A program made the position numbers and the translations under genes. This document shows, piece after piece, positions 1 to 64,000 of a stretch of DNA of 64,000 bases (position 1 is its first letter; each line of letters starts with the position of its first letter). The stretch covers positions 1-64,000 of the forward strand of contig CALKCJ010000015.1 of the NCBI GenBank assembly GCA_938082375.1, written 5' to 3'. Below the pieces are notes generated by a model, which made no database searches, was not told the DNA's origin, and saw nothing but the letters and a program-made list of their open reading frames with translations. The DNA comes from an uncultured Thermomicrobiaceae bacterium. GTDB lineage: Bacteria; Chloroflexota; Chloroflexia; Thermomicrobiales; Thermomicrobiaceae.

Positions 1-1485
1 GGCCTGGACTCCCAGGATGCGCCCGCTCTCCCCGTCGGCCACCATCACCACGCCGCCCTCGGACGCCAGGTCGACGCGCGCCCGGGCGATCGCCTGGGCC
101 GGCACGAAGGCGCTCTCGACGCGGTAGCCCTGTTGCTCTGCCTCGGCTCGCGTCAGCCCGACCGCGGCCACCTGGGGATCGGTGAAGATCACCTCCGGCA
201 CCGTCGAGAGGTCGGCCGGCTCTTCCAGGCCCAGCACCGCGTTCCGCGCGGCGAGTCGCCCCTGGTAGGCAGCCACGTAGACGAACTGCGGCGCGAGGGT
301 GACATCGCCGGCTGCCCAGACCCGGGGGTTAGTCGTGCGTTGTGTCTCGTCCAGCACCGGAGCGCCGCGCTTGTCCAGGGCGACACCGGCGCGCTCCAGG
401 TCGAGCGCGTCGGTATTCGGCCGGCGGCCGGCTGCCACGAGGATCTGCTCAACCTCGAGCGCCTCCTCGCGCCCATTCCGGAGTACCACCAGCCGACGGC
501 CCTGCCGCGTGCGCTCGACCCGCAGGATCCGTGTCCCGGTCACCACGGTCGTCCCCAGCCGGTCGAGGGCCGCACCCATCGCCTCGGCCACCTCGGGCTC
601 GTAGTCGGACAGCAGGCGCGGCCGGCGCTGCAGGAGCGTGACCTCGCTGCCCAGCGAGCGGAAGGCCTGCCCGAGTTCCAGCGCCACGTAGCCGGCCCCG
701 ATGACGCCGAGCGAGCTCGGCAACCGATCCAGCTCCATGGCGCTCGTGCTCGTCAGGTAGCCAGCCTCTTCGAGCCCCGGGATCGCCGGTACAGTTGGTC
801 GAGCCCCGGTAGCGATCAGGAAGGCGCGCGCCCGCACCACCCGATCACCCACCGCCACAGTGTCGTGACCGGCAAACCGGGCGCGGCCACGGATCAGCTC
901 CCAGCCGTAGTACTCGATCAACTCCTCGTACTTTTCGCGCCGCAGCTCGCCGGACAGCTCGCGCTTCTGGGCAACCAACCGATCGAACTCCACCCCGAGC
1001 GCCGTCGTTTGCACGCCGGCATAGCCATGGTGACCTGCCTCGTGGTAGACCTCCGCGGCCCGAAGCAGGAACTTGCTCGGCACGCAACCCACGTTGACAC
1101 ACGTGCCGCCGATCGTGCCCTCTTCGATCATGATGACGCGCGCGCCGAGCCCGGTGGCCGTAATCGCCGCGCTGAACGCCGCTGACCCGCCGCCGAGGAT
1201 GACGAGGTCAGCGTCCACCCCAGCGGTGGAGAACACGACCGGCGCCGGCCCCGGCTCTTGCACCTCGGTGATCTGACCCGGGGTATACCCGGCGGCCTGC
1301 ACCGCGTGCTGCAGTGCCGAGAGATCGACCTCATCGGAGACGGTCAAGGTCGCCTCACCGCGTCTCCAGTCGGCCCGCACGCCTCGTGCGCCCTCAGCCT
1401 GCAGTGCCCGCTCTATCGTGACCTCGCAATGCGCGCAGGTCATGCCAGCGATAGTCATCCGATAGGCTCGCTCGCCCTTCATCAT
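1..1485 (-). CDS. merA: Mercuric reductase MerA, C-terminus cut by window edge
   Basis: Flavoprotein disulfide reductase that reduces Hg(II) to volatile Hg(0) with NADPH in the cytoplasm. The first 495 residues are present. An N-terminal heavy-metal-associated domain carries GMTCAHC (residues 14-20), followed by a linker, the FAD-binding glycine motif (about 96-102) and the redox site GGTCVNVGCVPSK with Cys129 and Cys134. The NADPH-binding half follows, but the dimerisation domain and the C-terminal cysteine pair lie beyond position 1. Two ATG codons stand in tandem; I take the first at 1485, behind a GGAGGGG ribosome binding site. The HMA domain and the nearby merB separate it from lipoamide dehydrogenase or glutathione reductase. 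Confidence 0.93.
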   Translation of the reverse strand, partial: MMKGERAYRMTIAGMTCAHCEVTIERALQAEGARGVRADWRRGEATLTVSDEVDLSALQHAVQAAGYTPGQITEVQEPGPAPVVFSTAGVDADLVILGGGSAAFSAAITATGLGARVIMIEEGTIGGTCVNVGCVPSKFLLRAAEVYHEAGHHGYAGVQTTALGVEFDRLVAQKRELSGELRREKYEELIEYYGWELIRGRARFAGHDTVAVGDRVVRARAFLIATGARPTVPAIPGLEEAGYLTSTSAMELDRLPSSLGVIGAGYVALELGQAFRSLGSEVTLLQRRPRLLSDYEPEVAEAMGAALDRLGTTVVTGTRILRVERTRQGRRLVVLRNGREEALEVEQILVAAGRRPNTDALDLERAGVALDKRGAPVLDETQRTTNPRVWAAGDVTLAPQFVYVAAYQGRLAARNAVLGLEEPADLSTVPEVIFTDPQVAAVGLTRAEAEQQGYRVESAFVPAQAIARARVDLASEGGVVMVADGESGRILGVQA

Positions 1486-1608
1486 GCCCCTCCGACTAGA
1501 CTAATACCCCCTTCGCGGAGCCAGTACGCTTTCTCCCTCACCAAGTCGGCAGCAGCCTGCTACTCGTGCCTGGTTCAGGCTATTCCTCACAAGCCAGCGC
1601 GCAGCGAG

Positions 1609-2044
1609 TTAGCCGGCCCCTCGCAGGGCAATCGCGACGCCGAGCGCGGCCAGGAGGACCTGCTGCCTGTGCACGAACACGACGTACAGCGGATAAGCTG
1701 CGAGGAGGAAACTCCGATCGAACTGCCCGGAGCGAGCCGAGGACAACGGCCAGCCCGCCGAGCGCCACGTTCACCAGCCGTCCAATCCGGTCGCGGGCCA
1801 GGCGCGCAGCGAGGAGCTCGCCGCGGCTAAGCGCGATCAGGATCGCCGCCTCGTAGCGGATGAGCAGGTGGAAAGTTACAGCCCCGCCGACGGCATAGAG
1901 CGCGAGCGAGAGCCACTAGATGACCAGCCAGCTACAGCAGGCGAGGGCGCTCAGCAACGCGAACCCCACTGCGGCTGCCGCGTCGAGCGGTATCGCCCAG
2001 TGCTGGTACCTCCGGTGGCTCTGGCGGCCGATCGAGGGCGTCAC
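1609..2044 (-). pseudogene. Decayed small membrane protein gene of the mer locus
   Basis: A GTG at 2044 behind AGGGGAG opens a frame that reads a hydrophobic helix ending in CCSWLVI, then hits TAG (1918-1916). The same frame continues with WLSLALYAVGGAVTFHLLI and an arginine-rich amphipathic stretch until about 1745, where the coding sense jumps by one base to a frame ending in SFLLAAYPLYVVFVHRQQ, a last hydrophobic segment and TAA at 1609. Together these make a protein of roughly 145 residues with three or four membrane segments, broken by one stop and one frameshift. It lies between merA and the promoter at 2098-2126, where a mercury transporter would be expected, but I do not recognise the family. 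Sequence error is the alternative. Confidence 0.6.
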
Positions 2045-2097
2045 CTGCGCGGCTCCCCTGCGTTCCTGCAGCGCGCCTCGCCGATTTGTCGCCCTTC

Positions 2098-2126
2098 ATA
2101 TTCTCATATCCGTATATCATTGTCAA
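2098..2126 (-). promoter_or_regulatory. Promoter for the merA transcription unit
   Basis: On the minus strand a perfect -35 TTGACA (2126-2121) is followed after 17 bp by GAATAT (2103-2098), a weak -10. The spacer and -10 are AT-rich with repeated ATAT motifs, which stands out in GC-rich DNA and could be a metalloregulator site. It lies about 50 bp before the GTG at 2044 and would drive the decayed membrane gene and merA. No merR-like regulator is in the window. Confidence 0.5.
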
Positions 2127-2590
2127 GAGCGATCACAGCTGAGCGCTCGCCAGAAATGGGGAGAAGGCGAGAATCGCTCAGTGCGATCGAACCCTTGAAT
2201 TGTGAGCGACAGGAATGATGCACTCATGGGGGCTCGCCTTGGTGGCTAGTCCTAGGCTCAGGAGCCAAGTCGCCGGCAGACCCCTGGAAAGTACGGGGTG
2301 AATAACTCTTCGACCCTACCTTTTGCTTTTCCCCCATCAGCACGGGGCAGAAGCCACGCGCAAGCTGTGCGGACACCGGCGCCAGCGAGAGCAGCTCTCG
2401 CTCGGAGACCAGTCCTGGCACCGAGCACCACGCTGGAGGACACATCGGAAACGGCGTATACTTCGGCCGCAGCTCATGCTCGCGGCTAGCGGCGCTCCTC
2501 TCCGGCACTCCCCTGGGCCATGCGCCCGGCCACGCGGCTGCGGGCGTCGCGGAGTGGTAGCGTCCAGGGCTCGAACGGAAGGGGGACGAC
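2127..2590. other. Intergenic region between merA unit and merB
   Basis: About 460 bp upstream of merB without a convincing coding frame. A possible -10 TATACT lies at about 2456 on the plus strand, without a good -35. Frames on both strands here give low-complexity, arginine- and proline-rich translations typical of non-coding GC-rich DNA. Confidence 0.4.
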
Positions 2591-3226
2591 ATGACGCATG
2601 CGGATCCCGGCGCTCAGGGCGCGCTCGCGCAGCGTTGGCTGGCCTGCGCCGCCCAGCAACGCCAGACGGTTGAATACCGGCTGACCTGCCTCGCGTTCGA
2701 AGCAATCGCGGCCGGGCAGCCCCTGCCGCTCGCCAACGCGCAGGCGGCGCTCGGTGTGACGCGTGAGGACGTCCGAGGGTTCATCGAGCGCATGACCAGG
2801 CAGGGACGTCTCACGCTCGACGAGCGCGGGGAAGCCATCGTAGCAGCCGGCGGGCTCTCGCTGATCCCGTCCAGGCACCGCCTGCTGCTTGACAGCAGGC
2901 AGCTCTACACCTGGTGCGCGCTGGATGCGGTGGGCATTCCGGCCGGACTAGGGGCAGATGCCCGCGTCGAGAGTCACTATGCTGCCTGCGGGTCGCCGGT
3001 CTGGCTGGAGATTGAGGCCGGCGAGCTCCGGGGCGCTTCCCACCCCGACCTCTCGCTCTCGCTCGTCGCACCCGACCTCAGCCGATCGCTGCGCGATGGG
3101 ATCTGCACGGAGATCGGCTTCTACTGCTGCCGGGGAGCGAACCAGACGATCCCGAACGACTTCGTTTCGCTGGCGGACGCTGTGAAGCTCGGGCGCGAGC
3201 TGTTCAGGCATGGCCCACCGATCTGA
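2591..3226 (+). CDS. merB: Alkylmercury (organomercurial) lyase MerB
   Basis: Cleaves the carbon-mercury bond of organomercurials, giving Hg(II) for MerA. The protein has 211 residues, the usual MerB size. Residues about 15-90 look like the winged-helix N-terminal domain. The catalytic domain follows with TWCALD, giving Cys109 and Asp112 in the positions of the known Cys96 and Asp99, and GICTEIGFY, where Cys172 matches the known Cys159. The Cys-Asp-Cys triad is therefore complete. The ATG at 2591 has GGAAGGGGG upstream. It is transcribed away from merA, so the locus gives broad-spectrum resistance although the two genes are not in one operon. Confidence 0.93.
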   Translation: MTHADPGAQGALAQRWLACAAQQRQTVEYRLTCLAFEAIAAGQPLPLANAQAALGVTREDVRGFIERMTRQGRLTLDERGEAIVAAGGLSLIPSRHRLLLDSRQLYTWCALDAVGIPAGLGADARVESHYAACGSPVWLEIEAGELRGASHPDLSLSLVAPDLSRSLRDGICTEIGFYCCRGANQTIPNDFVSLADAVKLGRELFRHGPPI

Positions 3227-3235
3227 GCTCGCCCC

Positions 3236-3475
3236 CTATCCCAGCCGGAAAAGCGGGCCACGCTCGTCGGCCCGCTCGAACACGACGCGCGCACCTACTG
3301 AAAGCGGCCGTTCCTGCCACCCCTCGACCCGCCCGAGCAGACGCTCGCCGTCGCCTGTCTCGATTACTGCCAGCGCGTAGGGGGCCAGGTCGGCGAACTC
3401 CGGCGTGGGGATATAGATGACGGTGTAGCTAACCACCGTGCCGGTCGCCCCTGGCGCAAGCGGCACCGTCGCCAT
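3236..3475 (-). CDS. DUF35 OB-fold protein, thiolase partner
   Basis: A 79-residue OB-fold protein of the DUF35 type, which pairs with SCP-x-like thiolases in acyl-CoA and sterol metabolism. The pattern GTVVSYTVIYIPTPEF followed by PYALAVIETGDGERLLG is typical of the OB core. The usual N-terminal zinc ribbon is missing, so this is a short form. The ATG at 3475 overlaps the thiolase stop (TGATG), which implies translational coupling. A GTG three bases upstream could also serve. I infer that it forms a complex with the thiolase. Confidence 0.82.
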   Translation of the reverse strand: MATVPLAPGATGTVVSYTVIYIPTPEFADLAPYALAVIETGDGERLLGRVEGWQERPLSVGARVVFERADERGPLFRLG

Positions 3476-4635
3476 CACGCTGCCCTTCCCAAGATCGTGA
3501 CCACGCAGGTCGCGCCGGAACCGCCGACGTTGTGGGTCAACGCCAGCTCCGCGCCATCGATCTGCCGCTCTCCCGCTTCGCCGCGTAACTGGAAGGTCGC
3601 TTCGACGAGCTGGCCGACGCCGGTCGCACCCACCGGGTGCCCCTTGGCCTTCAACCCGCCGCTGGGGTTGACCGGGATCTGGCCATCGCGACTGGTCGCG
3701 CCAGCCTTGGCCGCTTCCCCGCCTTCACCGGGCTGGAAGAAGCCAAGGTCTTCGGTCGCGATGATCTCGGCGATCGTGAAGCAGTCGTGCACCTCGGCCA
3801 GGCTGATCTCCCGAGGCGACACGCCGGCCATCCGGTAGGCGCGCTGAGCCGCCTGTCGGGCGGCCGGCAGCGTCGTCAGATCGGGCCGACGGTAGAGCGC
3901 CAGCGAGTCAGAGGCCTGCCCGAAGCCGAGCACCCGCACTGCCGGTTTGGCGAAGGTACCAGCAGCGTCGGCGGCGACAAGCAGGATGGCCGCCGCTCCG
4001 TCGCTGATCGGCGAGCAGTCGTACAGGGTCAGCGGATCCGCCACCATCGGGGACTTCGCGATATCCTCCGTCGTGATCGCTTTGTGAAACTGGGCATAGG
4101 GATTGGCCAGCGCATTCGCATGATTCTTAATCGCCACGGCATCGAGGATCTCGCGGCCATAGCCGTACTTGTGCAGGTAGGCGCGAGCCATCAGCGCGTA
4201 GGCGCCAGGGAAAGTCAGGCCAACCTTGCTCTCGTTCTCCCAGTCCGCCGCCTCGGCCAGGATCCGGGTGGTCTCGGCGACAGGCGTAGCCGTCATCTTC
4301 TCGGCGCCCACCACCAGCACTACGTCGTAGAGCCCAGCCGCGATCGCCATCATCCCGCTGACGAACGCAGTGGCTCCCGAGGCACAGGCGTTCTCCACCC
4401 GGGTGCTAGGGACGTGTGACAGCCCCAGCTCCGCGGCGATCAGCGGCGCCACGTGCTCCTGGTGGACGAACGTGCCGGGCGAGTAGCTGCCGAGAAAGAG
4501 CGCCTCGACCTGCGCTAGCTCTGCTCCGGCGTCCTCCAAGGCCGCCCGCGCCGCCTCGACCGCCAGCTCCCGATAGGACAGCTCGCTCTTGCCGAATTTG
4601 GTCTCGGCTGCGCCGACGATCGCTACTTCCCGCAT
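3475..4635 (-). CDS. Thiolase family protein, SCP-x / acetyl-CoA acetyltransferase-like
   Basis: A 386-residue thiolase-fold enzyme expected to condense or cleave acyl-CoA thioesters. The active-site region reads VENACASGA, supplying the nucleophilic cysteine; the C-terminal half has AEVHDCF and the GLKAKGHPVGATG motif with its catalytic histidine. The form with AEVHDCF resembles the SCP-x/lipid-transfer thiolases rather than classical FadA. The start is the ATG at 4635 behind GGGAGGA; the open frame extends upstream but that part is not thiolase-like. It is the first gene of a two-gene unit with the DUF35 protein. The substrate cannot be told from sequence. Confidence 0.9.
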   Translation of the reverse strand: MREVAIVGAAETKFGKSELSYRELAVEAARAALEDAGAELAQVEALFLGSYSPGTFVHQEHVAPLIAAELGLSHVPSTRVENACASGATAFVSGMMAIAAGLYDVVLVVGAEKMTATPVAETTRILAEAADWENESKVGLTFPGAYALMARAYLHKYGYGREILDAVAIKNHANALANPYAQFHKAITTEDIAKSPMVADPLTLYDCSPISDGAAAILLVAADAAGTFAKPAVRVLGFGQASDSLALYRRPDLTTLPAARQAAQRAYRMAGVSPREISLAEVHDCFTIAEIIATEDLGFFQPGEGGEAAKAGATSRDGQIPVNPSGGLKAKGHPVGATGVGQLVEATFQLRGEAGERQIDGAELALTHNVGGSGATCVVTILGRAA

Positions 4636-4756
4636 CGGAAATCCTCCCGTCGCGCTGGCCCAGTGATGCGAGACCGCCTTCACCAGGCGAACATGTGCAT
4701 GCACAGTATCGCACAGAGGGTCATCCCGGCCCCACCGAGCGCCAAGCGCTCCGCTC

Positions 4757-5320
4757 TTACTCCTCGGCTCGCCGTCTTGGCCGGTAGAAGCCGTGCGGCT
4801 CGATATCGAGCACGCGGTTGAAGCGCGCCCGGTAGTTCTCCCAGGCACAGATGGCCGCCAACTCGACGATCTGCGCCTCCGTGAAGTGGCGCCGTAGTCG
4901 GCCGAACAGCTCGTCATCCACCGCAGTGGGCGTGGCCGTTACGCGCTCTGCCAGCTCCAGAGCCACCCGCTCCCCCTCGCTCAGGGACGGCAGTTCCTGC
5001 CAGCACCCATCGCGCACTGCGAGGATAACCTCGTCGGCGATCCCCAGTTCGCTGCCGCCGGCAGCGTGCAGATCCTGTCAGAAGCCGCAGCCGACGATGG
5101 CGGCTACCCGCAGGTTGAGGAGCGCGCTCAAGCGAGGCTGAATCCGGCCCGAGCGCGTCAGTTCGCGACTCATCGCGCTCGCGCCGATCGCCACGCGCGG
5201 CGCGTGCGCAAGCTGTCGCGCCGAGTTCAGCACCACGCCATAGCGCTTCCGCTGGGCCTCGACGATCTCCTGCATCTCCGGTGGGATCTCGGAATCAGGA
5301 ACACCTGGAAGGCGGGCCAC
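4757..5320 (-). CDS. AhpD / carboxymuconolactone decarboxylase-like protein with in-frame UGA (candidate selenoprotein)
   Basis: Read through one TGA (5080-5078), this is a single protein of 187 residues with the normal family length. GTG at 5320 follows GAGGGGGA. Residues 1-80 and 82-187 are in the same frame and both match the AhpD/CMD family. The active site reads Cys78-Gly-Phe-stop81-Gln-Asp-Leu-His85. The family pattern is CxxCxxxH, so UGA replaces exactly the second redox cysteine and keeps the histidine four residues on. The family members are peroxidase-linked thiol oxidoreductases. The C-terminal half has FTEAQIVELAAICAWENYRA, as expected. The glutamate usually found before the first cysteine is alanine here. 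Either UGA encodes selenocysteine or this is a point-mutated pseudogene; the hairpin after the UGA favours selenocysteine. No sel genes are in the window. Confidence 0.75.
5050..5066 (-). promoter_or_regulatory. SECIS-like hairpin after the UGA codon
   Basis: In the mRNA, exactly 11 nt after the UGA, CGCUGCC and GGCAGCG form a perfect 7-bp stem closed by a GGC loop, 17 nt in total. The E. coli fdhF upper SECIS stem-loop is also about 17 nt, begins 11 nt after its UGA and has a loop starting with GG. The bulged U of fdhF is absent. The region also encodes the family-typical HAAGGSEL, so GC-rich coding sequence could produce the pairing by chance. Confidence 0.5.
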
Positions 5321-5429
5321 CGTTCGTCCCCCTCACGGAGCGATCAGCCATGACTCATACCAGCGCTGGCGAACGCAGCATCGTCGCCAGTATCTCATAG
5401 TTTTCCCAAGGGAGTGGAACCGTTCTAGC

Positions 5430-5576
5430 GTGACTCGCGAGCTTCGCGACCACGGGCACCTCCTCTTCACCATCCCCTTCGAGGATGAGGTGATGGTGGC
5501 AGAACGTGGTTGGCTCTCAGTCCTCAGCCTCGCGGAGCTGGCGGATGTGATCCACGAGGAGCTCACTCAGCGGTAA
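5430..5576 (+). CDS. Possible small protein, partly antisense to the SCO gene end
   Basis: A GTG frame of 48 codons reads VTRELRDHGHLLFTIPFEDE and continues to LTQR before TAA. Codon third positions are mostly G or C and the translation looks protein-like; the frame is open for at least 90 bp further upstream without a canonical start. Its last 60 bp lie antisense to the SCO C-terminus, so it may be a mirror-frame artefact. No ribosome binding site is obvious and the family is not recognised. Confidence 0.2.
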   Translation: MTRELRDHGHLLFTIPFEDEVMVAERGWLSVLSLAELADVIHEELTQR

Positions 5577-6182
5577 CCCTGACCACCGCTCATCCTCGAG
5601 CGGCGTCGAGAGGTAACGCCGCAGCCGCCCGGGTCGACCAGGAAAACCCCAGGAGTATGGGTCACGTCGCCGTCGCTGCCAACGCTTACTTCCACCCAGT
5701 ATGCCTGCCAGACCGCGCGCAGCTCGTGCTCCTCGCCGGTGAGAAAATACCAGTTGGGCATGCTCTCCAGACCCCAGCTCCGGGTAGCTACGGCTACATC
5801 GCGCACCGCAGTGGCTCGGGGGTTCGCGTTCACTGCGACGAAGACGACGCCATCCGCTCCCTTGCCGAGAGCCTGCTGAGCTCGCCGCAGATGCTGTACC
5901 GTCAACGGGCACACATCCTCACAATGCGGGTCGAGGAACGAGAGGACGACGATCCGTCCGCGGAAATCGGAGAGCTGCACCGGCTCGCCACGTTGATCCA
6001 CGAGTTGAACGTTGGGCGCCCGGCCATCAAACGCCACCCCCCGTGTATGTCTGCGAACCGGCGGATGTCACCGGTTCGCTTCCGCGGATCACCCGGCTGA
6101 GCGCCAGAGCCAGCGCCAGCGAGATCGCGAGCCCTGAGACCAACCCGATCGCGAGCAAGATCCAGTGCCGACGCGCGAGCAT
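5517..6182 (-). pseudogene. SCO1/SenC copper chaperone, broken by two frameshifts
   Basis: SCO proteins are membrane-anchored thioredoxin-fold copper chaperones for cytochrome oxidase. The ATG at 6182 begins an anchor (LLAIGLVSGLAISLALALAL). The frame then stops at TGA (6029-6027), but the next frame, from GTG 6037, continues straight into the SCO domain: NVQLVDQRGEPVQLSDF, the copper site CEDVC and THTPGVFLVDP with the copper-binding histidine. Near 5620 a second one-base break moves the C-terminus (RLRRYLSTP to REAED, stop at 5517) to another frame. The breaks sit at GGGGGG and CCCGGG runs. It may be a decayed gene, a gene split into anchor and soluble parts, or a site of sequence error. 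It is last in the BlaI/M56 operon. Confidence 0.7.
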
Positions 6183-6223
6183 AGCGCTCTGGCCATCCCC
6201 TTCCGACACCACCGGCGCAGTCT

Positions 6224-7111
6224 TCAGAACGACGGGCAGGCGTCGCAAAGCGGCATCATCAGGAACGGCTGCGCCGCGAGGTGGCCGATCACCGCTCCAA
6301 TGATCACCAGCACGAGGACGCTCACCAGCGCGTCCCGCGCGTCGAACCGGATCGCGACTGGCCGGCCGAGGAGCGCCGCCACTCGTGCCTGATCCGGCGT
6401 CAGGCCAGCCACCCCAGCCAGCGGCGGGACGGCCGGCCGCGATCCGGCCACCTTGATCAGCGCGCTCGCCAAGACTTCGACGGGTACCTGCTGGAGCGCC
6501 GCGCGATCTGCCGCCAGCTCGATCTCTACCCGGGCACGATCGAGCAGAACCCGGACGACCGGAAACGGTGCCGCCAGTGGCCTAACTAGACCTAGGAAGA
6601 ACAGCCGCAGCGGATCCCAGCGCCGGAGATGATGGACCTCATGTCGCAGCACGGCCTCCACTTCCCGCGGGCTGAGCGCGTTCAGCAGCCCCCGGCTGAC
6701 GTAGACCCGCGGCCGCAGCAGCCCAGCGCAGAAGGCGCAGGCCGCAGCCCCGTCCAGGACCCGCAGCCGCTCGCCGATCCCCACTGCCTCGGCGAGATGC
6801 GACCAGTCCTTGATAGCCAGACCGCCGGGCCGGGTAGATCGCCGGCCGATCCGGTAGAGCCCAGCGAGCTCGCGCAGCAGCGCCACGCCGAGAAACGAGG
6901 ACGAGACGAGCAGGACCAGGGTGATGACGGCAACCACGTACGGTGGGACGTGATGATACCGCCAGTACCCGGCGAGGCGAGCACAGGCGCGCACGTAGGT
7001 CTCCGCCAGCGGGTCCAGGAGGCTCGGGTACCGCGCCACCAGCGCCGCCGCCAGCACGACGACGAGCGAAGCGGTGTACTGCCGAAGCATCCCCTTCACC
7101 TGCTGGCGCAT
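6224..7111 (-). CDS. M56 family membrane metallopeptidase (BlaR1-like)
   Basis: A 295-residue integral membrane protein with helices at about 12-30, 58-85 and 260-280. The zinc protease motif HEVHH lies near residue 158, with a downstream acidic ELAAD element that probably supplies the third ligand. M56 proteins sense a signal and cleave or inactivate a BlaI-type repressor. It starts 2 bp after the BlaI-like gene stops, so the pair is translationally linked. It lacks the extracellular penicillin-binding domain of true BlaR1, so beta-lactam sensing is unlikely. Given SCO1 in the same operon, copper or envelope stress is a more plausible signal (inference). Confidence 0.85.
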   Translation of the reverse strand: MRQQVKGMLRQYTASLVVVLAAALVARYPSLLDPLAETYVRACARLAGYWRYHHVPPYVVAVITLVLLVSSSFLGVALLRELAGLYRIGRRSTRPGGLAIKDWSHLAEAVGIGERLRVLDGAAACAFCAGLLRPRVYVSRGLLNALSPREVEAVLRHEVHHLRRWDPLRLFFLGLVRPLAAPFPVVRVLLDRARVEIELAADRAALQQVPVEVLASALIKVAGSRPAVPPLAGVAGLTPDQARVAALLGRPVAIRFDARDALVSVLVLVIIGAVIGHLAAQPFLMMPLCDACPSF

Positions 7112-7113
7112 GC

Positions 7114-7521
7114 CTACTCTCCCCCCTGCAGGCGTCGCCGCTCGGCGATTAGCCGCTCCAGCTCGGCGAGTTGCTCCGGCGGGATCTCCTGGACGAAGTG
7201 CGCTAGCGTCGGCTTACCGAAGTCGGCCAGCAAGCCAGAGAGGACGCGGCTAGCGACCTGCTGGGCGAAGCGCTCGCGGTCCAGCACCGCGGAGTAGACG
7301 AAGCTCCGTCCTCGGGCCTCACGGCGCAAGACACCCTTCTCAACCATCCGGTTCATCACGGTCATCACGGTCTTCACGTGCGCCTCCGGCCCAAGCGTCG
7401 CCGCCACGTCCTTTACCGTCGCCTGGCCCAGCGTCCAGACCACCTCCAGAATCCTGGCCTCGAGCTCACCCAGCACACGGGCCAGCCCCCGGCTATCGAG
7501 AGCGAACCGGCTGATCTTCAT
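7114..7521 (-). CDS. BlaI/MecI/CopY family transcriptional repressor
   Basis: A 135-residue winged-helix repressor. The N-terminal DNA-binding domain (about 15-85) reads LGELEARILEVVWTLGQATVKD, with a typical MNRMVEKGVLRREARGRSF wing. The C-terminal helices would dimerise and carry the site cut by the M56 partner. No CopY-type CxC pairs are seen, so direct Cu(I) binding of that type is unlikely. It is encoded between the BNR protein and the M56 peptidase, and the palindrome at 8890-8906 upstream of the operon is the likely operator, giving negative autoregulation. Confidence 0.88.
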   Translation of the reverse strand: MKISRFALDSRGLARVLGELEARILEVVWTLGQATVKDVAATLGPEAHVKTVMTVMNRMVEKGVLRREARGRSFVYSAVLDRERFAQQVASRVLSGLLADFGKPTLAHFVQEIPPEQLAELERLIAERRRLQGGE

Positions 7522-7528
7522 AGCCTCC

Positions 7529-8491
7529 TTACCTGCCTAGCCACGTCTGACCACCGTCATCGCTGCGATAGAAGTTTCCTTGCGCGTCGACGAGCACTAC
7601 CCGCTCAGCGCCACCCTCCAGCCTGCCAACCGCGACGGCCAGCACCGCCTCGCGTGGCTCCACCGGCAGCTTCTGCCAGGTGCCGCTGCTGTCCAGCTTC
7701 CAGATACCCTGGTCGGTTCCGGCGTACAGGCCCTGGCCACTCGCCGACACCGCGAGCGCCGTGATCGTTCCGCCGGGGCCTGGCCCTGCCTGCCGCCAGC
7801 TTTGCCCGCCATCGAGGCTCTCCCAGATCTGTCCACCGACTCCGGCATAGAGGTGCTGGGGATCGTCAGCCGCGACGGCCAGTGGGAGGATCCCCTGGTT
7901 GAGCTCCGATGGGAGCGCCCTCGTCTCCCAGATCACGCCGCCGTCGCTGCTGGCGTAGAGGCTAAAGGTGCCGAGTTCGAAGGCGTAGACACGATTCGGA
8001 TCGGAGGGAGCGACCGCGAAGCCGTGGAGGTCCAGCGCTGGCAAGTTGTGTGCGGGTACCTCCCAAGTCTGGCCACCGTCCCGGCTCACCACGAACACGC
8101 CATGCCCGCTGGCGTAGATCCGGTTGGGATCGGCGGCTGGAAGGGCGAGCTGCATCGTATCGACGCCAGACAGCGTGCCTGCCTGCCAGCTCCGCCCCCC
8201 ATCCCGGCTCACCAGCAGGCCACCGTGGTGGCCGAAGTAGATTGTCTGTGGGTCGGCCGGATCGATGGCCAGCGAGTGGAAATCCTGAGTCTGGAACCGG
8301 TAGAGCACCTGCGTGTCGGAAGACGCGGTGCGAGCGACCAGCCACCAGACAGCGACCGCGATCGCCAAAATCACGATCACCCCGAGCCCACCGCGGAGGA
8401 GCAGTCGCTGCTGTCTCTGACGCTGGGCCTGCCGGCGGGCCTCCTCTCGGCGCTGGGCACGACTGCTCCTCGGCGGCGCTGCCTTGACCAT
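7529..8491 (-). CDS. Membrane-anchored BNR/photosystem-assembly-factor-like beta-propeller
   Basis: A 320-residue protein with a very basic cytoplasmic N-terminus (1-33), one transmembrane helix (about 36-52) and an external propeller. Asp-box (BNR) repeats are visible: SRDGGRSW, SRDGGQTW, SSDGGVIW, SLDGGQSW and SDDGGQTW, with paired PADPQTIYFGHH or PSDPNRVYAF strands. It belongs to the sialidase-fold exporter proteins often annotated as F510_1955-type glycosylhydrolases. No catalytic residues can be assigned, so a binding or assembly role outside the membrane is more likely. Its ATG directly follows the stop of the Met-rich gene. Confidence 0.8.
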   Translation of the reverse strand: MVKAAPPRSSRAQRREEARRQAQRQRQQRLLLRGGLGVIVILAIAVAVWWLVARTASSDTQVLYRFQTQDFHSLAIDPADPQTIYFGHHGGLLVSRDGGRSWQAGTLSGVDTMQLALPAADPNRIYASGHGVFVVSRDGGQTWEVPAHNLPALDLHGFAVAPSDPNRVYAFELGTFSLYASSDGGVIWETRALPSELNQGILPLAVAADDPQHLYAGVGGQIWESLDGGQSWRQAGPGPGGTITALAVSASGQGLYAGTDQGIWKLDSSGTWQKLPVEPREAVLAVAVGRLEGGAERVVLVDAQGNFYRSDDGGQTWLGR

Positions 8492-8860
8492 CTAGTGCCC
8501 CCTTCCCATGGGGTCGTACATCCCGCCCATCATGTCGCCGCGCATCATCCCGTCCATGTCGCTCATCATGCCCGAAATGGCACCAAGTTGTCGGGAGCGC
8601 TCGCGCTCCGCCATCGCCCGGGCACAGGCATCCATCATCTCCTCCGAACCGGGCATCGCATCATGCATCGCCTGGCCGAACCCCTCGCCCATGATCGCGT
8701 CCATCATGCGATGCATCTGCTCGTGGAGTTCGGTAGCTGGGTCTACAGCGGGCTCGTCTCCCTGCGCCTGCGCCTTGGGCACCGACCCCAGTGCGCTGAG
8801 CCCGAGGAGTCCGGCCGCGATCAGGCCGAGGCTCGCGATCAGTAAGCGGTTGCTTCGCAT
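8492..8860 (-). CDS. Secreted Met/His/Asp-rich small protein, probable metal binder
   Basis: A 122-residue protein with a clear signal peptide (MRSNRLLIASLGLIAAGLLG, cleavage near AQA-QG at about 35). The mature part is rich in methionine, histidine and aspartate, with clusters such as HEQMHRMMDAIMGEG and MMSDMDGMMRGDMMGGMYD. Such methionine clusters bind Cu(I) in periplasmic copper proteins (established for other families; inferred here). The start is the ATG at 8860 behind GGGGGACAG; the frame extends upstream over the promoter and is not coding there. It is the first gene of the five-gene operon. Confidence 0.75.
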   Translation of the reverse strand: MRSNRLLIASLGLIAAGLLGLSALGSVPKAQAQGDEPAVDPATELHEQMHRMMDAIMGEGFGQAMHDAMPGSEEMMDACARAMAERERSRQLGAISGMMSDMDGMMRGDMMGGMYDPMGRGH

Positions 8861-8889
8861 CTGTCCCCCGTGCGCACAAGCGCCACATT

Positions 8890-8932
8890 GCTTACGGCGC
8901 GTAAGCATAACTGACCGCCTAGCCGCTGTCAA
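8890..8932 (-). promoter_or_regulatory. Consensus promoter with palindromic operator for the BlaI/M56/SCO operon
   Basis: On the minus strand TTGACA (8932-8927), 17 bp, then TATGCT (8909-8904) form a near-consensus promoter. A perfect palindrome, GCTTACG on each side of a 3-bp centre (8890-8906), begins inside the -10 and covers the start site. A repressor bound there would block RNA polymerase, and the BlaI-like protein encoded in the operon is the obvious candidate. The first start codon is about 30 bp downstream of the palindrome. Confidence 0.75.
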
Positions 8933-9474
8933 GGGAGTCCAGTTTCTACTCTTGAGAGCGCGGATCTCGCCCACGCTCGGAACGTTTTGCGGTGTCCTCA
9001 GCCTGCACGCTACGCGGTAGCCCGCTCGCTGTCACGGCGAGCGGCGCGCACATCACCAAGGGAGAGAGCGAACCATGGACAACGACGATCGCCAGCTTGG
9101 GTGAATCCAGAGCTGGGGAGACCCAGAGCTACGAGTTCACCCCGCTGTTCTTCCTCCACGAGCAGAGCTTGACGAATCAGGTTCACGTGCAAGGCTAGAT
9201 GCCAGCAAGGGGCAGTGGACGGCGTGTCTCAAGGGCGACAGCGTTGACTGGCAGTCCGGCGGCCAGTTGCCCCCGCGCACGCGCCGTCTGGCGAGGGCTA
9301 CGCGACGGCCTTCGATAGCAAACTCCGGTTGACCTGAGCGCCACTTGGCAGCGTGCCTCTGGGGTGCGGATGGACCGCTGCTTGGCACGAATGCACGAGC
9401 AAGCTGGGGGAGCTGAAATCCGCTCCCCCAGATGACAGACAAAACCTTAGCTTCCTTCGATTGACGAGACGGCT
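8933..9474. other. Non-coding or decayed stretch with a strong hairpin
   Basis: About 540 bp between the operon promoter and the next minus-strand gene. A short plus-strand stretch near 9115-9198 translates to a protein-like ETQSYEFTPLFFLHEQSLTN in one frame and KGQWTACLKGDSVDW further on in another, which may be a relic, but no full frame or family is evident. Confidence 0.3.
9404..9431 (-). terminator. Strong hairpin downstream of the DUF2680-like gene
   Basis: CTGGGGGAGC (9404-9413) and GCTCCCCCAG (9422-9431) form a perfect 10-bp stem with an 8-nt loop, about 45 bp beyond the stop codon of the minus-strand gene ending at 9475. There is no U-tract on either side, so intrinsic termination in the E. 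coli sense is uncertain. Confidence 0.5.
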
Positions 9475-10200
9475 TCAGAGCCCAGCGCCCTCGCGCTGGT
9501 GCCAGTGCTGGCCTGGTAGCCGGTTTCTCTGGATCATTTGCTTGAGGCGATCCGGGAGTGTGCTCAAGATCTGGTTAGCCTGCTCCTGCGTCAGCCGGCC
9601 GTCAGCTACTGCCTGATCGAGCTTGGTCTGCGCCTCGGCCACCAGCGCATGTACCACGTCGTCGACCGTCTTACCATGCTCGGTGATGACCTGGCTCAGC
9701 GTCTTGCCTGACGCGAGTTCCGACCGCAGCTCATCGGTCGTAATCCCAAGCGTGCGAGCGACCGTATCCAGGCCGGGCCTACAGCCGGGGAAGCCCAGCT
9801 TTCCTCCCTTGCGACTACCGAAGAAAAAGACGCCCTTGCCCTTTTGGATCCGCTGCTTAAGGATCGCCCCCTGCTCTTGGGTGAGCTTCCCGCTCGTGAC
9901 CGCCTCGTCAATCGTCTGCTCGGCGCTCTGCTGGATGGCCGAGTCGAGGGCGTTACGGCCGATCCCGAGGTTCTGCGCCAGCCGATTCAGGAACGCCTCG
10001 CGCAGATCGGTGACGGTCGAAGATGTGCCGGACTGGGCCAGCGCAGCACCACCGATGAAAAGGGCAAACAGCGCGAGAGCGGCAGCCCCGACGGCGATCC
10101 AGCGCGGAATCCAGCGCCTCCGTGCCGACTTGCGGGGTAGGGCCCCTTCACTCGGCACACCACTTGCGAGCAAATCTCCAGGCATGCGTTCCTTGCTCAC
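9475..10200 (-). CDS. Membrane-anchored/exported DUF2680-like helical repeat protein
   Basis: A 241-residue protein with a basic N-terminus, one hydrophobic segment (WIAVGAAALALFALFIGGAAL, about 38-58) that could be an anchor or signal, and an alpha-helical remainder. Two LTQEQ repeats (KLTQEQGAILKQRI and RLTQEQANQIL) and a DELRSELASGKTLSQV motif match the DUF2680/YckD-like pattern of exported proteins of unknown function. GTG at 10200 has AGAAGGGGG five bases upstream; the frame is open further up but not coding. It is divergent from the two-component system, whose TCTCAG repeats lie in the shared region, so it may be a target of that system. Confidence 0.65.
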   Translation of the reverse strand: MSKERMPGDLLASGVPSEGALPRKSARRRWIPRWIAVGAAALALFALFIGGAALAQSGTSSTVTDLREAFLNRLAQNLGIGRNALDSAIQQSAEQTIDEAVTSGKLTQEQGAILKQRIQKGKGVFFFGSRKGGKLGFPGCRPGLDTVARTLGITTDELRSELASGKTLSQVITEHGKTVDDVVHALVAEAQTKLDQAVADGRLTQEQANQILSTLPDRLKQMIQRNRLPGQHWHQREGAGL

Positions 10201-10522
10201 GAAGACCCCCTTCTCTGCTCCATGCTCTGTTACCGACTGCGCACTGGTCGGTGTGAGATAACCTGCTGCTCGTCGTGACGACTCTCGGCGTGATGGCACC
10301 GAACCGGCGGCGAGCGGCAGGCGCGTTTAGCAATCACTTCCCAGCTCAACGGTTCCCTCCCACTGCACTGTTGCCGACGTCCCTTTCCTCCCGCTTTCGC
10401 GGTGGCACCCCGCTCCGGCCCGAGTCAAGCAGCCGGCCCTTGGAGGAAGCTGTGAAGGCACTGAGATCCACCTGGGATTTTCGGGGTTGGTCATTCGCGC
10501 ACCCCCCGAGGTGTTAGCGGTT

Positions 10523-10568
10523 TCTCAGCTCGCTCTCAGGCATTTCTCAGCCAGGGGCGACGTAATAT
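10523..10568 (+). promoter_or_regulatory. Three TCTCAG direct repeats and promoter of the two-component operon
   Basis: TCTCAG occurs at 10523, 10534 and 10545, an exact 11-bp period, so all three face the same side of the helix. OmpR/PhoB response regulators bind such tandem direct repeats. A -10 TAATAT (10563-10568) follows, and the third repeat sits over the -35 position, as in activator-dependent promoters lacking a -35. The response regulator starts 40 bp downstream, which implies autoregulation. Confidence 0.7.
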
Positions 10569-10607
10569 GGTTCAGAAGGTTCGCGAATTCAGCAGAGGAG
10601 TCCGACC

Positions 10608-11354
10608 TTGGCTACAGGGAATGCGAGCAGCGTGGCGAGGGGAAGTGCTCCTGCAACGGAGGGGGGCGCGCGCATCCTGGTCATCGATGATGAGCCAGCG
10701 ATCAGGGACCTCGTGGCCACCGCGCTCCGCTTCGTCGGGTTCGAGGTGCAGACCGCGGCGTCTGCTCGCGAGGTGCTGGCCATCGCCACCGAGTTTGCGC
10801 CGGACCTGATCATCCTCGACGTGATGCTGCCGGACTTAGACGGGTTCGAGGTGCTTCGCCGGCTCCGCGCCGCTGGTGCCCGCACGCCCGTGATCTTCCT
10901 GACCGCCCGAGACGAGCAGGAGGACAAGATCCGCGGCTTTACCATCGGCGGAGACGACTACGTCACCAAGCCGTTCAGCCTCGAAGAGCTGATCGCCCGG
11001 CTGCGCGCCGTGCTGCGACGCACGAGAGCAGGTTCTGGTGCAACCAACGGCGGTCGGTACCGCTACGCCGATCTGGAACTGGACGAGGAGACTCGCCGCG
11101 TCTGGCGGGGCGGGAAGCTGATCCGGCTAACGCCGACCGAGTTCCGGCTGCTGCGGTACCTACTGCTGAATGCCGAGCGCGTCCTCTCGAAGGAGCAGAT
11201 CCTCGACCATGTCTGGCAGTACGACTACGTCGGGGACGCCAGCGTCGTCGAGACGTACATCAGCTACCTCCGCAAGAAGATCGATGACCGGGAGCCGAAG
11301 CTGATCCAGACAGTCCGCGGGTTTGGTTACTCGCTCCGTCTCGAGACGGACTAA
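10608..11354 (+). CDS. OmpR/PhoB-family response regulator
   Basis: A 248-residue two-component regulator. The receiver domain (about 22-138) has the acidic pair IDDE, the phospho-acceptor aspartate in LIILDVMLPDLDGF, the conserved threonine in FLTARD and the lysine in DDYVTKPFS. A winged-helix DNA-binding domain follows (about 150-245) with LTPTEFRLLRYLLLNAERVL and the HVWQYDY and VRGFGYSL signatures. The start is TTG at 10608 behind GAGGAG. It is co-transcribed with the histidine kinase 6 bp downstream. The stimulus is unknown. Confidence 0.95.
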   Translation: MATGNASSVARGSAPATEGGARILVIDDEPAIRDLVATALRFVGFEVQTAASAREVLAIATEFAPDLIILDVMLPDLDGFEVLRRLRAAGARTPVIFLTARDEQEDKIRGFTIGGDDYVTKPFSLEELIARLRAVLRRTRAGSGATNGGRYRYADLELDEETRRVWRGGKLIRLTPTEFRLLRYLLLNAERVLSKEQILDHVWQYDYVGDASVVETYISYLRKKIDDREPKLIQTVRGFGYSLRLETD

Positions 11355-11360
11355 CGGCTG

Positions 11361-12800
11361 ATGTCGATCAAGGCGAAACTGCTCGTCACCATCAGCGTCG
11401 CGGTCGCGCTGGCCATCGCCGTTATCGGGCTGGTGACGGTGCAAGTCACCCGCAGCCAGATGATCGAACGGGTCGACGCCATGCTCGTCGCCCTCGTGGG
11501 TTCGTCTCCCCGCGAGGCGCCGAACCGTCGCTTCCTGCCCCCTGTCCGTTACACGAAGCGAGCCACCGCGCTGGCGATCCTCGCCAAAAACGGGGGCGTG
11601 CAGTACGCAGAGCCATCCGGTTTCTCCGACCGGCCCGATCCTCTGCCGGACTTCGATACGCTGATTGCCAGCGGCCTGGATCGGCATGCTGGTGAGATTG
11701 TCACCGTCGGGGCGGCCGATGGCTCTAATCGGCATTTCCGCGTGCTGGTCCGCCCGCTCCCTGGTGGCGCGTATCTGGCCGTGGCCGCGCCGCTCGACGA
11801 CGTCGACGCCACGATCTGGAACTTGACTGTCGTGATCGCGGTCACCGGCGCACTCGTCCTCGCTGCGGTCGTCCTCGTCGTCTGGCTCATCCTCAGTCGT
11901 GGATTGCGTCCGATCGAGGACATGATCGCCACCGCCGCGCGAATTGCCGACGGTGACCTGTCGCAGCGCGTCGAATACGAGAACACCTCCACCGAGGTGG
12001 GGCAATTAGGCCGGGCTTTGAACGTTATGCTGGCGCGGATCGAAGCGTCTTTTGCAGCCAAAGAGGCGTCGGAACGGCGCCTGCGACAGTTCATCACCGA
12101 CGCCGCGCATGAGCTGCGCACGCCTTTGACCTCCATCCGTGGCTATGCCGAGCTGTTCCGACGCGGGGCCGCCTCGTCGCCCGAGACGCTAGCGCGGGTC
12201 ATGGCCAGGATCGAGTCCGAAGGAGCGCGCATGAGCAAGCTGGTCGAAGACCTGCTCCTGCTGGCACGGTTGGATCAGGGTCGGCCACTCCAGCGCGAGC
12301 CAGTCGATCTCGCTCAGCTTGTCGCCGACGCCGTGATGGATGCCCGCGCCGTCGAGCCCGATCGACCGATCTCGTACGAGCCCCCGGAATCCGCCTGGGT
12401 GCTAGGAGATGCCGACGGCCTGCAGCAGATGATCGGCAACCTGCTCGCCAATGTGCGGATCCATACGCCGCCCGGCACGCCAGTGCACGTTGTGCTGGTC
12501 ACGTCGCCGGATGAGGTGGCGCTGACAGTGTCAGACGAAGGGCCGGGCATGGCACCGGAAGACGCTGAGCGTGCCTTCGACCGCTTTTACCGCGCCGACG
12601 CGTCGCGGTCGCGCGCCAGCGGGGGTGCTGGGCTCGGGCTGGCGATCGTAGCCGCCATCGTCGAAGCCCACCAGGGGCACGTCACGCTCGACACCGCACC
12701 AGGTCAGGGGGTCACTGTCACAGTCAGGATAAAGCGCGCTGAGCCGCCCACATCCCAGGCTGTCAAGCTTCCAGCTACGGCAACGACAGCGGCTCCCTAG
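11361..12800 (+). CDS. Membrane sensor histidine kinase, partner of the OmpR-type regulator
   Basis: A 479-residue kinase with two transmembrane helices (about 7-28 and 155-180) enclosing an external sensor region of about 125 residues, then a HAMP domain (GLRPIEDMIATAARIADGDL), a HisKA box with the phospho-accepting histidine in DAAHELRTPLTSI, and an HATPase domain with the N box (degenerate, QQMIGNLLANVRIH), DEGPGMA and GGAGLGLAIV. The N box has Val-Arg where Ala-Leu or Ala-Ile is usual, but the asparagine needed for magnesium is kept. The external region is not recognised. Confidence 0.94.
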   Translation: MSIKAKLLVTISVAVALAIAVIGLVTVQVTRSQMIERVDAMLVALVGSSPREAPNRRFLPPVRYTKRATALAILAKNGGVQYAEPSGFSDRPDPLPDFDTLIASGLDRHAGEIVTVGAADGSNRHFRVLVRPLPGGAYLAVAAPLDDVDATIWNLTVVIAVTGALVLAAVVLVVWLILSRGLRPIEDMIATAARIADGDLSQRVEYENTSTEVGQLGRALNVMLARIEASFAAKEASERRLRQFITDAAHELRTPLTSIRGYAELFRRGAASSPETLARVMARIESEGARMSKLVEDLLLLARLDQGRPLQREPVDLAQLVADAVMDARAVEPDRPISYEPPESAWVLGDADGLQQMIGNLLANVRIHTPPGTPVHVVLVTSPDEVALTVSDEGPGMAPEDAERAFDRFYRADASRSRASGGAGLGLAIVAAIVEAHQGHVTLDTAPGQGVTVTVRIKRAEPPTSQAVKLPATATTAAP

Positions 12801-13000
12801 CTCGGCATCGCTCGGCGCACCCCCACGGCGCGGCGCGCAACCGCGTCGGATCATTGCTCGGGTGACGCCCCAGCCAGCAGCCCACAGCTTCGCTGCCCGC
12901 CAGAAGCTCCTACTTCCCATCGCCGCTCGGGGACCATCCGCGCACAGCAGTCTCGGCTGGCCGGTGTAGAATCGCTGCAACAGAGGACAGGAGGGCAGCC

Positions 13001-15211
13001 TTGGCTGTGGTGCAGCGACAGCCTGGCAAGCGGGAGATCCTGGCCGGGCTCAATGAGGAGCAGGTGCGGGCAGTCACCACGGTGACGGGCCCGGTGCTGA
13101 TTGTCGCCGGCCCAGGCAGCGGCAAGACCCGCGTGCTCACCCATCGGGTCGGCTACCTGATCGAGGCCGGGTACGCCTCGCCCTGGCACATCTTGGCCGT
13201 CACCTTCACCAATAAGGCCGCTCGCGAGATGCGTACCCGCTTGGAGACGTTGATCGGGCTCGAGCAGGCCCAGCGGCTCACCGTCGGCACCTTCCACGCC
13301 ACCTGCGCACGGATCTTACGTCGAGACGGCGGCCGCATCGGCATCGACCCTCGCTTCACCATCTACGACGATGCCGACCAGCTCGAGGCCGTCCGCCAGG
13401 CGCTCAAGTCGCTCGGTCTCGACCCGAAGCAGTTCAGCCCGCGCTCGATCCTCAGCCGCATCTCCGCCGCCAAGGGCCAGTTCCAGAGCCCGCAGCAGTT
13501 CGCCGAGCAGGTGCAGAGCTACTGGGACGAAGTCGTTAGTCGCGTCTACCCGCGCTACGAAGAGATCCTGCGCCGCAACCAGGCCCTCGACTTCGACGCC
13601 CTGTTGACCGAGACGCTGCGGCTCTTCGACCAGCATCCCGACGTGCTCGCGCGCTACCAGGACTGGTACCGCTATGTCCTCGTCGACGAGTACCAGGACA
13701 CCAACCGCGCCCAGTACCTGCTCGTGCGGGCGCTCAGCGCCGCCCACCGCAACCTGTGCGTCGTCGGCGACCCCGACCAATCGATCTACGGCTGGCGCCA
13801 GGCCGACATCCGCAACATTCTCGACTTCAAGCGGGACTATCCCGACGCCACTGAGATCCACCTCGAGCTCAACTACCGCTCCACTCGCTCCATCGTCGAG
13901 GCCGCCGACGCGGTTATCCGCGCGAATCGCCTGCGGATCGAGCGGCGGCTGCGCACCGACAACCCGCCGGGCGAGCCGATCCGCCTCTGCGAGTGCTACG
14001 ACGAGGGGCACGAGGCCCAGTTCGTGGCCAGCGAGATCCGGCGGCTGACCCTCCGGGGCGACCTGCGCTACCGCGACATCGCGGTGATGTATCGCACGAA
14101 CGCCCAGAGCCGGCCGCTCGAAGAGGCCCTCATCCGGGCCGACATGCCCTACCAGCTCATCGGCGGTGTCCGCTTCTACGAGCGCAGAGAAATCAAGGAC
14201 GCGCTCGCCCTCCTCCGGATCATCGCTAACCCGAACGACTCGGTCAGCCTGCAGCGCGTGCTGGCCAACACACCGCTCGGCGCTGGCATCGGTGAGCGCA
14301 CCTGGCAGGAACTGGAGCGGTGGGCAGCACTCACACGCCAGCCTATTGCGCGGGGCATCGCCGCGCTGGCCGGCCAGAGCGACGTGTCTCCGCCGCAGGT
14401 GTCCGGGCGATCCGCCCGGCTGCTGGCCGAGGTGTGGGCCACGCTCCAGCACCTCTGGGAAGCCAGCGAGCGGCTGCGCTTGAGCGAGCTGTTCGATCTG
14501 GCGCTCGAGCGTAGCGGCCTCGCCCAGCTCTACCATGACACCGGGGATCCGGAGCAGGTCGAGCGCTGGGAGAACCTGCTCCAGCTCCGCTCGGTACTCG
14601 CGAGCTACGACAGTGTGCCCGAGGGCGCCCTCCGGGCTTTCCTGGAGGAATCAGCCCTGGTGACCGACGTGGACGCGCTCGACGACGGGGGCGACCAGGT
14701 GACGCTGATCACCCTGCACGCGGCCAAGGGCCTGGAGTTCCCGGTGGTCTTCCTGACCGGTGTCGAGGAGGGGCTGCTCCCTCACGCCCGTTCGCTCGAG
14801 AGCGAGGCCCAGCTCGAGGAGGAGCGCCGTCTCTTCTACGTCGGCATGACCCGGGCCAAGCAGCGTCTGTATATCACCTACACCTTCCGCCGCGCACGCT
14901 TCGGGGCCAGCGACCTCAGCGTGCGCTCCCGCTTCGTCGACGACATCCCTGCTCACTTGATCGACCCGGGCCATGCGCCGCAGCGGCCCACGGCATCGGC
15001 GCCACAAACGGCGCATCCACCGGCTGGCACGGCCAACGGCAGCGTGGTATCACGCCTAGCGGTCGGGATGCGCGTCTTCCACGCTCGCTTCGGCGACGGC
15101 GTCGTCGTGGACGTCCGCCTTACCCGGAACGACCAGGAGGTCACCGTCGATTTCAAGCGCCACGGACGCAAGACACTGCTCGCTAGCCTGGCGAACTTGT
15201 CGGTGGGGTAA
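13001..15211 (+). CDS. pcrA: UvrD/PcrA-type superfamily 1 DNA helicase
   Basis: A 736-residue 3'-5' helicase for nucleotide excision and mismatch repair and removal of RecA from DNA. The SF1A motifs are in order: the Q-motif LNEEQVRAV, Walker A AGPGSGKT (36-43), TFTNKAAREM, Walker B VDEYQDTN (228-235), GDPDQSIYGWRQAD, LELNYRST, ITLHAAKGLEFPVVF and EERRLFYVGMTRAK. The C-terminal GMRVFHARFGDGVVVD segment is the Tudor-like RNA polymerase-binding domain typical of PcrA. The start is TTG at 13001 behind AGGAGGG. It stands alone, between the two-component system and ppdK. Confidence 0.95.
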   Translation: MAVVQRQPGKREILAGLNEEQVRAVTTVTGPVLIVAGPGSGKTRVLTHRVGYLIEAGYASPWHILAVTFTNKAAREMRTRLETLIGLEQAQRLTVGTFHATCARILRRDGGRIGIDPRFTIYDDADQLEAVRQALKSLGLDPKQFSPRSILSRISAAKGQFQSPQQFAEQVQSYWDEVVSRVYPRYEEILRRNQALDFDALLTETLRLFDQHPDVLARYQDWYRYVLVDEYQDTNRAQYLLVRALSAAHRNLCVVGDPDQSIYGWRQADIRNILDFKRDYPDATEIHLELNYRSTRSIVEAADAVIRANRLRIERRLRTDNPPGEPIRLCECYDEGHEAQFVASEIRRLTLRGDLRYRDIAVMYRTNAQSRPLEEALIRADMPYQLIGGVRFYERREIKDALALLRIIANPNDSVSLQRVLANTPLGAGIGERTWQELERWAALTRQPIARGIAALAGQSDVSPPQVSGRSARLLAEVWATLQHLWEASERLRLSELFDLALERSGLAQLYHDTGDPEQVERWENLLQLRSVLASYDSVPEGALRAFLEESALVTDVDALDDGGDQVTLITLHAAKGLEFPVVFLTGVEEGLLPHARSLESEAQLEEERRLFYVGMTRAKQRLYITYTFRRARFGASDLSVRSRFVDDIPAHLIDPGHAPQRPTASAPQTAHPPAGTANGSVVSRLAVGMRVFHARFGDGVVVDVRLTRNDQEVTVDFKRHGRKTLLASLANLSVG

Positions 15212-15271
15212 CGCGAGCGTCAGTCCGCTCGCGCCCACTCGCCGGCCCTGTCAGTGGAGAGGAGTAGAGTC

Positions 15272-17911
15272 ATGGTCATCGCCACGAAGTGGGTCTATCG
15301 CTTCCGGGAGGGCAATGCGCAGATGCGCGACCTGCTCGGCGGTAAGGGGGCCAACCTGGCCGAAATGACCCGGATCGGCCTGCCGGTTCCCCCCGGCTTC
15401 ACCGTCACCACACGGGCCTGCGTGGCGTTCCTCGAGGGTGGCCGGGAGCTCCCCGAGGGGTTGTGGGACGAGGTGCTCGACGGGCTCCGAGGCATCGAGC
15501 AGCAGATGGGGCGGCGCTTCGGCGACGCCAGCAACCCCCTCCTCGTCTCTGTCCGCTCCGGCGCGAAGTTCTCTATGCCCGGCATGATGGACACCGTACT
15601 AAACCTCGGCCTGAATGACCGGACGGTCGAGGGGCTGGCCGCGCGGACGGGTGATTGGAGATTCGCCTATGACTGCTACCGACGCCTGATCCAGATGTTC
15701 GGTAAGGTGGTGCTGGACATCGAACCAGAGCTGTTCGAGGACGTGATCGACGAGCACAAGCGTGCGCTCGGTATCGAGCACGACCACCAGATCCCGGCCG
15801 AGCACTTGCAGCAGATCGTCGAGGAATTCAAGGCGATCGTCGAGCGGAGGACGGGCCGCCCATTCCCGCAGGACCCATACGAGCAGTTGCGGATGGCCAT
15901 CGTCGCGGTGTTCGACTCCTGGAACAACCGCCGGGCCATCGACTACCGCAACGCCCACGGCATCCCGCACACTTTGGGCACCGCTGTCAATGTCCAGGCG
16001 ATGGTCTTCGGCAACATGGGGCCTGACTGCGCCACCGGCGTGGCCTTCACCCGCAACCCGAGCACCGGCGAGAAGGGAATCTTCGGCGAGTACCTGACCA
16101 ATGCGCAGGGCGAGGACGTGGTAGCTGGCATCCGCACCCCCCAGCCGATTCAGGCGATGCGGGATGACCCGCTGCTTCGTCCGGTCTACGAGCAGCTGCT
16201 CGAGGTCGCCGACCTGCTGGAGCGTCACTACCGGGACATGCAGGATCTAGAGTTCACCGTCGAGCACGGCAAGCTCTACATGCTCCAGACCCGCACTGGT
16301 AAGCGCACCGGCCGCGCTGCAGTCAAAATCGCCGTCGACATGGTGCGTGAAGGCCTGATCGAGCCTCGCGAGGCAGTACAGCGCGTCTCTCCCGAGCAGG
16401 TCGACCAGCTCCTCCACCCGATGATCGATCCCGACTGGAAGGGAGAGCCACTCGCCCGCGGGTTACCGGCAAGCCCTGGAGCGGCCTACGGGAAAGTCGT
16501 CTTCGACGCAGACGAGGCGAAACGGTGGGCTGAGCGTGGCGAACCGGTCATTCTGGTTCGGGTCGAGACCTCACCGGACGATTTTCACGGTATGCTGGCC
16601 GCTCAGGCTGTCTTGACCGCACGCGGCGGCATGACCTCGCACGCCGCGGTGGTAGCTAGGGGAATCGGCAAGCCGGCGGTCGTCGGCTGCTCGGCGCTCG
16701 AAGTCGATTATGAGCGGCAGCAGTTTCGTGTCGATTCGGTCGTCGTCCGCAAGGGTGACTTCATCACCATCGATGGTTCGACCGGCGCGGTCATGCTCGG
16801 CAAGATTCCCACTGTTGCGCCGGCGGTCAGCGGCGATCTACAGGTTCTGCTTGGCTGGGCCGACCAATTCCGCAGGCTCGGCGTACGCGCCAACGCTGAC
16901 ACTCCCGAGGACGCCGCCAAGGCGCGCGAGCTGGGCGCGGAGGGCATCGGCCTATGCCGCACCGAGCACATGTTCTTCCAGGGAAACCGGATCACCGCGA
17001 TGCGCGAGATGATCCTCGCCCAGACCGCCGAAGAGCGGCGGGCCGCCCTCGCCAAGCTGGAGCCGATGCAGCGCGAGGATTTCATCGGCATATTCAAGGC
17101 GATGGCCGGCTTACCGGTCACCATCCGCACGCTCGACCCGCCGCTGCACGAGTTTTTGCCGCGTGCCGACGAGGAGATCGAGGCGGTCGCCCGCGATCTG
17201 GGCGTGAGCCCTGAGCTCGTCCGGGCGAAGATCGAAGCCCTGCACGAGGCCAACCCGATGCTCGGTCATCGCGGTTGCCGGCTCGGCATCACCGCGCCGG
17301 AGATCACTGAGATGCAGGCGCGGGCCATTTTGAGCGCGGCGCTCCACTGCGCGGCCGAGGGGATCGAGGTGCATCCGGAGATCATGATCCCGCTGGTGGC
17401 CGATGTCCAGGAGCTGCGTCTCCAACGGGCGATCATCGATCGTGTGGCGCGCGAGCTCTTCGCCGAAGCTGGACGCACCATCCAGTACGCTGTCGGCACG
17501 ATGATCGAGCTGCCGCGTGCCGCGCTCACGGCGGACGAAATCGCGCAGGAAGCCGAGTTCTTCAGCTTCGGCACCAACGACCTGACGCAGACGACCTTCG
17601 GTCTTAGTCGCGACGACTCTGGCCGCTTCTTGCCGTTTTATATTGAGCACGGGATCTTCCCGGCTGACCCCTTCCAGACACTCGACCGGAAAGGTGTCGG
17701 CCGCCTGATCGAGATCGCGCGTGATGGCGGTCGCTCGACCCGGCCAGATCTCAAGCTTGGCATCTGCGGCGAGCACGGTGGCGATCCGCAGAGTGTCTGG
17801 TTCTGTCACGAAGCTAGCCTGGACTACGTCAGCGCCTCGCCCTATCGGATACCGATAGCCCGGCTGGCGGCGGCTCAGGCCGCACTGGGCAAACGAGAGA
17901 CCGATGTCTGA
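15272..17911 (+). CDS. ppdK: Pyruvate, phosphate dikinase
   Basis: Interconverts pyruvate, ATP and phosphate with phosphoenolpyruvate, AMP and pyrophosphate. The 879 residues match the family. The N-terminal ATP-grasp half has GGKGANLAEM and SVRSGAKFSMPGMMDT; the swivelling domain has GGMTSHAAVVARG with phospho-histidine His457; the C-terminal TIM barrel holds GIGLCRTEHMFF, PLHEFLP and FFSFGTNDLTQ, with the catalytic cysteine in KLGICGEHGGDP. ATG at 15272 follows GGAGAGGAG; the 18 bases upstream are open but before the ribosome binding site. It may serve gluconeogenic or reversible glycolytic carbon flow. Confidence 0.97.
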   Translation: MVIATKWVYRFREGNAQMRDLLGGKGANLAEMTRIGLPVPPGFTVTTRACVAFLEGGRELPEGLWDEVLDGLRGIEQQMGRRFGDASNPLLVSVRSGAKFSMPGMMDTVLNLGLNDRTVEGLAARTGDWRFAYDCYRRLIQMFGKVVLDIEPELFEDVIDEHKRALGIEHDHQIPAEHLQQIVEEFKAIVERRTGRPFPQDPYEQLRMAIVAVFDSWNNRRAIDYRNAHGIPHTLGTAVNVQAMVFGNMGPDCATGVAFTRNPSTGEKGIFGEYLTNAQGEDVVAGIRTPQPIQAMRDDPLLRPVYEQLLEVADLLERHYRDMQDLEFTVEHGKLYMLQTRTGKRTGRAAVKIAVDMVREGLIEPREAVQRVSPEQVDQLLHPMIDPDWKGEPLARGLPASPGAAYGKVVFDADEAKRWAERGEPVILVRVETSPDDFHGMLAAQAVLTARGGMTSHAAVVARGIGKPAVVGCSALEVDYERQQFRVDSVVVRKGDFITIDGSTGAVMLGKIPTVAPAVSGDLQVLLGWADQFRRLGVRANADTPEDAAKARELGAEGIGLCRTEHMFFQGNRITAMREMILAQTAEERRAALAKLEPMQREDFIGIFKAMAGLPVTIRTLDPPLHEFLPRADEEIEAVARDLGVSPELVRAKIEALHEANPMLGHRGCRLGITAPEITEMQARAILSAALHCAAEGIEVHPEIMIPLVADVQELRLQRAIIDRVARELFAEAGRTIQYAVGTMIELPRAALTADEIAQEAEFFSFGTNDLTQTTFGLSRDDSGRFLPFYIEHGIFPADPFQTLDRKGVGRLIEIARDGGRSTRPDLKLGICGEHGGDPQSVWFCHEASLDYVSASPYRIPIARLAAAQAALGKRETDV

Positions 17912-17940
17912 GCTGGCGGTAAGCAAGTCGACCAGCGATG

Positions 17941-18474
17941 CTAGGCTGGAGCTTGCTCGGCTGAACGCTCCGGGGAGACTGGCGGTGTCACAATCGGCGG
18001 CACGCCGGCCCGTGCCAGCACGGCGACGGTGACGATCACCACCATCCCGAGAGGGAAGAGCCAGCGAGGCAGACGGATGCCCAGCGCATGGTCGAGCGAG
18101 TAGCGGCCCGGCCCGGCCAGCGCCAGCGCCGACGTGATCGCCATGTTGGTCACCGGCAGTTCCGCTCCGCCAGCGGTTACCCAGATCGGCTTGCCCCAGT
18201 GGACGGTCGCCGTCGCCATTGTCATGGCGCTGGCGATCCCCAGCGGGCCGAGCGGGTTTAGGAAGCCAAGTAGCGTAAGCAGGCCACCGCCGAACTCGGC
18301 GCTGGCCGCGAGCGGCGCCCAGCGCTGGCCCGGGCGGAGGCCGATCGAATCCAGCCAGGCAGCCGTACCAGCCAACCCGCCGCCCCCGAACCGGCGGGAG
18401 AGCTTCTGGAAGCCGTGCCCGGTCAACAGCGAACCGAGCGTGAGACGCAGGATCAGAAGCGCGAGATCTGCCAT
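17941..18474 (-). CDS. DoxX family membrane protein
   Basis: A 177-residue protein with four transmembrane helices, beginning with LALLILRLTLGSLLTGHGFQKL, the DoxX signature of a glycine- and histidine-containing first helix. LGFLNPLGPLGIASAMTMA and the HWGKPIWVTAGGAELPV loop also fit. DoxX proteins are linked to quinone or thiosulfate oxidation and redox stress, but most members, like this one, have no assigned substrate. The start is ATG at 18474 behind AAAGGGGGG. It converges on ppdK with only 29 bp between the stops. Confidence 0.85.
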   Translation of the reverse strand: MADLALLILRLTLGSLLTGHGFQKLSRRFGGGGLAGTAAWLDSIGLRPGQRWAPLAASAEFGGGLLTLLGFLNPLGPLGIASAMTMATATVHWGKPIWVTAGGAELPVTNMAITSALALAGPGRYSLDHALGIRLPRWLFPLGMVVIVTVAVLARAGVPPIVTPPVSPERSAEQAPA

Positions 18475-18755
18475 CGAGCCCCCCTTTGGCAATCAAGAGG
18501 TCGTGTGTCGGGTACGGCGTACCGATCTTCAGAGCCATCTGGAAGTGTACCGCAGCGCGCATTGCTGCCTCGCACTGCTCCCGACCGGTGACCTGGCGCC
18601 GGCCGAGGGGGATCTGCTACGGTTAGGAACACTGTGTCATGGCAGCCTTCCATGGTCTCTCCTGCCGCGGTTCCAAGGTCTCCCAGCGGTACTAGGAGCC
18701 AAGCGGCCCGCGAACGAGCACAAGTGACGCGTCTCAGGTCAGTTCGAGCGAGGCG

Positions 18756-21026
18756 ATGCGAGGTTTTCCCAACCGCTGGCTCCATTTCCTGCTAGCGCTC
18801 GTCGTCCTGGTGAGTGCCTTCTGGGCCTGGCTTGAAGGCGAGCCAGCCGGACAGCGCGAGCCACCGCTTGCCTCGCCGACCGCGACCTCGGCCGGCCCCG
18901 AGGCAAAGGCCGGGTCGCTCGATCCGCGCGAGCGCCTCGCGCGCGCCCAGCGGCTGCTCCAGGGCGGTGACAGTTCGGGCGCGTCCAGCCTGCTCGGCCC
19001 CTTGCTGGGTGCCGAAGACCCCAATCTCGACGCCGCTGCACGGCTCACGCTTGGGCGCGCGCTACTCGAGAGCGGCCAGGCAGAGGCGGCGCTCGATGTA
19101 CTGCGCGAACTGCAGTCTCGTCACCCCAGCAGTGAGGCGGCAGACCTGGCAGCGTTCTTCACTGCTGTCGCACTGGAGAGGCTGGGCGATCGTCGGCAGG
19201 CTGCCAACCTCTTCCGCGCCTCCGCGGTGCGCCACCCCGAGATCAGGGCATACCTCGAGCTGCGAGCCGCCTCCAGCCTGAAGCAAGCTGGCGATCTAAA
19301 CGCGGCAGCTGCCCTCGCCGAGAGGGCGGCTGAGAACGCGCCGATCCGGCGAACCGTGATCGCCGCGCTGGAGGTGATCCGGGCCAGCGCCCAGCAGCGT
19401 GGTGACCACGCCAGCGTCGTCCAGGTCACCTCACGGCTGCTCGACTTGGCGACCTTCCGGCTCTACCGGGCCGAGCTGCTGTACGTCCGGGCAACAGCTC
19501 AGCGCGCGCTCGGCCAGGGTGAGGCGGCCGACGATTTCCTCGAGGTGGTGGCAAGCGCACCGGACAGCCCGTACGCGGCGCCAGCGCTGGCGGCGCTCGA
19601 CGAGCTCGGGTATCGCGACGCTGTGCTCCAGGAGCAGCGTGGGCTGGTCTATTTCAACAGCGGCCAGTACACGGCCGCGATCGACGCCTTCTCCCAGGCG
19701 CTCGCCATCAATCCGGGCAGCGACCTGGCTTGGTATTACCGGGCACTCGCCCGCCTGCGCGCGGGCGATACGGCCGGGAGCGCGCAGGAGCTGGCCAGCC
19801 TGGCCGATCAGTTCCCGGCTAGCCCCTTCGGCCCCCAGGCGCTCCTGACCGCTGCCAAGCTGCACGAGCACGATAGGCGCTTCGCCACGGCGCGCCTCGC
19901 CTACCAGCGCCTCTTGGATCAGTTCCCTGGAGCGCTTCAAGCCGCCGAGGCCCGCTTTCGGCTCGGTCTCCTCGCCTACCTGGACGGGGATCTCGCTGAG
20001 GCCGAACGCCGCTGGCGTGAGGCGACCGTGGATGCCGACCACCCGGCCCGCGCCTCCTTCTGGCTGGGAAAGGCGCTCGATGCAGCCGAGAATCGCGACG
20101 GCGCGATGGCAGCCTGGGAGACGGCACGCCAGCGGGATCCGACCGGCTTCTACGGACTGCGCGCCAGTGAGCTGCTGGTCGGGCACCGGGTGGTCAGAGC
20201 CGTGCCGGCGACGCTCGAGCCAGCGGCGTTCGAAGGCACCCCGTCGGAAGACCAAGAGCTCGCCCGCTGGTTCACCGCCCGCGGGTCCGACATCGAGGAT
20301 GCCCGGCGACAGGTCGAGGCTGATCCCGGCTACCGGCGCGCCCGCGAACTCCTCGCGCTAGGGCTGCACATCGAGGCCGGCTGGGAGGTCGATGTCCTGC
20401 TAGAGCGGTACGACGGGAACCCGGCGGCGCTTGCTGCGCTCGCCCTGCTGCTGGGTGAGCAGGGTGAGAGTGCGTCCTCCTACCGTGCAGCCGGCCGCTT
20501 GCAAGTAGCTTCGGGTGCAACCGAGCTGCCGCGGGCACTCCAGCGGCTACTCTACCCCATTCCCTACCCAGATCTACTGCTTCCGATGGCGAGCGCGCGA
20601 GGAATCGACCCTCTCCTGCTCGCCGCGCTGATCCGGCAGGAGAGCGCGTTCGAGCCCCAGGCCCGCTCGCCCGCCGACGCCCGCGGCCTCACCCAGGTAC
20701 TGCCGAGCACCGGTCAGGGCATCGCCGCGGCGCTCGGCCGATCCGGCTGGCAGCCGGACGACCTCTTCCAGCCGGCGGTGAGCATCGAGTTCGGCGCTTT
20801 CTACCTCGCCCAGCGGCTTGCCCGCTATGAAAACCACCTCTACCCGGCCCTGGCAGGCTACAACGCTGGCGACGGGAACGTTCGCGCTTGGCTCCACGAC
20901 TTCGGGCTCGCGGATCCAGATCTGTTCCTCGAGCGCATCCCTTTCCCGGAGACGCACGACTACGTGCAGCGCGTATACGCCAACTACCTGAACTACCAGC
21001 GCCTCTACCGGCCGGTTTCCCCCTGA
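18756..21026 (+). CDS. TPR-repeat soluble lytic murein transglycosylase
   Basis: A 756-residue envelope protein that cleaves peptidoglycan glycan strands to 1,6-anhydro-muropeptides. The N-terminus is an uncleaved anchor or signal (LHFLLALVVLVSAFWAW). About 500 residues of tetratricopeptide-type helical repeats follow, including LVYFNSGQYTAAIDAFSQAL. The C-terminal SLT domain (about 610-750) has ALIRQESAFEP with catalytic Glu629, ARGLTQVLPSTGQGIA, and AGYNAGDGNVRAWL. This is the Slt70-like architecture. Its last 22 bp overlap the end of the convergent AcoX gene. Confidence 0.93.
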   Translation: MRGFPNRWLHFLLALVVLVSAFWAWLEGEPAGQREPPLASPTATSAGPEAKAGSLDPRERLARAQRLLQGGDSSGASSLLGPLLGAEDPNLDAAARLTLGRALLESGQAEAALDVLRELQSRHPSSEAADLAAFFTAVALERLGDRRQAANLFRASAVRHPEIRAYLELRAASSLKQAGDLNAAAALAERAAENAPIRRTVIAALEVIRASAQQRGDHASVVQVTSRLLDLATFRLYRAELLYVRATAQRALGQGEAADDFLEVVASAPDSPYAAPALAALDELGYRDAVLQEQRGLVYFNSGQYTAAIDAFSQALAINPGSDLAWYYRALARLRAGDTAGSAQELASLADQFPASPFGPQALLTAAKLHEHDRRFATARLAYQRLLDQFPGALQAAEARFRLGLLAYLDGDLAEAERRWREATVDADHPARASFWLGKALDAAENRDGAMAAWETARQRDPTGFYGLRASELLVGHRVVRAVPATLEPAAFEGTPSEDQELARWFTARGSDIEDARRQVEADPGYRRARELLALGLHIEAGWEVDVLLERYDGNPAALAALALLLGEQGESASSYRAAGRLQVASGATELPRALQRLLYPIPYPDLLLPMASARGIDPLLLAALIRQESAFEPQARSPADARGLTQVLPSTGQGIAAALGRSGWQPDDLFQPAVSIEFGAFYLAQRLARYENHLYPALAGYNAGDGNVRAWLHDFGLADPDLFLERIPFPETHDYVQRVYANYLNYQRLYRPVSP

Positions 21027-22027
21027 GCGCAGAGTGGCGAACGGAACAAGCCGGCCTGCGCAGCGTGCCAGAGGGCCTCGCGCACGTCTACTAAGCGTGG
21101 CCCGCGGTCGCTGAGGCGCACGTCCAGCGATCCAGCGCGCTCGATGTGCAGCTCGCGCTCGCCATCTACCACCACGGTGCAGGGCCGGAGCCCGACCGCG
21201 ACCGCATCGCCGCCCTGCAGCACGCGCCAGCGTCGTATCAGAACCGTCCGGATCATACCCGGAGCCAGGATGGCCGAGACCGGCTCGCCGACATCGCCGA
21301 GAAGGATGTGCAGGCCCCGCTCGTCCCCGCGAGCCAGCGGAAACAGGTGCGCGCCGATGGATGACAGCCCGATGCACCCCGGCTCGGCGCGAGCCAGCAC
21401 CAGTTCGTGCAACGTCATTGGATCCCAGACCGCCCGCGCCCCCATGAAACGTTGCCGTGAGATCGCGACGTCCACCAGTGCGATGTCGGCCAGTTCGCCG
21501 TCGAGCCAGATCTCCAGCCGCTTCGTGCGTCGCGCCAGTGTCGACGGCACGCGCCCCGTGGCGATCAGCCCAGCCGCGATCCCGGCCAGCGTGCCATCCA
21601 CTATCTGGGGAAAGACATTGTTCGTGCCAGTGGCGATGGCGACCAGGGGCACATCGCCGCACGCCTTCGCCACCGCACGGTTTGTGCCATCTCCGCCGAG
21701 CGTGACGATGCAGGCCGCCCCGCTTTTCGCCAGCAGCCCGGCTGCCCGAACGGTGTCCTCAACGGTATAGTCGACCATGACCGGGAGCGGCTCGACCTCG
21801 AGACCCGGCCGGAAGCCATCGACCGCGCGGGCGACAATCCCGTGCGAGTCAGGCAGGAAGCGCACCCACCGGGCGCCAGTGGCTGCCAGCCCGGCCAGCA
21901 CGCGGCGGACGATTTTGACCTTCTCGTTGTTATCGAAAGCCGACGCTGGTGCGATCAGCCGCCGGATGTCCTTGCCGGCAGCCGGGTTAGCGATGATTCC
22001 GACGACGGCTTCGTCTCGGGCGATCAG
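21005..22027 (-). CDS. acoX: AcoX / ATP-NAD kinase-like protein with a non-canonical start
   Basis: A protein of about 340 residues of the NAD-kinase-like fold associated with acetoin dehydrogenase operons; its role there is unsettled. The conserved N-terminus VGIIANPAAGKDIRR and the nucleotide motif TLGGDGTNRAVAKA are present, then AIATGTNNVFP. The frame is closed by TAG at 22039-22037 and the next canonical start is GTG at 21901, after the conserved N-terminus. Initiation must therefore use CTG (22027) or ATC (22024), 4 or 7 nt after the GGGAGG ribosome binding site. The start overlaps the E1 beta stop. Last gene of the operon. Confidence 0.85.
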   Translation of the reverse strand: MIARDEAVVGIIANPAAGKDIRRLIAPASAFDNNEKVKIVRRVLAGLAATGARWVRFLPDSHGIVARAVDGFRPGLEVEPLPVMVDYTVEDTVRAAGLLAKSGAACIVTLGGDGTNRAVAKACGDVPLVAIATGTNNVFPQIVDGTLAGIAAGLIATGRVPSTLARRTKRLEIWLDGELADIALVDVAISRQRFMGARAVWDPMTLHELVLARAEPGCIGLSSIGAHLFPLARGDERGLHILLGDVGEPVSAILAPGMIRTVLIRRWRVLQGGDAVAVGLRPCTVVVDGERELHIERAGSLDVRLSDRGPRLVDVREALWHAAQAGLFRSPLCAQGETGR

Positions 22028-23043
22028 ATGACCTCCCTAATGGCGTTGATCACCCGCTGCGGGCTCGGAATGTAGAACTGCTCCATGCTCGGGCTGAACG
22101 GTACCGGCGTGTGCGGTGCCGTCACCATCTTCACCGGCGCGTCCAGGTAGTCGAAGCCTCTATCCACGGCCAGCGCCGCGATGTCGGCCGCTACGCTGCA
22201 GCGCGGGTTGTCCTCGTCGACCACCACCAGGCGCCGCGTCTTGGCCAGCGACTCCAGGATCGCCTCCTCGTCGAGCGGCGACAGCGTGCGCAGGTCGATC
22301 ACCTCGACGTCGATCCCCTCTCCGGCCAGCCGCGCGGCGGCCTCCAGCGCGACGTGCACCATGCGGGCGATGGCGACGACCGTTACGTCGCTGCCCGCGC
22401 GCTTGACGTCGGCCTTGCCCAGCGGGATGACATACTCTTCTTCCGGTACCTCGCCGGTGGTGTCGTAGAGCAGCTTGTGTTCGAAGAAGATGACCGGGTC
22501 GTCATCCCGAATAGCGGCGATCAGCAACCCCTTGGCGTCGTAGGGCGTCGCCGGGGCCACGGTCTTCAGCCCCGGCATATGGGTAAAGACCGCGTAGTGA
22601 CTACCTGAATGTTGACCGGCTGCGCCGAAGCCGGCCCCGATCATCGTCCGGATCACCAGCGGCACCTTGGCCTTGCCGCCGAACATGTAGCGCAGCTTGG
22701 CACCCTGGTTGAAGATCTGATCCATGCAGACGCCGAAGAAATCGACGAACATGAGCTCGGCGATCGGCCGCAGGCCGGTGACCGCAGCACCGACCGCCGC
22801 GCCGATGAAGCCCGCTTCACTGATCGGGGTGTCGAGCACCCGCTGGCGCCCGAACTCGCTGACCAGGCTCTTGGTCACCCCGAGCACGCCGCCCCACGCG
22901 CCGACGTTCTCGACGTGCCCGATGCCGGCTCCCCCAGCAATGTCTTCGCCCATAATCACCACTGCGGGATCGCGGCGCATCTCCAAGCGGATCGCCTCGT
23001 TGAGCGCCTCGCGGTAGCTGATGACACGCGTCGCGACGACCAT
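22024..23043 (-). CDS. acoB: Acetoin/pyruvate dehydrogenase-like E1 component, beta subunit
   Basis: A 339-residue transketolase-fold beta subunit of a thiamine diphosphate-dependent 2-oxo acid or acetoin dehydrogenase. It shows VIMGEDIAGGAG, DTPISEAGFIGAAVGAA, the FGAAGQHSGSHYAVFTHMPG loop and the C-terminal VIDLRTLSPLDEE domain. It would supply the catalytic glutamate and the second half of the cofactor site to the alpha subunit. ATG at 23043 follows a GGGAGGA site. It is between E1 alpha and acoX; that order and the presence of acoX favour acetoin over pyruvate as substrate. Confidence 0.9.
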   Translation of the reverse strand: MVVATRVISYREALNEAIRLEMRRDPAVVIMGEDIAGGAGIGHVENVGAWGGVLGVTKSLVSEFGRQRVLDTPISEAGFIGAAVGAAVTGLRPIAELMFVDFFGVCMDQIFNQGAKLRYMFGGKAKVPLVIRTMIGAGFGAAGQHSGSHYAVFTHMPGLKTVAPATPYDAKGLLIAAIRDDDPVIFFEHKLLYDTTGEVPEEEYVIPLGKADVKRAGSDVTVVAIARMVHVALEAAARLAGEGIDVEVIDLRTLSPLDEEAILESLAKTRRLVVVDEDNPRCSVAADIAALAVDRGFDYLDAPVKMVTAPHTPVPFSPSMEQFYIPSPQRVINAIREVI

Positions 23044-23084
23044 CTCGCCGTCCTCCCTCTCGTCCTCGCCACCCGGCCCGCCGC

Positions 23085-24077
23085 TCAATGACGGAAGGCG
23101 AGCTGCGCTACCGGGTAATCGACATACACGTCCGTCAAGCACTCCTCGGGTGACGGCAGCGGGCTCGCTTCAGCAAACCGAACGGCTTGCTCGATCTCAC
23201 GGGCGACCGCCTCGTCAATTGCGTTCAGCTCGTCCTCGGTCAGGAGTCCCTGTGAGAGCACCGTCTTTCGGAAGCGCTCGATCGGGTCGCGCCGGCGGTA
23301 CTCCTCTTCTTCCTCCTTCGTGCGGTAGGTGACCGCGTCTCCTTGGAAGTGGCCGTAATAGCGGAAGCCGCGACACTCCAGCAGGCTCGGCCCCTCGCCC
23401 CGGCGAGCACGCGTGATCGCCTCGCCCGCGGCCTCGTAGACCGCGAAGACATCGGCTCCGTCGACCAGCACGCCGGGCATGTCGTAAGCTGCCGCCCGGC
23501 TGGCGATGTCCGAGGCCGCGCAGTGGTACGTCCACGGCGTCGACTCGGCGTAGAGGTTGTTCTCGCAGACGAAGACGACCGGGAGCTTCCAGATGGCTGC
23601 CAGGTTCATGGCCTCGTGCGTGGTGCCTTGCTCGGCCGCGCCGTCGCCGAAGAAGCAAGCTGCCACCTGGTCGGTGCTCTTCACCTTCGCCATCAGCCCG
23701 GCTCCACAAGCCAGCGGCGGGCCACCACCGACGATCCCGTTGGCCCCCAGCATGCCCTTATCGACGTCGGCGATGTGCATTGAACCACCTTTGCCTTTGC
23801 ACGCGCCGGTGCTCCGACCGAAGAGCTCCGCCATCATGCTGCGGACGTCCACGCCCTTGGCGATGCAGTGCCCGTGTCCCCGGTGCGTGCTGGTGATGTA
23901 GTCGCGATCGGTCAGGTGCGCACAGACGCCGACCGCGATCGCCTCCTCACCCGCATACAGGTGGACGAAGCCGGGGAGCTTCCCGGCCGCGAACTCCTGC
24001 GCCACTCGGTCTTCAAAACGACGGATCGTGACCATCCGCTCATAGATCCAACGCAACCTCTCCTCTGGGATCTCCAT
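23085..24077 (-). CDS. acoA: Acetoin/pyruvate dehydrogenase-like E1 component, alpha subunit
   Basis: A 330-residue thiamine diphosphate-binding alpha subunit. Motifs include FVHLYAGEEAIAVGV, THRGHGHCIAKG, KGKGGSMHIAD and the cofactor motif GDGAAEQGTTHEAMNLA through FVCENN. Of two ATG codons, the one at 24077 sits 7 nt after GGGGAGG and is preferred to 24083, which is only one base away. No phosphorylation-loop regulation can be inferred. Gene order E2 fusion, E1 alpha, E1 beta, AcoX suggests one complex; a lipoamide dehydrogenase gene is not in the operon. Confidence 0.9.
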   Translation of the reverse strand: MEIPEERLRWIYERMVTIRRFEDRVAQEFAAGKLPGFVHLYAGEEAIAVGVCAHLTDRDYITSTHRGHGHCIAKGVDVRSMMAELFGRSTGACKGKGGSMHIADVDKGMLGANGIVGGGPPLACGAGLMAKVKSTDQVAACFFGDGAAEQGTTHEAMNLAAIWKLPVVFVCENNLYAESTPWTYHCAASDIASRAAAYDMPGVLVDGADVFAVYEAAGEAITRARRGEGPSLLECRGFRYYGHFQGDAVTYRTKEEEEEYRRRDPIERFRKTVLSQGLLTEDELNAIDEAVAREIEQAVRFAEASPLPSPEECLTDVYVDYPVAQLAFRH

Positions 24078-24199
24078 CGCCATACCTCCCCGAACGCTAG
24101 AGCCCTGCGCCCTCCTTCTAGACTTCCGCCCCTCCTGTCACTATCGAAGCCAGTGCGCCGATTGTTCCCAGCGATCGGCCGCATGGCACCCGCACGCCG

Positions 24200-25603
24200 T
24201 TAGGCTGCAGCGAGGAACTGCCCGAACCACCCGACAACTTCGTCGATGACCCTGCTGAAGACCGGGTGCTGGGGGTTGAGCCAGTTCAGGTGCCCCATTC
24301 CCGGGAACAGCACAAGTCGCTTCGGCTCTCCAGCTCGAGCAGCGGCGGAGATCGATTCTTCGGGCGAGGCCAGCACGTCCACCTTGCCGTGAAGGAACAA
24401 CACGGGACGCGGGGCAATCCGAGCCACGGCTGCTTCCGGCCGGAATTCGGCCAGCGCCTCAGCCGACTCCAGCGGAAAGTCAGGGTGGACTTCCAGCTCC
24501 GGGAACTGGCTCCCCACCTCCTGGAGGATAGTCCTGGTCTCGGGGTCTGGCGGCATGATCTCGTAGATCGAGACACGGCGGGAGTTGCCGGTCAGCGTCC
24601 GGGCCGCCCGATCCTGGGCCAGCTCCTCCAGGAAGACGCGCCACTCCCACTCCGAGCGCAGGCTGCGCAGCCAGCGCCGCCCATCGGTGACCGGCTCGAG
24701 CGCGACCACACAGCGGGCTCGCTCGTCCTCGGCCGCGGCGACGAGCGCGTGGGCACCACCGAGGCTCATTCCGAGCAGCCCCACGCGGTTGGCGTCGACT
24801 CGCGGGTGCTGGCAGAGATAGGTCAGGGCCGCACGGGCGTCGCGCACCTGCTCGTGCGGCATCGGCCGCCAGCGGACACCCTCGCTGCCACCAAATCCGC
24901 GGTAGTCGAAGGTAAGGGCCACAAAGCCAGCGTCGGCCAGCGCCTGCGCCAGGAGCGGCATGCCCAGCTCCTTTAGGCCCTGGATGCCCGTGCACAACAC
25001 TACGCCCGGCAGTCGAGCCGTGCCTGCCTCGCTCCCGGGCAGGAAGAGCTCGCCGGCCAGCCGCAAGCCGTCGCTGTAGAACGCCGCCGGCTCGCCGCGC
25101 GGGAAGCCTGCCGCCTCTCCGCGCTGGGCGATGGCCCGTTCGACATCCTCATAAGTCACCCGCCCGCCTGGGCCAGAGCCGCGGATCCGCGCCAGGTCGA
25201 TCCTGTGCTCCCGAGCCAGTTTGCGAGCCGCTGGCGTTGCCAGCACCTGCGCCTTGCTCACGGACGTGGACGGAGCTGGTGCCGGACCAGCAGCGACCTC
25301 CGCCGAGGCTTGCCCGGCTGTGGCCGTCACCCAAGCAGCGACCAGCGAGAGGTCGACCTCCTCATCGGGGGCAGCCACCACCGCCACCGGCGCTGCCACC
25401 GGCAGCGTAGCTCCTTCCTCTGCCAGCACCTGCTTCAACACGCCCGACGCTGGAGCCTCGACCTCGATGGTGATCTTCTCAGTCTCGACCTCGAGGAGCG
25501 GCTCGCCCTGCCTCACCGGTTCTCCCGGCTGCTTCAGCCACCTGCCCACCCTACCCTCGGTCATGGTCAGGCCGAGCTTCGGCATGACAACAACGGTCGC
25601 CAC
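24200..25603 (-). CDS. Lipoyl domain - E1/E3-binding domain - alpha/beta hydrolase fusion (AcoC-like)
   Basis: A 467-residue protein in the E2 position of the operon. Residues 1-75 form a lipoyl domain with the lipoyl lysine Lys43 in ETEKITIEVE. Residues 121-157 form a peripheral-subunit-binding domain (TPAARKLAREH to GRVTYEDVE). Instead of the acyltransferase core, residues 175-467 are an alpha/beta hydrolase with GMSLGG (nucleophile Ser280), HGKVDVL for the acid, and GMGHLNWL for the histidine. P. putida AcoC is also a lipoyl-hydrolase protein, but this hydrolase, with LPGVVLCTGIQGLKE and TFDYRGFGGSEG, is closer to the dienelactone-hydrolase/S9-S15-like group. GTG at 25603 follows GGAGGGAGG. 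Confidence 0.88.
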   Translation of the reverse strand: MATVVVMPKLGLTMTEGRVGRWLKQPGEPVRQGEPLLEVETEKITIEVEAPASGVLKQVLAEEGATLPVAAPVAVVAAPDEEVDLSLVAAWVTATAGQASAEVAAGPAPAPSTSVSKAQVLATPAARKLAREHRIDLARIRGSGPGGRVTYEDVERAIAQRGEAAGFPRGEPAAFYSDGLRLAGELFLPGSEAGTARLPGVVLCTGIQGLKELGMPLLAQALADAGFVALTFDYRGFGGSEGVRWRPMPHEQVRDARAALTYLCQHPRVDANRVGLLGMSLGGAHALVAAAEDERARCVVALEPVTDGRRWLRSLRSEWEWRVFLEELAQDRAARTLTGNSRRVSIYEIMPPDPETRTILQEVGSQFPELEVHPDFPLESAEALAEFRPEAAVARIAPRPVLFLHGKVDVLASPEESISAAARAGEPKRLVLFPGMGHLNWLNPQHPVFSRVIDEVVGWFGQFLAAA

Positions 25604-25679
25604 CGCAGCCTCCCTCCGGGTGCTCAATCCTGCCGGCACAGGAGAGCCGCCGATCGACAGTGCGTTGAGGATCGCCCCT

Positions 25680-25708
25680 ATGCTAGGTGTGTCGTGCTAC
25701 AGTGTCAA
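25680..25708 (-). promoter_or_regulatory. Promoter of the acetoin-dehydrogenase-like operon
   Basis: On the minus strand TTGACA (25708-25703) is separated by 17 bp from TAGCAT (25685-25680), four of six matches to the -10 consensus. It lies about 75 bp before the GTG of the E2 fusion and gives the operon its own promoter, independent of the haem-protein gene upstream. Confidence 0.65.
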
Positions 25709-25741
25709 GTCGTCTTCGGAGTATCTCGAATAGGACGACGG

Positions 25742-26206
25742 TCATCGCTGGGAAGAGCTCTCGCGCTCTTCCTCTTCTCCGCCGAACGTCGCGAGGAGCC
25801 CCCGAACGAGCGCATCACGTTCCGCCGCGTCGAGGCGCGCGCTCGGGTGCAGGAGCACGTAGCTGCGTGGGGGCATCGATCCTTCGGCCAGCGTCTCTGC
25901 CGAGTCACCGCAGTTCTGCTCGGCCTGGCCCCACTCCGACACATTGCAGGCAGCCCGGCCCCCGTCCACATCGCGCTGCACGAGCCACGAGATCGGGGCG
26001 ATGTTCGAGTACCAGGGCCAGCGGGTCTCATTGCTGTGACAGTCACCGCAGGTCCTGAAGAAGAGCTCCCGCGTGCGCGGGCTATCCCACTGGGGCTCGG
26101 AGATCACTGGTGGATTGTCGTGCGCGCGGCCGTACGGAACGAGCTGGATCGCCAGGAACCCCACTGTCACCAGACCGACTGCGAAGGCCAGCACTCGCTT
26201 CTTCAC
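25742..26206 (-). CDS. Membrane-anchored haem-binding domain protein (Haem_bd type)
   Basis: A c-type haem protein of about 154 residues. The N-terminus is an anchor or signal (VLAFAVGLVTVGFLAIQLVPYG). CGDCH at residues 53-57 is the haem attachment site, and it sits in the family motif CHSNETRWPWYSNIAPISWL. EGSMPPRSYVLLHPSARL, also typical, provides the likely methionine ligand. The role is extracytoplasmic electron transfer or haem sensing, not established. GTG at 26206 has a plausible ribosome binding site; GTG at 26236 would add ten residues. It lies between the MarR gene and the acetoin operon. Confidence 0.85.
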   Translation of the reverse strand: MKKRVLAFAVGLVTVGFLAIQLVPYGRAHDNPPVISEPQWDSPRTRELFFRTCGDCHSNETRWPWYSNIAPISWLVQRDVDGGRAACNVSEWGQAEQNCGDSAETLAEGSMPPRSYVLLHPSARLDAAERDALVRGLLATFGGEEEERESSSQR

Positions 26207-26450
26207 CCTTTGCGCCTCGCTCTCTCTTTGGCCCACAGGCCGTCCATCGCGACGATCGTGACGTGGAACCGCGCGGCTTACCAGCCTCCGCCGCGGCTTC
26301 CCACCGGTGCGGAGTAAAGCAACGCATGTTTGGAAGACGGTTAGAGCAGCGTGAGCCAGCCTGTGCCCCTGCGCGCGCTACGCAGGCCGCCCCGGGTAGG
26401 GCATCGTGGCGGGATTCAGAACGACGGGAAGAGACTTGAGCGAAGCGGCG

Positions 26451-27074
26451 CTAGACGGCTGGGTGCGAGGGGGTATAGTCGGGACAGGCCAGTTCAGACT
26501 CGGCCTCGCTGAGATAGCGCTGGATCAATCGGCAGCGATGCGGCTCGGGACTGCCCGGCGCGGCGTTCTCCTGGAAGTGGACGCAGCCGCGGCAAGGCTC
26601 GGCCACCTGAAGCACGCCGGCCTCCCGCAGGCTCCAGACCACAGCTCCAAGCCCACGCTCGAGTGCCTCCATATCGGCGTCGCCGAGCTTGGCAAGTGCT
26701 TCCTCCAGCGTGTGCCCGAAGCGGCCGAGCCGCTGGCAAATCTCTTCGCCGGCCGGCGTTAGCCGCAGTAGCGTCACCCGCCGGTCGAGCGGGCTGGCCG
26801 TCTTCTCCACCAGTCCATGCCGCACCAGCCCGTCGAGCACGCCGATAGTGGTCACATGCGTCACGCCAAGCGCCTCGGCCAGTCGCCCCACCGAAGCGAG
26901 AAACGGCTTGGTGTAGCGGACGAACAGGAGCGCCTGTGCCTGGACCGGCGTGAGCCCCAATTCGACGGCCTCCGCCGTGGTGAGCGCCTTGACCGCCTGG
27001 CTCAGGCGCAGCACCGCCATCCCTACCCGGGCCGCGCGCGACTCCCGCCGGTAGAGCGGATCGTAGATGGTCAC
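26451..27074 (-). CDS. MarR-family regulator with a four-cysteine C-terminal extension
   Basis: A 207-residue winged-helix regulator. The MarR core (about 15-145) has the recognition-helix region LGVTHVTTIGVLDGLVRHGLV and the wing SPLDRRVTLLRLTPAG. A tail of about 55 residues holds Cys161, Cys164, Cys181 and Cys197 in the pattern CxxC-x16-C-x15-C, which could bind an iron-sulfur cluster or zinc and make it a redox, oxygen or NO sensor. It starts at GTG 27074. The gene upstream is protoglobin and the gene downstream a haem protein, so it may control one or both through the dyad at 27841-27861. Confidence 0.85.
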   Translation of the reverse strand: MTIYDPLYRRESRAARVGMAVLRLSQAVKALTTAEAVELGLTPVQAQALLFVRYTKPFLASVGRLAEALGVTHVTTIGVLDGLVRHGLVEKTASPLDRRVTLLRLTPAGEEICQRLGRFGHTLEEALAKLGDADMEALERGLGAVVWSLREAGVLQVAEPCRGCVHFQENAAPGSPEPHRCRLIQRYLSEAESELACPDYTPSHPAV

Positions 27075-27216
27075 CTTCCTCCGAGTCCTCGCTGTCCGGC
27101 CCGCCCGGTGATCGTTCCTTAAAACCGCAACCGTACAGCAGGCGCCGTAGTCTGCATTGTAGCAAACCTATTTGCGTCCCCGGCGCCCGCCTGCCGGGGG
27201 AGCGACGCAGCGCATG

Positions 27217-27804
27217 CTAGAAGGTGCCCTCCTTCAGGTAGGGATACGACCAGAGGGTCGCTTGGAGCAGCACTGCCTTCAGCCAGGCCTGGTGCATCTG
27301 CTCGACCCTTTGCGGATCCGGCTCGCCGCGCGCTAGAAATGGCCGGATGGTAGCGTAGATCGGGTAGACGAGCGCATTGACATAGCGGAAGTGGACGAAC
27401 GGCGGCGCACCGGAGACTCCGTCTGTCTGGTTCTTACGGTCGAAGTGGCGACGGCCGATCTCGTACTGGTAGTCGAGCCACGCCTGGTCGTACTCAGCGC
27501 GGCAAGTGTCGAGGATCCACTGCCCGAAGCGCTTGCGCACCCGCTCGAGGTATTCCGGGATCGGCCCCTGCTGGTTCGCAAAATAGCGCAGGAGAAAGTC
27601 GTGGCTGCCCACGAAGCCGTACCAGACATCGAGGATCTCCTCCACGTACGGCTCGAGGATCTGGCCGGCGCGTCGCAGGGCTTGCACGTCGTCTTCGGTG
27701 AAGAGAAGGGCCTGCTTAAGTGTAACAAGGTCATCCACACTGTAAGGCGCACGCGGGAGCGCCGGATCGCGATACCGGTAACCGGGGATCTCCGTCGTCG
27801 TCAT
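27217..27804 (-). CDS. Protoglobin
   Basis: A 195-residue single-domain haem globin of the protoglobin type, related to the sensor domain of globin-coupled sensors. Proximal histidine His120 lies in DYQYEIGRRHF, the same number as in Methanosarcina protoglobin. The N-terminal pre-A extension (residues 1-25) and YFANQQGPIPEYLERVRKRF also fit. Protoglobins bind O2, CO and NO; in vivo roles are gas binding or detoxification and are not proven here. ATG at 27804 follows GAGAGGAG. Its promoter contains a perfect dyad, so it is probably gas- or redox-regulated. Confidence 0.93.
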   Translation of the reverse strand: MTTTEIPGYRYRDPALPRAPYSVDDLVTLKQALLFTEDDVQALRRAGQILEPYVEEILDVWYGFVGSHDFLLRYFANQQGPIPEYLERVRKRFGQWILDTCRAEYDQAWLDYQYEIGRRHFDRKNQTDGVSGAPPFVHFRYVNALVYPIYATIRPFLARGEPDPQRVEQMHQAWLKAVLLQATLWSYPYLKEGTF

Positions 27805-27840
27805 CGAGAGCTCCTCTCGAGGTCATCTGCTGCACCCACG

Positions 27841-27861
27841 TCATGTAGTATACCTACATGA
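27841..27861. promoter_or_regulatory. Perfect 21-bp dyad operator upstream of protoglobin
   Basis: TCATGTAG (27841-27848) and CTACATGA (27854-27861) are exact reverse complements around TATAC. The symmetry and size suit a dimeric winged-helix repressor such as the MarR protein encoded two genes downstream. The dyad starts at the protoglobin -10 and extends over its start site. It is about 115 bp upstream of the sdh promoter, so an effect on sdh is less likely. Confidence 0.7.
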
Positions 27862-27886
27862 TACTCCTCTCGCTGTCGGACGTCAA
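27858..27886 (-). promoter_or_regulatory. Promoter of the protoglobin gene
   Basis: On the minus strand TTGACG (27886-27881), 17 bp, TATCAT (27863-27858). The -10 overlaps the dyad, so binding there should repress. The leader to the ATG at 27804 is about 45 nt. Confidence 0.6.
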
Positions 27887-27973
27887 GTCCTTCCCCCTGG
27901 CAGCCGAACGCTTGCCCCTTCCCTCTCTCCGTCTGCCTTGGCGTATGAGCGCGCAGCGCACGGCCCTGCGGTC

Positions 27974-28002
27974 TTGTGCCGTTTTGCACGGTTCCGTACA
28001 CT
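27974..28002 (+). promoter_or_regulatory. Possible promoter of the sdh operon
   Basis: TTGTGC (27974-27979) and TACACT (27997-28002) are spaced 17 bp apart, about 75 bp before the sdhC start. Each hexamer has about four matches to consensus. No other candidate was seen in this gap. Confidence 0.4.
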
Positions 28003-28081
28003 TAGCGCGGTCGCTCTACCTCGCGCGCTCTGCCTGGACGGCCTATTGGCGAACGGCTGGCAGCAACGAGGAGCTTGAATC

Positions 28082-28504
28082 GTGACGACCGAGACAGTGC
28101 CACCGGGGCGTGACACGGCAGTCGCGAGCACCCGCGGTTTTGTCGCCTATCGTGGCTACCGACCTCCGGCCGGTATGCTGTCGTGGGCGCTCCACCGCAT
28201 TACCGGGCTAGGCGTCTTGCTCTTTCTTCTCTTACATATTGTCGATATTTTTCTCGTCGGTTACGGCCCGGAGACGTTCAACAAGCTCCTCTTTTTGTAT
28301 CGCCACCCGGTCTTCCGGATGGGAGAGATCATCCTCGTCGCCGGGCTGTACTACCATGCCGCCAACGGCGTCCGCATCATCCTGATCGATTTCTGGGATA
28401 GGGCTGCCCAGTACGAGCGGCAGCTCTTCTATGCGGTGATCGCTGTCTTTCTTGCGGGCTTCATTCCCACCGCCGTCCTCATGGTTCGGGCGATGCTGAC
28501 GTAG
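28082..28504 (+). CDS. sdhC: Succinate dehydrogenase cytochrome b556 subunit
   Basis: A 140-residue membrane subunit with three helices. The family motif SWALHRITGLGVLLFLLLH gives the quinone-site serine and arginine and a haem-ligand histidine, and LYYHAANGVRIILIDF supplies the second conserved histidine region. It anchors the SdhAB catalytic dimer and carries electrons to quinone. GTG at 28082 follows GAGGAG. First gene of sdhCDAB. Confidence 0.92.
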   Translation: MTTETVPPGRDTAVASTRGFVAYRGYRPPAGMLSWALHRITGLGVLLFLLLHIVDIFLVGYGPETFNKLLFLYRHPVFRMGEIILVAGLYYHAANGVRIILIDFWDRAAQYERQLFYAVIAVFLAGFIPTAVLMVRAMLT

Positions 28505-28564
28505 CGACCAGGGCGAAACGGTTGGTAGACGGGGAAGCGAGGAGCCGATCAGGAGGGAAACAGG

Positions 28565-28981
28565 ATGAGTGCCCCACGCGTACGAGCCGGTCGAGAGCGA
28601 CCAGCGGGGGGATTCGAGCTCTACTCCTGGTACTTCTTCCGAATCAGTGGGCTGTTACTGATTTTCCTCGCAATTACCCATGTGGTCATCATGCATGTGA
28701 TCAATACCGTCGACGAGATCGACTGGAACTTCGTGGCCGATCGCTGGGGCTCGCCGTTCTGGCGCGCCTTCGATTGGCTGATGCTCTTCCTGGCTCTCCT
28801 GCATGGGCTGAACGGCGCGCGGCTGGCCATCGACGACTATGTCAGATCTCGCGGGTGGCGCGTGTTCGCCCACTCTGTGCTTTGGAGCGCGGCAGTCATC
28901 TTCCTCGTCATCGGTTCGATCGCGGTGTTGACGTTCAATCCTGAGGCATTCCAGGCAGCCTCATCGGCGATGGGGAGTTGA
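28565..28981 (+). CDS. sdhD: Succinate dehydrogenase hydrophobic membrane anchor subunit
   Basis: A 138-residue three-helix anchor. SWYFFRISGLLLIFLAITH and LFLALLHGLNGARLAIDDY are characteristic of SdhD, with histidines placed for haem b. It starts at ATG 28565 behind CAGGAGGG and ends 3 bp before sdhA. It lies between sdhC and sdhA as in the usual operon order. Confidence 0.9.
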   Translation: MSAPRVRAGRERPAGGFELYSWYFFRISGLLLIFLAITHVVIMHVINTVDEIDWNFVADRWGSPFWRAFDWLMLFLALLHGLNGARLAIDDYVRSRGWRVFAHSVLWSAAVIFLVIGSIAVLTFNPEAFQAASSAMGS

Positions 28982-28984
28982 GCC

Positions 28985-30711
<1,727 letters not shown>

Positions 30712-30712
<1 letters not shown>

Positions 30713-31407
30713 TGCAGGTCACGCTGCGGATCCAGCGCTTCAACCCTGACACCGACACCAAGCCGTACTACAGGGAATACGCGGTCGAGGTCGAACCGAC
30801 CGATCGCGTTCTCGACGCGCTTAACCAGGTGAAGTGGTACCAGGACGGATCGCTTACTTACCGCCGGAGCTGCGCTCACGGGATCTGCGGCTCGGACGCG
30901 ATGCGGATCAACGGGCGAAACCGGCTCGCCTGTAAGGTGTTGATCAAGGAGCTGGGATCCAAGATCACGGTCGAGCCGCTTCTCGGTTTCCGTGTGATCA
31001 AAGACCTTGTCGTCGACCTCGAGCCGTTCTTCGACCAGTACCGAACCGTGATGCCCTACCTTATCAACGACGAGCCGCCACCCGCCCGCGAGCGCTTACA
31101 GACCCCGGAGGAGCGCGAACTCATCGAAGACACAAGCAAGTGCATCCTCTGTGCGTGCTGTACTGCCGCCTGCCCGATCTTCTGGACGACTGAGTGGCTC
31201 GGCCCGGCGGCTATCGTCAACGGGCATCGCTTTCTCTTCGACTCGCGCGACCGGGCGACAGAGGAGCGACTGGCCGTGCTGAACCAACGATTCGGCGTGT
31301 GGCGTTGCCGCACGATCTTCAACTGCACCGAGGCCTGCCCGCGCGGCATCCAGGTCACCCGCGCTATCGAACAGGTGAAGCGCCGGATCCTGTTCGAACA
31401 AGGGTAG
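30712..31407 (+). CDS. sdhB: Succinate dehydrogenase iron-sulfur subunit
   Basis: A 231-residue subunit with three clusters. The N-terminal ferredoxin domain has RRSCAHGICGSDAM and the following RLAC for [2Fe-2S]; CILCACCTAACP binds [4Fe-4S], and CTEACPRGIQV completes the [3Fe-4S] site. It relays electrons from SdhA to quinone in the membrane. It is translationally coupled to sdhA. Confidence 0.97.
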
Positions 31408-31513
31408 GCGCATGTCTCGAGAGTCGCGCCTGGCCAGGCACGTGAGAAGCGCCGGCAGCACTGGTCACGTGTGAGGGGACGAGGGGACCAGAAGAGAGGA
31501 GCGGGCCGTTGCC

Positions 31514-32005
31514 ATGGCGAACCCGTTCAGTTGGGAGTACCTCACGGCGCCGCTGAGCGAGACCCCGACCTGGGGGCCGCTCTCGATCGCGTACCTCGTG
31601 GTCTTCGGTCTCGGCTTTCTCGTCGCGCTCTATCTCTACAACGACCCAGGCGGCCGCCTGCGCCAGCGTGACCCGCTGCTCGCAGCCACGCTGAGACGGT
31701 TCGCCGGCATGGCCTTGATCGTCTTCGGCGTCGGGCTCTTCTTCTTCTCCTTCAGGGTACTGCGCATAAGCGCCTTCGGGCTCTCCATGCGGATCTGGCT
31801 GTACCTCTCCACCCTTGCCGCACTGATCTTATTCGCCTACTTCGCCTACTACCTCAGGACAACCTACCAGGCACTTGCCCGTGCACGTGAGGAAGCGCAA
31901 CTCCGGCGGCAATACGTGACCGGTGAGGCGATTCGGGCCACCAGGCGACGCCAGCGATCAGCGAAACGCGAACGCCGTCGTAAGCGACGCGCGCCCACTC
32001 GCTAG
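31514..32005 (+). CDS. Three-helix membrane protein with basic C-terminal tail, unknown function
   Basis: A 163-residue protein with hydrophobic segments at about 22-42, 65-82 and 92-113, and a strongly basic tail rich in Arg and Lys that should stay in the cytoplasm and may contact nucleic acid or membrane lipids. ATG at 31514 follows AGAGGAG. It lies about 100 bp after sdhB and may be co-transcribed, but no family is recognised and a role in the Sdh complex is only a guess. Confidence 0.75.
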
Positions 32006-32064
32006 CGCTTGGCGACAAAGGAGAGGGGCTGACGGTAGCAGAGACCGCCAGCGCCCAAAGGGTA

Positions 32065-32090
32065 CCGGGCCACCTGAGGAGGTGGCCCGG
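32065..32090. terminator. Perfect 11-bp hairpin between the sdh unit and the SRP RNA
   Basis: CCGGGCCACCT (32065-32075) pairs with AGGTGGCCCGG (32080-32090) around a GAGG loop. It lies between convergent transcription units (sdh on plus, SRP RNA on minus) and could stop both. There is no U-tract, as for other hairpins in this window. Confidence 0.5.
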
Positions 32091-32135
32091 CTGAGCTTCG
32101 AGAGATGGCCGTGCACCCTCCGTCGACCACGACTC

Positions 32136-32151
32136 TCCGGCTTGCGCCGGA
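32136..32151 (-). terminator. Small hairpin after the SRP RNA
   Basis: TCCGGC and GCCGGA form a 6-bp stem with a four-base loop just beyond the 3' end of the SRP RNA on the minus strand. GC-rich, no U-tract. Confidence 0.35.
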
Positions 32152-32163
32152 CTCGTTGGCTCC

Positions 32164-32280
32164 GGCCAGGCCTCCCCACGTCACCCAAGGATCACCGCTT
32201 ACGGCTGCTTCCTTCCGGACCTGACCGGGTTCACGGCTCCTCGCCGCGTGGGACCCAACCATCCTCACCACGTGGCCCGG
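32164..32280 (-). ncRNA. ffs: Signal recognition particle 4.5S RNA
   Basis: The minus strand carries the universal SRP domain IV core GGTCAGGTCCGGAAGGAAGC followed by AGCC (about 32230-32205), the Ffh-binding asymmetric loop and GGAA tetraloop. Flanking arms (5' GGGCCACGT, 3' ACGTGGGGAGGCC) pair to close a long hairpin of about 115 nt, the short bacterial form without an Alu domain. Ends are estimated from pairing. Confidence 0.93.
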
Positions 32281-32495
32281 GCAGTCCCACAGAGCCGGAC
32301 CTCGGGAGGGAGTTCAGCCCCGCTGTAGCGGATTGCGGGTACAGGGCACCGCTATCTCCCCGCCTAGCACGGCCATTCCTAAGCATACTCGGCGAGCGCA
32401 CCGCCTGCCAGGTTGGCGTCGAATGCCGGTGAGCGATCGGCTCCATCCAGCGAGCCTGCGCTGCGTCCGCTTACCCCCTGTGCCCGCTGCCGTCG

Positions 32496-33293
32496 CTACG
32501 GAACCAAGGCTTCTCCGCCATCGACGCGGATGACGTTCCCCGTGATCCACCCGAGCCCGGGCTGGCTCAGCGCCCGGATCGCCCGCGCCACATCTTCCGG
32601 CGTGGTCAAGCGGCCGCCGGGGTTGCGCGCGGCCGCGTGCCGCAGCATCTCCTCAGCCCCGGGAATCCGGTTTTGGGCCGGCGTGTCCGTGACCCCTGCC
32701 TGGATTGAGTTAGCCGCGATGCCGTAAGGGGCAAGCTCGACGGCGAGCTGGCGAATATGGGCTTCGAGCGCCGCCTTCGCCGCTGAGACCGGCCCGTACC
32801 CCTTCCAGACTCGCGTCGAGCCCTCGCTCGTCATCGCGAAGATCCGCGCGTCGTGGTCAAACAGCCCCGCGTGGAAAATGTCCTGCGTCCAATAGACCAG
32901 CGAATGGGCCATAACATCGAGCGTCATCTCCATCTGACTCTGGGTCACTTCCTGGGCCGGGTCCTCCTCGATATAGCTGCGCAGCGAACCGAATGCCAGC
33001 GAGTGCATCAGTACCCGCACGCGCGCCTCGCGCTCGCGGAGCGCCTGCACCACGGCCTGTCGCGTCTCCGGGTCGGCCGCGTTCCGATTGAAGAACAGTG
33101 CCTCCACACCGCACGACTCGACGTCCCGGATGACTGCCTCGGCCATCGGCAGCGTACTCCGACGATCCAAATGGACGCCGCAGATATGCACCCCGCTCCG
33201 CGCCAACTCGCGCGCAGTGGCGGCCCCAAACCCGCTCGATGCGCCCAGGATCAGCGCCCAGTTCCCAGCAACCGTGCCTCGCTCCTCAGCCAT
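32496..33293 (-). CDS. SDR-family enoyl-[acyl-carrier-protein] reductase, FabL-like
   Basis: A 265-residue short-chain dehydrogenase. The N-terminal LILGASSGFGAATARELA is the cofactor-binding region. The catalytic part is unusual for SDRs, with a KGYGPVSAAKAALEAHIRQL element giving Tyr and Lys, and the N-terminal half is like FabL (HSLAFGSL, MAHSLVYW). C-terminal GWITGNVIRVDGGEALV is typical. It probably reduces enoyl-ACP in fatty-acid elongation, though another SDR substrate is possible. ATG at 33293 follows TGGAGGG. It is 2 bp downstream of the kinase gene, so the two are likely co-transcribed. Confidence 0.8.
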   Translation of the reverse strand: MAEERGTVAGNWALILGASSGFGAATARELARSGVHICGVHLDRRSTLPMAEAVIRDVESCGVEALFFNRNAADPETRQAVVQALREREARVRVLMHSLAFGSLRSYIEEDPAQEVTQSQMEMTLDVMAHSLVYWTQDIFHAGLFDHDARIFAMTSEGSTRVWKGYGPVSAAKAALEAHIRQLAVELAPYGIAANSIQAGVTDTPAQNRIPGAEEMLRHAAARNPGGRLTTPEDVARAIRALSQPGLGWITGNVIRVDGGEALVP

Positions 33294-33295
33294 CC

Positions 33296-35083
33296 TTACC
33301 CTCCATCGGCCAAATCGCGCCGATTATCGGCGTCTCTCCACGAAGGGGTCAAGCCACCCTCGGCCGCGCGACCACCATTGTGCGGGGCATCTGGAGTGAA
33401 CCACACCCGAACGACCGTCCCTCCACCTGCCCGCGGCCCCACCTCCAGCTGACCACGCAGATCGACCTGCACGAGCGTATGCGCGATCTGCAACCCCAGG
33501 CCACGGGTCGAGCGCATATCGAATCCGGCTGGCACGCCCCAACCGTCATCGGCGATTTCGAGCACGACCTGTTCGCCCCAACGCCCCACGACTATCGTTA
33601 TCCGCCCGCCGCTCCGGTTCTGAAAGCCGTGCCGGACGGCGTTAGCGACAAACTCGTTCAGCAGGAGCGCCAGGATCGTCGCTTGACGCGACGAAACCCA
33701 GACCTCGTCAGCCTGCACCGTCCACGTCACTCCGCTCTCCTCGCCACAGAGTGTCGTCACCGCCTCTTCGACCACCGTTCGGCAGAGCGTCCCGAGATCC
33801 ATCTCCTGGAGGTTTTGGCCGCTGAAGAGGTCGTGCACCACGGTCAGGCTGCGGATACGGCTCACCGCCTCCCGGAGCGGCGCGCGCACTTGGGGGCTCG
33901 CGTGGCGCATCTGGAGCGAGAGCAGCGCAGCGACCGTCTGCAAGTTGTTCCGCACCCGGTGGTGCATCTCCTGAAGGAGGGCGGACGCACGCGCAAGACC
34001 CCGACGAGCTTCGTCGTACAACTCCGCGTTCTCGATCGCGATGGCAGCGGTGTCGGTGAAGGCGTGAAGCAAGCCTGGCTGGTCGGGCGGCCCGGCGCTG
34101 CCATCGAAGACGAGGCAGATCGCTCCGACCGCGCGCCTGCCGGTAATCATCGGCATGGCGTAGACCGCAACTTGCTCGGTCGAGCTGGCGAGCGGCCGCC
34201 AGATCGCCCAACATGACTCCAGCACCTCGCCGACGAGTGCCCGTAGCGCCGGATCGAGCTCTTTCCCCGCGCCCTGCATCCAGTCGACCGGGTAATGTGC
34301 GAGCAGTTCGAGTTGGCCCGAGCGAGACCGCGGCTGGCGGTAGATCAGGGCCACCCGAGCACCGGAGAGATCGACCGCCTTCGTACTGATCAGGTCGAGC
34401 AGCGCTGTCAAGTCGAGCGTCGAGGCGATGGCACGCCAGAGCTGCTGCAGCAATTCCAGTTGCGCGATCCGTCGCCGCAGTTCGGCGTCGGTCTCGCTGT
34501 AGAGCCGGGCATTCTCGATTGCGATACTGATCTCACCAGCCGCGATCTCCAGAAAGTCCAGCTCTTCAGGCGAAAGCACGCGGCGCTCCAGGCTCATGAC
34601 GTTCAACACCCCGAGCAGGCCACCAGGCGAGCGCGAGATGAGCGGTACGGAAACCTGACTTGCGAACGGCCGGTCGTTGACATGAGGGTAGTCGAGATAG
34701 TTCGGATGGCTCGTCGCGTCCGCGGCCGCCTGGAGCTGGCGTGTCAGCGCCGCCTGCCCGGTGATCCCCACACCTAGCGGCAACGTGACCGAGCCCGGCG
34801 GGTCAGCGCTGATTCCGTCGCTCGCACGCAAGGTCAGTGTGCCGGTAGACTGGTCGTAGAGGAAGATGGCGCAGCGGTCAGCCTCGATCGTCTCCCGGAG
34901 CACCTTGACGACTGTCGCGAGTAACTCTTCCAGATCCAGGCTCCGGGTCGCGGCCCGACTAATCCGGTGCAACGCGTGCAGGCGACCGACTGGGCCAGCG
35001 AGCGCACGCGGATCAGCTGCGCCCCCGACACCGGTCGAGGGCTGCAGGAGCTTAGCCAACGTTTCCCATTCGTTGTCGAGCAC
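33296..35083 (-). CDS. Soluble GAF-GAF sensor histidine kinase, HisKA_2 type
   Basis: A 595-residue cytoplasmic kinase. A first GAF domain (about 35-185) reads ATVVKVLRETIEADRCAIFLYD and ends in ISIAIENARLYSE; a second GAF domain (about 210-370) reads STKAVDLSGARVALIY and ends in IAIENAELYDE. The HisKA_2 box is LLQEMHHRVRNNLQTVAAL, followed by an HATPase domain with NEFVANAVRHGF and RGLGLQI. There is no membrane segment. GTG at 35083 lies 6 nt after GAGGAG. HisKA_2 kinases often act in general stress or light responses; the signal is unknown and no response regulator is adjacent. Divergent from herA. Confidence 0.9.
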   Translation of the reverse strand: MLDNEWETLAKLLQPSTGVGGAADPRALAGPVGRLHALHRISRAATRSLDLEELLATVVKVLRETIEADRCAIFLYDQSTGTLTLRASDGISADPPGSVTLPLGVGITGQAALTRQLQAAADATSHPNYLDYPHVNDRPFASQVSVPLISRSPGGLLGVLNVMSLERRVLSPEELDFLEIAAGEISIAIENARLYSETDAELRRRIAQLELLQQLWRAIASTLDLTALLDLISTKAVDLSGARVALIYRQPRSRSGQLELLAHYPVDWMQGAGKELDPALRALVGEVLESCWAIWRPLASSTEQVAVYAMPMITGRRAVGAICLVFDGSAGPPDQPGLLHAFTDTAAIAIENAELYDEARRGLARASALLQEMHHRVRNNLQTVAALLSLQMRHASPQVRAPLREAVSRIRSLTVVHDLFSGQNLQEMDLGTLCRTVVEEAVTTLCGEESGVTWTVQADEVWVSSRQATILALLLNEFVANAVRHGFQNRSGGRITIVVGRWGEQVVLEIADDGWGVPAGFDMRSTRGLGLQIAHTLVQVDLRGQLEVGPRAGGGTVVRVWFTPDAPHNGGRAAEGGLTPSWRDADNRRDLADGG

Positions 35084-35171
35084 GGTCAGCTCCTCGGCCT
35101 GGATAGTACATCCAACTCCTGATGGTACAATCGCTCGCGAGCAAGTCAAAGCAGCGCGGACGTACGAGGGG

Positions 35172-36845
35172 ATGCGACAGCAGGCAATGGAGCGGCGCGA
35201 CGAGACGGCAGCGCTTCCGACGATAGGACAGGGCAATCACGGCTGGCTTGGGGTGGTCACCGAGGGCAGCTACAGCGGCGGCCTGATCGTGCGCCTGTTT
35301 TCCGACTGCGAGGCGGAGGGGCTACGTGTCGGCAGCTTTGTCGTCCTCGAAGGCCACCGCCACCGCTACTTCGGCACCATCACCGACATCCGCCTACGCG
35401 CCACCGACGCAGCGCTGACCGCCGATCCCCCGGCGCACCGCTCGGCCTTCGTGCGACGGATCATCCGCGGCACACACGCGTATGTCACCGTCGAGGTTCG
35501 CCCTTCGCTGGTGCTCGAAGACCCGCTCGATCCGGTCGGAAGCAGACCGAGACCGGCGCGTACCATTCCGGCCCACTTCGCGACGCTACGCCAGGCGACC
35601 GCGCTCGATTTTGAGCTCGTCTTCGGGAAGGAAGATCGCCAGCGATTCGCGCTTGGTACTCCGCCAATGATGGAGATCCCCATTCCTATCGACCTCGATT
35701 TACTTGTCCAGCGCAGCAACGGCATCTTCGGTCAGAGTGGTAGCGGCAAGAGCGTGTTGACCCGGCTAATCCTCTACGGGCTGATCCGAGCAGACATCGC
35801 CTCCGTGCTCATCTTCGACATGCACAGCGAGTATGCTCGAGCGCCGCTCGACCAGCCACAGATCACCGGCCTGGCGGAACTCTTCGGCCACACCCGCATC
35901 CGCGTCTATACCCTCGATCCACGAACCGACGACGCGGCCGCGAGCCGGATCGTACGGATCGGGCTCAACCAGGTCGAGCCCGACGACATCGAGCTACTGG
36001 CTCAGGAGCTGAACCTCAACCCGACGTTCACCACCGTAGCCCACCACCTGCGTCGCCGGTTCGGCGAACACTGGATCACCCGGGCGCTCAACTTTAACGA
36101 GGATGATGTCAAAGAGTTCTGCAGCGCGACCGGCACCCACCCGTCTTCGGTCGATGCACTCCGGAGCAAGCTTGCCCGACTGGCCGACCGGGAGTATATC
36201 GCCGAGCACGCCGACAGCTCCTCGCTCGACGAGATCCTGACCCACCTGGAACAGGGCCGTCATGTCATTCTCCAGTTCGGTCGGTTTGACTCCCTCCTCG
36301 ACTACATGCTCGTCGCCAACCTCGTCACCCGACGCATCCACCAGCGCTATGTGGAGCACGCGCTGCACCAGTCGCAGCTCGGAGCGGCCGAATCGCAGCG
36401 ACGCCGTCTTCTCATCGTCCTCGAGGAGGCGCACAAGTTCCTGGCACCAGAAGCCGCCCGGCAATCGATCTTCGGGATCATCGCACGCGAGATGCGCAAG
36501 TACTGGGTCACTCTCCTGGTGGTCGACCAGCGTCCGTCGGGGATCGACCCGGAAGTGCTCTCCCAGCTTGGCACCAAGATCATCGGCCCGCTGACCGACC
36601 AGCACGACATCGATGCCGTACTCACCGCCGTCTCCGACCGCAACCAGTTGCGCAACCTTCTCGCCAACCTCAGCCCGCAGCAGGAGTGCCTAGTCGTCGG
36701 CCACGCGGTACCGATGCCGATCCTGTTACGCACGCGTGCCTACGACGGGAAAGCGCTACGCCAGGATCTGATCTCGCTCGGAATCGCCTCCGGCGATGGC
36801 CGCGCGGCGTACCGACGTCTCTTCGGGGAGGATGCGCGACCGTGA
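35172..36845 (+). CDS. herA: HerA-like hexameric DNA-translocating ATPase
   Basis: A 557-residue FtsK/HerA superfamily ATPase. The N-terminal HAS-barrel-like domain (about 15-150) is followed by Walker A GQSGSGKS (187-194), FDMHSEYA, Walker B LLIVLEEAHKFL and the arginine-finger region VVDQRPSGIDPEVLSQ. HerA works with a nuclease (NurA in archaea) in DNA end resection. Here it overlaps the Mre11-like gene by 4 bp (GTGA). ATG at 35172 was chosen because the domain begins just after it; the ribosome binding site is weak and ATG 35187 is possible. No NurA or Rad50 gene is next to it. Confidence 0.9.
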   Translation: MRQQAMERRDETAALPTIGQGNHGWLGVVTEGSYSGGLIVRLFSDCEAEGLRVGSFVVLEGHRHRYFGTITDIRLRATDAALTADPPAHRSAFVRRIIRGTHAYVTVEVRPSLVLEDPLDPVGSRPRPARTIPAHFATLRQATALDFELVFGKEDRQRFALGTPPMMEIPIPIDLDLLVQRSNGIFGQSGSGKSVLTRLILYGLIRADIASVLIFDMHSEYARAPLDQPQITGLAELFGHTRIRVYTLDPRTDDAAASRIVRIGLNQVEPDDIELLAQELNLNPTFTTVAHHLRRRFGEHWITRALNFNEDDVKEFCSATGTHPSSVDALRSKLARLADREYIAEHADSSSLDEILTHLEQGRHVILQFGRFDSLLDYMLVANLVTRRIHQRYVEHALHQSQLGAAESQRRRLLIVLEEAHKFLAPEAARQSIFGIIAREMRKYWVTLLVVDQRPSGIDPEVLSQLGTKIIGPLTDQHDIDAVLTAVSDRNQLRNLLANLSPQQECLVVGHAVPMPILLRTRAYDGKALRQDLISLGIASGDGRAAYRRLFGEDARP

Positions 36846-38104
36846 TCCGTCTCGTTCACTTCGCTGACCTCCACCTCGGTATCGAACTGCACGGAAGCAC
36901 CGACCCTTCGACCGGCCTCTCCACCCGAGTCCAGGACTTTCTGCGCGTCTTCGACATAGTGGTCGACCACGCCGTCTCGGAACGCGTCGATGCCGTGCTG
37001 TTCGCTGGTGACGCCTTCAAAAACCGCGACCCCAATCCCACGCTCCAGCGGGCCTTCGCGGAGCGGATGCGGCGCCTGACCGAAGCGCGCATCCCCACCG
37101 TCCTCCTCGTGGGCAATCATGACCTGCCGGTCGCCATCACGCGGGCGACACCGATGGACATCTACCAGGCCCTGGGCATCCCTGGCATCTATGTGGCCCG
37201 CCGGATCGAGCGGTTGGAGATCCCCCTCAGCCGCGGTAGACTGCAAGTCGTCACTCTGCCCTGGATACCGCTGAGCCAGTTTTTGACCAACGACGAGATG
37301 CGCTCGCTCGATCGCCTCGAGCGGGAGCGACGTTTCCGCGAGGACGTCAGCCAGGTGGTGCGCGAGACACTCGCCCAGCTCGATCCCGAGCTGCCAGCCG
37401 TCTTCCTCGGCCACGTGAGCATCGAGGGAGCCCAGTTGGGCCACGAGCGCGGGATCATGCTGGGCCAAGATCCGGCTTTCAGCACCGCGGAGCTGGGCCT
37501 GCACGACAGCCCGCTCGACTATGTGGCGCTCGGCCACATCCACCGTCACCAGGTCGTCGCTGGACGGCCACCAGTGGTGTACGCCGGAAGCTTGGAACGT
37601 GTGGACTTCGGCGAGGAGCGCGAGCCGAAGGGGTTCGTAGTCGTCGAGATCGGGCCCGGGCGATATCCGGAGCGCGCCGTGAGGTGGGAGTTCCGGCCAG
37701 TACCGGCACGTCACTTCCACACTGTCAGGGTCAGGGTCAGCGATCAGGAGCCGATGGCCGCGATCCAGCGCGCGCTCGACCGCGAAGCGCGAGCGATCGA
37801 CGGCGCCATTGTGAAGCTCGTTCTCGAGCTGGAACCTGAGCACGTCGATCACATACGGGTCAACGAGATCCGCCGCGCGCTGCAGGCGCGGGGCGCGGCG
37901 CATGTCGCCGCTATCGTCCGCGAGACCGACCGCTCGCCGCGGGTACGGGAGGAAATCCGGGCAGACGAGGCCACCGACCCCGAGGCAATGCTGAGCCGAT
38001 GGCTGAAGCAGCGTGACCTCCCGGACGAGCGCAAGCAGCAGATCATTGAGCGCGGGCGCGAACTCATCCGGCGCGCTCGGGAGAGCTCAGTCGCGACCGG
38101 GTAA
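36842..38104 (+). CDS. Mre11/SbcD-like DNA repair nuclease
   Basis: A 420-residue calcineurin-like phosphoesterase. The five metal-binding motifs are in order: FADLHLG, FAGDAFKNRD, LVGNHDLP, FLGHVSIEGAQ and LGHIHRHQ. The C-terminal part (about 280-420) is an all-helix and strand domain that ends in helices ideal for partner binding. Mre11 proteins are dimeric exo- and endonucleases that process DNA ends, normally with Rad50/SbcC; here the partner gene by overlap is herA. GTG at 36842 overlaps the herA stop, so both proteins are made together. Confidence 0.92.
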   Translation: MIRLVHFADLHLGIELHGSTDPSTGLSTRVQDFLRVFDIVVDHAVSERVDAVLFAGDAFKNRDPNPTLQRAFAERMRRLTEARIPTVLLVGNHDLPVAITRATPMDIYQALGIPGIYVARRIERLEIPLSRGRLQVVTLPWIPLSQFLTNDEMRSLDRLERERRFREDVSQVVRETLAQLDPELPAVFLGHVSIEGAQLGHERGIMLGQDPAFSTAELGLHDSPLDYVALGHIHRHQVVAGRPPVVYAGSLERVDFGEEREPKGFVVVEIGPGRYPERAVRWEFRPVPARHFHTVRVRVSDQEPMAAIQRALDREARAIDGAIVKLVLELEPEHVDHIRVNEIRRALQARGAAHVAAIVRETDRSPRVREEIRADEATDPEAMLSRWLKQRDLPDERKQQIIERGRELIRRARESSVATG

Positions 38105-38166
38105 CGGCCCGGGGCCGTGGAAGCAGCCGTGCGAGTTCGGGTATACTACGCTTGAGGTCGCACGTT

Positions 38167-38240
38167 GCCCGCGTAGCTCAGCGGATAGAGCCGGGGCGTC
38201 CTAAGCCCTGTGGTCGGGGGTTCGAGTCCCTCCGCGGGCG
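38167..38240 (+). tRNA. tRNA-Arg (anticodon CCU)
   Basis: A full cloverleaf of 74 nt. Acceptor GCCCGCG pairs with CGCGGGC, the D arm is GCTC/GAGC, the anticodon stem GGGGC/GCCCT holds loop GTCCTAA with anticodon CCT, and the T arm GGGGG/CCCTC holds TTCGAGT. The discriminator is G and CCA is not encoded. It decodes AGG, a rare codon in GC-rich genomes. Confidence 0.97.
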
Positions 38241-38279
38241 CCGAGCGCTCTTGCCGTCTCCTATCGAAGAGAAGGGCGG

Positions 38280-38868
38280 ATGCAGGTTCGGCTTCGCACC
38301 CTGGACGTCGTCCTCACGCCTGCACTCGAGCGCTTTCTCCGTGAGGGGCTTGCCGAGCTCGACCGCATCCACACGCAAGTGGTGGACGCCCGCTTCGAGC
38401 TACGAAGCGAGCGCCAGCGCGGTGGCGTCGAGCTGTTCGTGGCCTAGTTCAGGATTACAACCCGTTCAGCCATCATGCGGGCCGAGCACCGCGATCGCGA
38501 GAGCCGCCTCGCTATCGTATGGAACCATCGACCACATGACTAGCCAGATCAAGCACTTCCGTAAGAAGCAAATTCTGAATCGGCGGCGGTCACGCCGCGT
38601 CAGTTCCGAGCCCGACGCCACGGCTGTGCTCGACATGGCGAGCGAGGAGCTCGCCAGACCCGAACTGGAACAGGGCGAATCGTCTCTTGTGATTGTGCGC
38701 CACAAGCGGTTCACAGTCTATCCAATGACCGAAGAAGAGGCGATCGAGCAGATGGAGCTGCTCGGTCACGACTGCTTCGTCTTCTGCAACCCCGCCGACG
38801 ATCAGATGAACGTCCGCTACCGGCGGAAAGACGGCCACTACGGCCTGATCCAGCCAGCCCTCGGTTGA
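38280..38868 (+). pseudogene. hpf: Ribosome hibernation promoting factor (long HPF), interrupted
   Basis: Long HPF dimerises idle 70S ribosomes. The ATG at 38280 behind GAAGGGCGG begins LTPALERFLREGLAELDR and DARFELRSERQRGG, the HPF N-domain, then TAG at 38445 replaces the codon where CAG is common (FVA-stop). The frame continues with RSAIMRAEHRDRESRLAI, the next family motif, then shifts near 38517. The rest, GTIDHMTSQIKHFRKKQI and the C-terminal dimerisation domain (VIVRHKRFTVYPMTEEEAI to GHYGLIQPALG), is in another frame. One stop and one frameshift inside a normally conserved gene is striking; a separately translated C-terminal domain from ATG 38537 remains possible. Confidence 0.8.
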
Positions 38869-39071
38869 TCGCGCCTTGCGGATGACTTGCCCTGGAATAC
38901 ACGCGGCGTGGCCAGCGTTTCCGAGAGTGCGGCGCTGCTCAGGTATAGTTGAGGGCGGCGCGCAGGCGTGCCTGTACGGTCGGCCGGCCTAGAGGTCGGC
39001 CAGCCGGGGCCGAAGGCTCGTTCCACTCGCGCTCACGATCTGGGAGGCAGGGAGGGAGGACACACAAACAG

Positions 39072-40379
39072 GTGGCAGCCGTAGAGGAGCAGCGCTCGTT
39101 CTTCGCCCCGCCGGTCGTGAGGCGCATCGCCATGATCAGCGTCCATACGTCCCCGCTGGCGCAGCCAGGCAGCGGCGAGGCCGGCGGGATGAACGTCTAC
39201 ATCCGGGAGCTGAGTCGCAACCTGGCCGAGCGCGGCGTGGAGGTCGACATCTTTACCCGCCGTTCCGACCCCGAGCAGCCTCCAGTGACCGAGGTCGACG
39301 CGGGAGTCCGTGTCTTCGCACTGGAGGCCGGCCCACCCCTCGCGCTCCCGAAGGATCAGCTCTTCTGCCACCTGCCCGCCTTCGTCACCGAGCTGGCCTA
39401 TCAGATCAACCGCGATGGTCGCCCCTACGAGCTTGTCCACGCGCATTACTGGCTCTCGGGGTGGGCTGGCTATCTGCTCAAGCGCTATTGGGATATCCCA
39501 TTGGTGCAGATGTTCCACACGCTCGGCAACCTGAAGAACCTGCTTGCCTCGAAAGGGGCCATCGAACCAGTCCTGCGGCTCCAGGTCGAGCGGGGGCTCC
39601 TGCAGGTCGCAGAAGCCGTCATCGCGGCCAACCCCGACGAGCGTGAGGTCATGATCTGGGATCTGCAGGCTGATCCCTTGAAGATCTGCACTGTGCCGCC
39701 GGGTGTCGACCTCGATCACTTCCGTCCCAGCGACCGGCTTGCAGCGCGGAACCAGCTCGGCCTGCCGGCTCAGCCGCTCGTGCTCTTCGTCGGGCGCATC
39801 GATCCAGTGAAGGGCATTGACACGCTCTTCCAAGCCTGGCGCCGCGTCCTCACCTCGGTCGCGCCTGGAGAACCAGAGCCGGTGCTGATCTTTCTCGGCG
39901 GCCGCCGAGTCGAGGGCACTGCGGGGCCGCAGGTCGACCCGCCGCTCGGGAAGCTCATCGCCGACGCGAGGGCGTTGGACATCGAGCGATCGGTGAGGTT
40001 CCTCGGCTCCCAGCCTCGCGAGATCCTGCCGCTGTTCTACAACGCTGCCGATCTCTGCGTGATGCCATCCCGCTACGAGTCGTTCGGCCTGGTTGCGGTC
40101 GAGGCGATGGCGTGTGGCACGCCGGTGATCGCGAGCCGGGTCGGTGGGCTCCGCTTTACAGTGGAGCACGAGATTTCTGGCCTGCTGGTGCCGCCCGACG
40201 ATCCCGAGACGCTGGCCGCCGCCATCCGTCGTGGTCTTACCGATCACCAGCTACGCACGCGCCTGCAGGTGGGCGCTCGCCAGGCGGCCGTCCGGTACTC
40301 GTGGCACGGCGTCACGAACGCTGTCCTGCAGGTCTACCGGCAGGTCGCCAAGCGTAGCCAGCTCCTCCCCTGTCTCTAG
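39072..40379 (+). CDS. GT4-family glycosyltransferase (MshA/sucrose-synthase-like)
   Basis: A 435-residue retaining glycosyltransferase with two Rossmann halves. The N-terminal SPLAQPGSGEAGGMNVYIREL is like MshA and sucrose-phosphate synthases, and HAHYWLSGWAGYLL fits the acceptor side. The C-terminal donor half has LFVGRIDPVKGIDTL, RFLGSQPREILPLFYNAAD and the catalytic ESFGLVAVEAMACGTPV. GTG at 39072 comes after a GGAGGGAGG site about 12 nt away. Mycothiol is not expected outside Actinobacteria, so compatible-solute or lipid glycosylation is more likely (inference). Confidence 0.88.
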   Translation: MAAVEEQRSFFAPPVVRRIAMISVHTSPLAQPGSGEAGGMNVYIRELSRNLAERGVEVDIFTRRSDPEQPPVTEVDAGVRVFALEAGPPLALPKDQLFCHLPAFVTELAYQINRDGRPYELVHAHYWLSGWAGYLLKRYWDIPLVQMFHTLGNLKNLLASKGAIEPVLRLQVERGLLQVAEAVIAANPDEREVMIWDLQADPLKICTVPPGVDLDHFRPSDRLAARNQLGLPAQPLVLFVGRIDPVKGIDTLFQAWRRVLTSVAPGEPEPVLIFLGGRRVEGTAGPQVDPPLGKLIADARALDIERSVRFLGSQPREILPLFYNAADLCVMPSRYESFGLVAVEAMACGTPVIASRVGGLRFTVEHEISGLLVPPDDPETLAAAIRRGLTDHQLRTRLQVGARQAAVRYSWHGVTNAVLQVYRQVAKRSQLLPCL

Positions 40380-40482
40380 TCGTCGCCCTGGTACCCACTC
40401 GACTGCCTTGCCTCCTGTTCAACCGCTCGCGACGCTGGTACGATCTCGCCGGGGGTACCAAGGCAGCGGGTAAGGACACACG

Positions 40483-41196
40483 ATGGTGGTATATCTTCAA
40501 GTGATGCCTGAGGTGTTCGAGCGCGTGTGGGAAGCCCGCTTTGCAGCGGTGGTCGCCCTCGGGATCAATAACCGGCGAGGGGCTCAGGAAGCTGCGGGTC
40601 GTCTCTCGCAGGCCATCGCGACCGTCACCAGTACCTTGGGCAGCTGCGACCCCAAAGAACACCCGTCCATCGCTGCCTGGCGCGAGACATTCCGCGATCT
40701 GGGCTGGTCACCGAGTTCCTATCAGAGCTCGGTGGAAGCCTTGGTTCGCCGTTCGCTCAAGGGCAAGCCGCCTCCGAGCATCAACCCCGCGGTCGATCTG
40801 GCGAACAGCGTCTCGCTCCGCTACCTGGTACCGATCGGTGCCCATGACCTGAGCACTGCGCCGATGGGACTGACCGTGCGGCTGGCACGGCCCGGCGACC
40901 GCTTCCTGCCGATGGGAGAGGCACCGGAGGAGATACCAGATCCGGGCGAGATCGTCTACGCCCACGGGACGGACATCCGCACCCGCCGCTGGGTCTGGCG
41001 CCAGAGCCGCACCGGCCTGGTGACACTGGACACCACCGATGTGGTATTTCCGATCGACGGTTTGGCGCACGTCACCGAGAGCGCGATGCACCTGGCCGCG
41101 GCTGAGCTGGCAACACTCGTCGGAGAGTTGCTCGGCGGCGAGGTGCACGTCTGGTGGCTTGATCCTGCCTCACCACAAGCCCCTCCCGGCGATTGA
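40483..41196 (+). CDS. B3/B4 tRNA-binding domain protein
   Basis: A 237-residue protein matching the stand-alone B3/B4 domain of phenylalanyl-tRNA synthetase beta chains, which hydrolyses mischarged tRNA in the full enzyme. Visible signatures are SVEALVRRSLKGKPPPSINP and VDLANSVSLRYLVPIGAHD and GEIVYAHGTDIRTRRWVWRQ. Stand-alone members are thought to be trans-editing factors, not proven for most. ATG at 40483. No synthetase gene is adjacent. Confidence 0.85.
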   Translation: MVVYLQVMPEVFERVWEARFAAVVALGINNRRGAQEAAGRLSQAIATVTSTLGSCDPKEHPSIAAWRETFRDLGWSPSSYQSSVEALVRRSLKGKPPPSINPAVDLANSVSLRYLVPIGAHDLSTAPMGLTVRLARPGDRFLPMGEAPEEIPDPGEIVYAHGTDIRTRRWVWRQSRTGLVTLDTTDVVFPIDGLAHVTESAMHLAAAELATLVGELLGGEVHVWWLDPASPQAPPGD

Positions 41197-41554
41197 CAGC
41201 GATTCTCCCTCCGGCTACGATGTAGGCGCAGCGGCTGAGGTGCCGCCACTCGACGACGGGAGGAGCAGTGACTACCGCAGTCTCTCCGGTCGTCAGCTAT
41301 CACCGGCATAGCGCGAGCGCTGTCTCCGCTGAGTTCGCTCGCGCGCCCCGCGCGTGCGTCTGCCGCATCGCCTGCTCCGCGAAACGCAAACGCTGATCCC
41401 TCCCGGTCCTGGTAAAGCGAAGGCCACTTGAGAGCCTAGCGAGCCGAGCCGCCAGGCGTTCAGATCGTTCCCGAGAGCAGCCTGGCCACGTCGCGTTCGG
41501 CCGTCTGGCCTGTCCGTTCGCATCGGTGAGACGTACAAGAGGGGAGCGTGTGCC
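41197..41554. other. Intergenic region before dapA
   Basis: About 360 bp without a convincing gene. A perfect inverted repeat, GCGCGAGCG (41311-41319) and CGCTCGCGC (41336-41344), with a 16-nt loop may end the upstream transcript. No lysine riboswitch or promoter was recognised. Confidence 0.4.
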
Positions 41555-42463
41555 ATGCTTCGTGGAAGTTTCGTCGCCCTGGTCACGCCATTCGCCAATG
41601 GCGAGCTCGATCTGGGTACGCTACGTCACCTGGTGGAGTGGCAGATCCGTGAAGGGAGCGATGGGCTCGTCCCGTGCGGCACTACCGCCGAGACACCGAC
41701 GCTCAGCCAGCGCGAGTGGCGGCAGGTCCTCGAGACGGTGATCGAGCAGGCGGCAGGCCGGGTGCCTGTCATCGCCGGCACCGGTACCAACGCGACTTCG
41801 GTCAGCATCGAGCGCACGCGGATCGCCTGCGAGCTCGGCGCAACCGCTGCCATGATCGTCGCGCCCTACTACAACCGCCCGCAACAGGAGGGTATCCTCC
41901 GCCACGTGGCCGCTATCGCTGACGCGGTCGGCCTCCCGCTCGTGCTCTACAACGTCCCGAGCCGCACCGGCGTCAACCTGCTGCCCGACACCGTAGCTCG
42001 GCTCCTCGACCTGGCCCCGATCGTCGCGGTGAAGGAAGCCAGCGGCTCGCTCGACCAGGCCAGCGAGCTGGTGCTTGCGCTCGATGGCCGCGCCGCCGTC
42101 CTCTCCGGCGACGATTCGCTGACGCTACCGATCATCAGCGTGGGCGGGGCCGGCGTCGTGTCGGTGCTTGCCAACATCGCCCCGGCCGCCACGCGTGACC
42201 TTGTCCACGCCGCGCTCGCGGGTGACCTCGCTCGGGCCCGCCAGCTTCACCAGGAGCTGTTCCCGCTGGCCCGCGCGCTCTTTTTAGAGACCAACCCGGT
42301 ACCGGTCAAGGTGGCTGCCGAACTGCTCGGCCTCTGCCGGTCCGAGGTGCGCCTGCCGCTCGCCCCGCTGTCGCCAGCGAACCAGCAGCGGCTCCATCAG
42401 ACGCTGGCCGCCTGCCCTCACACGGCTGCCCGGCTGGCCGCACCAGCAACGGAGGCCCAGTGA
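41555..42463 (+). CDS. dapA: 4-hydroxy-tetrahydrodipicolinate synthase
   Basis: Condenses pyruvate with aspartate semialdehyde, the first step of the diaminopimelate/lysine branch. A 302-residue TIM barrel with LVPCGTTAETPTLS (pyruvate carboxylate site), LYNVPSRTGVNL with the catalytic tyrosine, and the Schiff-base lysine Lys160 in IVAVKEASGSLDQ. ATG at 41555 follows AGGGGAG. The stop overlaps the dapB start (TGATG), making a dapAB operon. Confidence 0.96.
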   Translation: MLRGSFVALVTPFANGELDLGTLRHLVEWQIREGSDGLVPCGTTAETPTLSQREWRQVLETVIEQAAGRVPVIAGTGTNATSVSIERTRIACELGATAAMIVAPYYNRPQQEGILRHVAAIADAVGLPLVLYNVPSRTGVNLLPDTVARLLDLAPIVAVKEASGSLDQASELVLALDGRAAVLSGDDSLTLPIISVGGAGVVSVLANIAPAATRDLVHAALAGDLARARQLHQELFPLARALFLETNPVPVKVAAELLGLCRSEVRLPLAPLSPANQQRLHQTLAACPHTAARLAAPATEAQ

Positions 42464-43290
42464 TGCTCCGCCTTACCGTTGCTGGCATCACCGGAAGGAT
42501 GGGACACGCGGTAGCCGAACTCGCCCGCGCCGACCCAGCCATCACACTCATTGGCGGGCTGATCCGGCCGGAGCGGGAAGGCGCTAGCGATCTCATGCTT
42601 CCGGCCGGCATCCAGCTCACCGCCGACGCCCTGGCGCTGCTCCGCGAGAGCGACGTGCTCATCGATTTCACCCAGCCGGCAGCCACAGCTCGTTACGCCA
42701 GCGCCTGCGCCGAGGCGGGCTGTGCGCTGGTGACCGGGACGACCGGGCTCGGCGACGACCAGCTCGACGAATTGCGGACGGCGGCGACGTCCATACCCGT
42801 CCTCCACGCCAGCAACTTCAGCCTCGGCATTGCCGTGCTGCGCGCTGTCCTCCCTGCTCTGGTACGGGCGCTCGCCGATTGGGACGTCGAGATCGTTGAA
42901 CACCACCACCGGCACAAGCGCGACGCCCCTTCCGGCACTGCGCTGGCACTGCGAGAGATCATCCGCGCTGGTCGCCCAGAAACGAACTCGCCGGTCGTCG
43001 CCGGGCGCGAGGGGATGGCGCTGCGCCGTCCAGGCGAGATCGGGATCCATGCCATCCGCGGGGGTGGTGAGCCGGGCCGGCATTTAGTCCTGCTGGGAAG
43101 CGAGGACGAGCTGCTGGAGCTCTCTCACCGGGTCCACAGCCGGCGCGCCTACGCGGCCGGCGCCATCGCCGCAGCGAAGTGGCTGGCCGGCCGAGCTCCC
43201 GGCTGGTATCGCATCGATGACCTACTGGCCGAGCGTCTCGGGGATCTCGCCTGGGCGAGCTATGCCCGAGGACGCCCAGGGTCCAGCTAG
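42463..43290 (+). CDS. dapB: 4-hydroxy-tetrahydrodipicolinate reductase
   Basis: NAD(P)H-dependent second step of the diaminopimelate branch. About 275 residues, with the N-terminal dinucleotide motif VAGITGRMGHAVAEL, the loop LVTGTTGLGDDQ, and the catalytic block VEIVEHHHRHKRDAPSGTAL that holds the conserved His-His and Lys. The terminal part has ISLRRPGEIG-like ALRRPGEIGIHAIRGG. ATG at 42463 overlaps the dapA stop. Confidence 0.96.
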   Translation: MLRLTVAGITGRMGHAVAELARADPAITLIGGLIRPEREGASDLMLPAGIQLTADALALLRESDVLIDFTQPAATARYASACAEAGCALVTGTTGLGDDQLDELRTAATSIPVLHASNFSLGIAVLRAVLPALVRALADWDVEIVEHHHRHKRDAPSGTALALREIIRAGRPETNSPVVAGREGMALRRPGEIGIHAIRGGGEPGRHLVLLGSEDELLELSHRVHSRRAYAAGAIAAAKWLAGRAPGWYRIDDLLAERLGDLAWASYARGRPGSS

Positions 43291-43499
43291 GCCGGCGAGC
43301 GCGTGGTCTGCCGGCGGCCGGGTCCAGCACAAGGCGATCGCAGGCATCGTCCTGTAGAGCGGTAGGGGCGAATGATCACTGGCCCCTACCGCCTGATCGC
43401 CTAGCTTCGGCACCGAGGTTGGTTGGTTGGGTAGCGATCCGATAGGATGCCGGCGATATCGGTAGCTCTCGGTACGGCCGATCGCAAGGAGGGTGACAC

Positions 43500-44435
43500 A
43501 TGCCAGGGCTGTCGTTCGGCATCCATGTCGGCCCGCAGGAGACGACGATCGACGAGCTGCGCCGGCTGTGGTGCTTCGCCGATGACCACGGCTTCGATTG
43601 GCTCTCGGTCTGGGACCACTTCTATGCCCGAACCTCCGACCTCATCCCTCACTACGAGGCCGTAGCGCTGCTGGCAGCCATCGCCTGCGAGACGCGGCGC
43701 CTCCGCTTCGGCTGCATGGTCTTCGCCGTCCAGTTCCGCAACCTGGGCCTGCTGGCCAAGTCGATCGTCACCATCGACCACCTCAGCAGTGGCCGGCTGG
43801 AGGTAGGGCTCGGCGCGGGCTGGCACGAGCCGGAGTACCGGGCGTTCGGCTACCCATTCCTCTCGACGAAGGAGCGGCTGGATCAGCTCGAAGAAGGGGT
43901 TCAGGCTCTGCGGCGTCTCCTCACTGAAGACACGGTCACCTTCCACGGCCGATACGTGCACCTGGAGAGTGCGCGCATGTTCCCCAAGCCCCTCCAGGAG
44001 CGCCTGCCCGTGTGGATCGGCGGCGCTGGCGAGCGGCGCACCGCCCGCATCGCGGCGCGCCACGCCGATGGCTGGAACATCCCCTATATCTCGCCGGAGG
44101 ACTACCGTCGCAAGCGCGCGGCGCTCGAGCACTGGTGCGAGCTGGAGGGTCGCGACCCGGCGACGGTGCGCGATGCAGTGCAGGTGGGCTTCTACATGGC
44201 GCCAAGCGATGACCAGCGGGCAGTCGCGACGGCCCGCGAGCGGCTGGCGCAGCAGGTGGGCCCCCAGGCGCTGGAGCAGCCCGGCTACCTGATTGGCGGG
44301 CCGGCCGCCGTGGCCGAGCAGCTCGCGGCCTACCGGGAGGCCGGCGTGCGGAGCCTCAACCTGGCCCTCCGCCCGCCGGTCGACTGGAAAGCGTTGGAGG
44401 TCTTTGTCGACCAGGTGATGCCGCAGGTCCGTTAG
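43500..44435 (+). CDS. Luciferase-like, F420-dependent-type oxidoreductase
   Basis: A 311-residue member of the luciferase-like monooxygenase superfamily, a TIM barrel binding F420 or FMN. LSFGIHVGPQETTIDEL, WLSVWDHFY, LRFGCMVFAVQFRNLGLLAK, LSSGRLEVGLGAGWHEPEY and LPVWIGGAGERRTARIAARH are the usual family blocks. The VWDHF and LGAGWHEPEY forms are more common in F420-dependent actinobacterial and Chloroflexi enzymes than in bacterial luciferases. The substrate is unknown. ATG at 43500 follows AAGGAGGGTGAC. Confidence 0.9.
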   Translation: MPGLSFGIHVGPQETTIDELRRLWCFADDHGFDWLSVWDHFYARTSDLIPHYEAVALLAAIACETRRLRFGCMVFAVQFRNLGLLAKSIVTIDHLSSGRLEVGLGAGWHEPEYRAFGYPFLSTKERLDQLEEGVQALRRLLTEDTVTFHGRYVHLESARMFPKPLQERLPVWIGGAGERRTARIAARHADGWNIPYISPEDYRRKRAALEHWCELEGRDPATVRDAVQVGFYMAPSDDQRAVATARERLAQQVGPQALEQPGYLIGGPAAVAEQLAAYREAGVRSLNLALRPPVDWKALEVFVDQVMPQVR

Positions 44436-44438
44436 CGC

Positions 44439-45506
44439 CTACAGCTTCAACAGGCCGAAGGCGGCGGCATAGCGCGAGTCATCCCGGCGGAAGGTATCCG
44501 GGTTGACCCCCTTCACTGCGGCCATCTGACAAGCCAGGAGCTGCACCGGCACCACCGCCAGCAGCGGCGAGAGCAGCTCCGGCATCTCCGGTAGCGAAAA
44601 GACCGTCGCGCGGGACAATCCCTCCACCGGCCCGCCGATGACCCAGAGCTCGGCACCGATTGCTTCGAGCACTAGTGCGATCTCCCGCACACGCTCTGTC
44701 GCCCGGCCAGGCACGTTCACGACCACCGCCAGATCACCGGGATTCACCGCGACGATCGGTCCGTGGAGGAACTGCTCGAGCGCCAGCGCGTCGATCTGGC
44801 CGTAGGCGGCTTCCCGCACTTTAATCACTGCCTCCAACGCCGTCGCCTCGTTCGGCCCGGGGCCGCTCACGTAGACCCGCCGCTCGGTCGCCAGGTGAGC
44901 AACCGGCCAGACCTCGTCCTCCCGGGCCAGCACCTCGGCCACCAGATCGGGCAACCCCATCAACGCCCGGCGAAAGCCGGCGGCCGCCGGAACCTGGCGT
45001 CGCTCACCCAACTCGGTGGCTACCTGGGCCAGCACCGTCATCGCGGCGGTGTGCGACGCGGTGTAGGCGGCCGACTGCTCCCGCTCGACGGTGCGCAGTA
45101 CGAGTTGCGAGCCAGGGTGCTCGGCGGTGAGGCTCCCGACCGAGAGCGTGACCGCTCCCGCGGAACACGCCCGCGCCAGTGCCTCGCTCGAGTAGCGTTT
45201 GACGCCGGTGTGGGCGAGCACGATCACGGCGTCCTTCGGCTCCAGGTCGACCGCTTCCGGGTAGACCGCGAAGTCGAAGGAGTTGACGGCGCGGGCATCG
45301 CAGCCAGCCGCGCGCAGCAACCAGGAGCCGACCAGCGCCGCGTGGTAGCTGGTACCGATGCCGACGGTGTAGACGCGGCGGGTCTCATGCAGCCGCTCGG
45401 CTGCCTTGGCCGCCTGCTCCCAGCCGTCCGAGAGCAGGCGGCGTAGCTCCTGCGGCTGCCGGTGAATCGTCCGGTACATTGCGGATTCAGTGATCGACGC
45501 GGCCAT
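44439..45506 (-). CDS. SIS-domain sugar isomerase/deaminase, GlmS C-domain-like
   Basis: A 355-residue protein made of two SIS domains, as in the isomerase half of glucosamine-6-phosphate synthase, without the glutaminase half. The N-terminal MYRTIHRQPQELRRLL leads to the phosphosugar loop IGTSYHAALVGSWLL and VIVLAHTGVKRYSSEAL; the second domain has YVSGPGPNEATALEAVIKV and EQFLHGPIVAV. It could be a glucosamine-6-phosphate deaminase or fructosamine-type isomerase. ATG at 45506 follows AAAGGAGGG. It converges on the LLM gene with 3 bp between. Confidence 0.87.
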   Translation of the reverse strand: MAASITESAMYRTIHRQPQELRRLLSDGWEQAAKAAERLHETRRVYTVGIGTSYHAALVGSWLLRAAGCDARAVNSFDFAVYPEAVDLEPKDAVIVLAHTGVKRYSSEALARACSAGAVTLSVGSLTAEHPGSQLVLRTVEREQSAAYTASHTAAMTVLAQVATELGERRQVPAAAGFRRALMGLPDLVAEVLAREDEVWPVAHLATERRVYVSGPGPNEATALEAVIKVREAAYGQIDALALEQFLHGPIVAVNPGDLAVVVNVPGRATERVREIALVLEAIGAELWVIGGPVEGLSRATVFSLPEMPELLSPLLAVVPVQLLACQMAAVKGVNPDTFRRDDSRYAAAFGLLKL

Positions 45507-45690
45507 CGCCGTCCCTCCTTTCCGCCTCGCCCGCCCAGCCAGAAGCACGCTTCGCTTATCCTGCCCGATGCCAGCTCTCCCGAAAAGAGCCACTCGAGAG
45601 CCTCTGGGGTCAACCTCCTAGCGAGCGGCTGCCTGAAGCCTCGCTGCTTGTCATCGTCACCTTCCGGGTGGAAGGCCTCTGCAACGAAAG

Positions 45691-46362
45691 TTAGTGCGCC
45701 AGGGTATCCTGGAGCGAGGCGCCGAAGGGAGAGACGGAGACCCTCGAGCCTGGATCGCCCGGGCCGCAGTACGCGAGCTCGAGCGACGGAGAGACGGTCG
45801 CCGTCAACGCGCTCGTGTCCCCGGGGAGCACAAGCGCGACCGTCGCCGTCGTCCCCTGCTCCCCGAGATCACACCGGTATTTGTTCATCGTCACGTAGGC
45901 GACCCCACCAGGGTCGAGCGTGACGCGGGCTGGCGGTCGCGAGGTCACCACCTGGTCGCCACTCTGCCGGTAGGTGAACGGGCGTTCGTGCCCTTCGGCA
46001 TCGAGCAACCGAAGAGATGGATAGCCAAAGAGGGAGCACAACCTCGTCGAGGTGTTGGTCAGTGCCAACGCCGGGCTATGTTGCCCGGTGGATTCAGAGA
46101 TGCGGTCAACGGGGGCCAGCGTCACGTCCGCAGACCGGCACCGCATATCGGAAGGAGGAACAGTAGCGCCTTCCCCAGTTCCCACGACAGCGGGACTCGG
46201 CGTGGCGGTGGGAAATCGGCTCTGCGCTGGCGACGCACACGCCACGCTTATCAGGATCGCGACGCTAATCACGAGCACCGGCAGCGGGAAGGGCACCCCA
46301 CGCGATCTCCTGATCGCGTGCGGATCCCCGAACTGCACCCGTGCTGGAACCTTGGGAACCAT
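45691..46362 (-). CDS. DUF4232 lipoprotein
   Basis: A 223-residue exported protein. A hydrophobic segment (VLVISVAILISVACASP) ends in a VAC lipobox-like site, so it is probably lipid-anchored. The mature domain has LALTNTSTRLCSLFGYPSLRLLDAEG, GVAYVTMNKYRCD and SLELAYCGPG, with two cysteine pairs likely disulfide-bonded, matching DUF4232, common in high-GC bacteria and of unknown function. ATG at 46362 behind GAGGGGGG. Confidence 0.78.
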   Translation of the reverse strand: MVPKVPARVQFGDPHAIRRSRGVPFPLPVLVISVAILISVACASPAQSRFPTATPSPAVVGTGEGATVPPSDMRCRSADVTLAPVDRISESTGQHSPALALTNTSTRLCSLFGYPSLRLLDAEGHERPFTYRQSGDQVVTSRPPARVTLDPGGVAYVTMNKYRCDLGEQGTTATVALVLPGDTSALTATVSPSLELAYCGPGDPGSRVSVSPFGASLQDTLAH

Positions 46363-46504
46363 GCCGACCCCCCTCACCCACGGGGCACCGCTCGAGCCGG
46401 ACCAGCGCGCCAATGCGGCTGGACGGGTACCGGAAGCGTATCTGACACACGCGGAGGTGCAAGTCTCGCGTGTTCGGGCATGCCTATCTCTTCCCTGCAA
46501 GCGG

Positions 46505-46790
46505 CGATAGCGCATGGGGCGTGGAGTCCGGCTTGTCCAGCGAGCTCATTACCACTCGTCGCGCGCAGCCGATCCGGAGCGTGCCGATCGTCAGATGCCG
46601 TTGAGCGGGGGCCGACCGAGGGCTGGCCCGTGGTGCTATGGCAGGTGCGGCAGCCGAACTGGGCGAAGAGCTGCGCGTCGACCGCCGTGGCAGTTGAGGC
46701 TGGTGCCAGTGTCGGCCTGGGTACAGAAACCTGACGACAGTCCCTACGGCGAGTAGGGGGAACAGCTTGGTGTCGACGCCGGCTGCATCG
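46505..46790 (-). pseudogene. Relic of a membrane-anchored cytochrome c
   Basis: Pieces of one small cytochrome are spread over frames on the minus strand. KLFPLLAVGTVVRFL gives an anchor; after a frame change a Pro/Ala/Thr linker leads to VDAQLFAQFGCRTCHSTTGQ, with the haem site CxxCH at about 46652-46638; then PPLNGI is visible in a third frame before TGA. The methionine-ligand part is not found. At least two frameshifts and a stop make it non-functional as read. Ends are approximate. Confidence 0.55.
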
Positions 46791-47518
46791 TCCTTCACGG
46801 AGGCTCGAAGCTGCGTGCCGCGATGTGGATGAATCACTCGCCCCCGGCGCCAGACTACCCATCGTGGGTATCGGTCCTCAGGTCGTGGAAGTGGGTGACC
46901 CCGGGCCCTAGAGCGATCGGAGTTGCTCCTGATCTCCCTTGCAGAACTTGCCTGGGAATCTTAGAGCCGCCCAATTCAGATTCTGCGCCTGGCTCAGGTC
47001 CATCCTATCGAAGTGAAGTGCCGGGATGAGGCCATTGGGCAGCATGGCGGCCCGAGCGTGCGCACGAGAGCCAGGGCACCGCCTATCACCAGAACCCGCC
47101 ACGGTGTCAGGCGCCCGCGCGCCAGCTCGTTAGTTCTAGTGACCCCTCCCATCCAACCGCTGTGTCTTCAGTAGCAGCTCTCTCCCGACCGCCTACGACA
47201 CCGTACGAGCCACTTCTGTAAGCGCGATTACATCGAGAACCCTGGCGAAACCGGCTGGAGGTGAGTGGGATTGGGGTAGTGACCTGCGGAACCGGGCGAA
47301 GCCGCGGAGCGCACCTCGCTTCCCACCCTGCGTAGCCCAGGCACTCTGCCAGCCAAGGCATGGTAAGCTGGCAACCCAGAGCAAGCCGATGCCTGCGTTA
47401 CACCCAAGGCACGAGGGTCACCGGTAGCTTACCGGCCGGGTTGTGGGCGGGCTGTGGAGAGGAATGAGCGTGTGGCCCGACTACAGTCGGGTCGGTCAGG
47501 GTGGTGGGCTGTGCTCGT
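46791..47518. other. Long gene-poor region downstream of secA
   Basis: About 730 bp with no convincing coding frame on either strand and no tRNA, riboswitch, tmRNA or RNase P signature that I can recognise. Several small GC-rich hairpins occur, including CCGGTA-GCT-TACCGG near 47424. It may contain further relics next to the cytochrome remnant. Confidence 0.4.
47476..47491 (-). terminator. Hairpin after secA
   Basis: CCCGACT and AGTCGGG form a perfect 7-bp stem with a 2-nt centre about 28 bp after the secA stop codon on the minus strand. No U-tract follows. Confidence 0.4.
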
Positions 47519-50119
<2,601 letters not shown>

Positions 50120-50569
50120 CGATCTCGTCCCCCAAGCATGGTTCTCAGTGACGGATGCGCTGGCATCCATGCGTTTCAAGTCTACTCTCCGCGTCCAGTC
50201 CGCGGCGACCTGTCCGCTGGCACCGCCTGGCGCTTGAGCACCGGCCTCGCTCCCCGCCCTGAGCCCCTCATCCCGCCCTTGGTAACCCCTCTTCCCCAGG
50301 GAGTAGGGGCCAGGGGGTGGGGGCAGGTAGGCGACCCTCACTCCGACGTCGCCACCCCTCTCCCACATGCGCGACAGAGGGGGATGAGCGGCGACGACCA
50401 CAGGGCTAAAACCCCGCCGACGGAGGTACCTGAATCAGCGAACCGCAATGGCATGCGCGTCGGGGAAGTGATCGACTGCAGGGTCGGTGGGCTCCCCAGC
50501 CCTGCCGGTACCGTGTATGCTGGTGCGACACGGGCCAGAATTGTACGACAGGCACGGAGGGCGAGAGCG
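50120..50569. other. Intergenic region upstream of secA and a small transporter
   Basis: About 450 bp between divergent genes. It contains a GC-rich stretch at about 50285-50320 with an imperfect palindrome (CCCCTCTTCCCC against AGGGAGTAGGGG) and a related CCCCTCTCCC / GAGGGGG pair near 50355-50390, of the kind found in dispersed intergenic repeats of Chloroflexota. Copy number cannot be judged from this window. No clear promoter was found. Confidence 0.35.
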
Positions 50570-50959
50570 ATGACCAGTAGGGCGACCTGGATCGACCGGT
50601 TCCTCCCACAGGTTCATCCCGCTATCCTCAGTGGCGGCGCGCTTATCGCCAACTTTCTGTGCAACATCGTCGCTGGCGCTGCCTTTCGCTACTCGGCTCT
50701 CGCTTCCGACGTTCGCGCATTTCTCTTCTGGCAGGTCGTCGGTAACCTGGCTGGCTTCCTCACCGTGATCGCGCTCACCGTGCTGCTGCGGTTCGTGCCG
50801 CTCTCGATCGCCTATCCGGTGACAACAGGGCTGGCGGTGATCGGCGTCCAGGTCGTGGCCGCCGCCGCGCTCTTCCGGGAGCCGATCGTCGCTCACACCT
50901 GGCTGGGCACTGTGCTGATCGTGCTTGGGATCGTCCTCGTTGGATCTCGGGCCACTTGA
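50570..50959 (+). CDS. Small DMT/SMR-like membrane transporter
   Basis: A 129-residue protein with four predicted helices. AGAAFRYSALASDVRAFLFWQVVGN, FVPLSIAYPVTTGLAVIGVQV and WLGTVLIVLGIVLVGSRA match the EamA/small-multidrug-resistance half-transporter fold, in which such units work as dimers. ATG at 50570 follows GGAGGG. The substrate is unknown; it could export lipids, amines or drugs. Confidence 0.75.
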   Translation: MTSRATWIDRFLPQVHPAILSGGALIANFLCNIVAGAAFRYSALASDVRAFLFWQVVGNLAGFLTVIALTVLLRFVPLSIAYPVTTGLAVIGVQVVAAAALFREPIVAHTWLGTVLIVLGIVLVGSRAT

Positions 50960-50985
50960 GGCAGCCCAGGGGGAGGAGACGAGCG

Positions 50986-51333
50986 ATGAGCGGGGGAGAG
51001 CCGCCGGACTTCGCCGAGCGCGTCTACGCGCTGGTGCGCCGCATCCCGCCCGGCCGGGTCACCACCTACGGCCGGATCGCCCGGGCCGCCGGGGCTGCGC
51101 GCTCGGCTCGCATGGTCGGCTGGCTCCTCCACCACAGCCCACCCGATGTCTCCGCCGTCGCCCACCGTGTTGTGAACCGCAACGGCGAGCTGACCGGCGG
51201 CTGGGCCTGGGGCCACCCGGCAGTCATGCGCGCGCTGCTCGAGGACGAAGGGGTCACTTTCGTCGACGAGTACCAGGTCGACCTGGGGCAACACCTGTGG
51301 GATCCGCTCGACGAAAACCAGCCGGCCAGCTAG
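50986..51333 (+). CDS. Alkyltransferase-like (ATL) DNA-damage recognition protein
   Basis: A 115-residue protein of the MGMT DNA-binding fold. FAERVYALVRRIPPGRVTTYG, IARAAGAARSARMVGWLLHH and HRVVNRNGEL are the family blocks. In place of the catalytic PCHR there is VAHR (Ala59-His60-Arg61), so it cannot transfer alkyl groups; ATL proteins bind O6-alkylguanine and hand the lesion to nucleotide excision repair. Most have Trp at this place, so Ala is uncommon. ATG at 50986 follows GGGAGGAG. Confidence 0.88.
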   Translation: MSGGEPPDFAERVYALVRRIPPGRVTTYGRIARAAGAARSARMVGWLLHHSPPDVSAVAHRVVNRNGELTGGWAWGHPAVMRALLEDEGVTFVDEYQVDLGQHLWDPLDENQPAS

Positions 51334-51351
51334 CAGCCGCCGGGCACAGGG

Positions 51352-53166
51352 CTAGCCGTTCGAGCGACCAGAGCGCACAGGCGGATGCCGGAGATTCAGC
51401 CCGAGCGAGGCCAGGTTCAACGCTAGCCCGAGCCCGATCGCCCCGATCACGAGCGGCAGCGCCTCGGCCACCGGTGACGGTCGCACCACGGCAAAGCCAG
51501 CCAGCGCCGCCGAGCTCGCGCCGCTGGCCAGCGCGGTCAGCTCAGCCACGTGCGGGCCATCCTCCAGCCCGCTGACCACCGTGATCCGCGCGATCCCCAC
51601 TGCCTCCGGGCGCACCAGGGCCCGCCCCTGCTCGTCGCGCGGCAGGCCAGGGGCTGGCGCACCGTCGATCGTGATCGCAAAGCCCTCTCCGGGGCCGCTG
51701 AACAGCAGATCCAGCCGCGGCCCACCGAAGGGGATCCGGATCGTCTCCCCGGCCTGCGACGGCCGGAGTAGGCGGCCGGTATCACCCTCTTCCAGTCGCC
51801 AGCCGCCGCCGTGCTGGAGGTAACGGCTGTCGGCGAGGTAGATGCCAGTCCAGGCGCGGTCGAGCACTGGCCGCGCTCGGGCCAAAAGACTGTAGGCCGA
51901 GCGGGGGGTGAAATCCCAGTTGACGATGGCGAAGCCGCGGGTCGGATCTGGCCAGTTGACAGGGTCGTCAGGAGAGATCGGCCAGCGGAAGTACCAGACA
52001 CACATCACGCCCATCCAGGGCCACTCGCGCTGGGCGCGGAGGTAGCCCTGGTAGAGGTAGCGCGCCTGCTGCTCCTCGCTGACGGGCTCGCCCCAGACCG
52101 AAGGGCGTCCCCGCCAGTCCTCCGGTAGCGAGAGCCAGGCGTACTCGACTGCCCAGATCGGCTTGTCGGCGTCGCCGTTCCGTACCATGATTTCCCGGAG
52201 CTGGATCACTCGGGAGAAATTGTTGCGCGCGAAGCCCACGCGGCGGTCGTACGGGCTGTAGCCGTAGCCATAGACCATCGCGGTGGCGATGTCGAAGTAG
52301 TCCGCCGCACCCGCGTCGTACATTCCCTGGAAAAAGAGCAGGTCGCTCAAGTTCTCCGGGCCAGTCTGATCGGTGGGAGCCAAACCGGGCATTAGCACCA
52401 CGACCTCAGGGTTGACCCGCTTGGCGGCAACATAAGCCACCTTGAGTAGCTCAGTAAAGGCAGCGGGGTCGATCGGCTGACCGCCCCACTCACCCTGCAG
52501 GTTGGGCTCATTCCAAATCTGGATGTAGCGGATCTTGCCGCGGTACCGGCTGACGAGCGTGGCGACGAAGTTCGCGTAGTCCTCGGCCCGCGTGGGAGGG
52601 CCGTCGGGGAACTGGTCGAGGTTGGGCTGGCCCTCCCGCGCCCAGCGCGGGGGCTTGTCCAGCCGGGCAATAATCTCCAGACCGCGCTCATTGGCCAGCG
52701 CGACGATGCGGTCGTACTTCTCCCACGTGCTGACGTTCCACTTAGCATCCCAGTACACATTGGGCTGGGGCTCGATCTCATACCAGAAGAACGGCTGGCG
52801 GATGAAGGTGAAGCCGGCAGCCGCGATCATATCGAGTGTGCGGCGCACCTTCTCGGGATCGGGTTCGTCCTGAAGGAAGGTGTTCACGCCGAGCGGGTTG
52901 AGGTCGGTATAAGGAATCGCCGATCCGCCCTCACCGGTCTCGACGCCACGCGTGAAGTAGCGCCCGGCGACGAGGCTTGCGGCGAGCGAGGCGACCAGCC
53001 CGAGGATCACCAGCAGGTGCAGACCGAAGAGAAGCACCCTCTTTTCGACCAGCGGCCAAAGCAGGAGCCTCGCATCACTCGTGGTTCGTCGCTGGGTCAG
53101 CGACGCAACGCGAGTGACAGCCCTGCCACCGCTGGGCTTAGTTTCCTCCGGGTAACGCTTTCGCAC
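51352..53166 (-). CDS. Membrane-anchored GH39/GH5-like glycoside hydrolase
   Basis: A 604-residue protein with a transmembrane helix near residues 46-68, an external TIM barrel (about 90-430), a beta-rich domain with LDLLFSGPGEGFAITIDG, and a C-terminal transmembrane segment. The barrel has GFTFIRQPFFWYEIEP, the acid/base motif IQIWNEPNLQG and the nucleophile candidate PIWAVEYAWLS, as in clan A enzymes. It should act on surface or extracellular glycans. GTG at 53166 follows AGGAG. Confidence 0.85.
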   Translation of the reverse strand: MRKRYPEETKPSGGRAVTRVASLTQRRTTSDARLLLWPLVEKRVLLFGLHLLVILGLVASLAASLVAGRYFTRGVETGEGGSAIPYTDLNPLGVNTFLQDEPDPEKVRRTLDMIAAAGFTFIRQPFFWYEIEPQPNVYWDAKWNVSTWEKYDRIVALANERGLEIIARLDKPPRWAREGQPNLDQFPDGPPTRAEDYANFVATLVSRYRGKIRYIQIWNEPNLQGEWGGQPIDPAAFTELLKVAYVAAKRVNPEVVVLMPGLAPTDQTGPENLSDLLFFQGMYDAGAADYFDIATAMVYGYGYSPYDRRVGFARNNFSRVIQLREIMVRNGDADKPIWAVEYAWLSLPEDWRGRPSVWGEPVSEEQQARYLYQGYLRAQREWPWMGVMCVWYFRWPISPDDPVNWPDPTRGFAIVNWDFTPRSAYSLLARARPVLDRAWTGIYLADSRYLQHGGGWRLEEGDTGRLLRPSQAGETIRIPFGGPRLDLLFSGPGEGFAITIDGAPAPGLPRDEQGRALVRPEAVGIARITVVSGLEDGPHVAELTALASGASSAALAGFAVVRPSPVAEALPLVIGAIGLGLALNLASLGLNLRHPPVRSGRSNG

Positions 53167-53502
53167 CTCGTCTCCTGTCTGCGTGTGCTTCTCGACACCT
53201 GCGAGCCCATTCGAGAGAGCGAGCGCTCTCCACGTTCCCGATGTTAGCGCAGCAGACTCGCCTGTTTCCTCGGCCCATCACCTTACACATCAGTGAAATG
53301 TTGTCCACATACCCGGCTGGCTGAACTCGCCTGTCGCCGGAATGGAGGAGCGCGATGCTGCATCAGCCCGGACACCGCCCGGGGCTTCGCACGGGCACCG
53401 ATGCTCTCGCCACACGACGTCGCTTATACTTCCGGCACGCCGCCTGCCGGTCGCCCTCAAGAGCCTCGGTAAGCGAGCGGCGCCTCGACAGGAGGAATGA
53501 GC
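53167..53502. other. Intergenic region between GH gene and MFS transporter
   Basis: About 330 bp between divergent genes. A TATACT at 53425-53430 is a possible -10 for the transporter, without a good -35. A small palindrome GAGAGC-GAGC-GCTCTC lies near 53213. Nothing else was recognised. Confidence 0.35.
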
Positions 53503-54747
53503 ATGAACCACGGCGCGGCCTCACCAGCGGTCACCGAAGCCGTGAGCACGCGCGAGGACTACGGCACGGCCTACGACCGCAAGGGGGTGGCGCTGATGGC
53601 CTGGGCGCACTTCGCCCACGATCTCTATCCGTCGTTCCTCGGCGTGCTGGTGCCGGCCGTCCAGACCAAGCTGGCCATCCCGCTGGCGGTGGCCAGCTTG
53701 ATGGTCCCGGCGCAGCAGATGCCGTCGATCTTGCAGCCGTTCGTCGGCTACCTGGCTGACCGCACCAGCCGCCGCTGGTTCGTGATCCTCACTCCGGCTA
53801 CGGCGGCACTGGCACTCTCGCTCGTCGGACTGGCGCCACACTTCGCCGTGGTCGTACTGCTCCTGCTCTGCTCCGGCCTCTCCTCGGCCGCTTTCCACGC
53901 GCCAGCGGTCGCCCTCGTCGGCGAGTTCGGCGGGCGTCATACCGGGCGGGCGATGGCGATCTTCATGACTGGCGGCGAGCTGGCGCGCACGCTCGGGCCG
54001 CTGCTGATCACTGCGGCCATCGCGCTCCTTACCCTCGAAGGCACCGCCATCATCATGGTGGTCGGCATCGTGGCCGCTCTAACCCTCTTCTTCACGCTTG
54101 ATACCCGAGCTGGCGACACGGCGGCACGTCGGCTCCAGAGCCAACAGACACTGCGCCCCCTGCTCAGAGAACGCTGGTTGCCGATTACCGGCTTGCTCGG
54201 CGTCACGGTGCTGAATACAGTGGCGATAACGCCGATGACCTTCTTCCTGGTCAAGTTGCTCCAGACGCGAGGCCACAGTGACCTCTACGGCGGTGTAGCA
54301 CTCTCGACGCTGTATGCGAGTGGCATCGTCGGTGGCTTAACCGGCGGTACGCTCTCCGATCGATTGGGGCGGCGCTCGACGCTGGCGCTGTCGGCCCTCC
54401 TCACTGCACCGCTGACGTTCCTTTACCTGGCTTTGGAGAATGGCTCATGGGCTGTGCTGGGGCTGATTGTGCTGATCGGCCTGGCCGCCATGCCGCCACG
54501 CGCGGTCACCTTGGCACTGGCCAACGATCTCCTGCCGGAGGCCCGCGGGCCGATGGCCGGCCTGACGCTCGCCAGCAGCTTCGTGGCGCAGAGCCTGGCT
54601 GCACTCGGCTTCGGTACCCTCGCCGATTTGATCGGTATCGGGCCGGCCTTCTGGTGGTCAGCCGGTGTGTCGCTCCTCGGCCTGCTCTTCATCCCGTTGA
54701 TCCCGCCCACATCCGGCAGAGCCACACCGGCACCCGCGCGAGGCTGA
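53503..54747 (+). CDS. MFS transporter, fosmidomycin-resistance (Fsr)-like
   Basis: A 414-residue transporter with twelve predicted helices. HFAHDLYPSFLGVLVPAVQ and PFVGYLADRTSRRW, SSAAFHAPAVALVGE and GGTLSDRLGRRST are close to the Fsr group of drug efflux proteins. The second ATG (53503) lies 7 nt after AGGAGG; the first (53497) touches it. The substrate is unknown. Confidence 0.85.
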   Translation: MNHGAASPAVTEAVSTREDYGTAYDRKGVALMAWAHFAHDLYPSFLGVLVPAVQTKLAIPLAVASLMVPAQQMPSILQPFVGYLADRTSRRWFVILTPATAALALSLVGLAPHFAVVVLLLLCSGLSSAAFHAPAVALVGEFGGRHTGRAMAIFMTGGELARTLGPLLITAAIALLTLEGTAIIMVVGIVAALTLFFTLDTRAGDTAARRLQSQQTLRPLLRERWLPITGLLGVTVLNTVAITPMTFFLVKLLQTRGHSDLYGGVALSTLYASGIVGGLTGGTLSDRLGRRSTLALSALLTAPLTFLYLALENGSWAVLGLIVLIGLAAMPPRAVTLALANDLLPEARGPMAGLTLASSFVAQSLAALGFGTLADLIGIGPAFWWSAGVSLLGLLFIPLIPPTSGRATPAPARG

Positions 54748-54870
54748 ACTAGCGCCGAGGACAACGCTGGTCTCTCTCCCGTCAATCTCCTCCGCTGCCC
54801 ACCAGGCGAGCGCTTGAAGCATAGTTGTGCATGGGCAATGGTCACGTGTGGCCAGGAGGGAGTCGCGGCT

Positions 54871-56634
54871 ATGCGGCGCAATGAGGAAGTCGCCCTACTC
54901 CTGGACAATATCGCTGAGCTTCTGATGCTTAAGAACGAGAACGCGTACCGGATTCGTGCCTACACGACGGCGGCCCAGAACATCCGCGCGCTCTCCGAGG
55001 ACATCGAGGAGATCGCCCGGCAGGGTCGGCTCGACGACATACCGGGCGTCGGTAAGGCCCTCGCAGCGAAGATCCAGGAATACCTGGAGACGGGACGCCT
55101 GCGTTACTACGAACAGCTCAAACAGGAAGTACCGGTCGCCGCCGTCGAACTCCTCGAAGTTCCCGGGATCGGCCCGGCCCGTGCTCACACGCTTTACGCG
55201 TCGCTCGGCGTCACCACCATCCCGCAGTTGCTGGAGGCGGCGCAGCAGCACAAGCTCCGTGATCTCCCCGGCTTCGGGCCAAAGGTCGAGGAGCGGCTCG
55301 CCCGCGAAGCGGCCCGGCTGGCCCAGCGCACCCGGCGCCTCTTGCTGGGAGTAGCACTCCCAATCGCCGAAGAGGTGATCGCACTCCTCAGATCGCATCC
55401 GGGAGTGGAGGCGATCGAGCCGGCAGGTAGTCTTCGCCGAATGAAGGAGACGATCGGGGACATCGATATCCTGGTCGCCTCCCGCCGACCGGAAGCCGTC
55501 ACCGAGGCGTTTACCCACCTCCCCCTCGTGAGGGAAGTCCTCGCCACCGGCACGACGCGCCCCTCGATCCTGACGCGTGACGGCCTGCAAGTAGACCTGC
55601 GGATCGTTGGCCCGGACGAATGGGGTTCGGCGCTCCAGTATTTCACCGGCTCCAAGGAGCACAACATCGCCCTACGAGGACTGGCGCAAGAGCAGGGCTG
55701 GAAGCTTTCGGAGTACGGGTTGTTTGGCCGCGACGGCCGTCGGCTGGCCGGCCGCACCGAAGAGGAGATCTACCACGCGCTGGGTCTCGACTGGATCCCG
55801 CCCGAGCTTCGCGAGAACCGTGGGGAGATCGAGGCCGCGCGGGAACACCGGCTGCCACGGCTCGTCGAGTTTACCGAGATCCATGGCGACCTCCACGTGC
55901 ACACTGACTGGAGCGACGGCCACGACCCGCCGGAGCGTCTGGTCGAAGCAGCGATCTCTCGCGGCTACCAGTACATCGCTTTTGCCGACCACTCGCAGTC
56001 GCTGGGCGTGGCGCGAGGACTTTCGCCCGAGCAAGTTCGTCGGCAGCACCAGCTCATCGAAGAGCTGAACCAGCGCTATGCCCCGTTCCTCATCCTTCAC
56101 GGGGCTGAGGTGAATATCCTGCCCGACGGGACGCTCGACTACCCGGAAGAGGTGCTCGAGCTGTTCGACATCGTGACCGCTTCCGTTCACAGCGCGTTCG
56201 ATCTCCCGCGCGAGCGCATGACGGCACGGGTCCTCCGGGCCATTCAGCACCCGGCGGTCGACATCTTGGGCCATCCGACCGGTCGCTTGCTGCCGAGCCG
56301 GGCCCCGTACGAGATCGACTTGGAGCCGGTATTGAAGGCCGCCGCCGAGCACGGGGTGGCGGTCGAGATCAACGGGCAGCCCGACCGACTCGACCTCGAC
56401 GACATCTGGTCACGGCGCGCGATCGATCTGGGGGCCATTCTCGCCACCAACAGCGATGCCCACTCGATTCGGCAACTGGAGAACATGCGTTACGCCGTCG
56501 CTACTGCCCGTCGCGGCTGGGCCGAGGCCCAACACGTCATCAACAGCAGGGAGTTGGCCGACGTGCTCACGTGGCTGGAGCGACGAGCACCTGCTCGCCG
56601 CCACCGCTGGCGGACGTCGGGTGCCAGGCGGTAG
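54871..56634 (+). CDS. polX: Family X DNA polymerase with PHP domain
   Basis: A 587-residue gap-filling repair polymerase. The N-terminal 8-kDa and fingers regions contain DIPGVGKALAAKIQEYLETG and the HhH motifs EVPGIGPARAHTLY and DLPGFGPKVEERL. The palm has AGSLRRMKETIGDIDILVAS with the catalytic aspartates. The C-terminal PHP domain (about 345-575) starts with GDLHVHTDWSDGHD, and further has IAFADHSQSLG and AEVNILPDGTLDYP, giving 3'-5' exonuclease and AP-processing capacity in known enzymes. ATG at 54871 follows AGGAGGG. Confidence 0.95.
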   Translation: MRRNEEVALLLDNIAELLMLKNENAYRIRAYTTAAQNIRALSEDIEEIARQGRLDDIPGVGKALAAKIQEYLETGRLRYYEQLKQEVPVAAVELLEVPGIGPARAHTLYASLGVTTIPQLLEAAQQHKLRDLPGFGPKVEERLAREAARLAQRTRRLLLGVALPIAEEVIALLRSHPGVEAIEPAGSLRRMKETIGDIDILVASRRPEAVTEAFTHLPLVREVLATGTTRPSILTRDGLQVDLRIVGPDEWGSALQYFTGSKEHNIALRGLAQEQGWKLSEYGLFGRDGRRLAGRTEEEIYHALGLDWIPPELRENRGEIEAAREHRLPRLVEFTEIHGDLHVHTDWSDGHDPPERLVEAAISRGYQYIAFADHSQSLGVARGLSPEQVRRQHQLIEELNQRYAPFLILHGAEVNILPDGTLDYPEEVLELFDIVTASVHSAFDLPRERMTARVLRAIQHPAVDILGHPTGRLLPSRAPYEIDLEPVLKAAAEHGVAVEINGQPDRLDLDDIWSRRAIDLGAILATNSDAHSIRQLENMRYAVATARRGWAEAQHVINSRELADVLTWLERRAPARRHRWRTSGARR

Positions 56635-56648
56635 ACAGCGGACGGTCA

Positions 56649-57500
56649 TTAGCGGGTCGCGCCCGCTGCTGCAGTCATGACTGCCTGCCAGCGCCGGTAC
56701 AGCTCCAGCCCGTTCTCGGCCAGGTAGCGCACGCTGGTATCACCAGCGCGCTCGACTCCGGGCACCCCACAGGCCAGGTCAGCCGCTTCGGCGTTGTCGA
56801 GCGTCACCGTGACCGGCAACGGAAATGCCGGCCGGTAGGGCGGGATCTCCCTCGCGTGGCCCACCGCCAGCCGAGCACCCTCCTCGATCGCGGCGCCGGC
56901 CCGGGCGGGGTGGAGGTGTCGCGCCGCCGTCATCCCCAGGCCGTATTTCACGATCACGCCGACGACGGACTCGCCGAGCAGTTCCTGGGTCTGGCGCACC
57001 GCCTGTTCGTCGCCGGCTACCATCACGACCGGCACACCGAAGTGTCCGGCTACCGCGGCATTCAGCCCATATTCGCCGACCGAAACGTCGCCAAACCGGA
57101 GATCGCGCACCCAGCCCGTCCAGGTATGGGCGAGCACCCCATTGGGCGTCCCAGCGCGAGCATGGTAGCCCGTAAAGATTACGGCGTCGACGGTCTCGTC
57201 CAGCCCGGCCATCATGGCCAGCGGCTTGCGCGAGCCGCTAATCAGCCAGGCGCCCGGATCCAGCTCATCCGGCCGCAAGTTCCGCATCCCATCATGAGCC
57301 TCGTTGACGATGATCTCGGTGGCGCCCGCAGCCCGGGCGCCGCGGATAGCGGCGTTCACCTCGGCCACCATCAGCCGACGCGCCCACTCGTACTCCGAGG
57401 GAGCCGGCCGCGACCGTACCGCGAGCTCCGGTGGGATGACCTGCTCCCAGGCCACCACTCCGGCCGTCCCCTCCATGTCAGCCGAGATCAGTACCTTCAT
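56649..57500 (-). CDS. M55-family D-aminopeptidase (DppA-like)
   Basis: A 283-residue zinc D-aminopeptidase. The N-terminal ISADMEGTAGVV is the metal-binding signature; NEAHDGMRNL, FTGYHARAGTPNGVLAHTW and VMVAGDEQAV are also conserved. DppA-like enzymes release D-Ala from small D-peptides and may recycle peptidoglycan fragments. ATG at 57500 follows AAGGAGGGAG. Adjacent polX is convergent, with 14 bp between the stops. Confidence 0.92.
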   Translation of the reverse strand: MKVLISADMEGTAGVVAWEQVIPPELAVRSRPAPSEYEWARRLMVAEVNAAIRGARAAGATEIIVNEAHDGMRNLRPDELDPGAWLISGSRKPLAMMAGLDETVDAVIFTGYHARAGTPNGVLAHTWTGWVRDLRFGDVSVGEYGLNAAVAGHFGVPVVMVAGDEQAVRQTQELLGESVVGVIVKYGLGMTAARHLHPARAGAAIEEGARLAVGHAREIPPYRPAFPLPVTVTLDNAEAADLACGVPGVERAGDTSVRYLAENGLELYRRWQAVMTAAAGATR

Positions 57501-57569
57501 CGCTCCCTCCTTCCCCGGGCCGCGACACCGACCTGTTCTTGCCCGCGCAACACGTGTTCGCTTCTGTGC

Positions 57570-58298
57570 CTATCGTCGCCGCTCGCGCTCGCGCAGGTGG
57601 GCTTCCACCAACGTGCGCAGCTCGCGCGGCGAGAGCCCCTGAATTTCAGGTATTGGTCGTCCCAGCGCCTCCGCAATCTGTTCCTTGCGCGAGAAGCCGA
57701 ACGGTCTGGCCCAGCGCCAGAACCCGTCCCACCCGGTGTCCGCTCGTGACGCCGGACGGTGCTCTGCCGGGGCAGCGGTCTCGGCGGTCGCTCGAGTCCC
57801 GGGCAGCCGCTCCGGCTTCCCAGCGTCGTCAGTGGCCGGCTCGACCGGCCTATCCCTCACGGCGAGCTCTCCTCGGCGCGCGGGGGCGAGTGGCGCGGGC
57901 GCCTGTCCCGCCGGTTCCTCCCGCGGTGTCGACAGGAGCGGGCCGGGTGTCTGGCTCCGGCTGGCGGGCTCGACCGGAAAGGTGGAGCGCACCGGCGTCC
58001 CCAGTTCGGCAGACTGGTGTGCCGCCTGGGCCTCAGCCACCTCGTAGCTGAGCCGCCTGAGTGCGCGCATCAGCGCGCGATCCTCGGCCAACTCGATCCA
58101 GCGCGGTGACTCCCCGGCGGTAGCGCTGCCGAGCGCTGAGGTCGCACCGTAGCCGGGAAGCTCAATCGTCACCCGCACGACTACGTGCTCACCTGGCACC
58201 GACGCCAGTTCAGACAGGAGCCGCGCCTCCGGGTACTCGCGGCGCAGAGCCGCCAGGGTAGCGGTGAGGTCCCCCGCCACAGGCTCGGGCACGTCCAT
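57570..58298 (-). CDS. Unrecognised protein with Rad52/ERF-like N-terminal pattern
   Basis: A 242-residue protein in three parts. Residues 1-90 are globular and read VVVRVTIELPGYGATSALG and AEDRALMRALRRLSYEV, which resembles the glycine-rich strand and helix of small single-strand-annealing proteins (Rad52/ERF-like); this is weak and may be chance. Residues 95-190 are Pro/Ala-rich and disordered. Residues 195-242 form helices (FSRKEQIAEALG and LSPRELRTLVEAHLRER). ATG at 58298 follows GAGAGGAG. I assign no function. Confidence 0.6.
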   Translation of the reverse strand: MDVPEPVAGDLTATLAALRREYPEARLLSELASVPGEHVVVRVTIELPGYGATSALGSATAGESPRWIELAEDRALMRALRRLSYEVAEAQAAHQSAELGTPVRSTFPVEPASRSQTPGPLLSTPREEPAGQAPAPLAPARRGELAVRDRPVEPATDDAGKPERLPGTRATAETAAPAEHRPASRADTGWDGFWRWARPFGFSRKEQIAEALGRPIPEIQGLSPRELRTLVEAHLRERERRR

Positions 58299-58340
58299 GA
58301 AGAACCCCGCTCCTCTCTCGACCTCGTAGGAAACGCTGTT

Positions 58341-59537
58341 CTAGACTGCCAAGGGCCTTGATGCGCTGATCCTCAACCAGAAGAAGCTTGCCAGGGCCAG
58401 GAGCTCCAGCACGATGGCGAAGAGGATCACCCACGAGACCCCGAATCGGTAGAGCCAACCCATGGCAGCACCTCCCACCAGCCAGGAGAGTCCGAAGACG
58501 GTGTTGAAGATGCCGTAGGCTAGGCCGCGCGTGTCTCGCGGCGAGAGGTCTCCGACGGCCGCCCGCATGTTGGTCTCGACGAGCCCCATCACGATCCCCC
58601 AGAGGACGATGCCGGTTACCACCGGCAGCACCGCGGTGGTGAAGGCCAGCGCTGCCGCTGCCGCGGTCAGGATCGGCACCAGCAGCAGCGAGGTCATACC
58701 GGCGCGGTCGTAGGCTAGGCCAGCGCCGATCGCCACCACCCCATCGACCCCCATTGCCACGGCATAGAGCAGCGGGATCCATGGCTCGGCGACGACCTGC
58801 CAGGCGCCGAGATGATAAGCAATAAGCGGGAACTGAGCGAACCCGGCGACCGCCAGCGCCGAGAAGACCGTGTACCGCCAGAACACCGGCGGCAAGTTCC
58901 GCCAGCCGGAGCCAGCGGTCACCCCAACAACCCGCGTCTCCAGATGCGCTGGCTCCGGCTCTTGCCGCCAGGCGCTGCCGAGCACGAGCAGCGACAGCGC
59001 GACCGGTACGAGCAGTATAAGGAAGCCCAGCCGGTAGCCGCGCTCACCGTCCACGGCGAGCGCGAGCGTGAAGAGCAGCGGGCCGATGAGCGCCCCCACC
59101 TGGTCAATCGCCTCGTGCAAGCCGAACCCGAATCCCCGCCCCACACGGGCCGTCGCGTGCGAGAGGATCGCGTCCCGCGCCGGGGTGCGCAGGCCCTTGC
59201 CCAGCCGCTCGACCGTGAGTAGCCCGGCTGCCGCGAGCCAGTGCCCCGTTAACGCCATAGCCGGGATCGCGAGGAGCGAGGCGTAACCCAGAAACGTAAA
59301 GATCCAGTAGCTCCGCAGCCGGTCAGCCAGGTAGCCGGCTACAGTGCGGAACGCGTAGCCGAAGAATTCGCCCAGGCCGGCCACGAGACCGACTGCAGCG
59401 GCGCTCGCTCCCAGCAGTGCCAGATACGGGCCGCTGATGCTCCGGGCTCCCTCGTAGGTGATATCACCAAGCAGGCTAACGAGACCGAGCAGCAAAATCA
59501 AGTTCAACGCTCGGCGACGGATCACGGCATCCGACAT
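58341..59537 (-). CDS. MFS transporter
   Basis: A 398-residue protein with eleven or twelve hydrophobic helices. LLGDITYEGARSISGPYL, VAGLGEFFGYAFRTVAGYLAD and LGKGLRTPARDAILSHA are typical of a group of uncharacterised MFS proteins in thermophiles, where RTPARDA follows the second helix pair. The substrate is unknown. ATG at 59537 follows GAGAGG. Confidence 0.87.
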   Translation of the reverse strand: MSDAVIRRRALNLILLLGLVSLLGDITYEGARSISGPYLALLGASAAAVGLVAGLGEFFGYAFRTVAGYLADRLRSYWIFTFLGYASLLAIPAMALTGHWLAAAGLLTVERLGKGLRTPARDAILSHATARVGRGFGFGLHEAIDQVGALIGPLLFTLALAVDGERGYRLGFLILLVPVALSLLVLGSAWRQEPEPAHLETRVVGVTAGSGWRNLPPVFWRYTVFSALAVAGFAQFPLIAYHLGAWQVVAEPWIPLLYAVAMGVDGVVAIGAGLAYDRAGMTSLLLVPILTAAAAALAFTTAVLPVVTGIVLWGIVMGLVETNMRAAVGDLSPRDTRGLAYGIFNTVFGLSWLVGGAAMGWLYRFGVSWVILFAIVLELLALASFFWLRISASRPLAV

Positions 59538-59560
59538 CGTCGCCTCTCCACTCGTGATGG

Positions 59561-60508
59561 CTAGACACCGGCTGCTGTTGGCTGGTGATAACGGAAGTAG
59601 CGCGCCAGCCCATCGATACTCATCTTGTATCCCCCTGCCGCCAGCAAGTATGACCGCAGGGCGTCGTGGTCGCCGGTCACCTTGGCCAGCTCCTCATCGG
59701 CGATCGATTGGAGTGCGGCCGCGACCGCTGCCGTGTCAGCGTCGCCTCCCAGTCGGGCGGCAACCCAACCGGCCCAGAGGAAGAGCCGGCAGAGGAGATC
59801 GTCGAAGTGCCAGTCGGGATCATCGACCGGGCCAAAGTGCGTGAGGTAGAGCCGTCTGGGCCGGAGCGCGCGCAGGCGAGCGATACTCTGCCGCCACAGT
59901 GCTAGGTCGAGATCCGGCGGCGGAGTTGGCGGGAAAGTGTACGGTCGCCCATTGATCCTAATGCCGGCGACATCGCCGGTGAAGACGGCACCGGAAGTCA
60001 CATCGAGAAAAGCGTGGTGATGCGATGCGTGCCCAGGAGTAGCCACCGCGCGCAGTACTCGCCCGCCGGCCTCGACTAAATCGCCGTCGTCGAGCGCGAT
60101 GACCCGGTCCGCCGGGCACGGGCGCACCTCACCCCACAAGTCACCCATCCGGTCGCCGTAGATGCGCCCGGCACTGGCCAGGAGACGGGAAGGATCGATC
60201 ACGTGAGGCACCCCGATGCGGTGGACGAGCAGGCGCGCGCGGGGAAGCTGCTCTAAGAGCACGCCGGTAGCGCCCGCATGGTCGAGATGGATGTGGGTGA
60301 CGATGAGCCGCGTCACCTGCGCGGGATCGTGCCCGGCGATGCGGATGCCATCAAATAAGGCATCCAGCGTGGTTGTGGGGCCCGTCTCGATCAACGCCAG
60401 GTCGTCGCGTCCCACTAGCAGGTAGGCCGCGATCACGTTGGGCACACCCTGGAACTGGAGGTCGATCTGGAACGTTCCCGGCTCCAGCTCCCGGACCGTC
60501 GGGCCCAT
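59561..60508 (-). CDS. Metallo-beta-lactamase fold hydrolase
   Basis: A 315-residue protein. The zinc motif THIHLDHAGA provides His72, His74, Asp76 and His77; GHASHHHAFLD and FTGDVAG add the other ligands, and LYLTHFGPVDD the last histidine. The C-terminal helical part (about 245-305) is like that of hydrolases of thioesters such as glyoxalase II relatives, but the substrate is not known. ATG at 60508 follows GGAAGGGGGTGAGG. Confidence 0.9.
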   Translation of the reverse strand: MGPTVRELEPGTFQIDLQFQGVPNVIAAYLLVGRDDLALIETGPTTTLDALFDGIRIAGHDPAQVTRLIVTHIHLDHAGATGVLLEQLPRARLLVHRIGVPHVIDPSRLLASAGRIYGDRMGDLWGEVRPCPADRVIALDDGDLVEAGGRVLRAVATPGHASHHHAFLDVTSGAVFTGDVAGIRINGRPYTFPPTPPPDLDLALWRQSIARLRALRPRRLYLTHFGPVDDPDWHFDDLLCRLFLWAGWVAARLGGDADTAAVAAALQSIADEELAKVTGDHDALRSYLLAAGGYKMSIDGLARYFRYHQPTAAGV

Positions 60509-60578
60509 CCTCACCCCCTTCCGCTGACAACTCGCCATGCCCGCGTAAGCATACGACGACGCTTCGCCGCCTGGAACG

Positions 60579-61931
60579 TTAGAGCCCGAGGACGAGACGG
60601 GCCACGTTGAAGTAAATGATCAGCCCAGTGCCGTCGACGAGCGTCGCGATCAGCGGCGCCGAGACCACGGCAGGATCGATCCGCAGCCGCTTCAGAACCG
60701 GGGGCAGCACAGCCGCCACCGTCACCGCCCACAGCACGATGGCGAAGATCGCACAGGCCACGGTGAGGCTTAGGTCTCGGCCAAGACCTTCGACCTCCGC
60801 GCGGGCAAATGCGCCCAACGCCATCACCAGGCCGAGCATCAACGCGGCTCCCCACTCTTTGGGAAGGATGCGCGGGATATCGCGCAGGCTAATCCCTTCC
60901 AAGGCGATGGCGCGCACCAGCGTGGTCACGACTTGTGAGCCAGCATTTCCCCCAGTCCCGATCAACAGCGGGATGAACAGGGCCAGCGCCGTCACTTGGT
61001 CGATGAGTTCTTCGTAATAGTTGGTGACGCTGACAGTGTATCCCGAGCCGACGAAAAGGAGCAGGAGCCACCCCACTCGCTTGCGCCAGAGCAAGAGCGG
61101 GCTGGCCCGCATATAGGGGACCTCGAGCGGCTGTGAACCACCCAGTCGTTCAATGTCCTCCGTCGCCTCACGTTCCAGTATATCGGCGACATCGTCGACC
61201 GTGATGATCCCCAGCAGCCGGTTCTGCTCGTCCACCACCGGGATCGCGAGCAATCCTTCCTCGACCAGTAGCCGCGCGGCCTCTTCCTGGTCAGCCGTCG
61301 CCTTCACGCTGACCAAGTCGGTCTCCATCACCTCACCCACCCTTCGACTCGGCGGGCTGAGGACCAGATCGCGCATCGAGACCACACCGAGGAGGTGGCC
61401 TTCTTCATCAGTGACATACACGTAGTAGATCGTCTCGGCCGCCTGCGCGAGTTGCCGCAGAGCCTGGGTGGCTTGGTCGACGCGGACATCGGGAGAGAGC
61501 GCCACATAAGCCGGCGTCATCCGTCCGCCGGCCGTGTCGGGTGGATAGCTCAAGAGCTCCTGCAGCTCCTGAGCCTCCAGCGGTTCCATCGCCACCAGGA
61601 TGTGTCCAGCCTCTTCAGGCTCCAGCTCGGCGAAGACATCTGCCGCGTCGTCCGGCGCCATCGCCTCCAGCACATCGGCGGCTTCGCCCCAGCTCAGTCG
61701 TTCGAGCACATCGGCCGCCTCAGACGGCTCGAGTTCGGCCAGGAACTCCCCGAAGCGCTCGTCGCCGAGCAGGTGCGCCAGTTGGGTCAGTTGTAGGGGC
61801 TCGAGCTCGCGGAGCAGTGGCCCGAGCTCGTCCTGCTCGACAAGCTGCCAGAGGATCTCTTCGGCTGCCTCGCGGCTACGCCGTTCGATTGCCTCGCTGA
61901 GCTGGGCGCGGAGATCCATCTCAGTCGCCAT
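60579..61931 (-). CDS. mgtE: Magnesium transporter/channel MgtE
   Basis: A 450-residue dimeric Mg2+ channel. The N-domain is built of acidic helical repeats (FGEFLAELEPSEAADVLERL, APDDAADVFAELEPEEA), followed by two CBS domains (TIYYVYVTDEEGHLLGVVSM and LAIPVVDEQNRLLGIITVDD) that sense cytoplasmic Mg2+, and five transmembrane helices with GTGGNAGSQVVTTLVRAIAL, the pore signature. ATG at 61931 lies 7 nt after AGAGGAGG; an earlier ATG overlaps that site. The leader contains the GTATAC dyad. Confidence 0.95.
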   Translation of the reverse strand: MATEMDLRAQLSEAIERRSREAAEEILWQLVEQDELGPLLRELEPLQLTQLAHLLGDERFGEFLAELEPSEAADVLERLSWGEAADVLEAMAPDDAADVFAELEPEEAGHILVAMEPLEAQELQELLSYPPDTAGGRMTPAYVALSPDVRVDQATQALRQLAQAAETIYYVYVTDEEGHLLGVVSMRDLVLSPPSRRVGEVMETDLVSVKATADQEEAARLLVEEGLLAIPVVDEQNRLLGIITVDDVADILEREATEDIERLGGSQPLEVPYMRASPLLLWRKRVGWLLLLFVGSGYTVSVTNYYEELIDQVTALALFIPLLIGTGGNAGSQVVTTLVRAIALEGISLRDIPRILPKEWGAALMLGLVMALGAFARAEVEGLGRDLSLTVACAIFAIVLWAVTVAAVLPPVLKRLRIDPAVVSAPLIATLVDGTGLIIYFNVARLVLGL

Positions 61932-62055
61932 CGGCATTCCTCCTCTTGATGGCAACCGCAAGCGAAGCCTGCCGGCCAGTCCGGGCCCTGAGAGCCGCGT
62001 GCGTCAGGCAGTCGAGGCCCGACGAACCGCAGAGGAAATCACTTCCCCCGGAGGA

Positions 62056-62093
62056 GGTATACGCTGCACCCACACGCATTTCCGGCGTATACC
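62056..62093 (-). promoter_or_regulatory. Long-spaced dyad GGTATACGC / GCGTATACC upstream of mgtE
   Basis: Perfect 9-bp arms at 62056-62064 and 62085-62093 are 20 bp apart, about 125 bp before the mgtE start. Each arm contains the palindrome GTATAC, so it may be two operator sites 29 bp apart, or the arms may pair in RNA as a leader stem. I do not recognise an M-box riboswitch here. Confidence 0.45.
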
Positions 62094-62309
62094 GCCCCAG
62101 GGGTCGTGCTGCACGTTTAAGAAGGGGGCACGGAGTGAAGACGAGAGGAGATAACTGCCCGCGAGGCCAGACCCCAGAGCCTCGGCTACCGCTCATACCG
62201 ATCGTTGTCGGGTAGGACACCAGATGGGGCTTCGGTACGTCGCGCCCGTGTCGGACACGACCAGCGCTCGGCATCGGACACCTCCGCCTCTCACACCCCT
62301 CACGCGACG

Positions 62310-62332
62310 CGCCCCCGGACTGACCGGGGGCG
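62310..62332 (-). terminator. Strong GC hairpin between a decayed gene and the mgtE leader
   Basis: CGCCCCCGG and CCGGGGGCG form a 9-bp perfect stem with a 5-nt loop. It lies about 110 bp downstream of the PH-domain relic on the minus strand and could end that transcript. No U-tract. The rest of 61932-62442 has no convincing gene. Confidence 0.45.
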
Positions 62333-62442
62333 GAGGGCCGATACCGAACCCTACACTGCGGCCGGTCAGCCAGCGGGGTGACGTACTTGAGCTGGCGAGC
62401 TCCCTGCTTCCACGCTGCTATCCCTCGACCACGCGACGCAGA

Positions 62443-62790
62443 TCATGCCTCTGCCCCGTATCCGCCGTCAGACGGAGCAAGGAAGACAGATCCGCATTCG
62501 CCTCGCCAGTCTACTGCACTGTGCCTTGGGGAGACAATCTCGACGTCTCGATCGCTCACTGCATATCGCCAACGACGCCACCGCACTTGTGGAACCAGCC
62601 AGACCCAGAAAGGGACAGCAACAACCACTAGCAGCGGCGGCAGAAGGGCCAGAGGCCAGGGCAAATCGAGTCGCCAGGTAACCGCCGCGACGACAAGGGC
62701 AACGGCAAGCGCCGCTGTCGCCGGTTTTCTCAGTGCTAGCCTATCCCACAATGTCGTCGTCACGCAATGCTTGTGTGCGAAGCGCCTCAA
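62443..62790 (-). pseudogene. Truncated bacterial PH-domain (bPH2, YdbS-like) membrane protein
   Basis: The frame of 115 codons starts with ATG overlapping the end of the upstream MFS gene. It encodes two membrane segments (ALAVALVVAAVTWRL and LALLPPLLVVVAVPFWVWLV) and then VRWRRWRYAVSDRDVEI, the start of a bPH2 domain. After that the translation loses the family pattern and ends at TGA (62443), while a normal member would have about 60 more residues of beta-sheet. I infer a frameshift or truncation near 62525. Confidence 0.5.
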
Positions 62791-64000
62791 ACGCGGGATT
62801 CGAAGGCGGGGCGGATCCGCTGCCGGTCTGCCCCTGGGAGTCTAATCGCCTGCCTGGCCATCAGACCAGACAGAGCGGTCAACAGGCCCACCGCCAGGAT
62901 CGCCCAGCGCAACCCGAACGCGTCGGCGATGAGCCCGGCGGCCAGTGCGCCAACGGCGTAGCCGAGATCGCGCCAGAAGCGGTACACGCTCAGGGAACGT
63001 GCGCGCCACGTGGGGTGTGCCACATCTCCGACCGCTGCGAGCAGAGCCGGATAGACCATCGCTGTCCCGATTCCCAGCACGAGGCTACCAGCGATGCCGA
63101 CAGACAGCGGCGAGAGCCCCGTTGGATCGATACCGAGCCCGATCCAGACCAGCGCCAGCCCCTGCGCCCACATCCCCCAGACGATCAGCCCCTTGCGTCC
63201 CCAGCGGTCGCTCAGGTAACCGGTAACGAGCTGGCCGGTGCCCCACGTCACCGGATAGACCGCCTTGATCAGCCCGATGCCTTCGACATCGACGCCATGC
63301 ACGGCGAAGAAGAGCGGGAAGATACCCCACGACATGCCATCGTTGAGGTTGTTCACCAAGCCCGCCTGGCTTATCCCGAAGAGCGTGCGGTTACGCCAGC
63401 TCGTCAGGCGAAAGACCTCGCGGAAACTCAGCGCACCTCGCTCTACTGCGTCGCCCCTCTGGCTGCTGTCGCCCACCAGCGTGGCGCGGCGGGCCTCTTC
63501 CAGTGCGTGCTCCCGCGTCTCGCGGATGACCAGGATCGAAAGGACAAGACCGAGGACAGCATAGGCCACGCCCAGGTAGAACGGCTGTGGCCGCAGCCCG
63601 TAGACCGACGCCAGATAGCCGGTGGCAAAGGCGGTCAGCCCGACCGCCCCGTAGCCTGCCGCCTCGTTCAGACCCATCGCCAGCCCGCGCCGGGCCGGGC
63701 CGACCAGGTCGATCTTCATGATCACCGTCATCGACCACGCCAGCCCCTGGTTGATACCAAGTAGGACGTTCGCGGCGACAATCCATCCCCAGCTCGGCGC
63801 GAGCATGATCAGGAACGGTACCGGCAGCCCGACGAGCCAGCCGAGAGCCAGCACCTTCTTCCTTCCCCAGGAGTCAGCGAGCTGGCCGGACACGAGGTTA
63901 GCACAGGCCTTGACGATCCCGAAGCTGACGATGAACGAGGTCACCAGTGTGGTCGAGGCGACCCGGAACTCCTCGGCCCCGATTAGCGGCACCACCGTCC
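62787..64000 (-). CDS. MFS transporter, N-terminus beyond window edge
   Basis: At least 404 residues of a twelve-helix transporter. The frame is open at the right edge and begins in the first helix-loop (TVVPLIGAEEF), so about 20-40 residues are missing. SGQLADSWGRKKVLALGWL is the A-loop motif between helices 2 and 3, and TGYLSDRWGRKGLIVWGM is its repeat in the second half. LDVEGIGL-like VDVEGIGLIKAVYPVTWGTGQ fits a group of uncharacterised efflux proteins. The stop overlaps the next start. Confidence 0.87.
   Translation of the reverse strand, partial: TVVPLIGAEEFRVASTTLVTSFIVSFGIVKACANLVSGQLADSWGRKKVLALGWLVGLPVPFLIMLAPSWGWIVAANVLLGINQGLAWSMTVIMKIDLVGPARRGLAMGLNEAAGYGAVGLTAFATGYLASVYGLRPQPFYLGVAYAVLGLVLSILVIRETREHALEEARRATLVGDSSQRGDAVERGALSFREVFRLTSWRNRTLFGISQAGLVNNLNDGMSWGIFPLFFAVHGVDVEGIGLIKAVYPVTWGTGQLVTGYLSDRWGRKGLIVWGMWAQGLALVWIGLGIDPTGLSPLSVGIAGSLVLGIGTAMVYPALLAAVGDVAHPTWRARSLSVYRFWRDLGYAVGALAAGLIADAFGLRWAILAVGLLTALSGLMARQAIRLPGADRQRIRPAFESRV

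Follow-up and report, generated by a model that had tools for sequence, protein, structure and literature searches.

The window, that is, the whole 64,000-nucleotide stretch analysed here from an uncultured, heat-loving Thermomicrobiaceae bacterium related to Thermalbibacter, contains on its minus strand a gene that very probably encodes a full-length selenoprotein with the AhpD/CMD fold. Judging from sequence comparison, the probability that the UGA at codon 81 is decoded as selenocysteine (Sec) is put at about 0.96. Sec had already been proposed at this codon by the initial annotation, and the proposal is strongly supported by the sel genes of the genome, by the pattern of codon 81 among homologues, and by a hairpin that follows the UGA.

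The Gene and Its In-Frame TGA

The gene had been described as a single frame of 187 residues with the TGA at 5080-5078 as its sole interruption, and translation with TGA read as U returned the same coordinates and length. On this translation, the motif given as Cys-Gly-Phe-UGA-Gln-Asp-Leu-His reads C78-G-F-U81-Q-D-L-H85 (CGFUQDLH). The features of the gene are the following.

4757..5320, (-) strand: predicted AhpD/CMD-fold selenoprotein gene, 187 codons plus a TAA stop, GTG start; open frame with one TGA
5078..5080, (-) strand: in-frame TGA, predicted selenocysteine 81, from comparison of codon 81 across homologues
5087..5089, (-) strand: Cys78, which opens the CxxU redox motif; Cys in 64/64 Sec and 64/64 Cys homologues
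5066..5068, (-) strand: His85, equivalent of the AhpD catalytic His (CxxCxxxH), by alignment
5050..5066, (-) strand: bSECIS-like hairpin CGCTGCC-GGC-GGCAGCG, with its apical loop at 5059-5057, 18 nt downstream of the UGA; from register, covariation, and synonymous shuffles
5328..5333, (-) strand: AGGGGG, candidate ribosome-binding site, 7 nt upstream of the GTG start, read from the sequence

The read-through protein matches the Pfam family CMD (PF02627) with E = 7e-8 and 32.8 bits (cut-off 23), and the match spans the TGA; no Pfam family matches the 80-residue N-terminal ORF by itself. In the alignment, the GTG start at 5320 lies opposite the ATG of the Sphaerobacter homologue. By codon usage, which is a rough measure, the TGA at codon 81 ranks second for coding-like usage on both flanks among the 347 in-frame TGAs of the window that have an open frame on both sides.

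Codon 81 among Homologues

Homologues were taken from a scan of 84,980 genomes and from a scan of 400 genomes of the phylum, and they come from Thermalbibacter longus, Sphaerobacter, Rokubacteria, Reyranella and other Alphaproteobacteria, Dehalococcoidia, and many other Chloroflexota. At codon 81, 64 distinct homologues have TGA and another 64 have TGC or TGT, a distribution that chance does not explain; three more have neither, with GAG, GCT, or no alignment at this position. Cys78 is kept in all 128 homologues of the two main groups. The TGA form was found in Thermomicrobia, other Chloroflexota (GTDB), Rokubacteria, and Alphaproteobacteria. The patterns used to search the 84,980 genomes do not permit TGA at codon 81, and the one that spans this position requires Cys, so the TGA result was not built into the search.

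The comparison with relatives that had been suggested as a check gave TGA in the close ones and TGC or TGT in distant ones. The T. longus orthologue, from the same genus as the genome of the window, is 83% identical and the Sphaerobacter homologue 62%; TGA at codon 81 together with Cys78 occurs in relatives at 83%, 62%, and 26-46% identity. A search of plasmids returned distant relatives only, below 60% identity.

These data bear on the possibility that the TGA is an ordinary nonsense mutation or a sequencing error and the gene a pseudogene. Errors or decay do occur in the region, because there is an additional TGA in the T. longus orthologue, described below, and the neighboring gene is apparently split:

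5567-6248, minus strand: SCO1/SenC gene, looks frameshift-split near 6027-6037

However, the same TGA occupies the same codon in 64 distinct homologues of several phyla, it is followed by a conserved and covarying hairpin, and the downstream region is under purifying selection. The dN/dS ratio against T. longus is 0.15 before the UGA and 0.20 after it, and that against Sphaerobacter, for which synonymous sites are near saturation, is 0.23 before and 0.30 after; the values after the UGA indicate that this region is maintained as protein. The initial annotation had regarded a nonsense mutation at exactly this codon as a coincidence, and because the TGA is conserved across phyla, a pseudogene is refuted in practice and has a negligible probability.

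The T. longus orthologue has its second in-frame TGA at codon 107 (L024:3319-3321, also L091), where the window and Sphaerobacter have Trp, and stays conserved downstream of it. This TGA may be a nonsense mutation, a sequencing error, or something else, and the T. longus copy may therefore be damaged or misread. The SCO1/SenC gene of T. longus (L121:8216-8884) is one open frame.

A Hairpin Downstream of the UGA

In the window, the sequence 3' of the UGA is CAGGATCTGCAC-GCTGCC-GGC-GGCAGC. As in bacterial SECIS elements, the hairpin lies just downstream of the UGA and has a G in the apical loop. The search for such an element, which had been recommended, found a bacterial-SECIS-like hairpin after the UGA in all TGA homologues. 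Stem pairing of 5 bp or more in the same register, with the loop about 18-20 nt after the UGA, is present in 63/63 distinct TGA stretches vs 12/65 Cys homologues, and a hairpin whose first two loop bases include a G in 62/63 vs 2/65. The stem sequences vary while the pairing is kept (GCTGCC/GGCAGC, TTCCGTC/GACGGAA, CGCATCC/GGATGCG, CTGCTTT/AAAGCAG, CCTGGGC/GCCCGGG).

Among non-redundant TGA homologues, the hairpin occurs in all 40, against 10.7 of 40 (SD 2.6, maximum 18) in 500 synonymous-codon shuffles, and its frequency elsewhere in the gene is about 25% in the same set. In the 22 ungapped sequences, 93% of the cells are paired, two-sided changes occur at four of the six pairs, and the covariation is 0.319 vs 0.128 in shuffled alignments, a value reached in 0/500 of them. 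Raw folding energy does not set the hairpin apart within the gene, as other GC-rich stretches fold equally strongly, and the argument is therefore based on register, covariation, and the contrast between Sec and Cys homologues instead of on energy. Stretches at -42 and +168 also exceed the synonymous shuffles (z = -4.7 and -3.6, respectively). The Rfam model SECIS_1 (RF00031) has no match in the genome, nor in any control genome.

Selenocysteine Machinery and Genetic Code

Absence of selA, selB, or selC would have refuted Sec; all three are present, along with selD, in the genome to which the window belongs (3.36 Mb, 61 contigs, 99.97% complete). SelA scores 532 bits (cut-off 268), SelD 368 bits (cut-off 125), and SelB 321 bits for its GTPase part and 347 with the C-terminal part (cut-off 242). 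The tRNA-Sec scores 73.5 bits (gathering threshold 47) and is called as Sec, with anticodon tca, by ARAGORN. An in-frame TGA likewise interrupts the selD gene of this genome, in SCAGUAGK, a second sign that UGA may be decoded as Sec in this organism.

SelA is over the cut-off in 16/16 genomes of the first TGA-bearing set. In the phylum set, for which the lists were compared by eye, it is present in every listed TGA-bearing genome that is at least 90% complete; it was not found in four TGA-bearing genomes (G188, G212, G217, and G286), which are incomplete MAGs of 76-86%. The co-occurrence gives mild support, because selA is present in 320 of the 400 phylum genomes (80%).

A different possibility is that the UGA is read as a residue other than Sec, for example because a near-cognate tRNA inserts Trp or Cys, or because the genome is recoded. 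Cysteine misincorporation at Sec UGA codons is known under poor selenium, and the existence of Cys homologues implies that an inserted Cys would probably be functional. Still, UGA ends many other genes of the window, and the hairpin together with a complete set of sel genes is what Sec insertion requires, so that another residue is highly improbable here. A global reassignment of UGA is ruled out, since it is the ordinary stop of 14 of the 29 long ORFs in the window; the code is not globally changed.

For decoding as Sec, SelA and SelD would serve to make Sec-tRNA(UCA), which SelB, bound to the hairpin, would bring to the UGA, and the insertion of Sec would let translation run on to residue 187.

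Fold, Active Site, and Function

The AlphaFold2 model has a mean pLDDT of 92.7 and the all-helical CMD fold, which, with the Pfam score over the gathering cut-off, places the protein in the CMD/AhpD-like superfamily. PDB fold matches reach E = 4e-8, and the best is 2prr (TM 0.86). The ranking starts with the peroxidase-related AhpD-like proteins 2prr, 6k40 (D. radiodurans), and 2oyo (TM 0.84-0.86), followed by the debrominase Bmp8 and PA0269 (2ijc/2o4d), and the sequence profile search agrees with it. 2prr, 6k40, 2oyo, and PA0269 have the same fold and a CxxC at the same place, with TM 0.84-0.86 to the window protein for the full-length ones among them; they differ in using Cys, in an identity of about 20-27%, and in the proton-relay Glu, which is Ala66 in the window protein.

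In M. tuberculosis AhpD, the proposed relay consists of Glu118, Cys130, His132, Cys133, and His137, and the catalytic His is His137, equivalent to His55 of PA0269 (PMC3141380). The AhpD-type site, CxxC/U with a His four residues on, is present as C78, U81, and H85, which correspond to Cys130, Cys133, and His137; position 85 is Asn in many of the clade's other TGA homologues. The relay Glu would lie 12 residues before Cys78, at the position of Ala66, so the textbook AhpD catalysis is not fully preserved. The two proteins have in common the active-site hairpin of two helices with CxxCxxxH, whereas M. tuberculosis AhpD (1gu9, 1knc) is Cys-based with a complete proton relay and matches weakly in overall fold (E about 1, TM 0.44-0.58), with a different topology.

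Cys78 and Sec81 would act as a redox pair where the active-site helix begins, and in this pair the low-pKa selenol would take the role of Cys133 of M. tuberculosis AhpD and reduce either an oxidised partner protein, as an AhpD-type reductant, or peroxides directly. The protein is somewhat more likely than otherwise to be a general thiol/selenol redox enzyme, and a peroxide or a partner disulfide is a guess at its substrate, made from the family.

A job outside AhpD chemistry, which would concern the function only and does not compete with Sec, is rather unlikely. One candidate is reductive dehalogenation, as in the CMD-fold debrominase Bmp8 (6ohi/6ohj), which is among the closest solved structures by both sequence profile and fold, although the peroxidase-related 2prr, 6k40, and 2oyo match slightly better in fold. 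The other is a step with the adjacent thiolase/OB-fold pair, whose genes come right after the selenoprotein gene both in the window and in T. longus, but Sphaerobacter, Rokubacteria, and Reyranella lack this neighborhood. Other features of the window are listed below.

3236-4917, minus strand: genes for a thiolase and an OB-fold (ChsH2-like) protein, immediately after the selenoprotein gene; order absent in Sphaerobacter
2591-3226, plus strand: MerB-like alkylmercury lyase, near the selenoprotein gene
within 1-3226, running off the window start, minus strand: pyridine nucleotide-disulphide oxidoreductase, perhaps MerA-like, near the selenoprotein gene
32109-32372, minus strand: bacterial large SRP RNA (RF01854), 186 bits

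The order SCO1, selenoprotein, thiolase, OB-fold is kept in T. longus only, so no function is drawn from the neighborhood; none of the neighboring genes is shared with Sphaerobacter, Rokubacteria, Reyranella, or the other Chloroflexota looked at, and no neighbor conserved across the clade was found.

Relation to Known Selenoproteins

The precedent invoked for a selenoprotein of the AhpD family in selenoproteome surveys is real (PMC1088965, PMC2398784, PMC13188914). AhpD-like and CMD-like CxxU selenoproteins are established and have been known since 2005 (PMC1088965, PMC2398784, PMC9312934, PMC13188914), and the window protein is a further example of them. The surveys list the families AhpD-like 1 (COG2128) and AhpD-like 2 and CMD-like (pfam02627), mostly from marine metagenomes, and the window protein is likened to them by description. 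Both have the CMD fold, Sec in place of the second Cys of CxxC, and a bacterial SECIS whose small apical loop contains a G (PMC1088965, PMC2398784, PMC13188914).

The nearest curated model is NCBIfam NF053654 (GroundWater_YciW, YciW-related (seleno)protein), with a full-length match at E = 7e-44; its 149.7 bits are far under the 310-bit cut-off, and the window protein is therefore not a member of this equivalog. The model TIGR01926 (peroxidase-related enzyme) gives 42.7 bits, under its cut-off of 81.8. YnjA of E. coli, of the CMD family, is a distant relative, with 34% identity over 95% of the protein.

Exchange of Sec and Cys in the Family

In a tree of the 128 homologues, some deep joins of which are on long branches and unsure, the clade of the window protein has 37 Sec and 3 Cys rows (37/40). 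The Sec/Cys label needs 8 changes on this tree, of which at least 6 are forced by supported branches.

Two other groups have Sec at this codon. A separate Chloroflexota AhpD-like subfamily (L117, L118, L142-L161), with motifs such as NxCxYUxAxHTALA, has TGA at the same codon and a hairpin of its own (such as CTGCTTTGGCAAAGCAG), and keeps the proton-relay Glu and the His. The Dehalococcoidia homologues (L083-L088), with CFTUMSLR, have Sec with Arg replacing His and a GC-rich hairpin, and they form another distinct Sec subfamily, the third, which sits on a long branch.

The relay Glu is present in 53/64 Cys homologues, and it is absent in 37/64 TGA vs 11/64 Cys homologues; this contrast is a lead only, because the separate TGA subfamily keeps Glu and His and because the rows are related. 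It is conceivable, if doubtful, that the mostly-Sec AhpD-like clade, which lies outside any NCBIfam cut-off, is one in which the selenol made the proton relay dispensable, with Glu lost and His often replaced by Asn. If true, the clade would be a natural series of active-site relaxation following the replacement of Cys by Sec.

A gene caller that takes every TGA as a stop would split this gene in two, and the same error is expected in relatives across Chloroflexota (GTDB), Rokubacteria, and Alphaproteobacteria. With at least 6 changes between Sec and Cys, the family provides natural Sec/Cys pairs in which to study the benefit of selenium to an enzyme of the AhpD fold.
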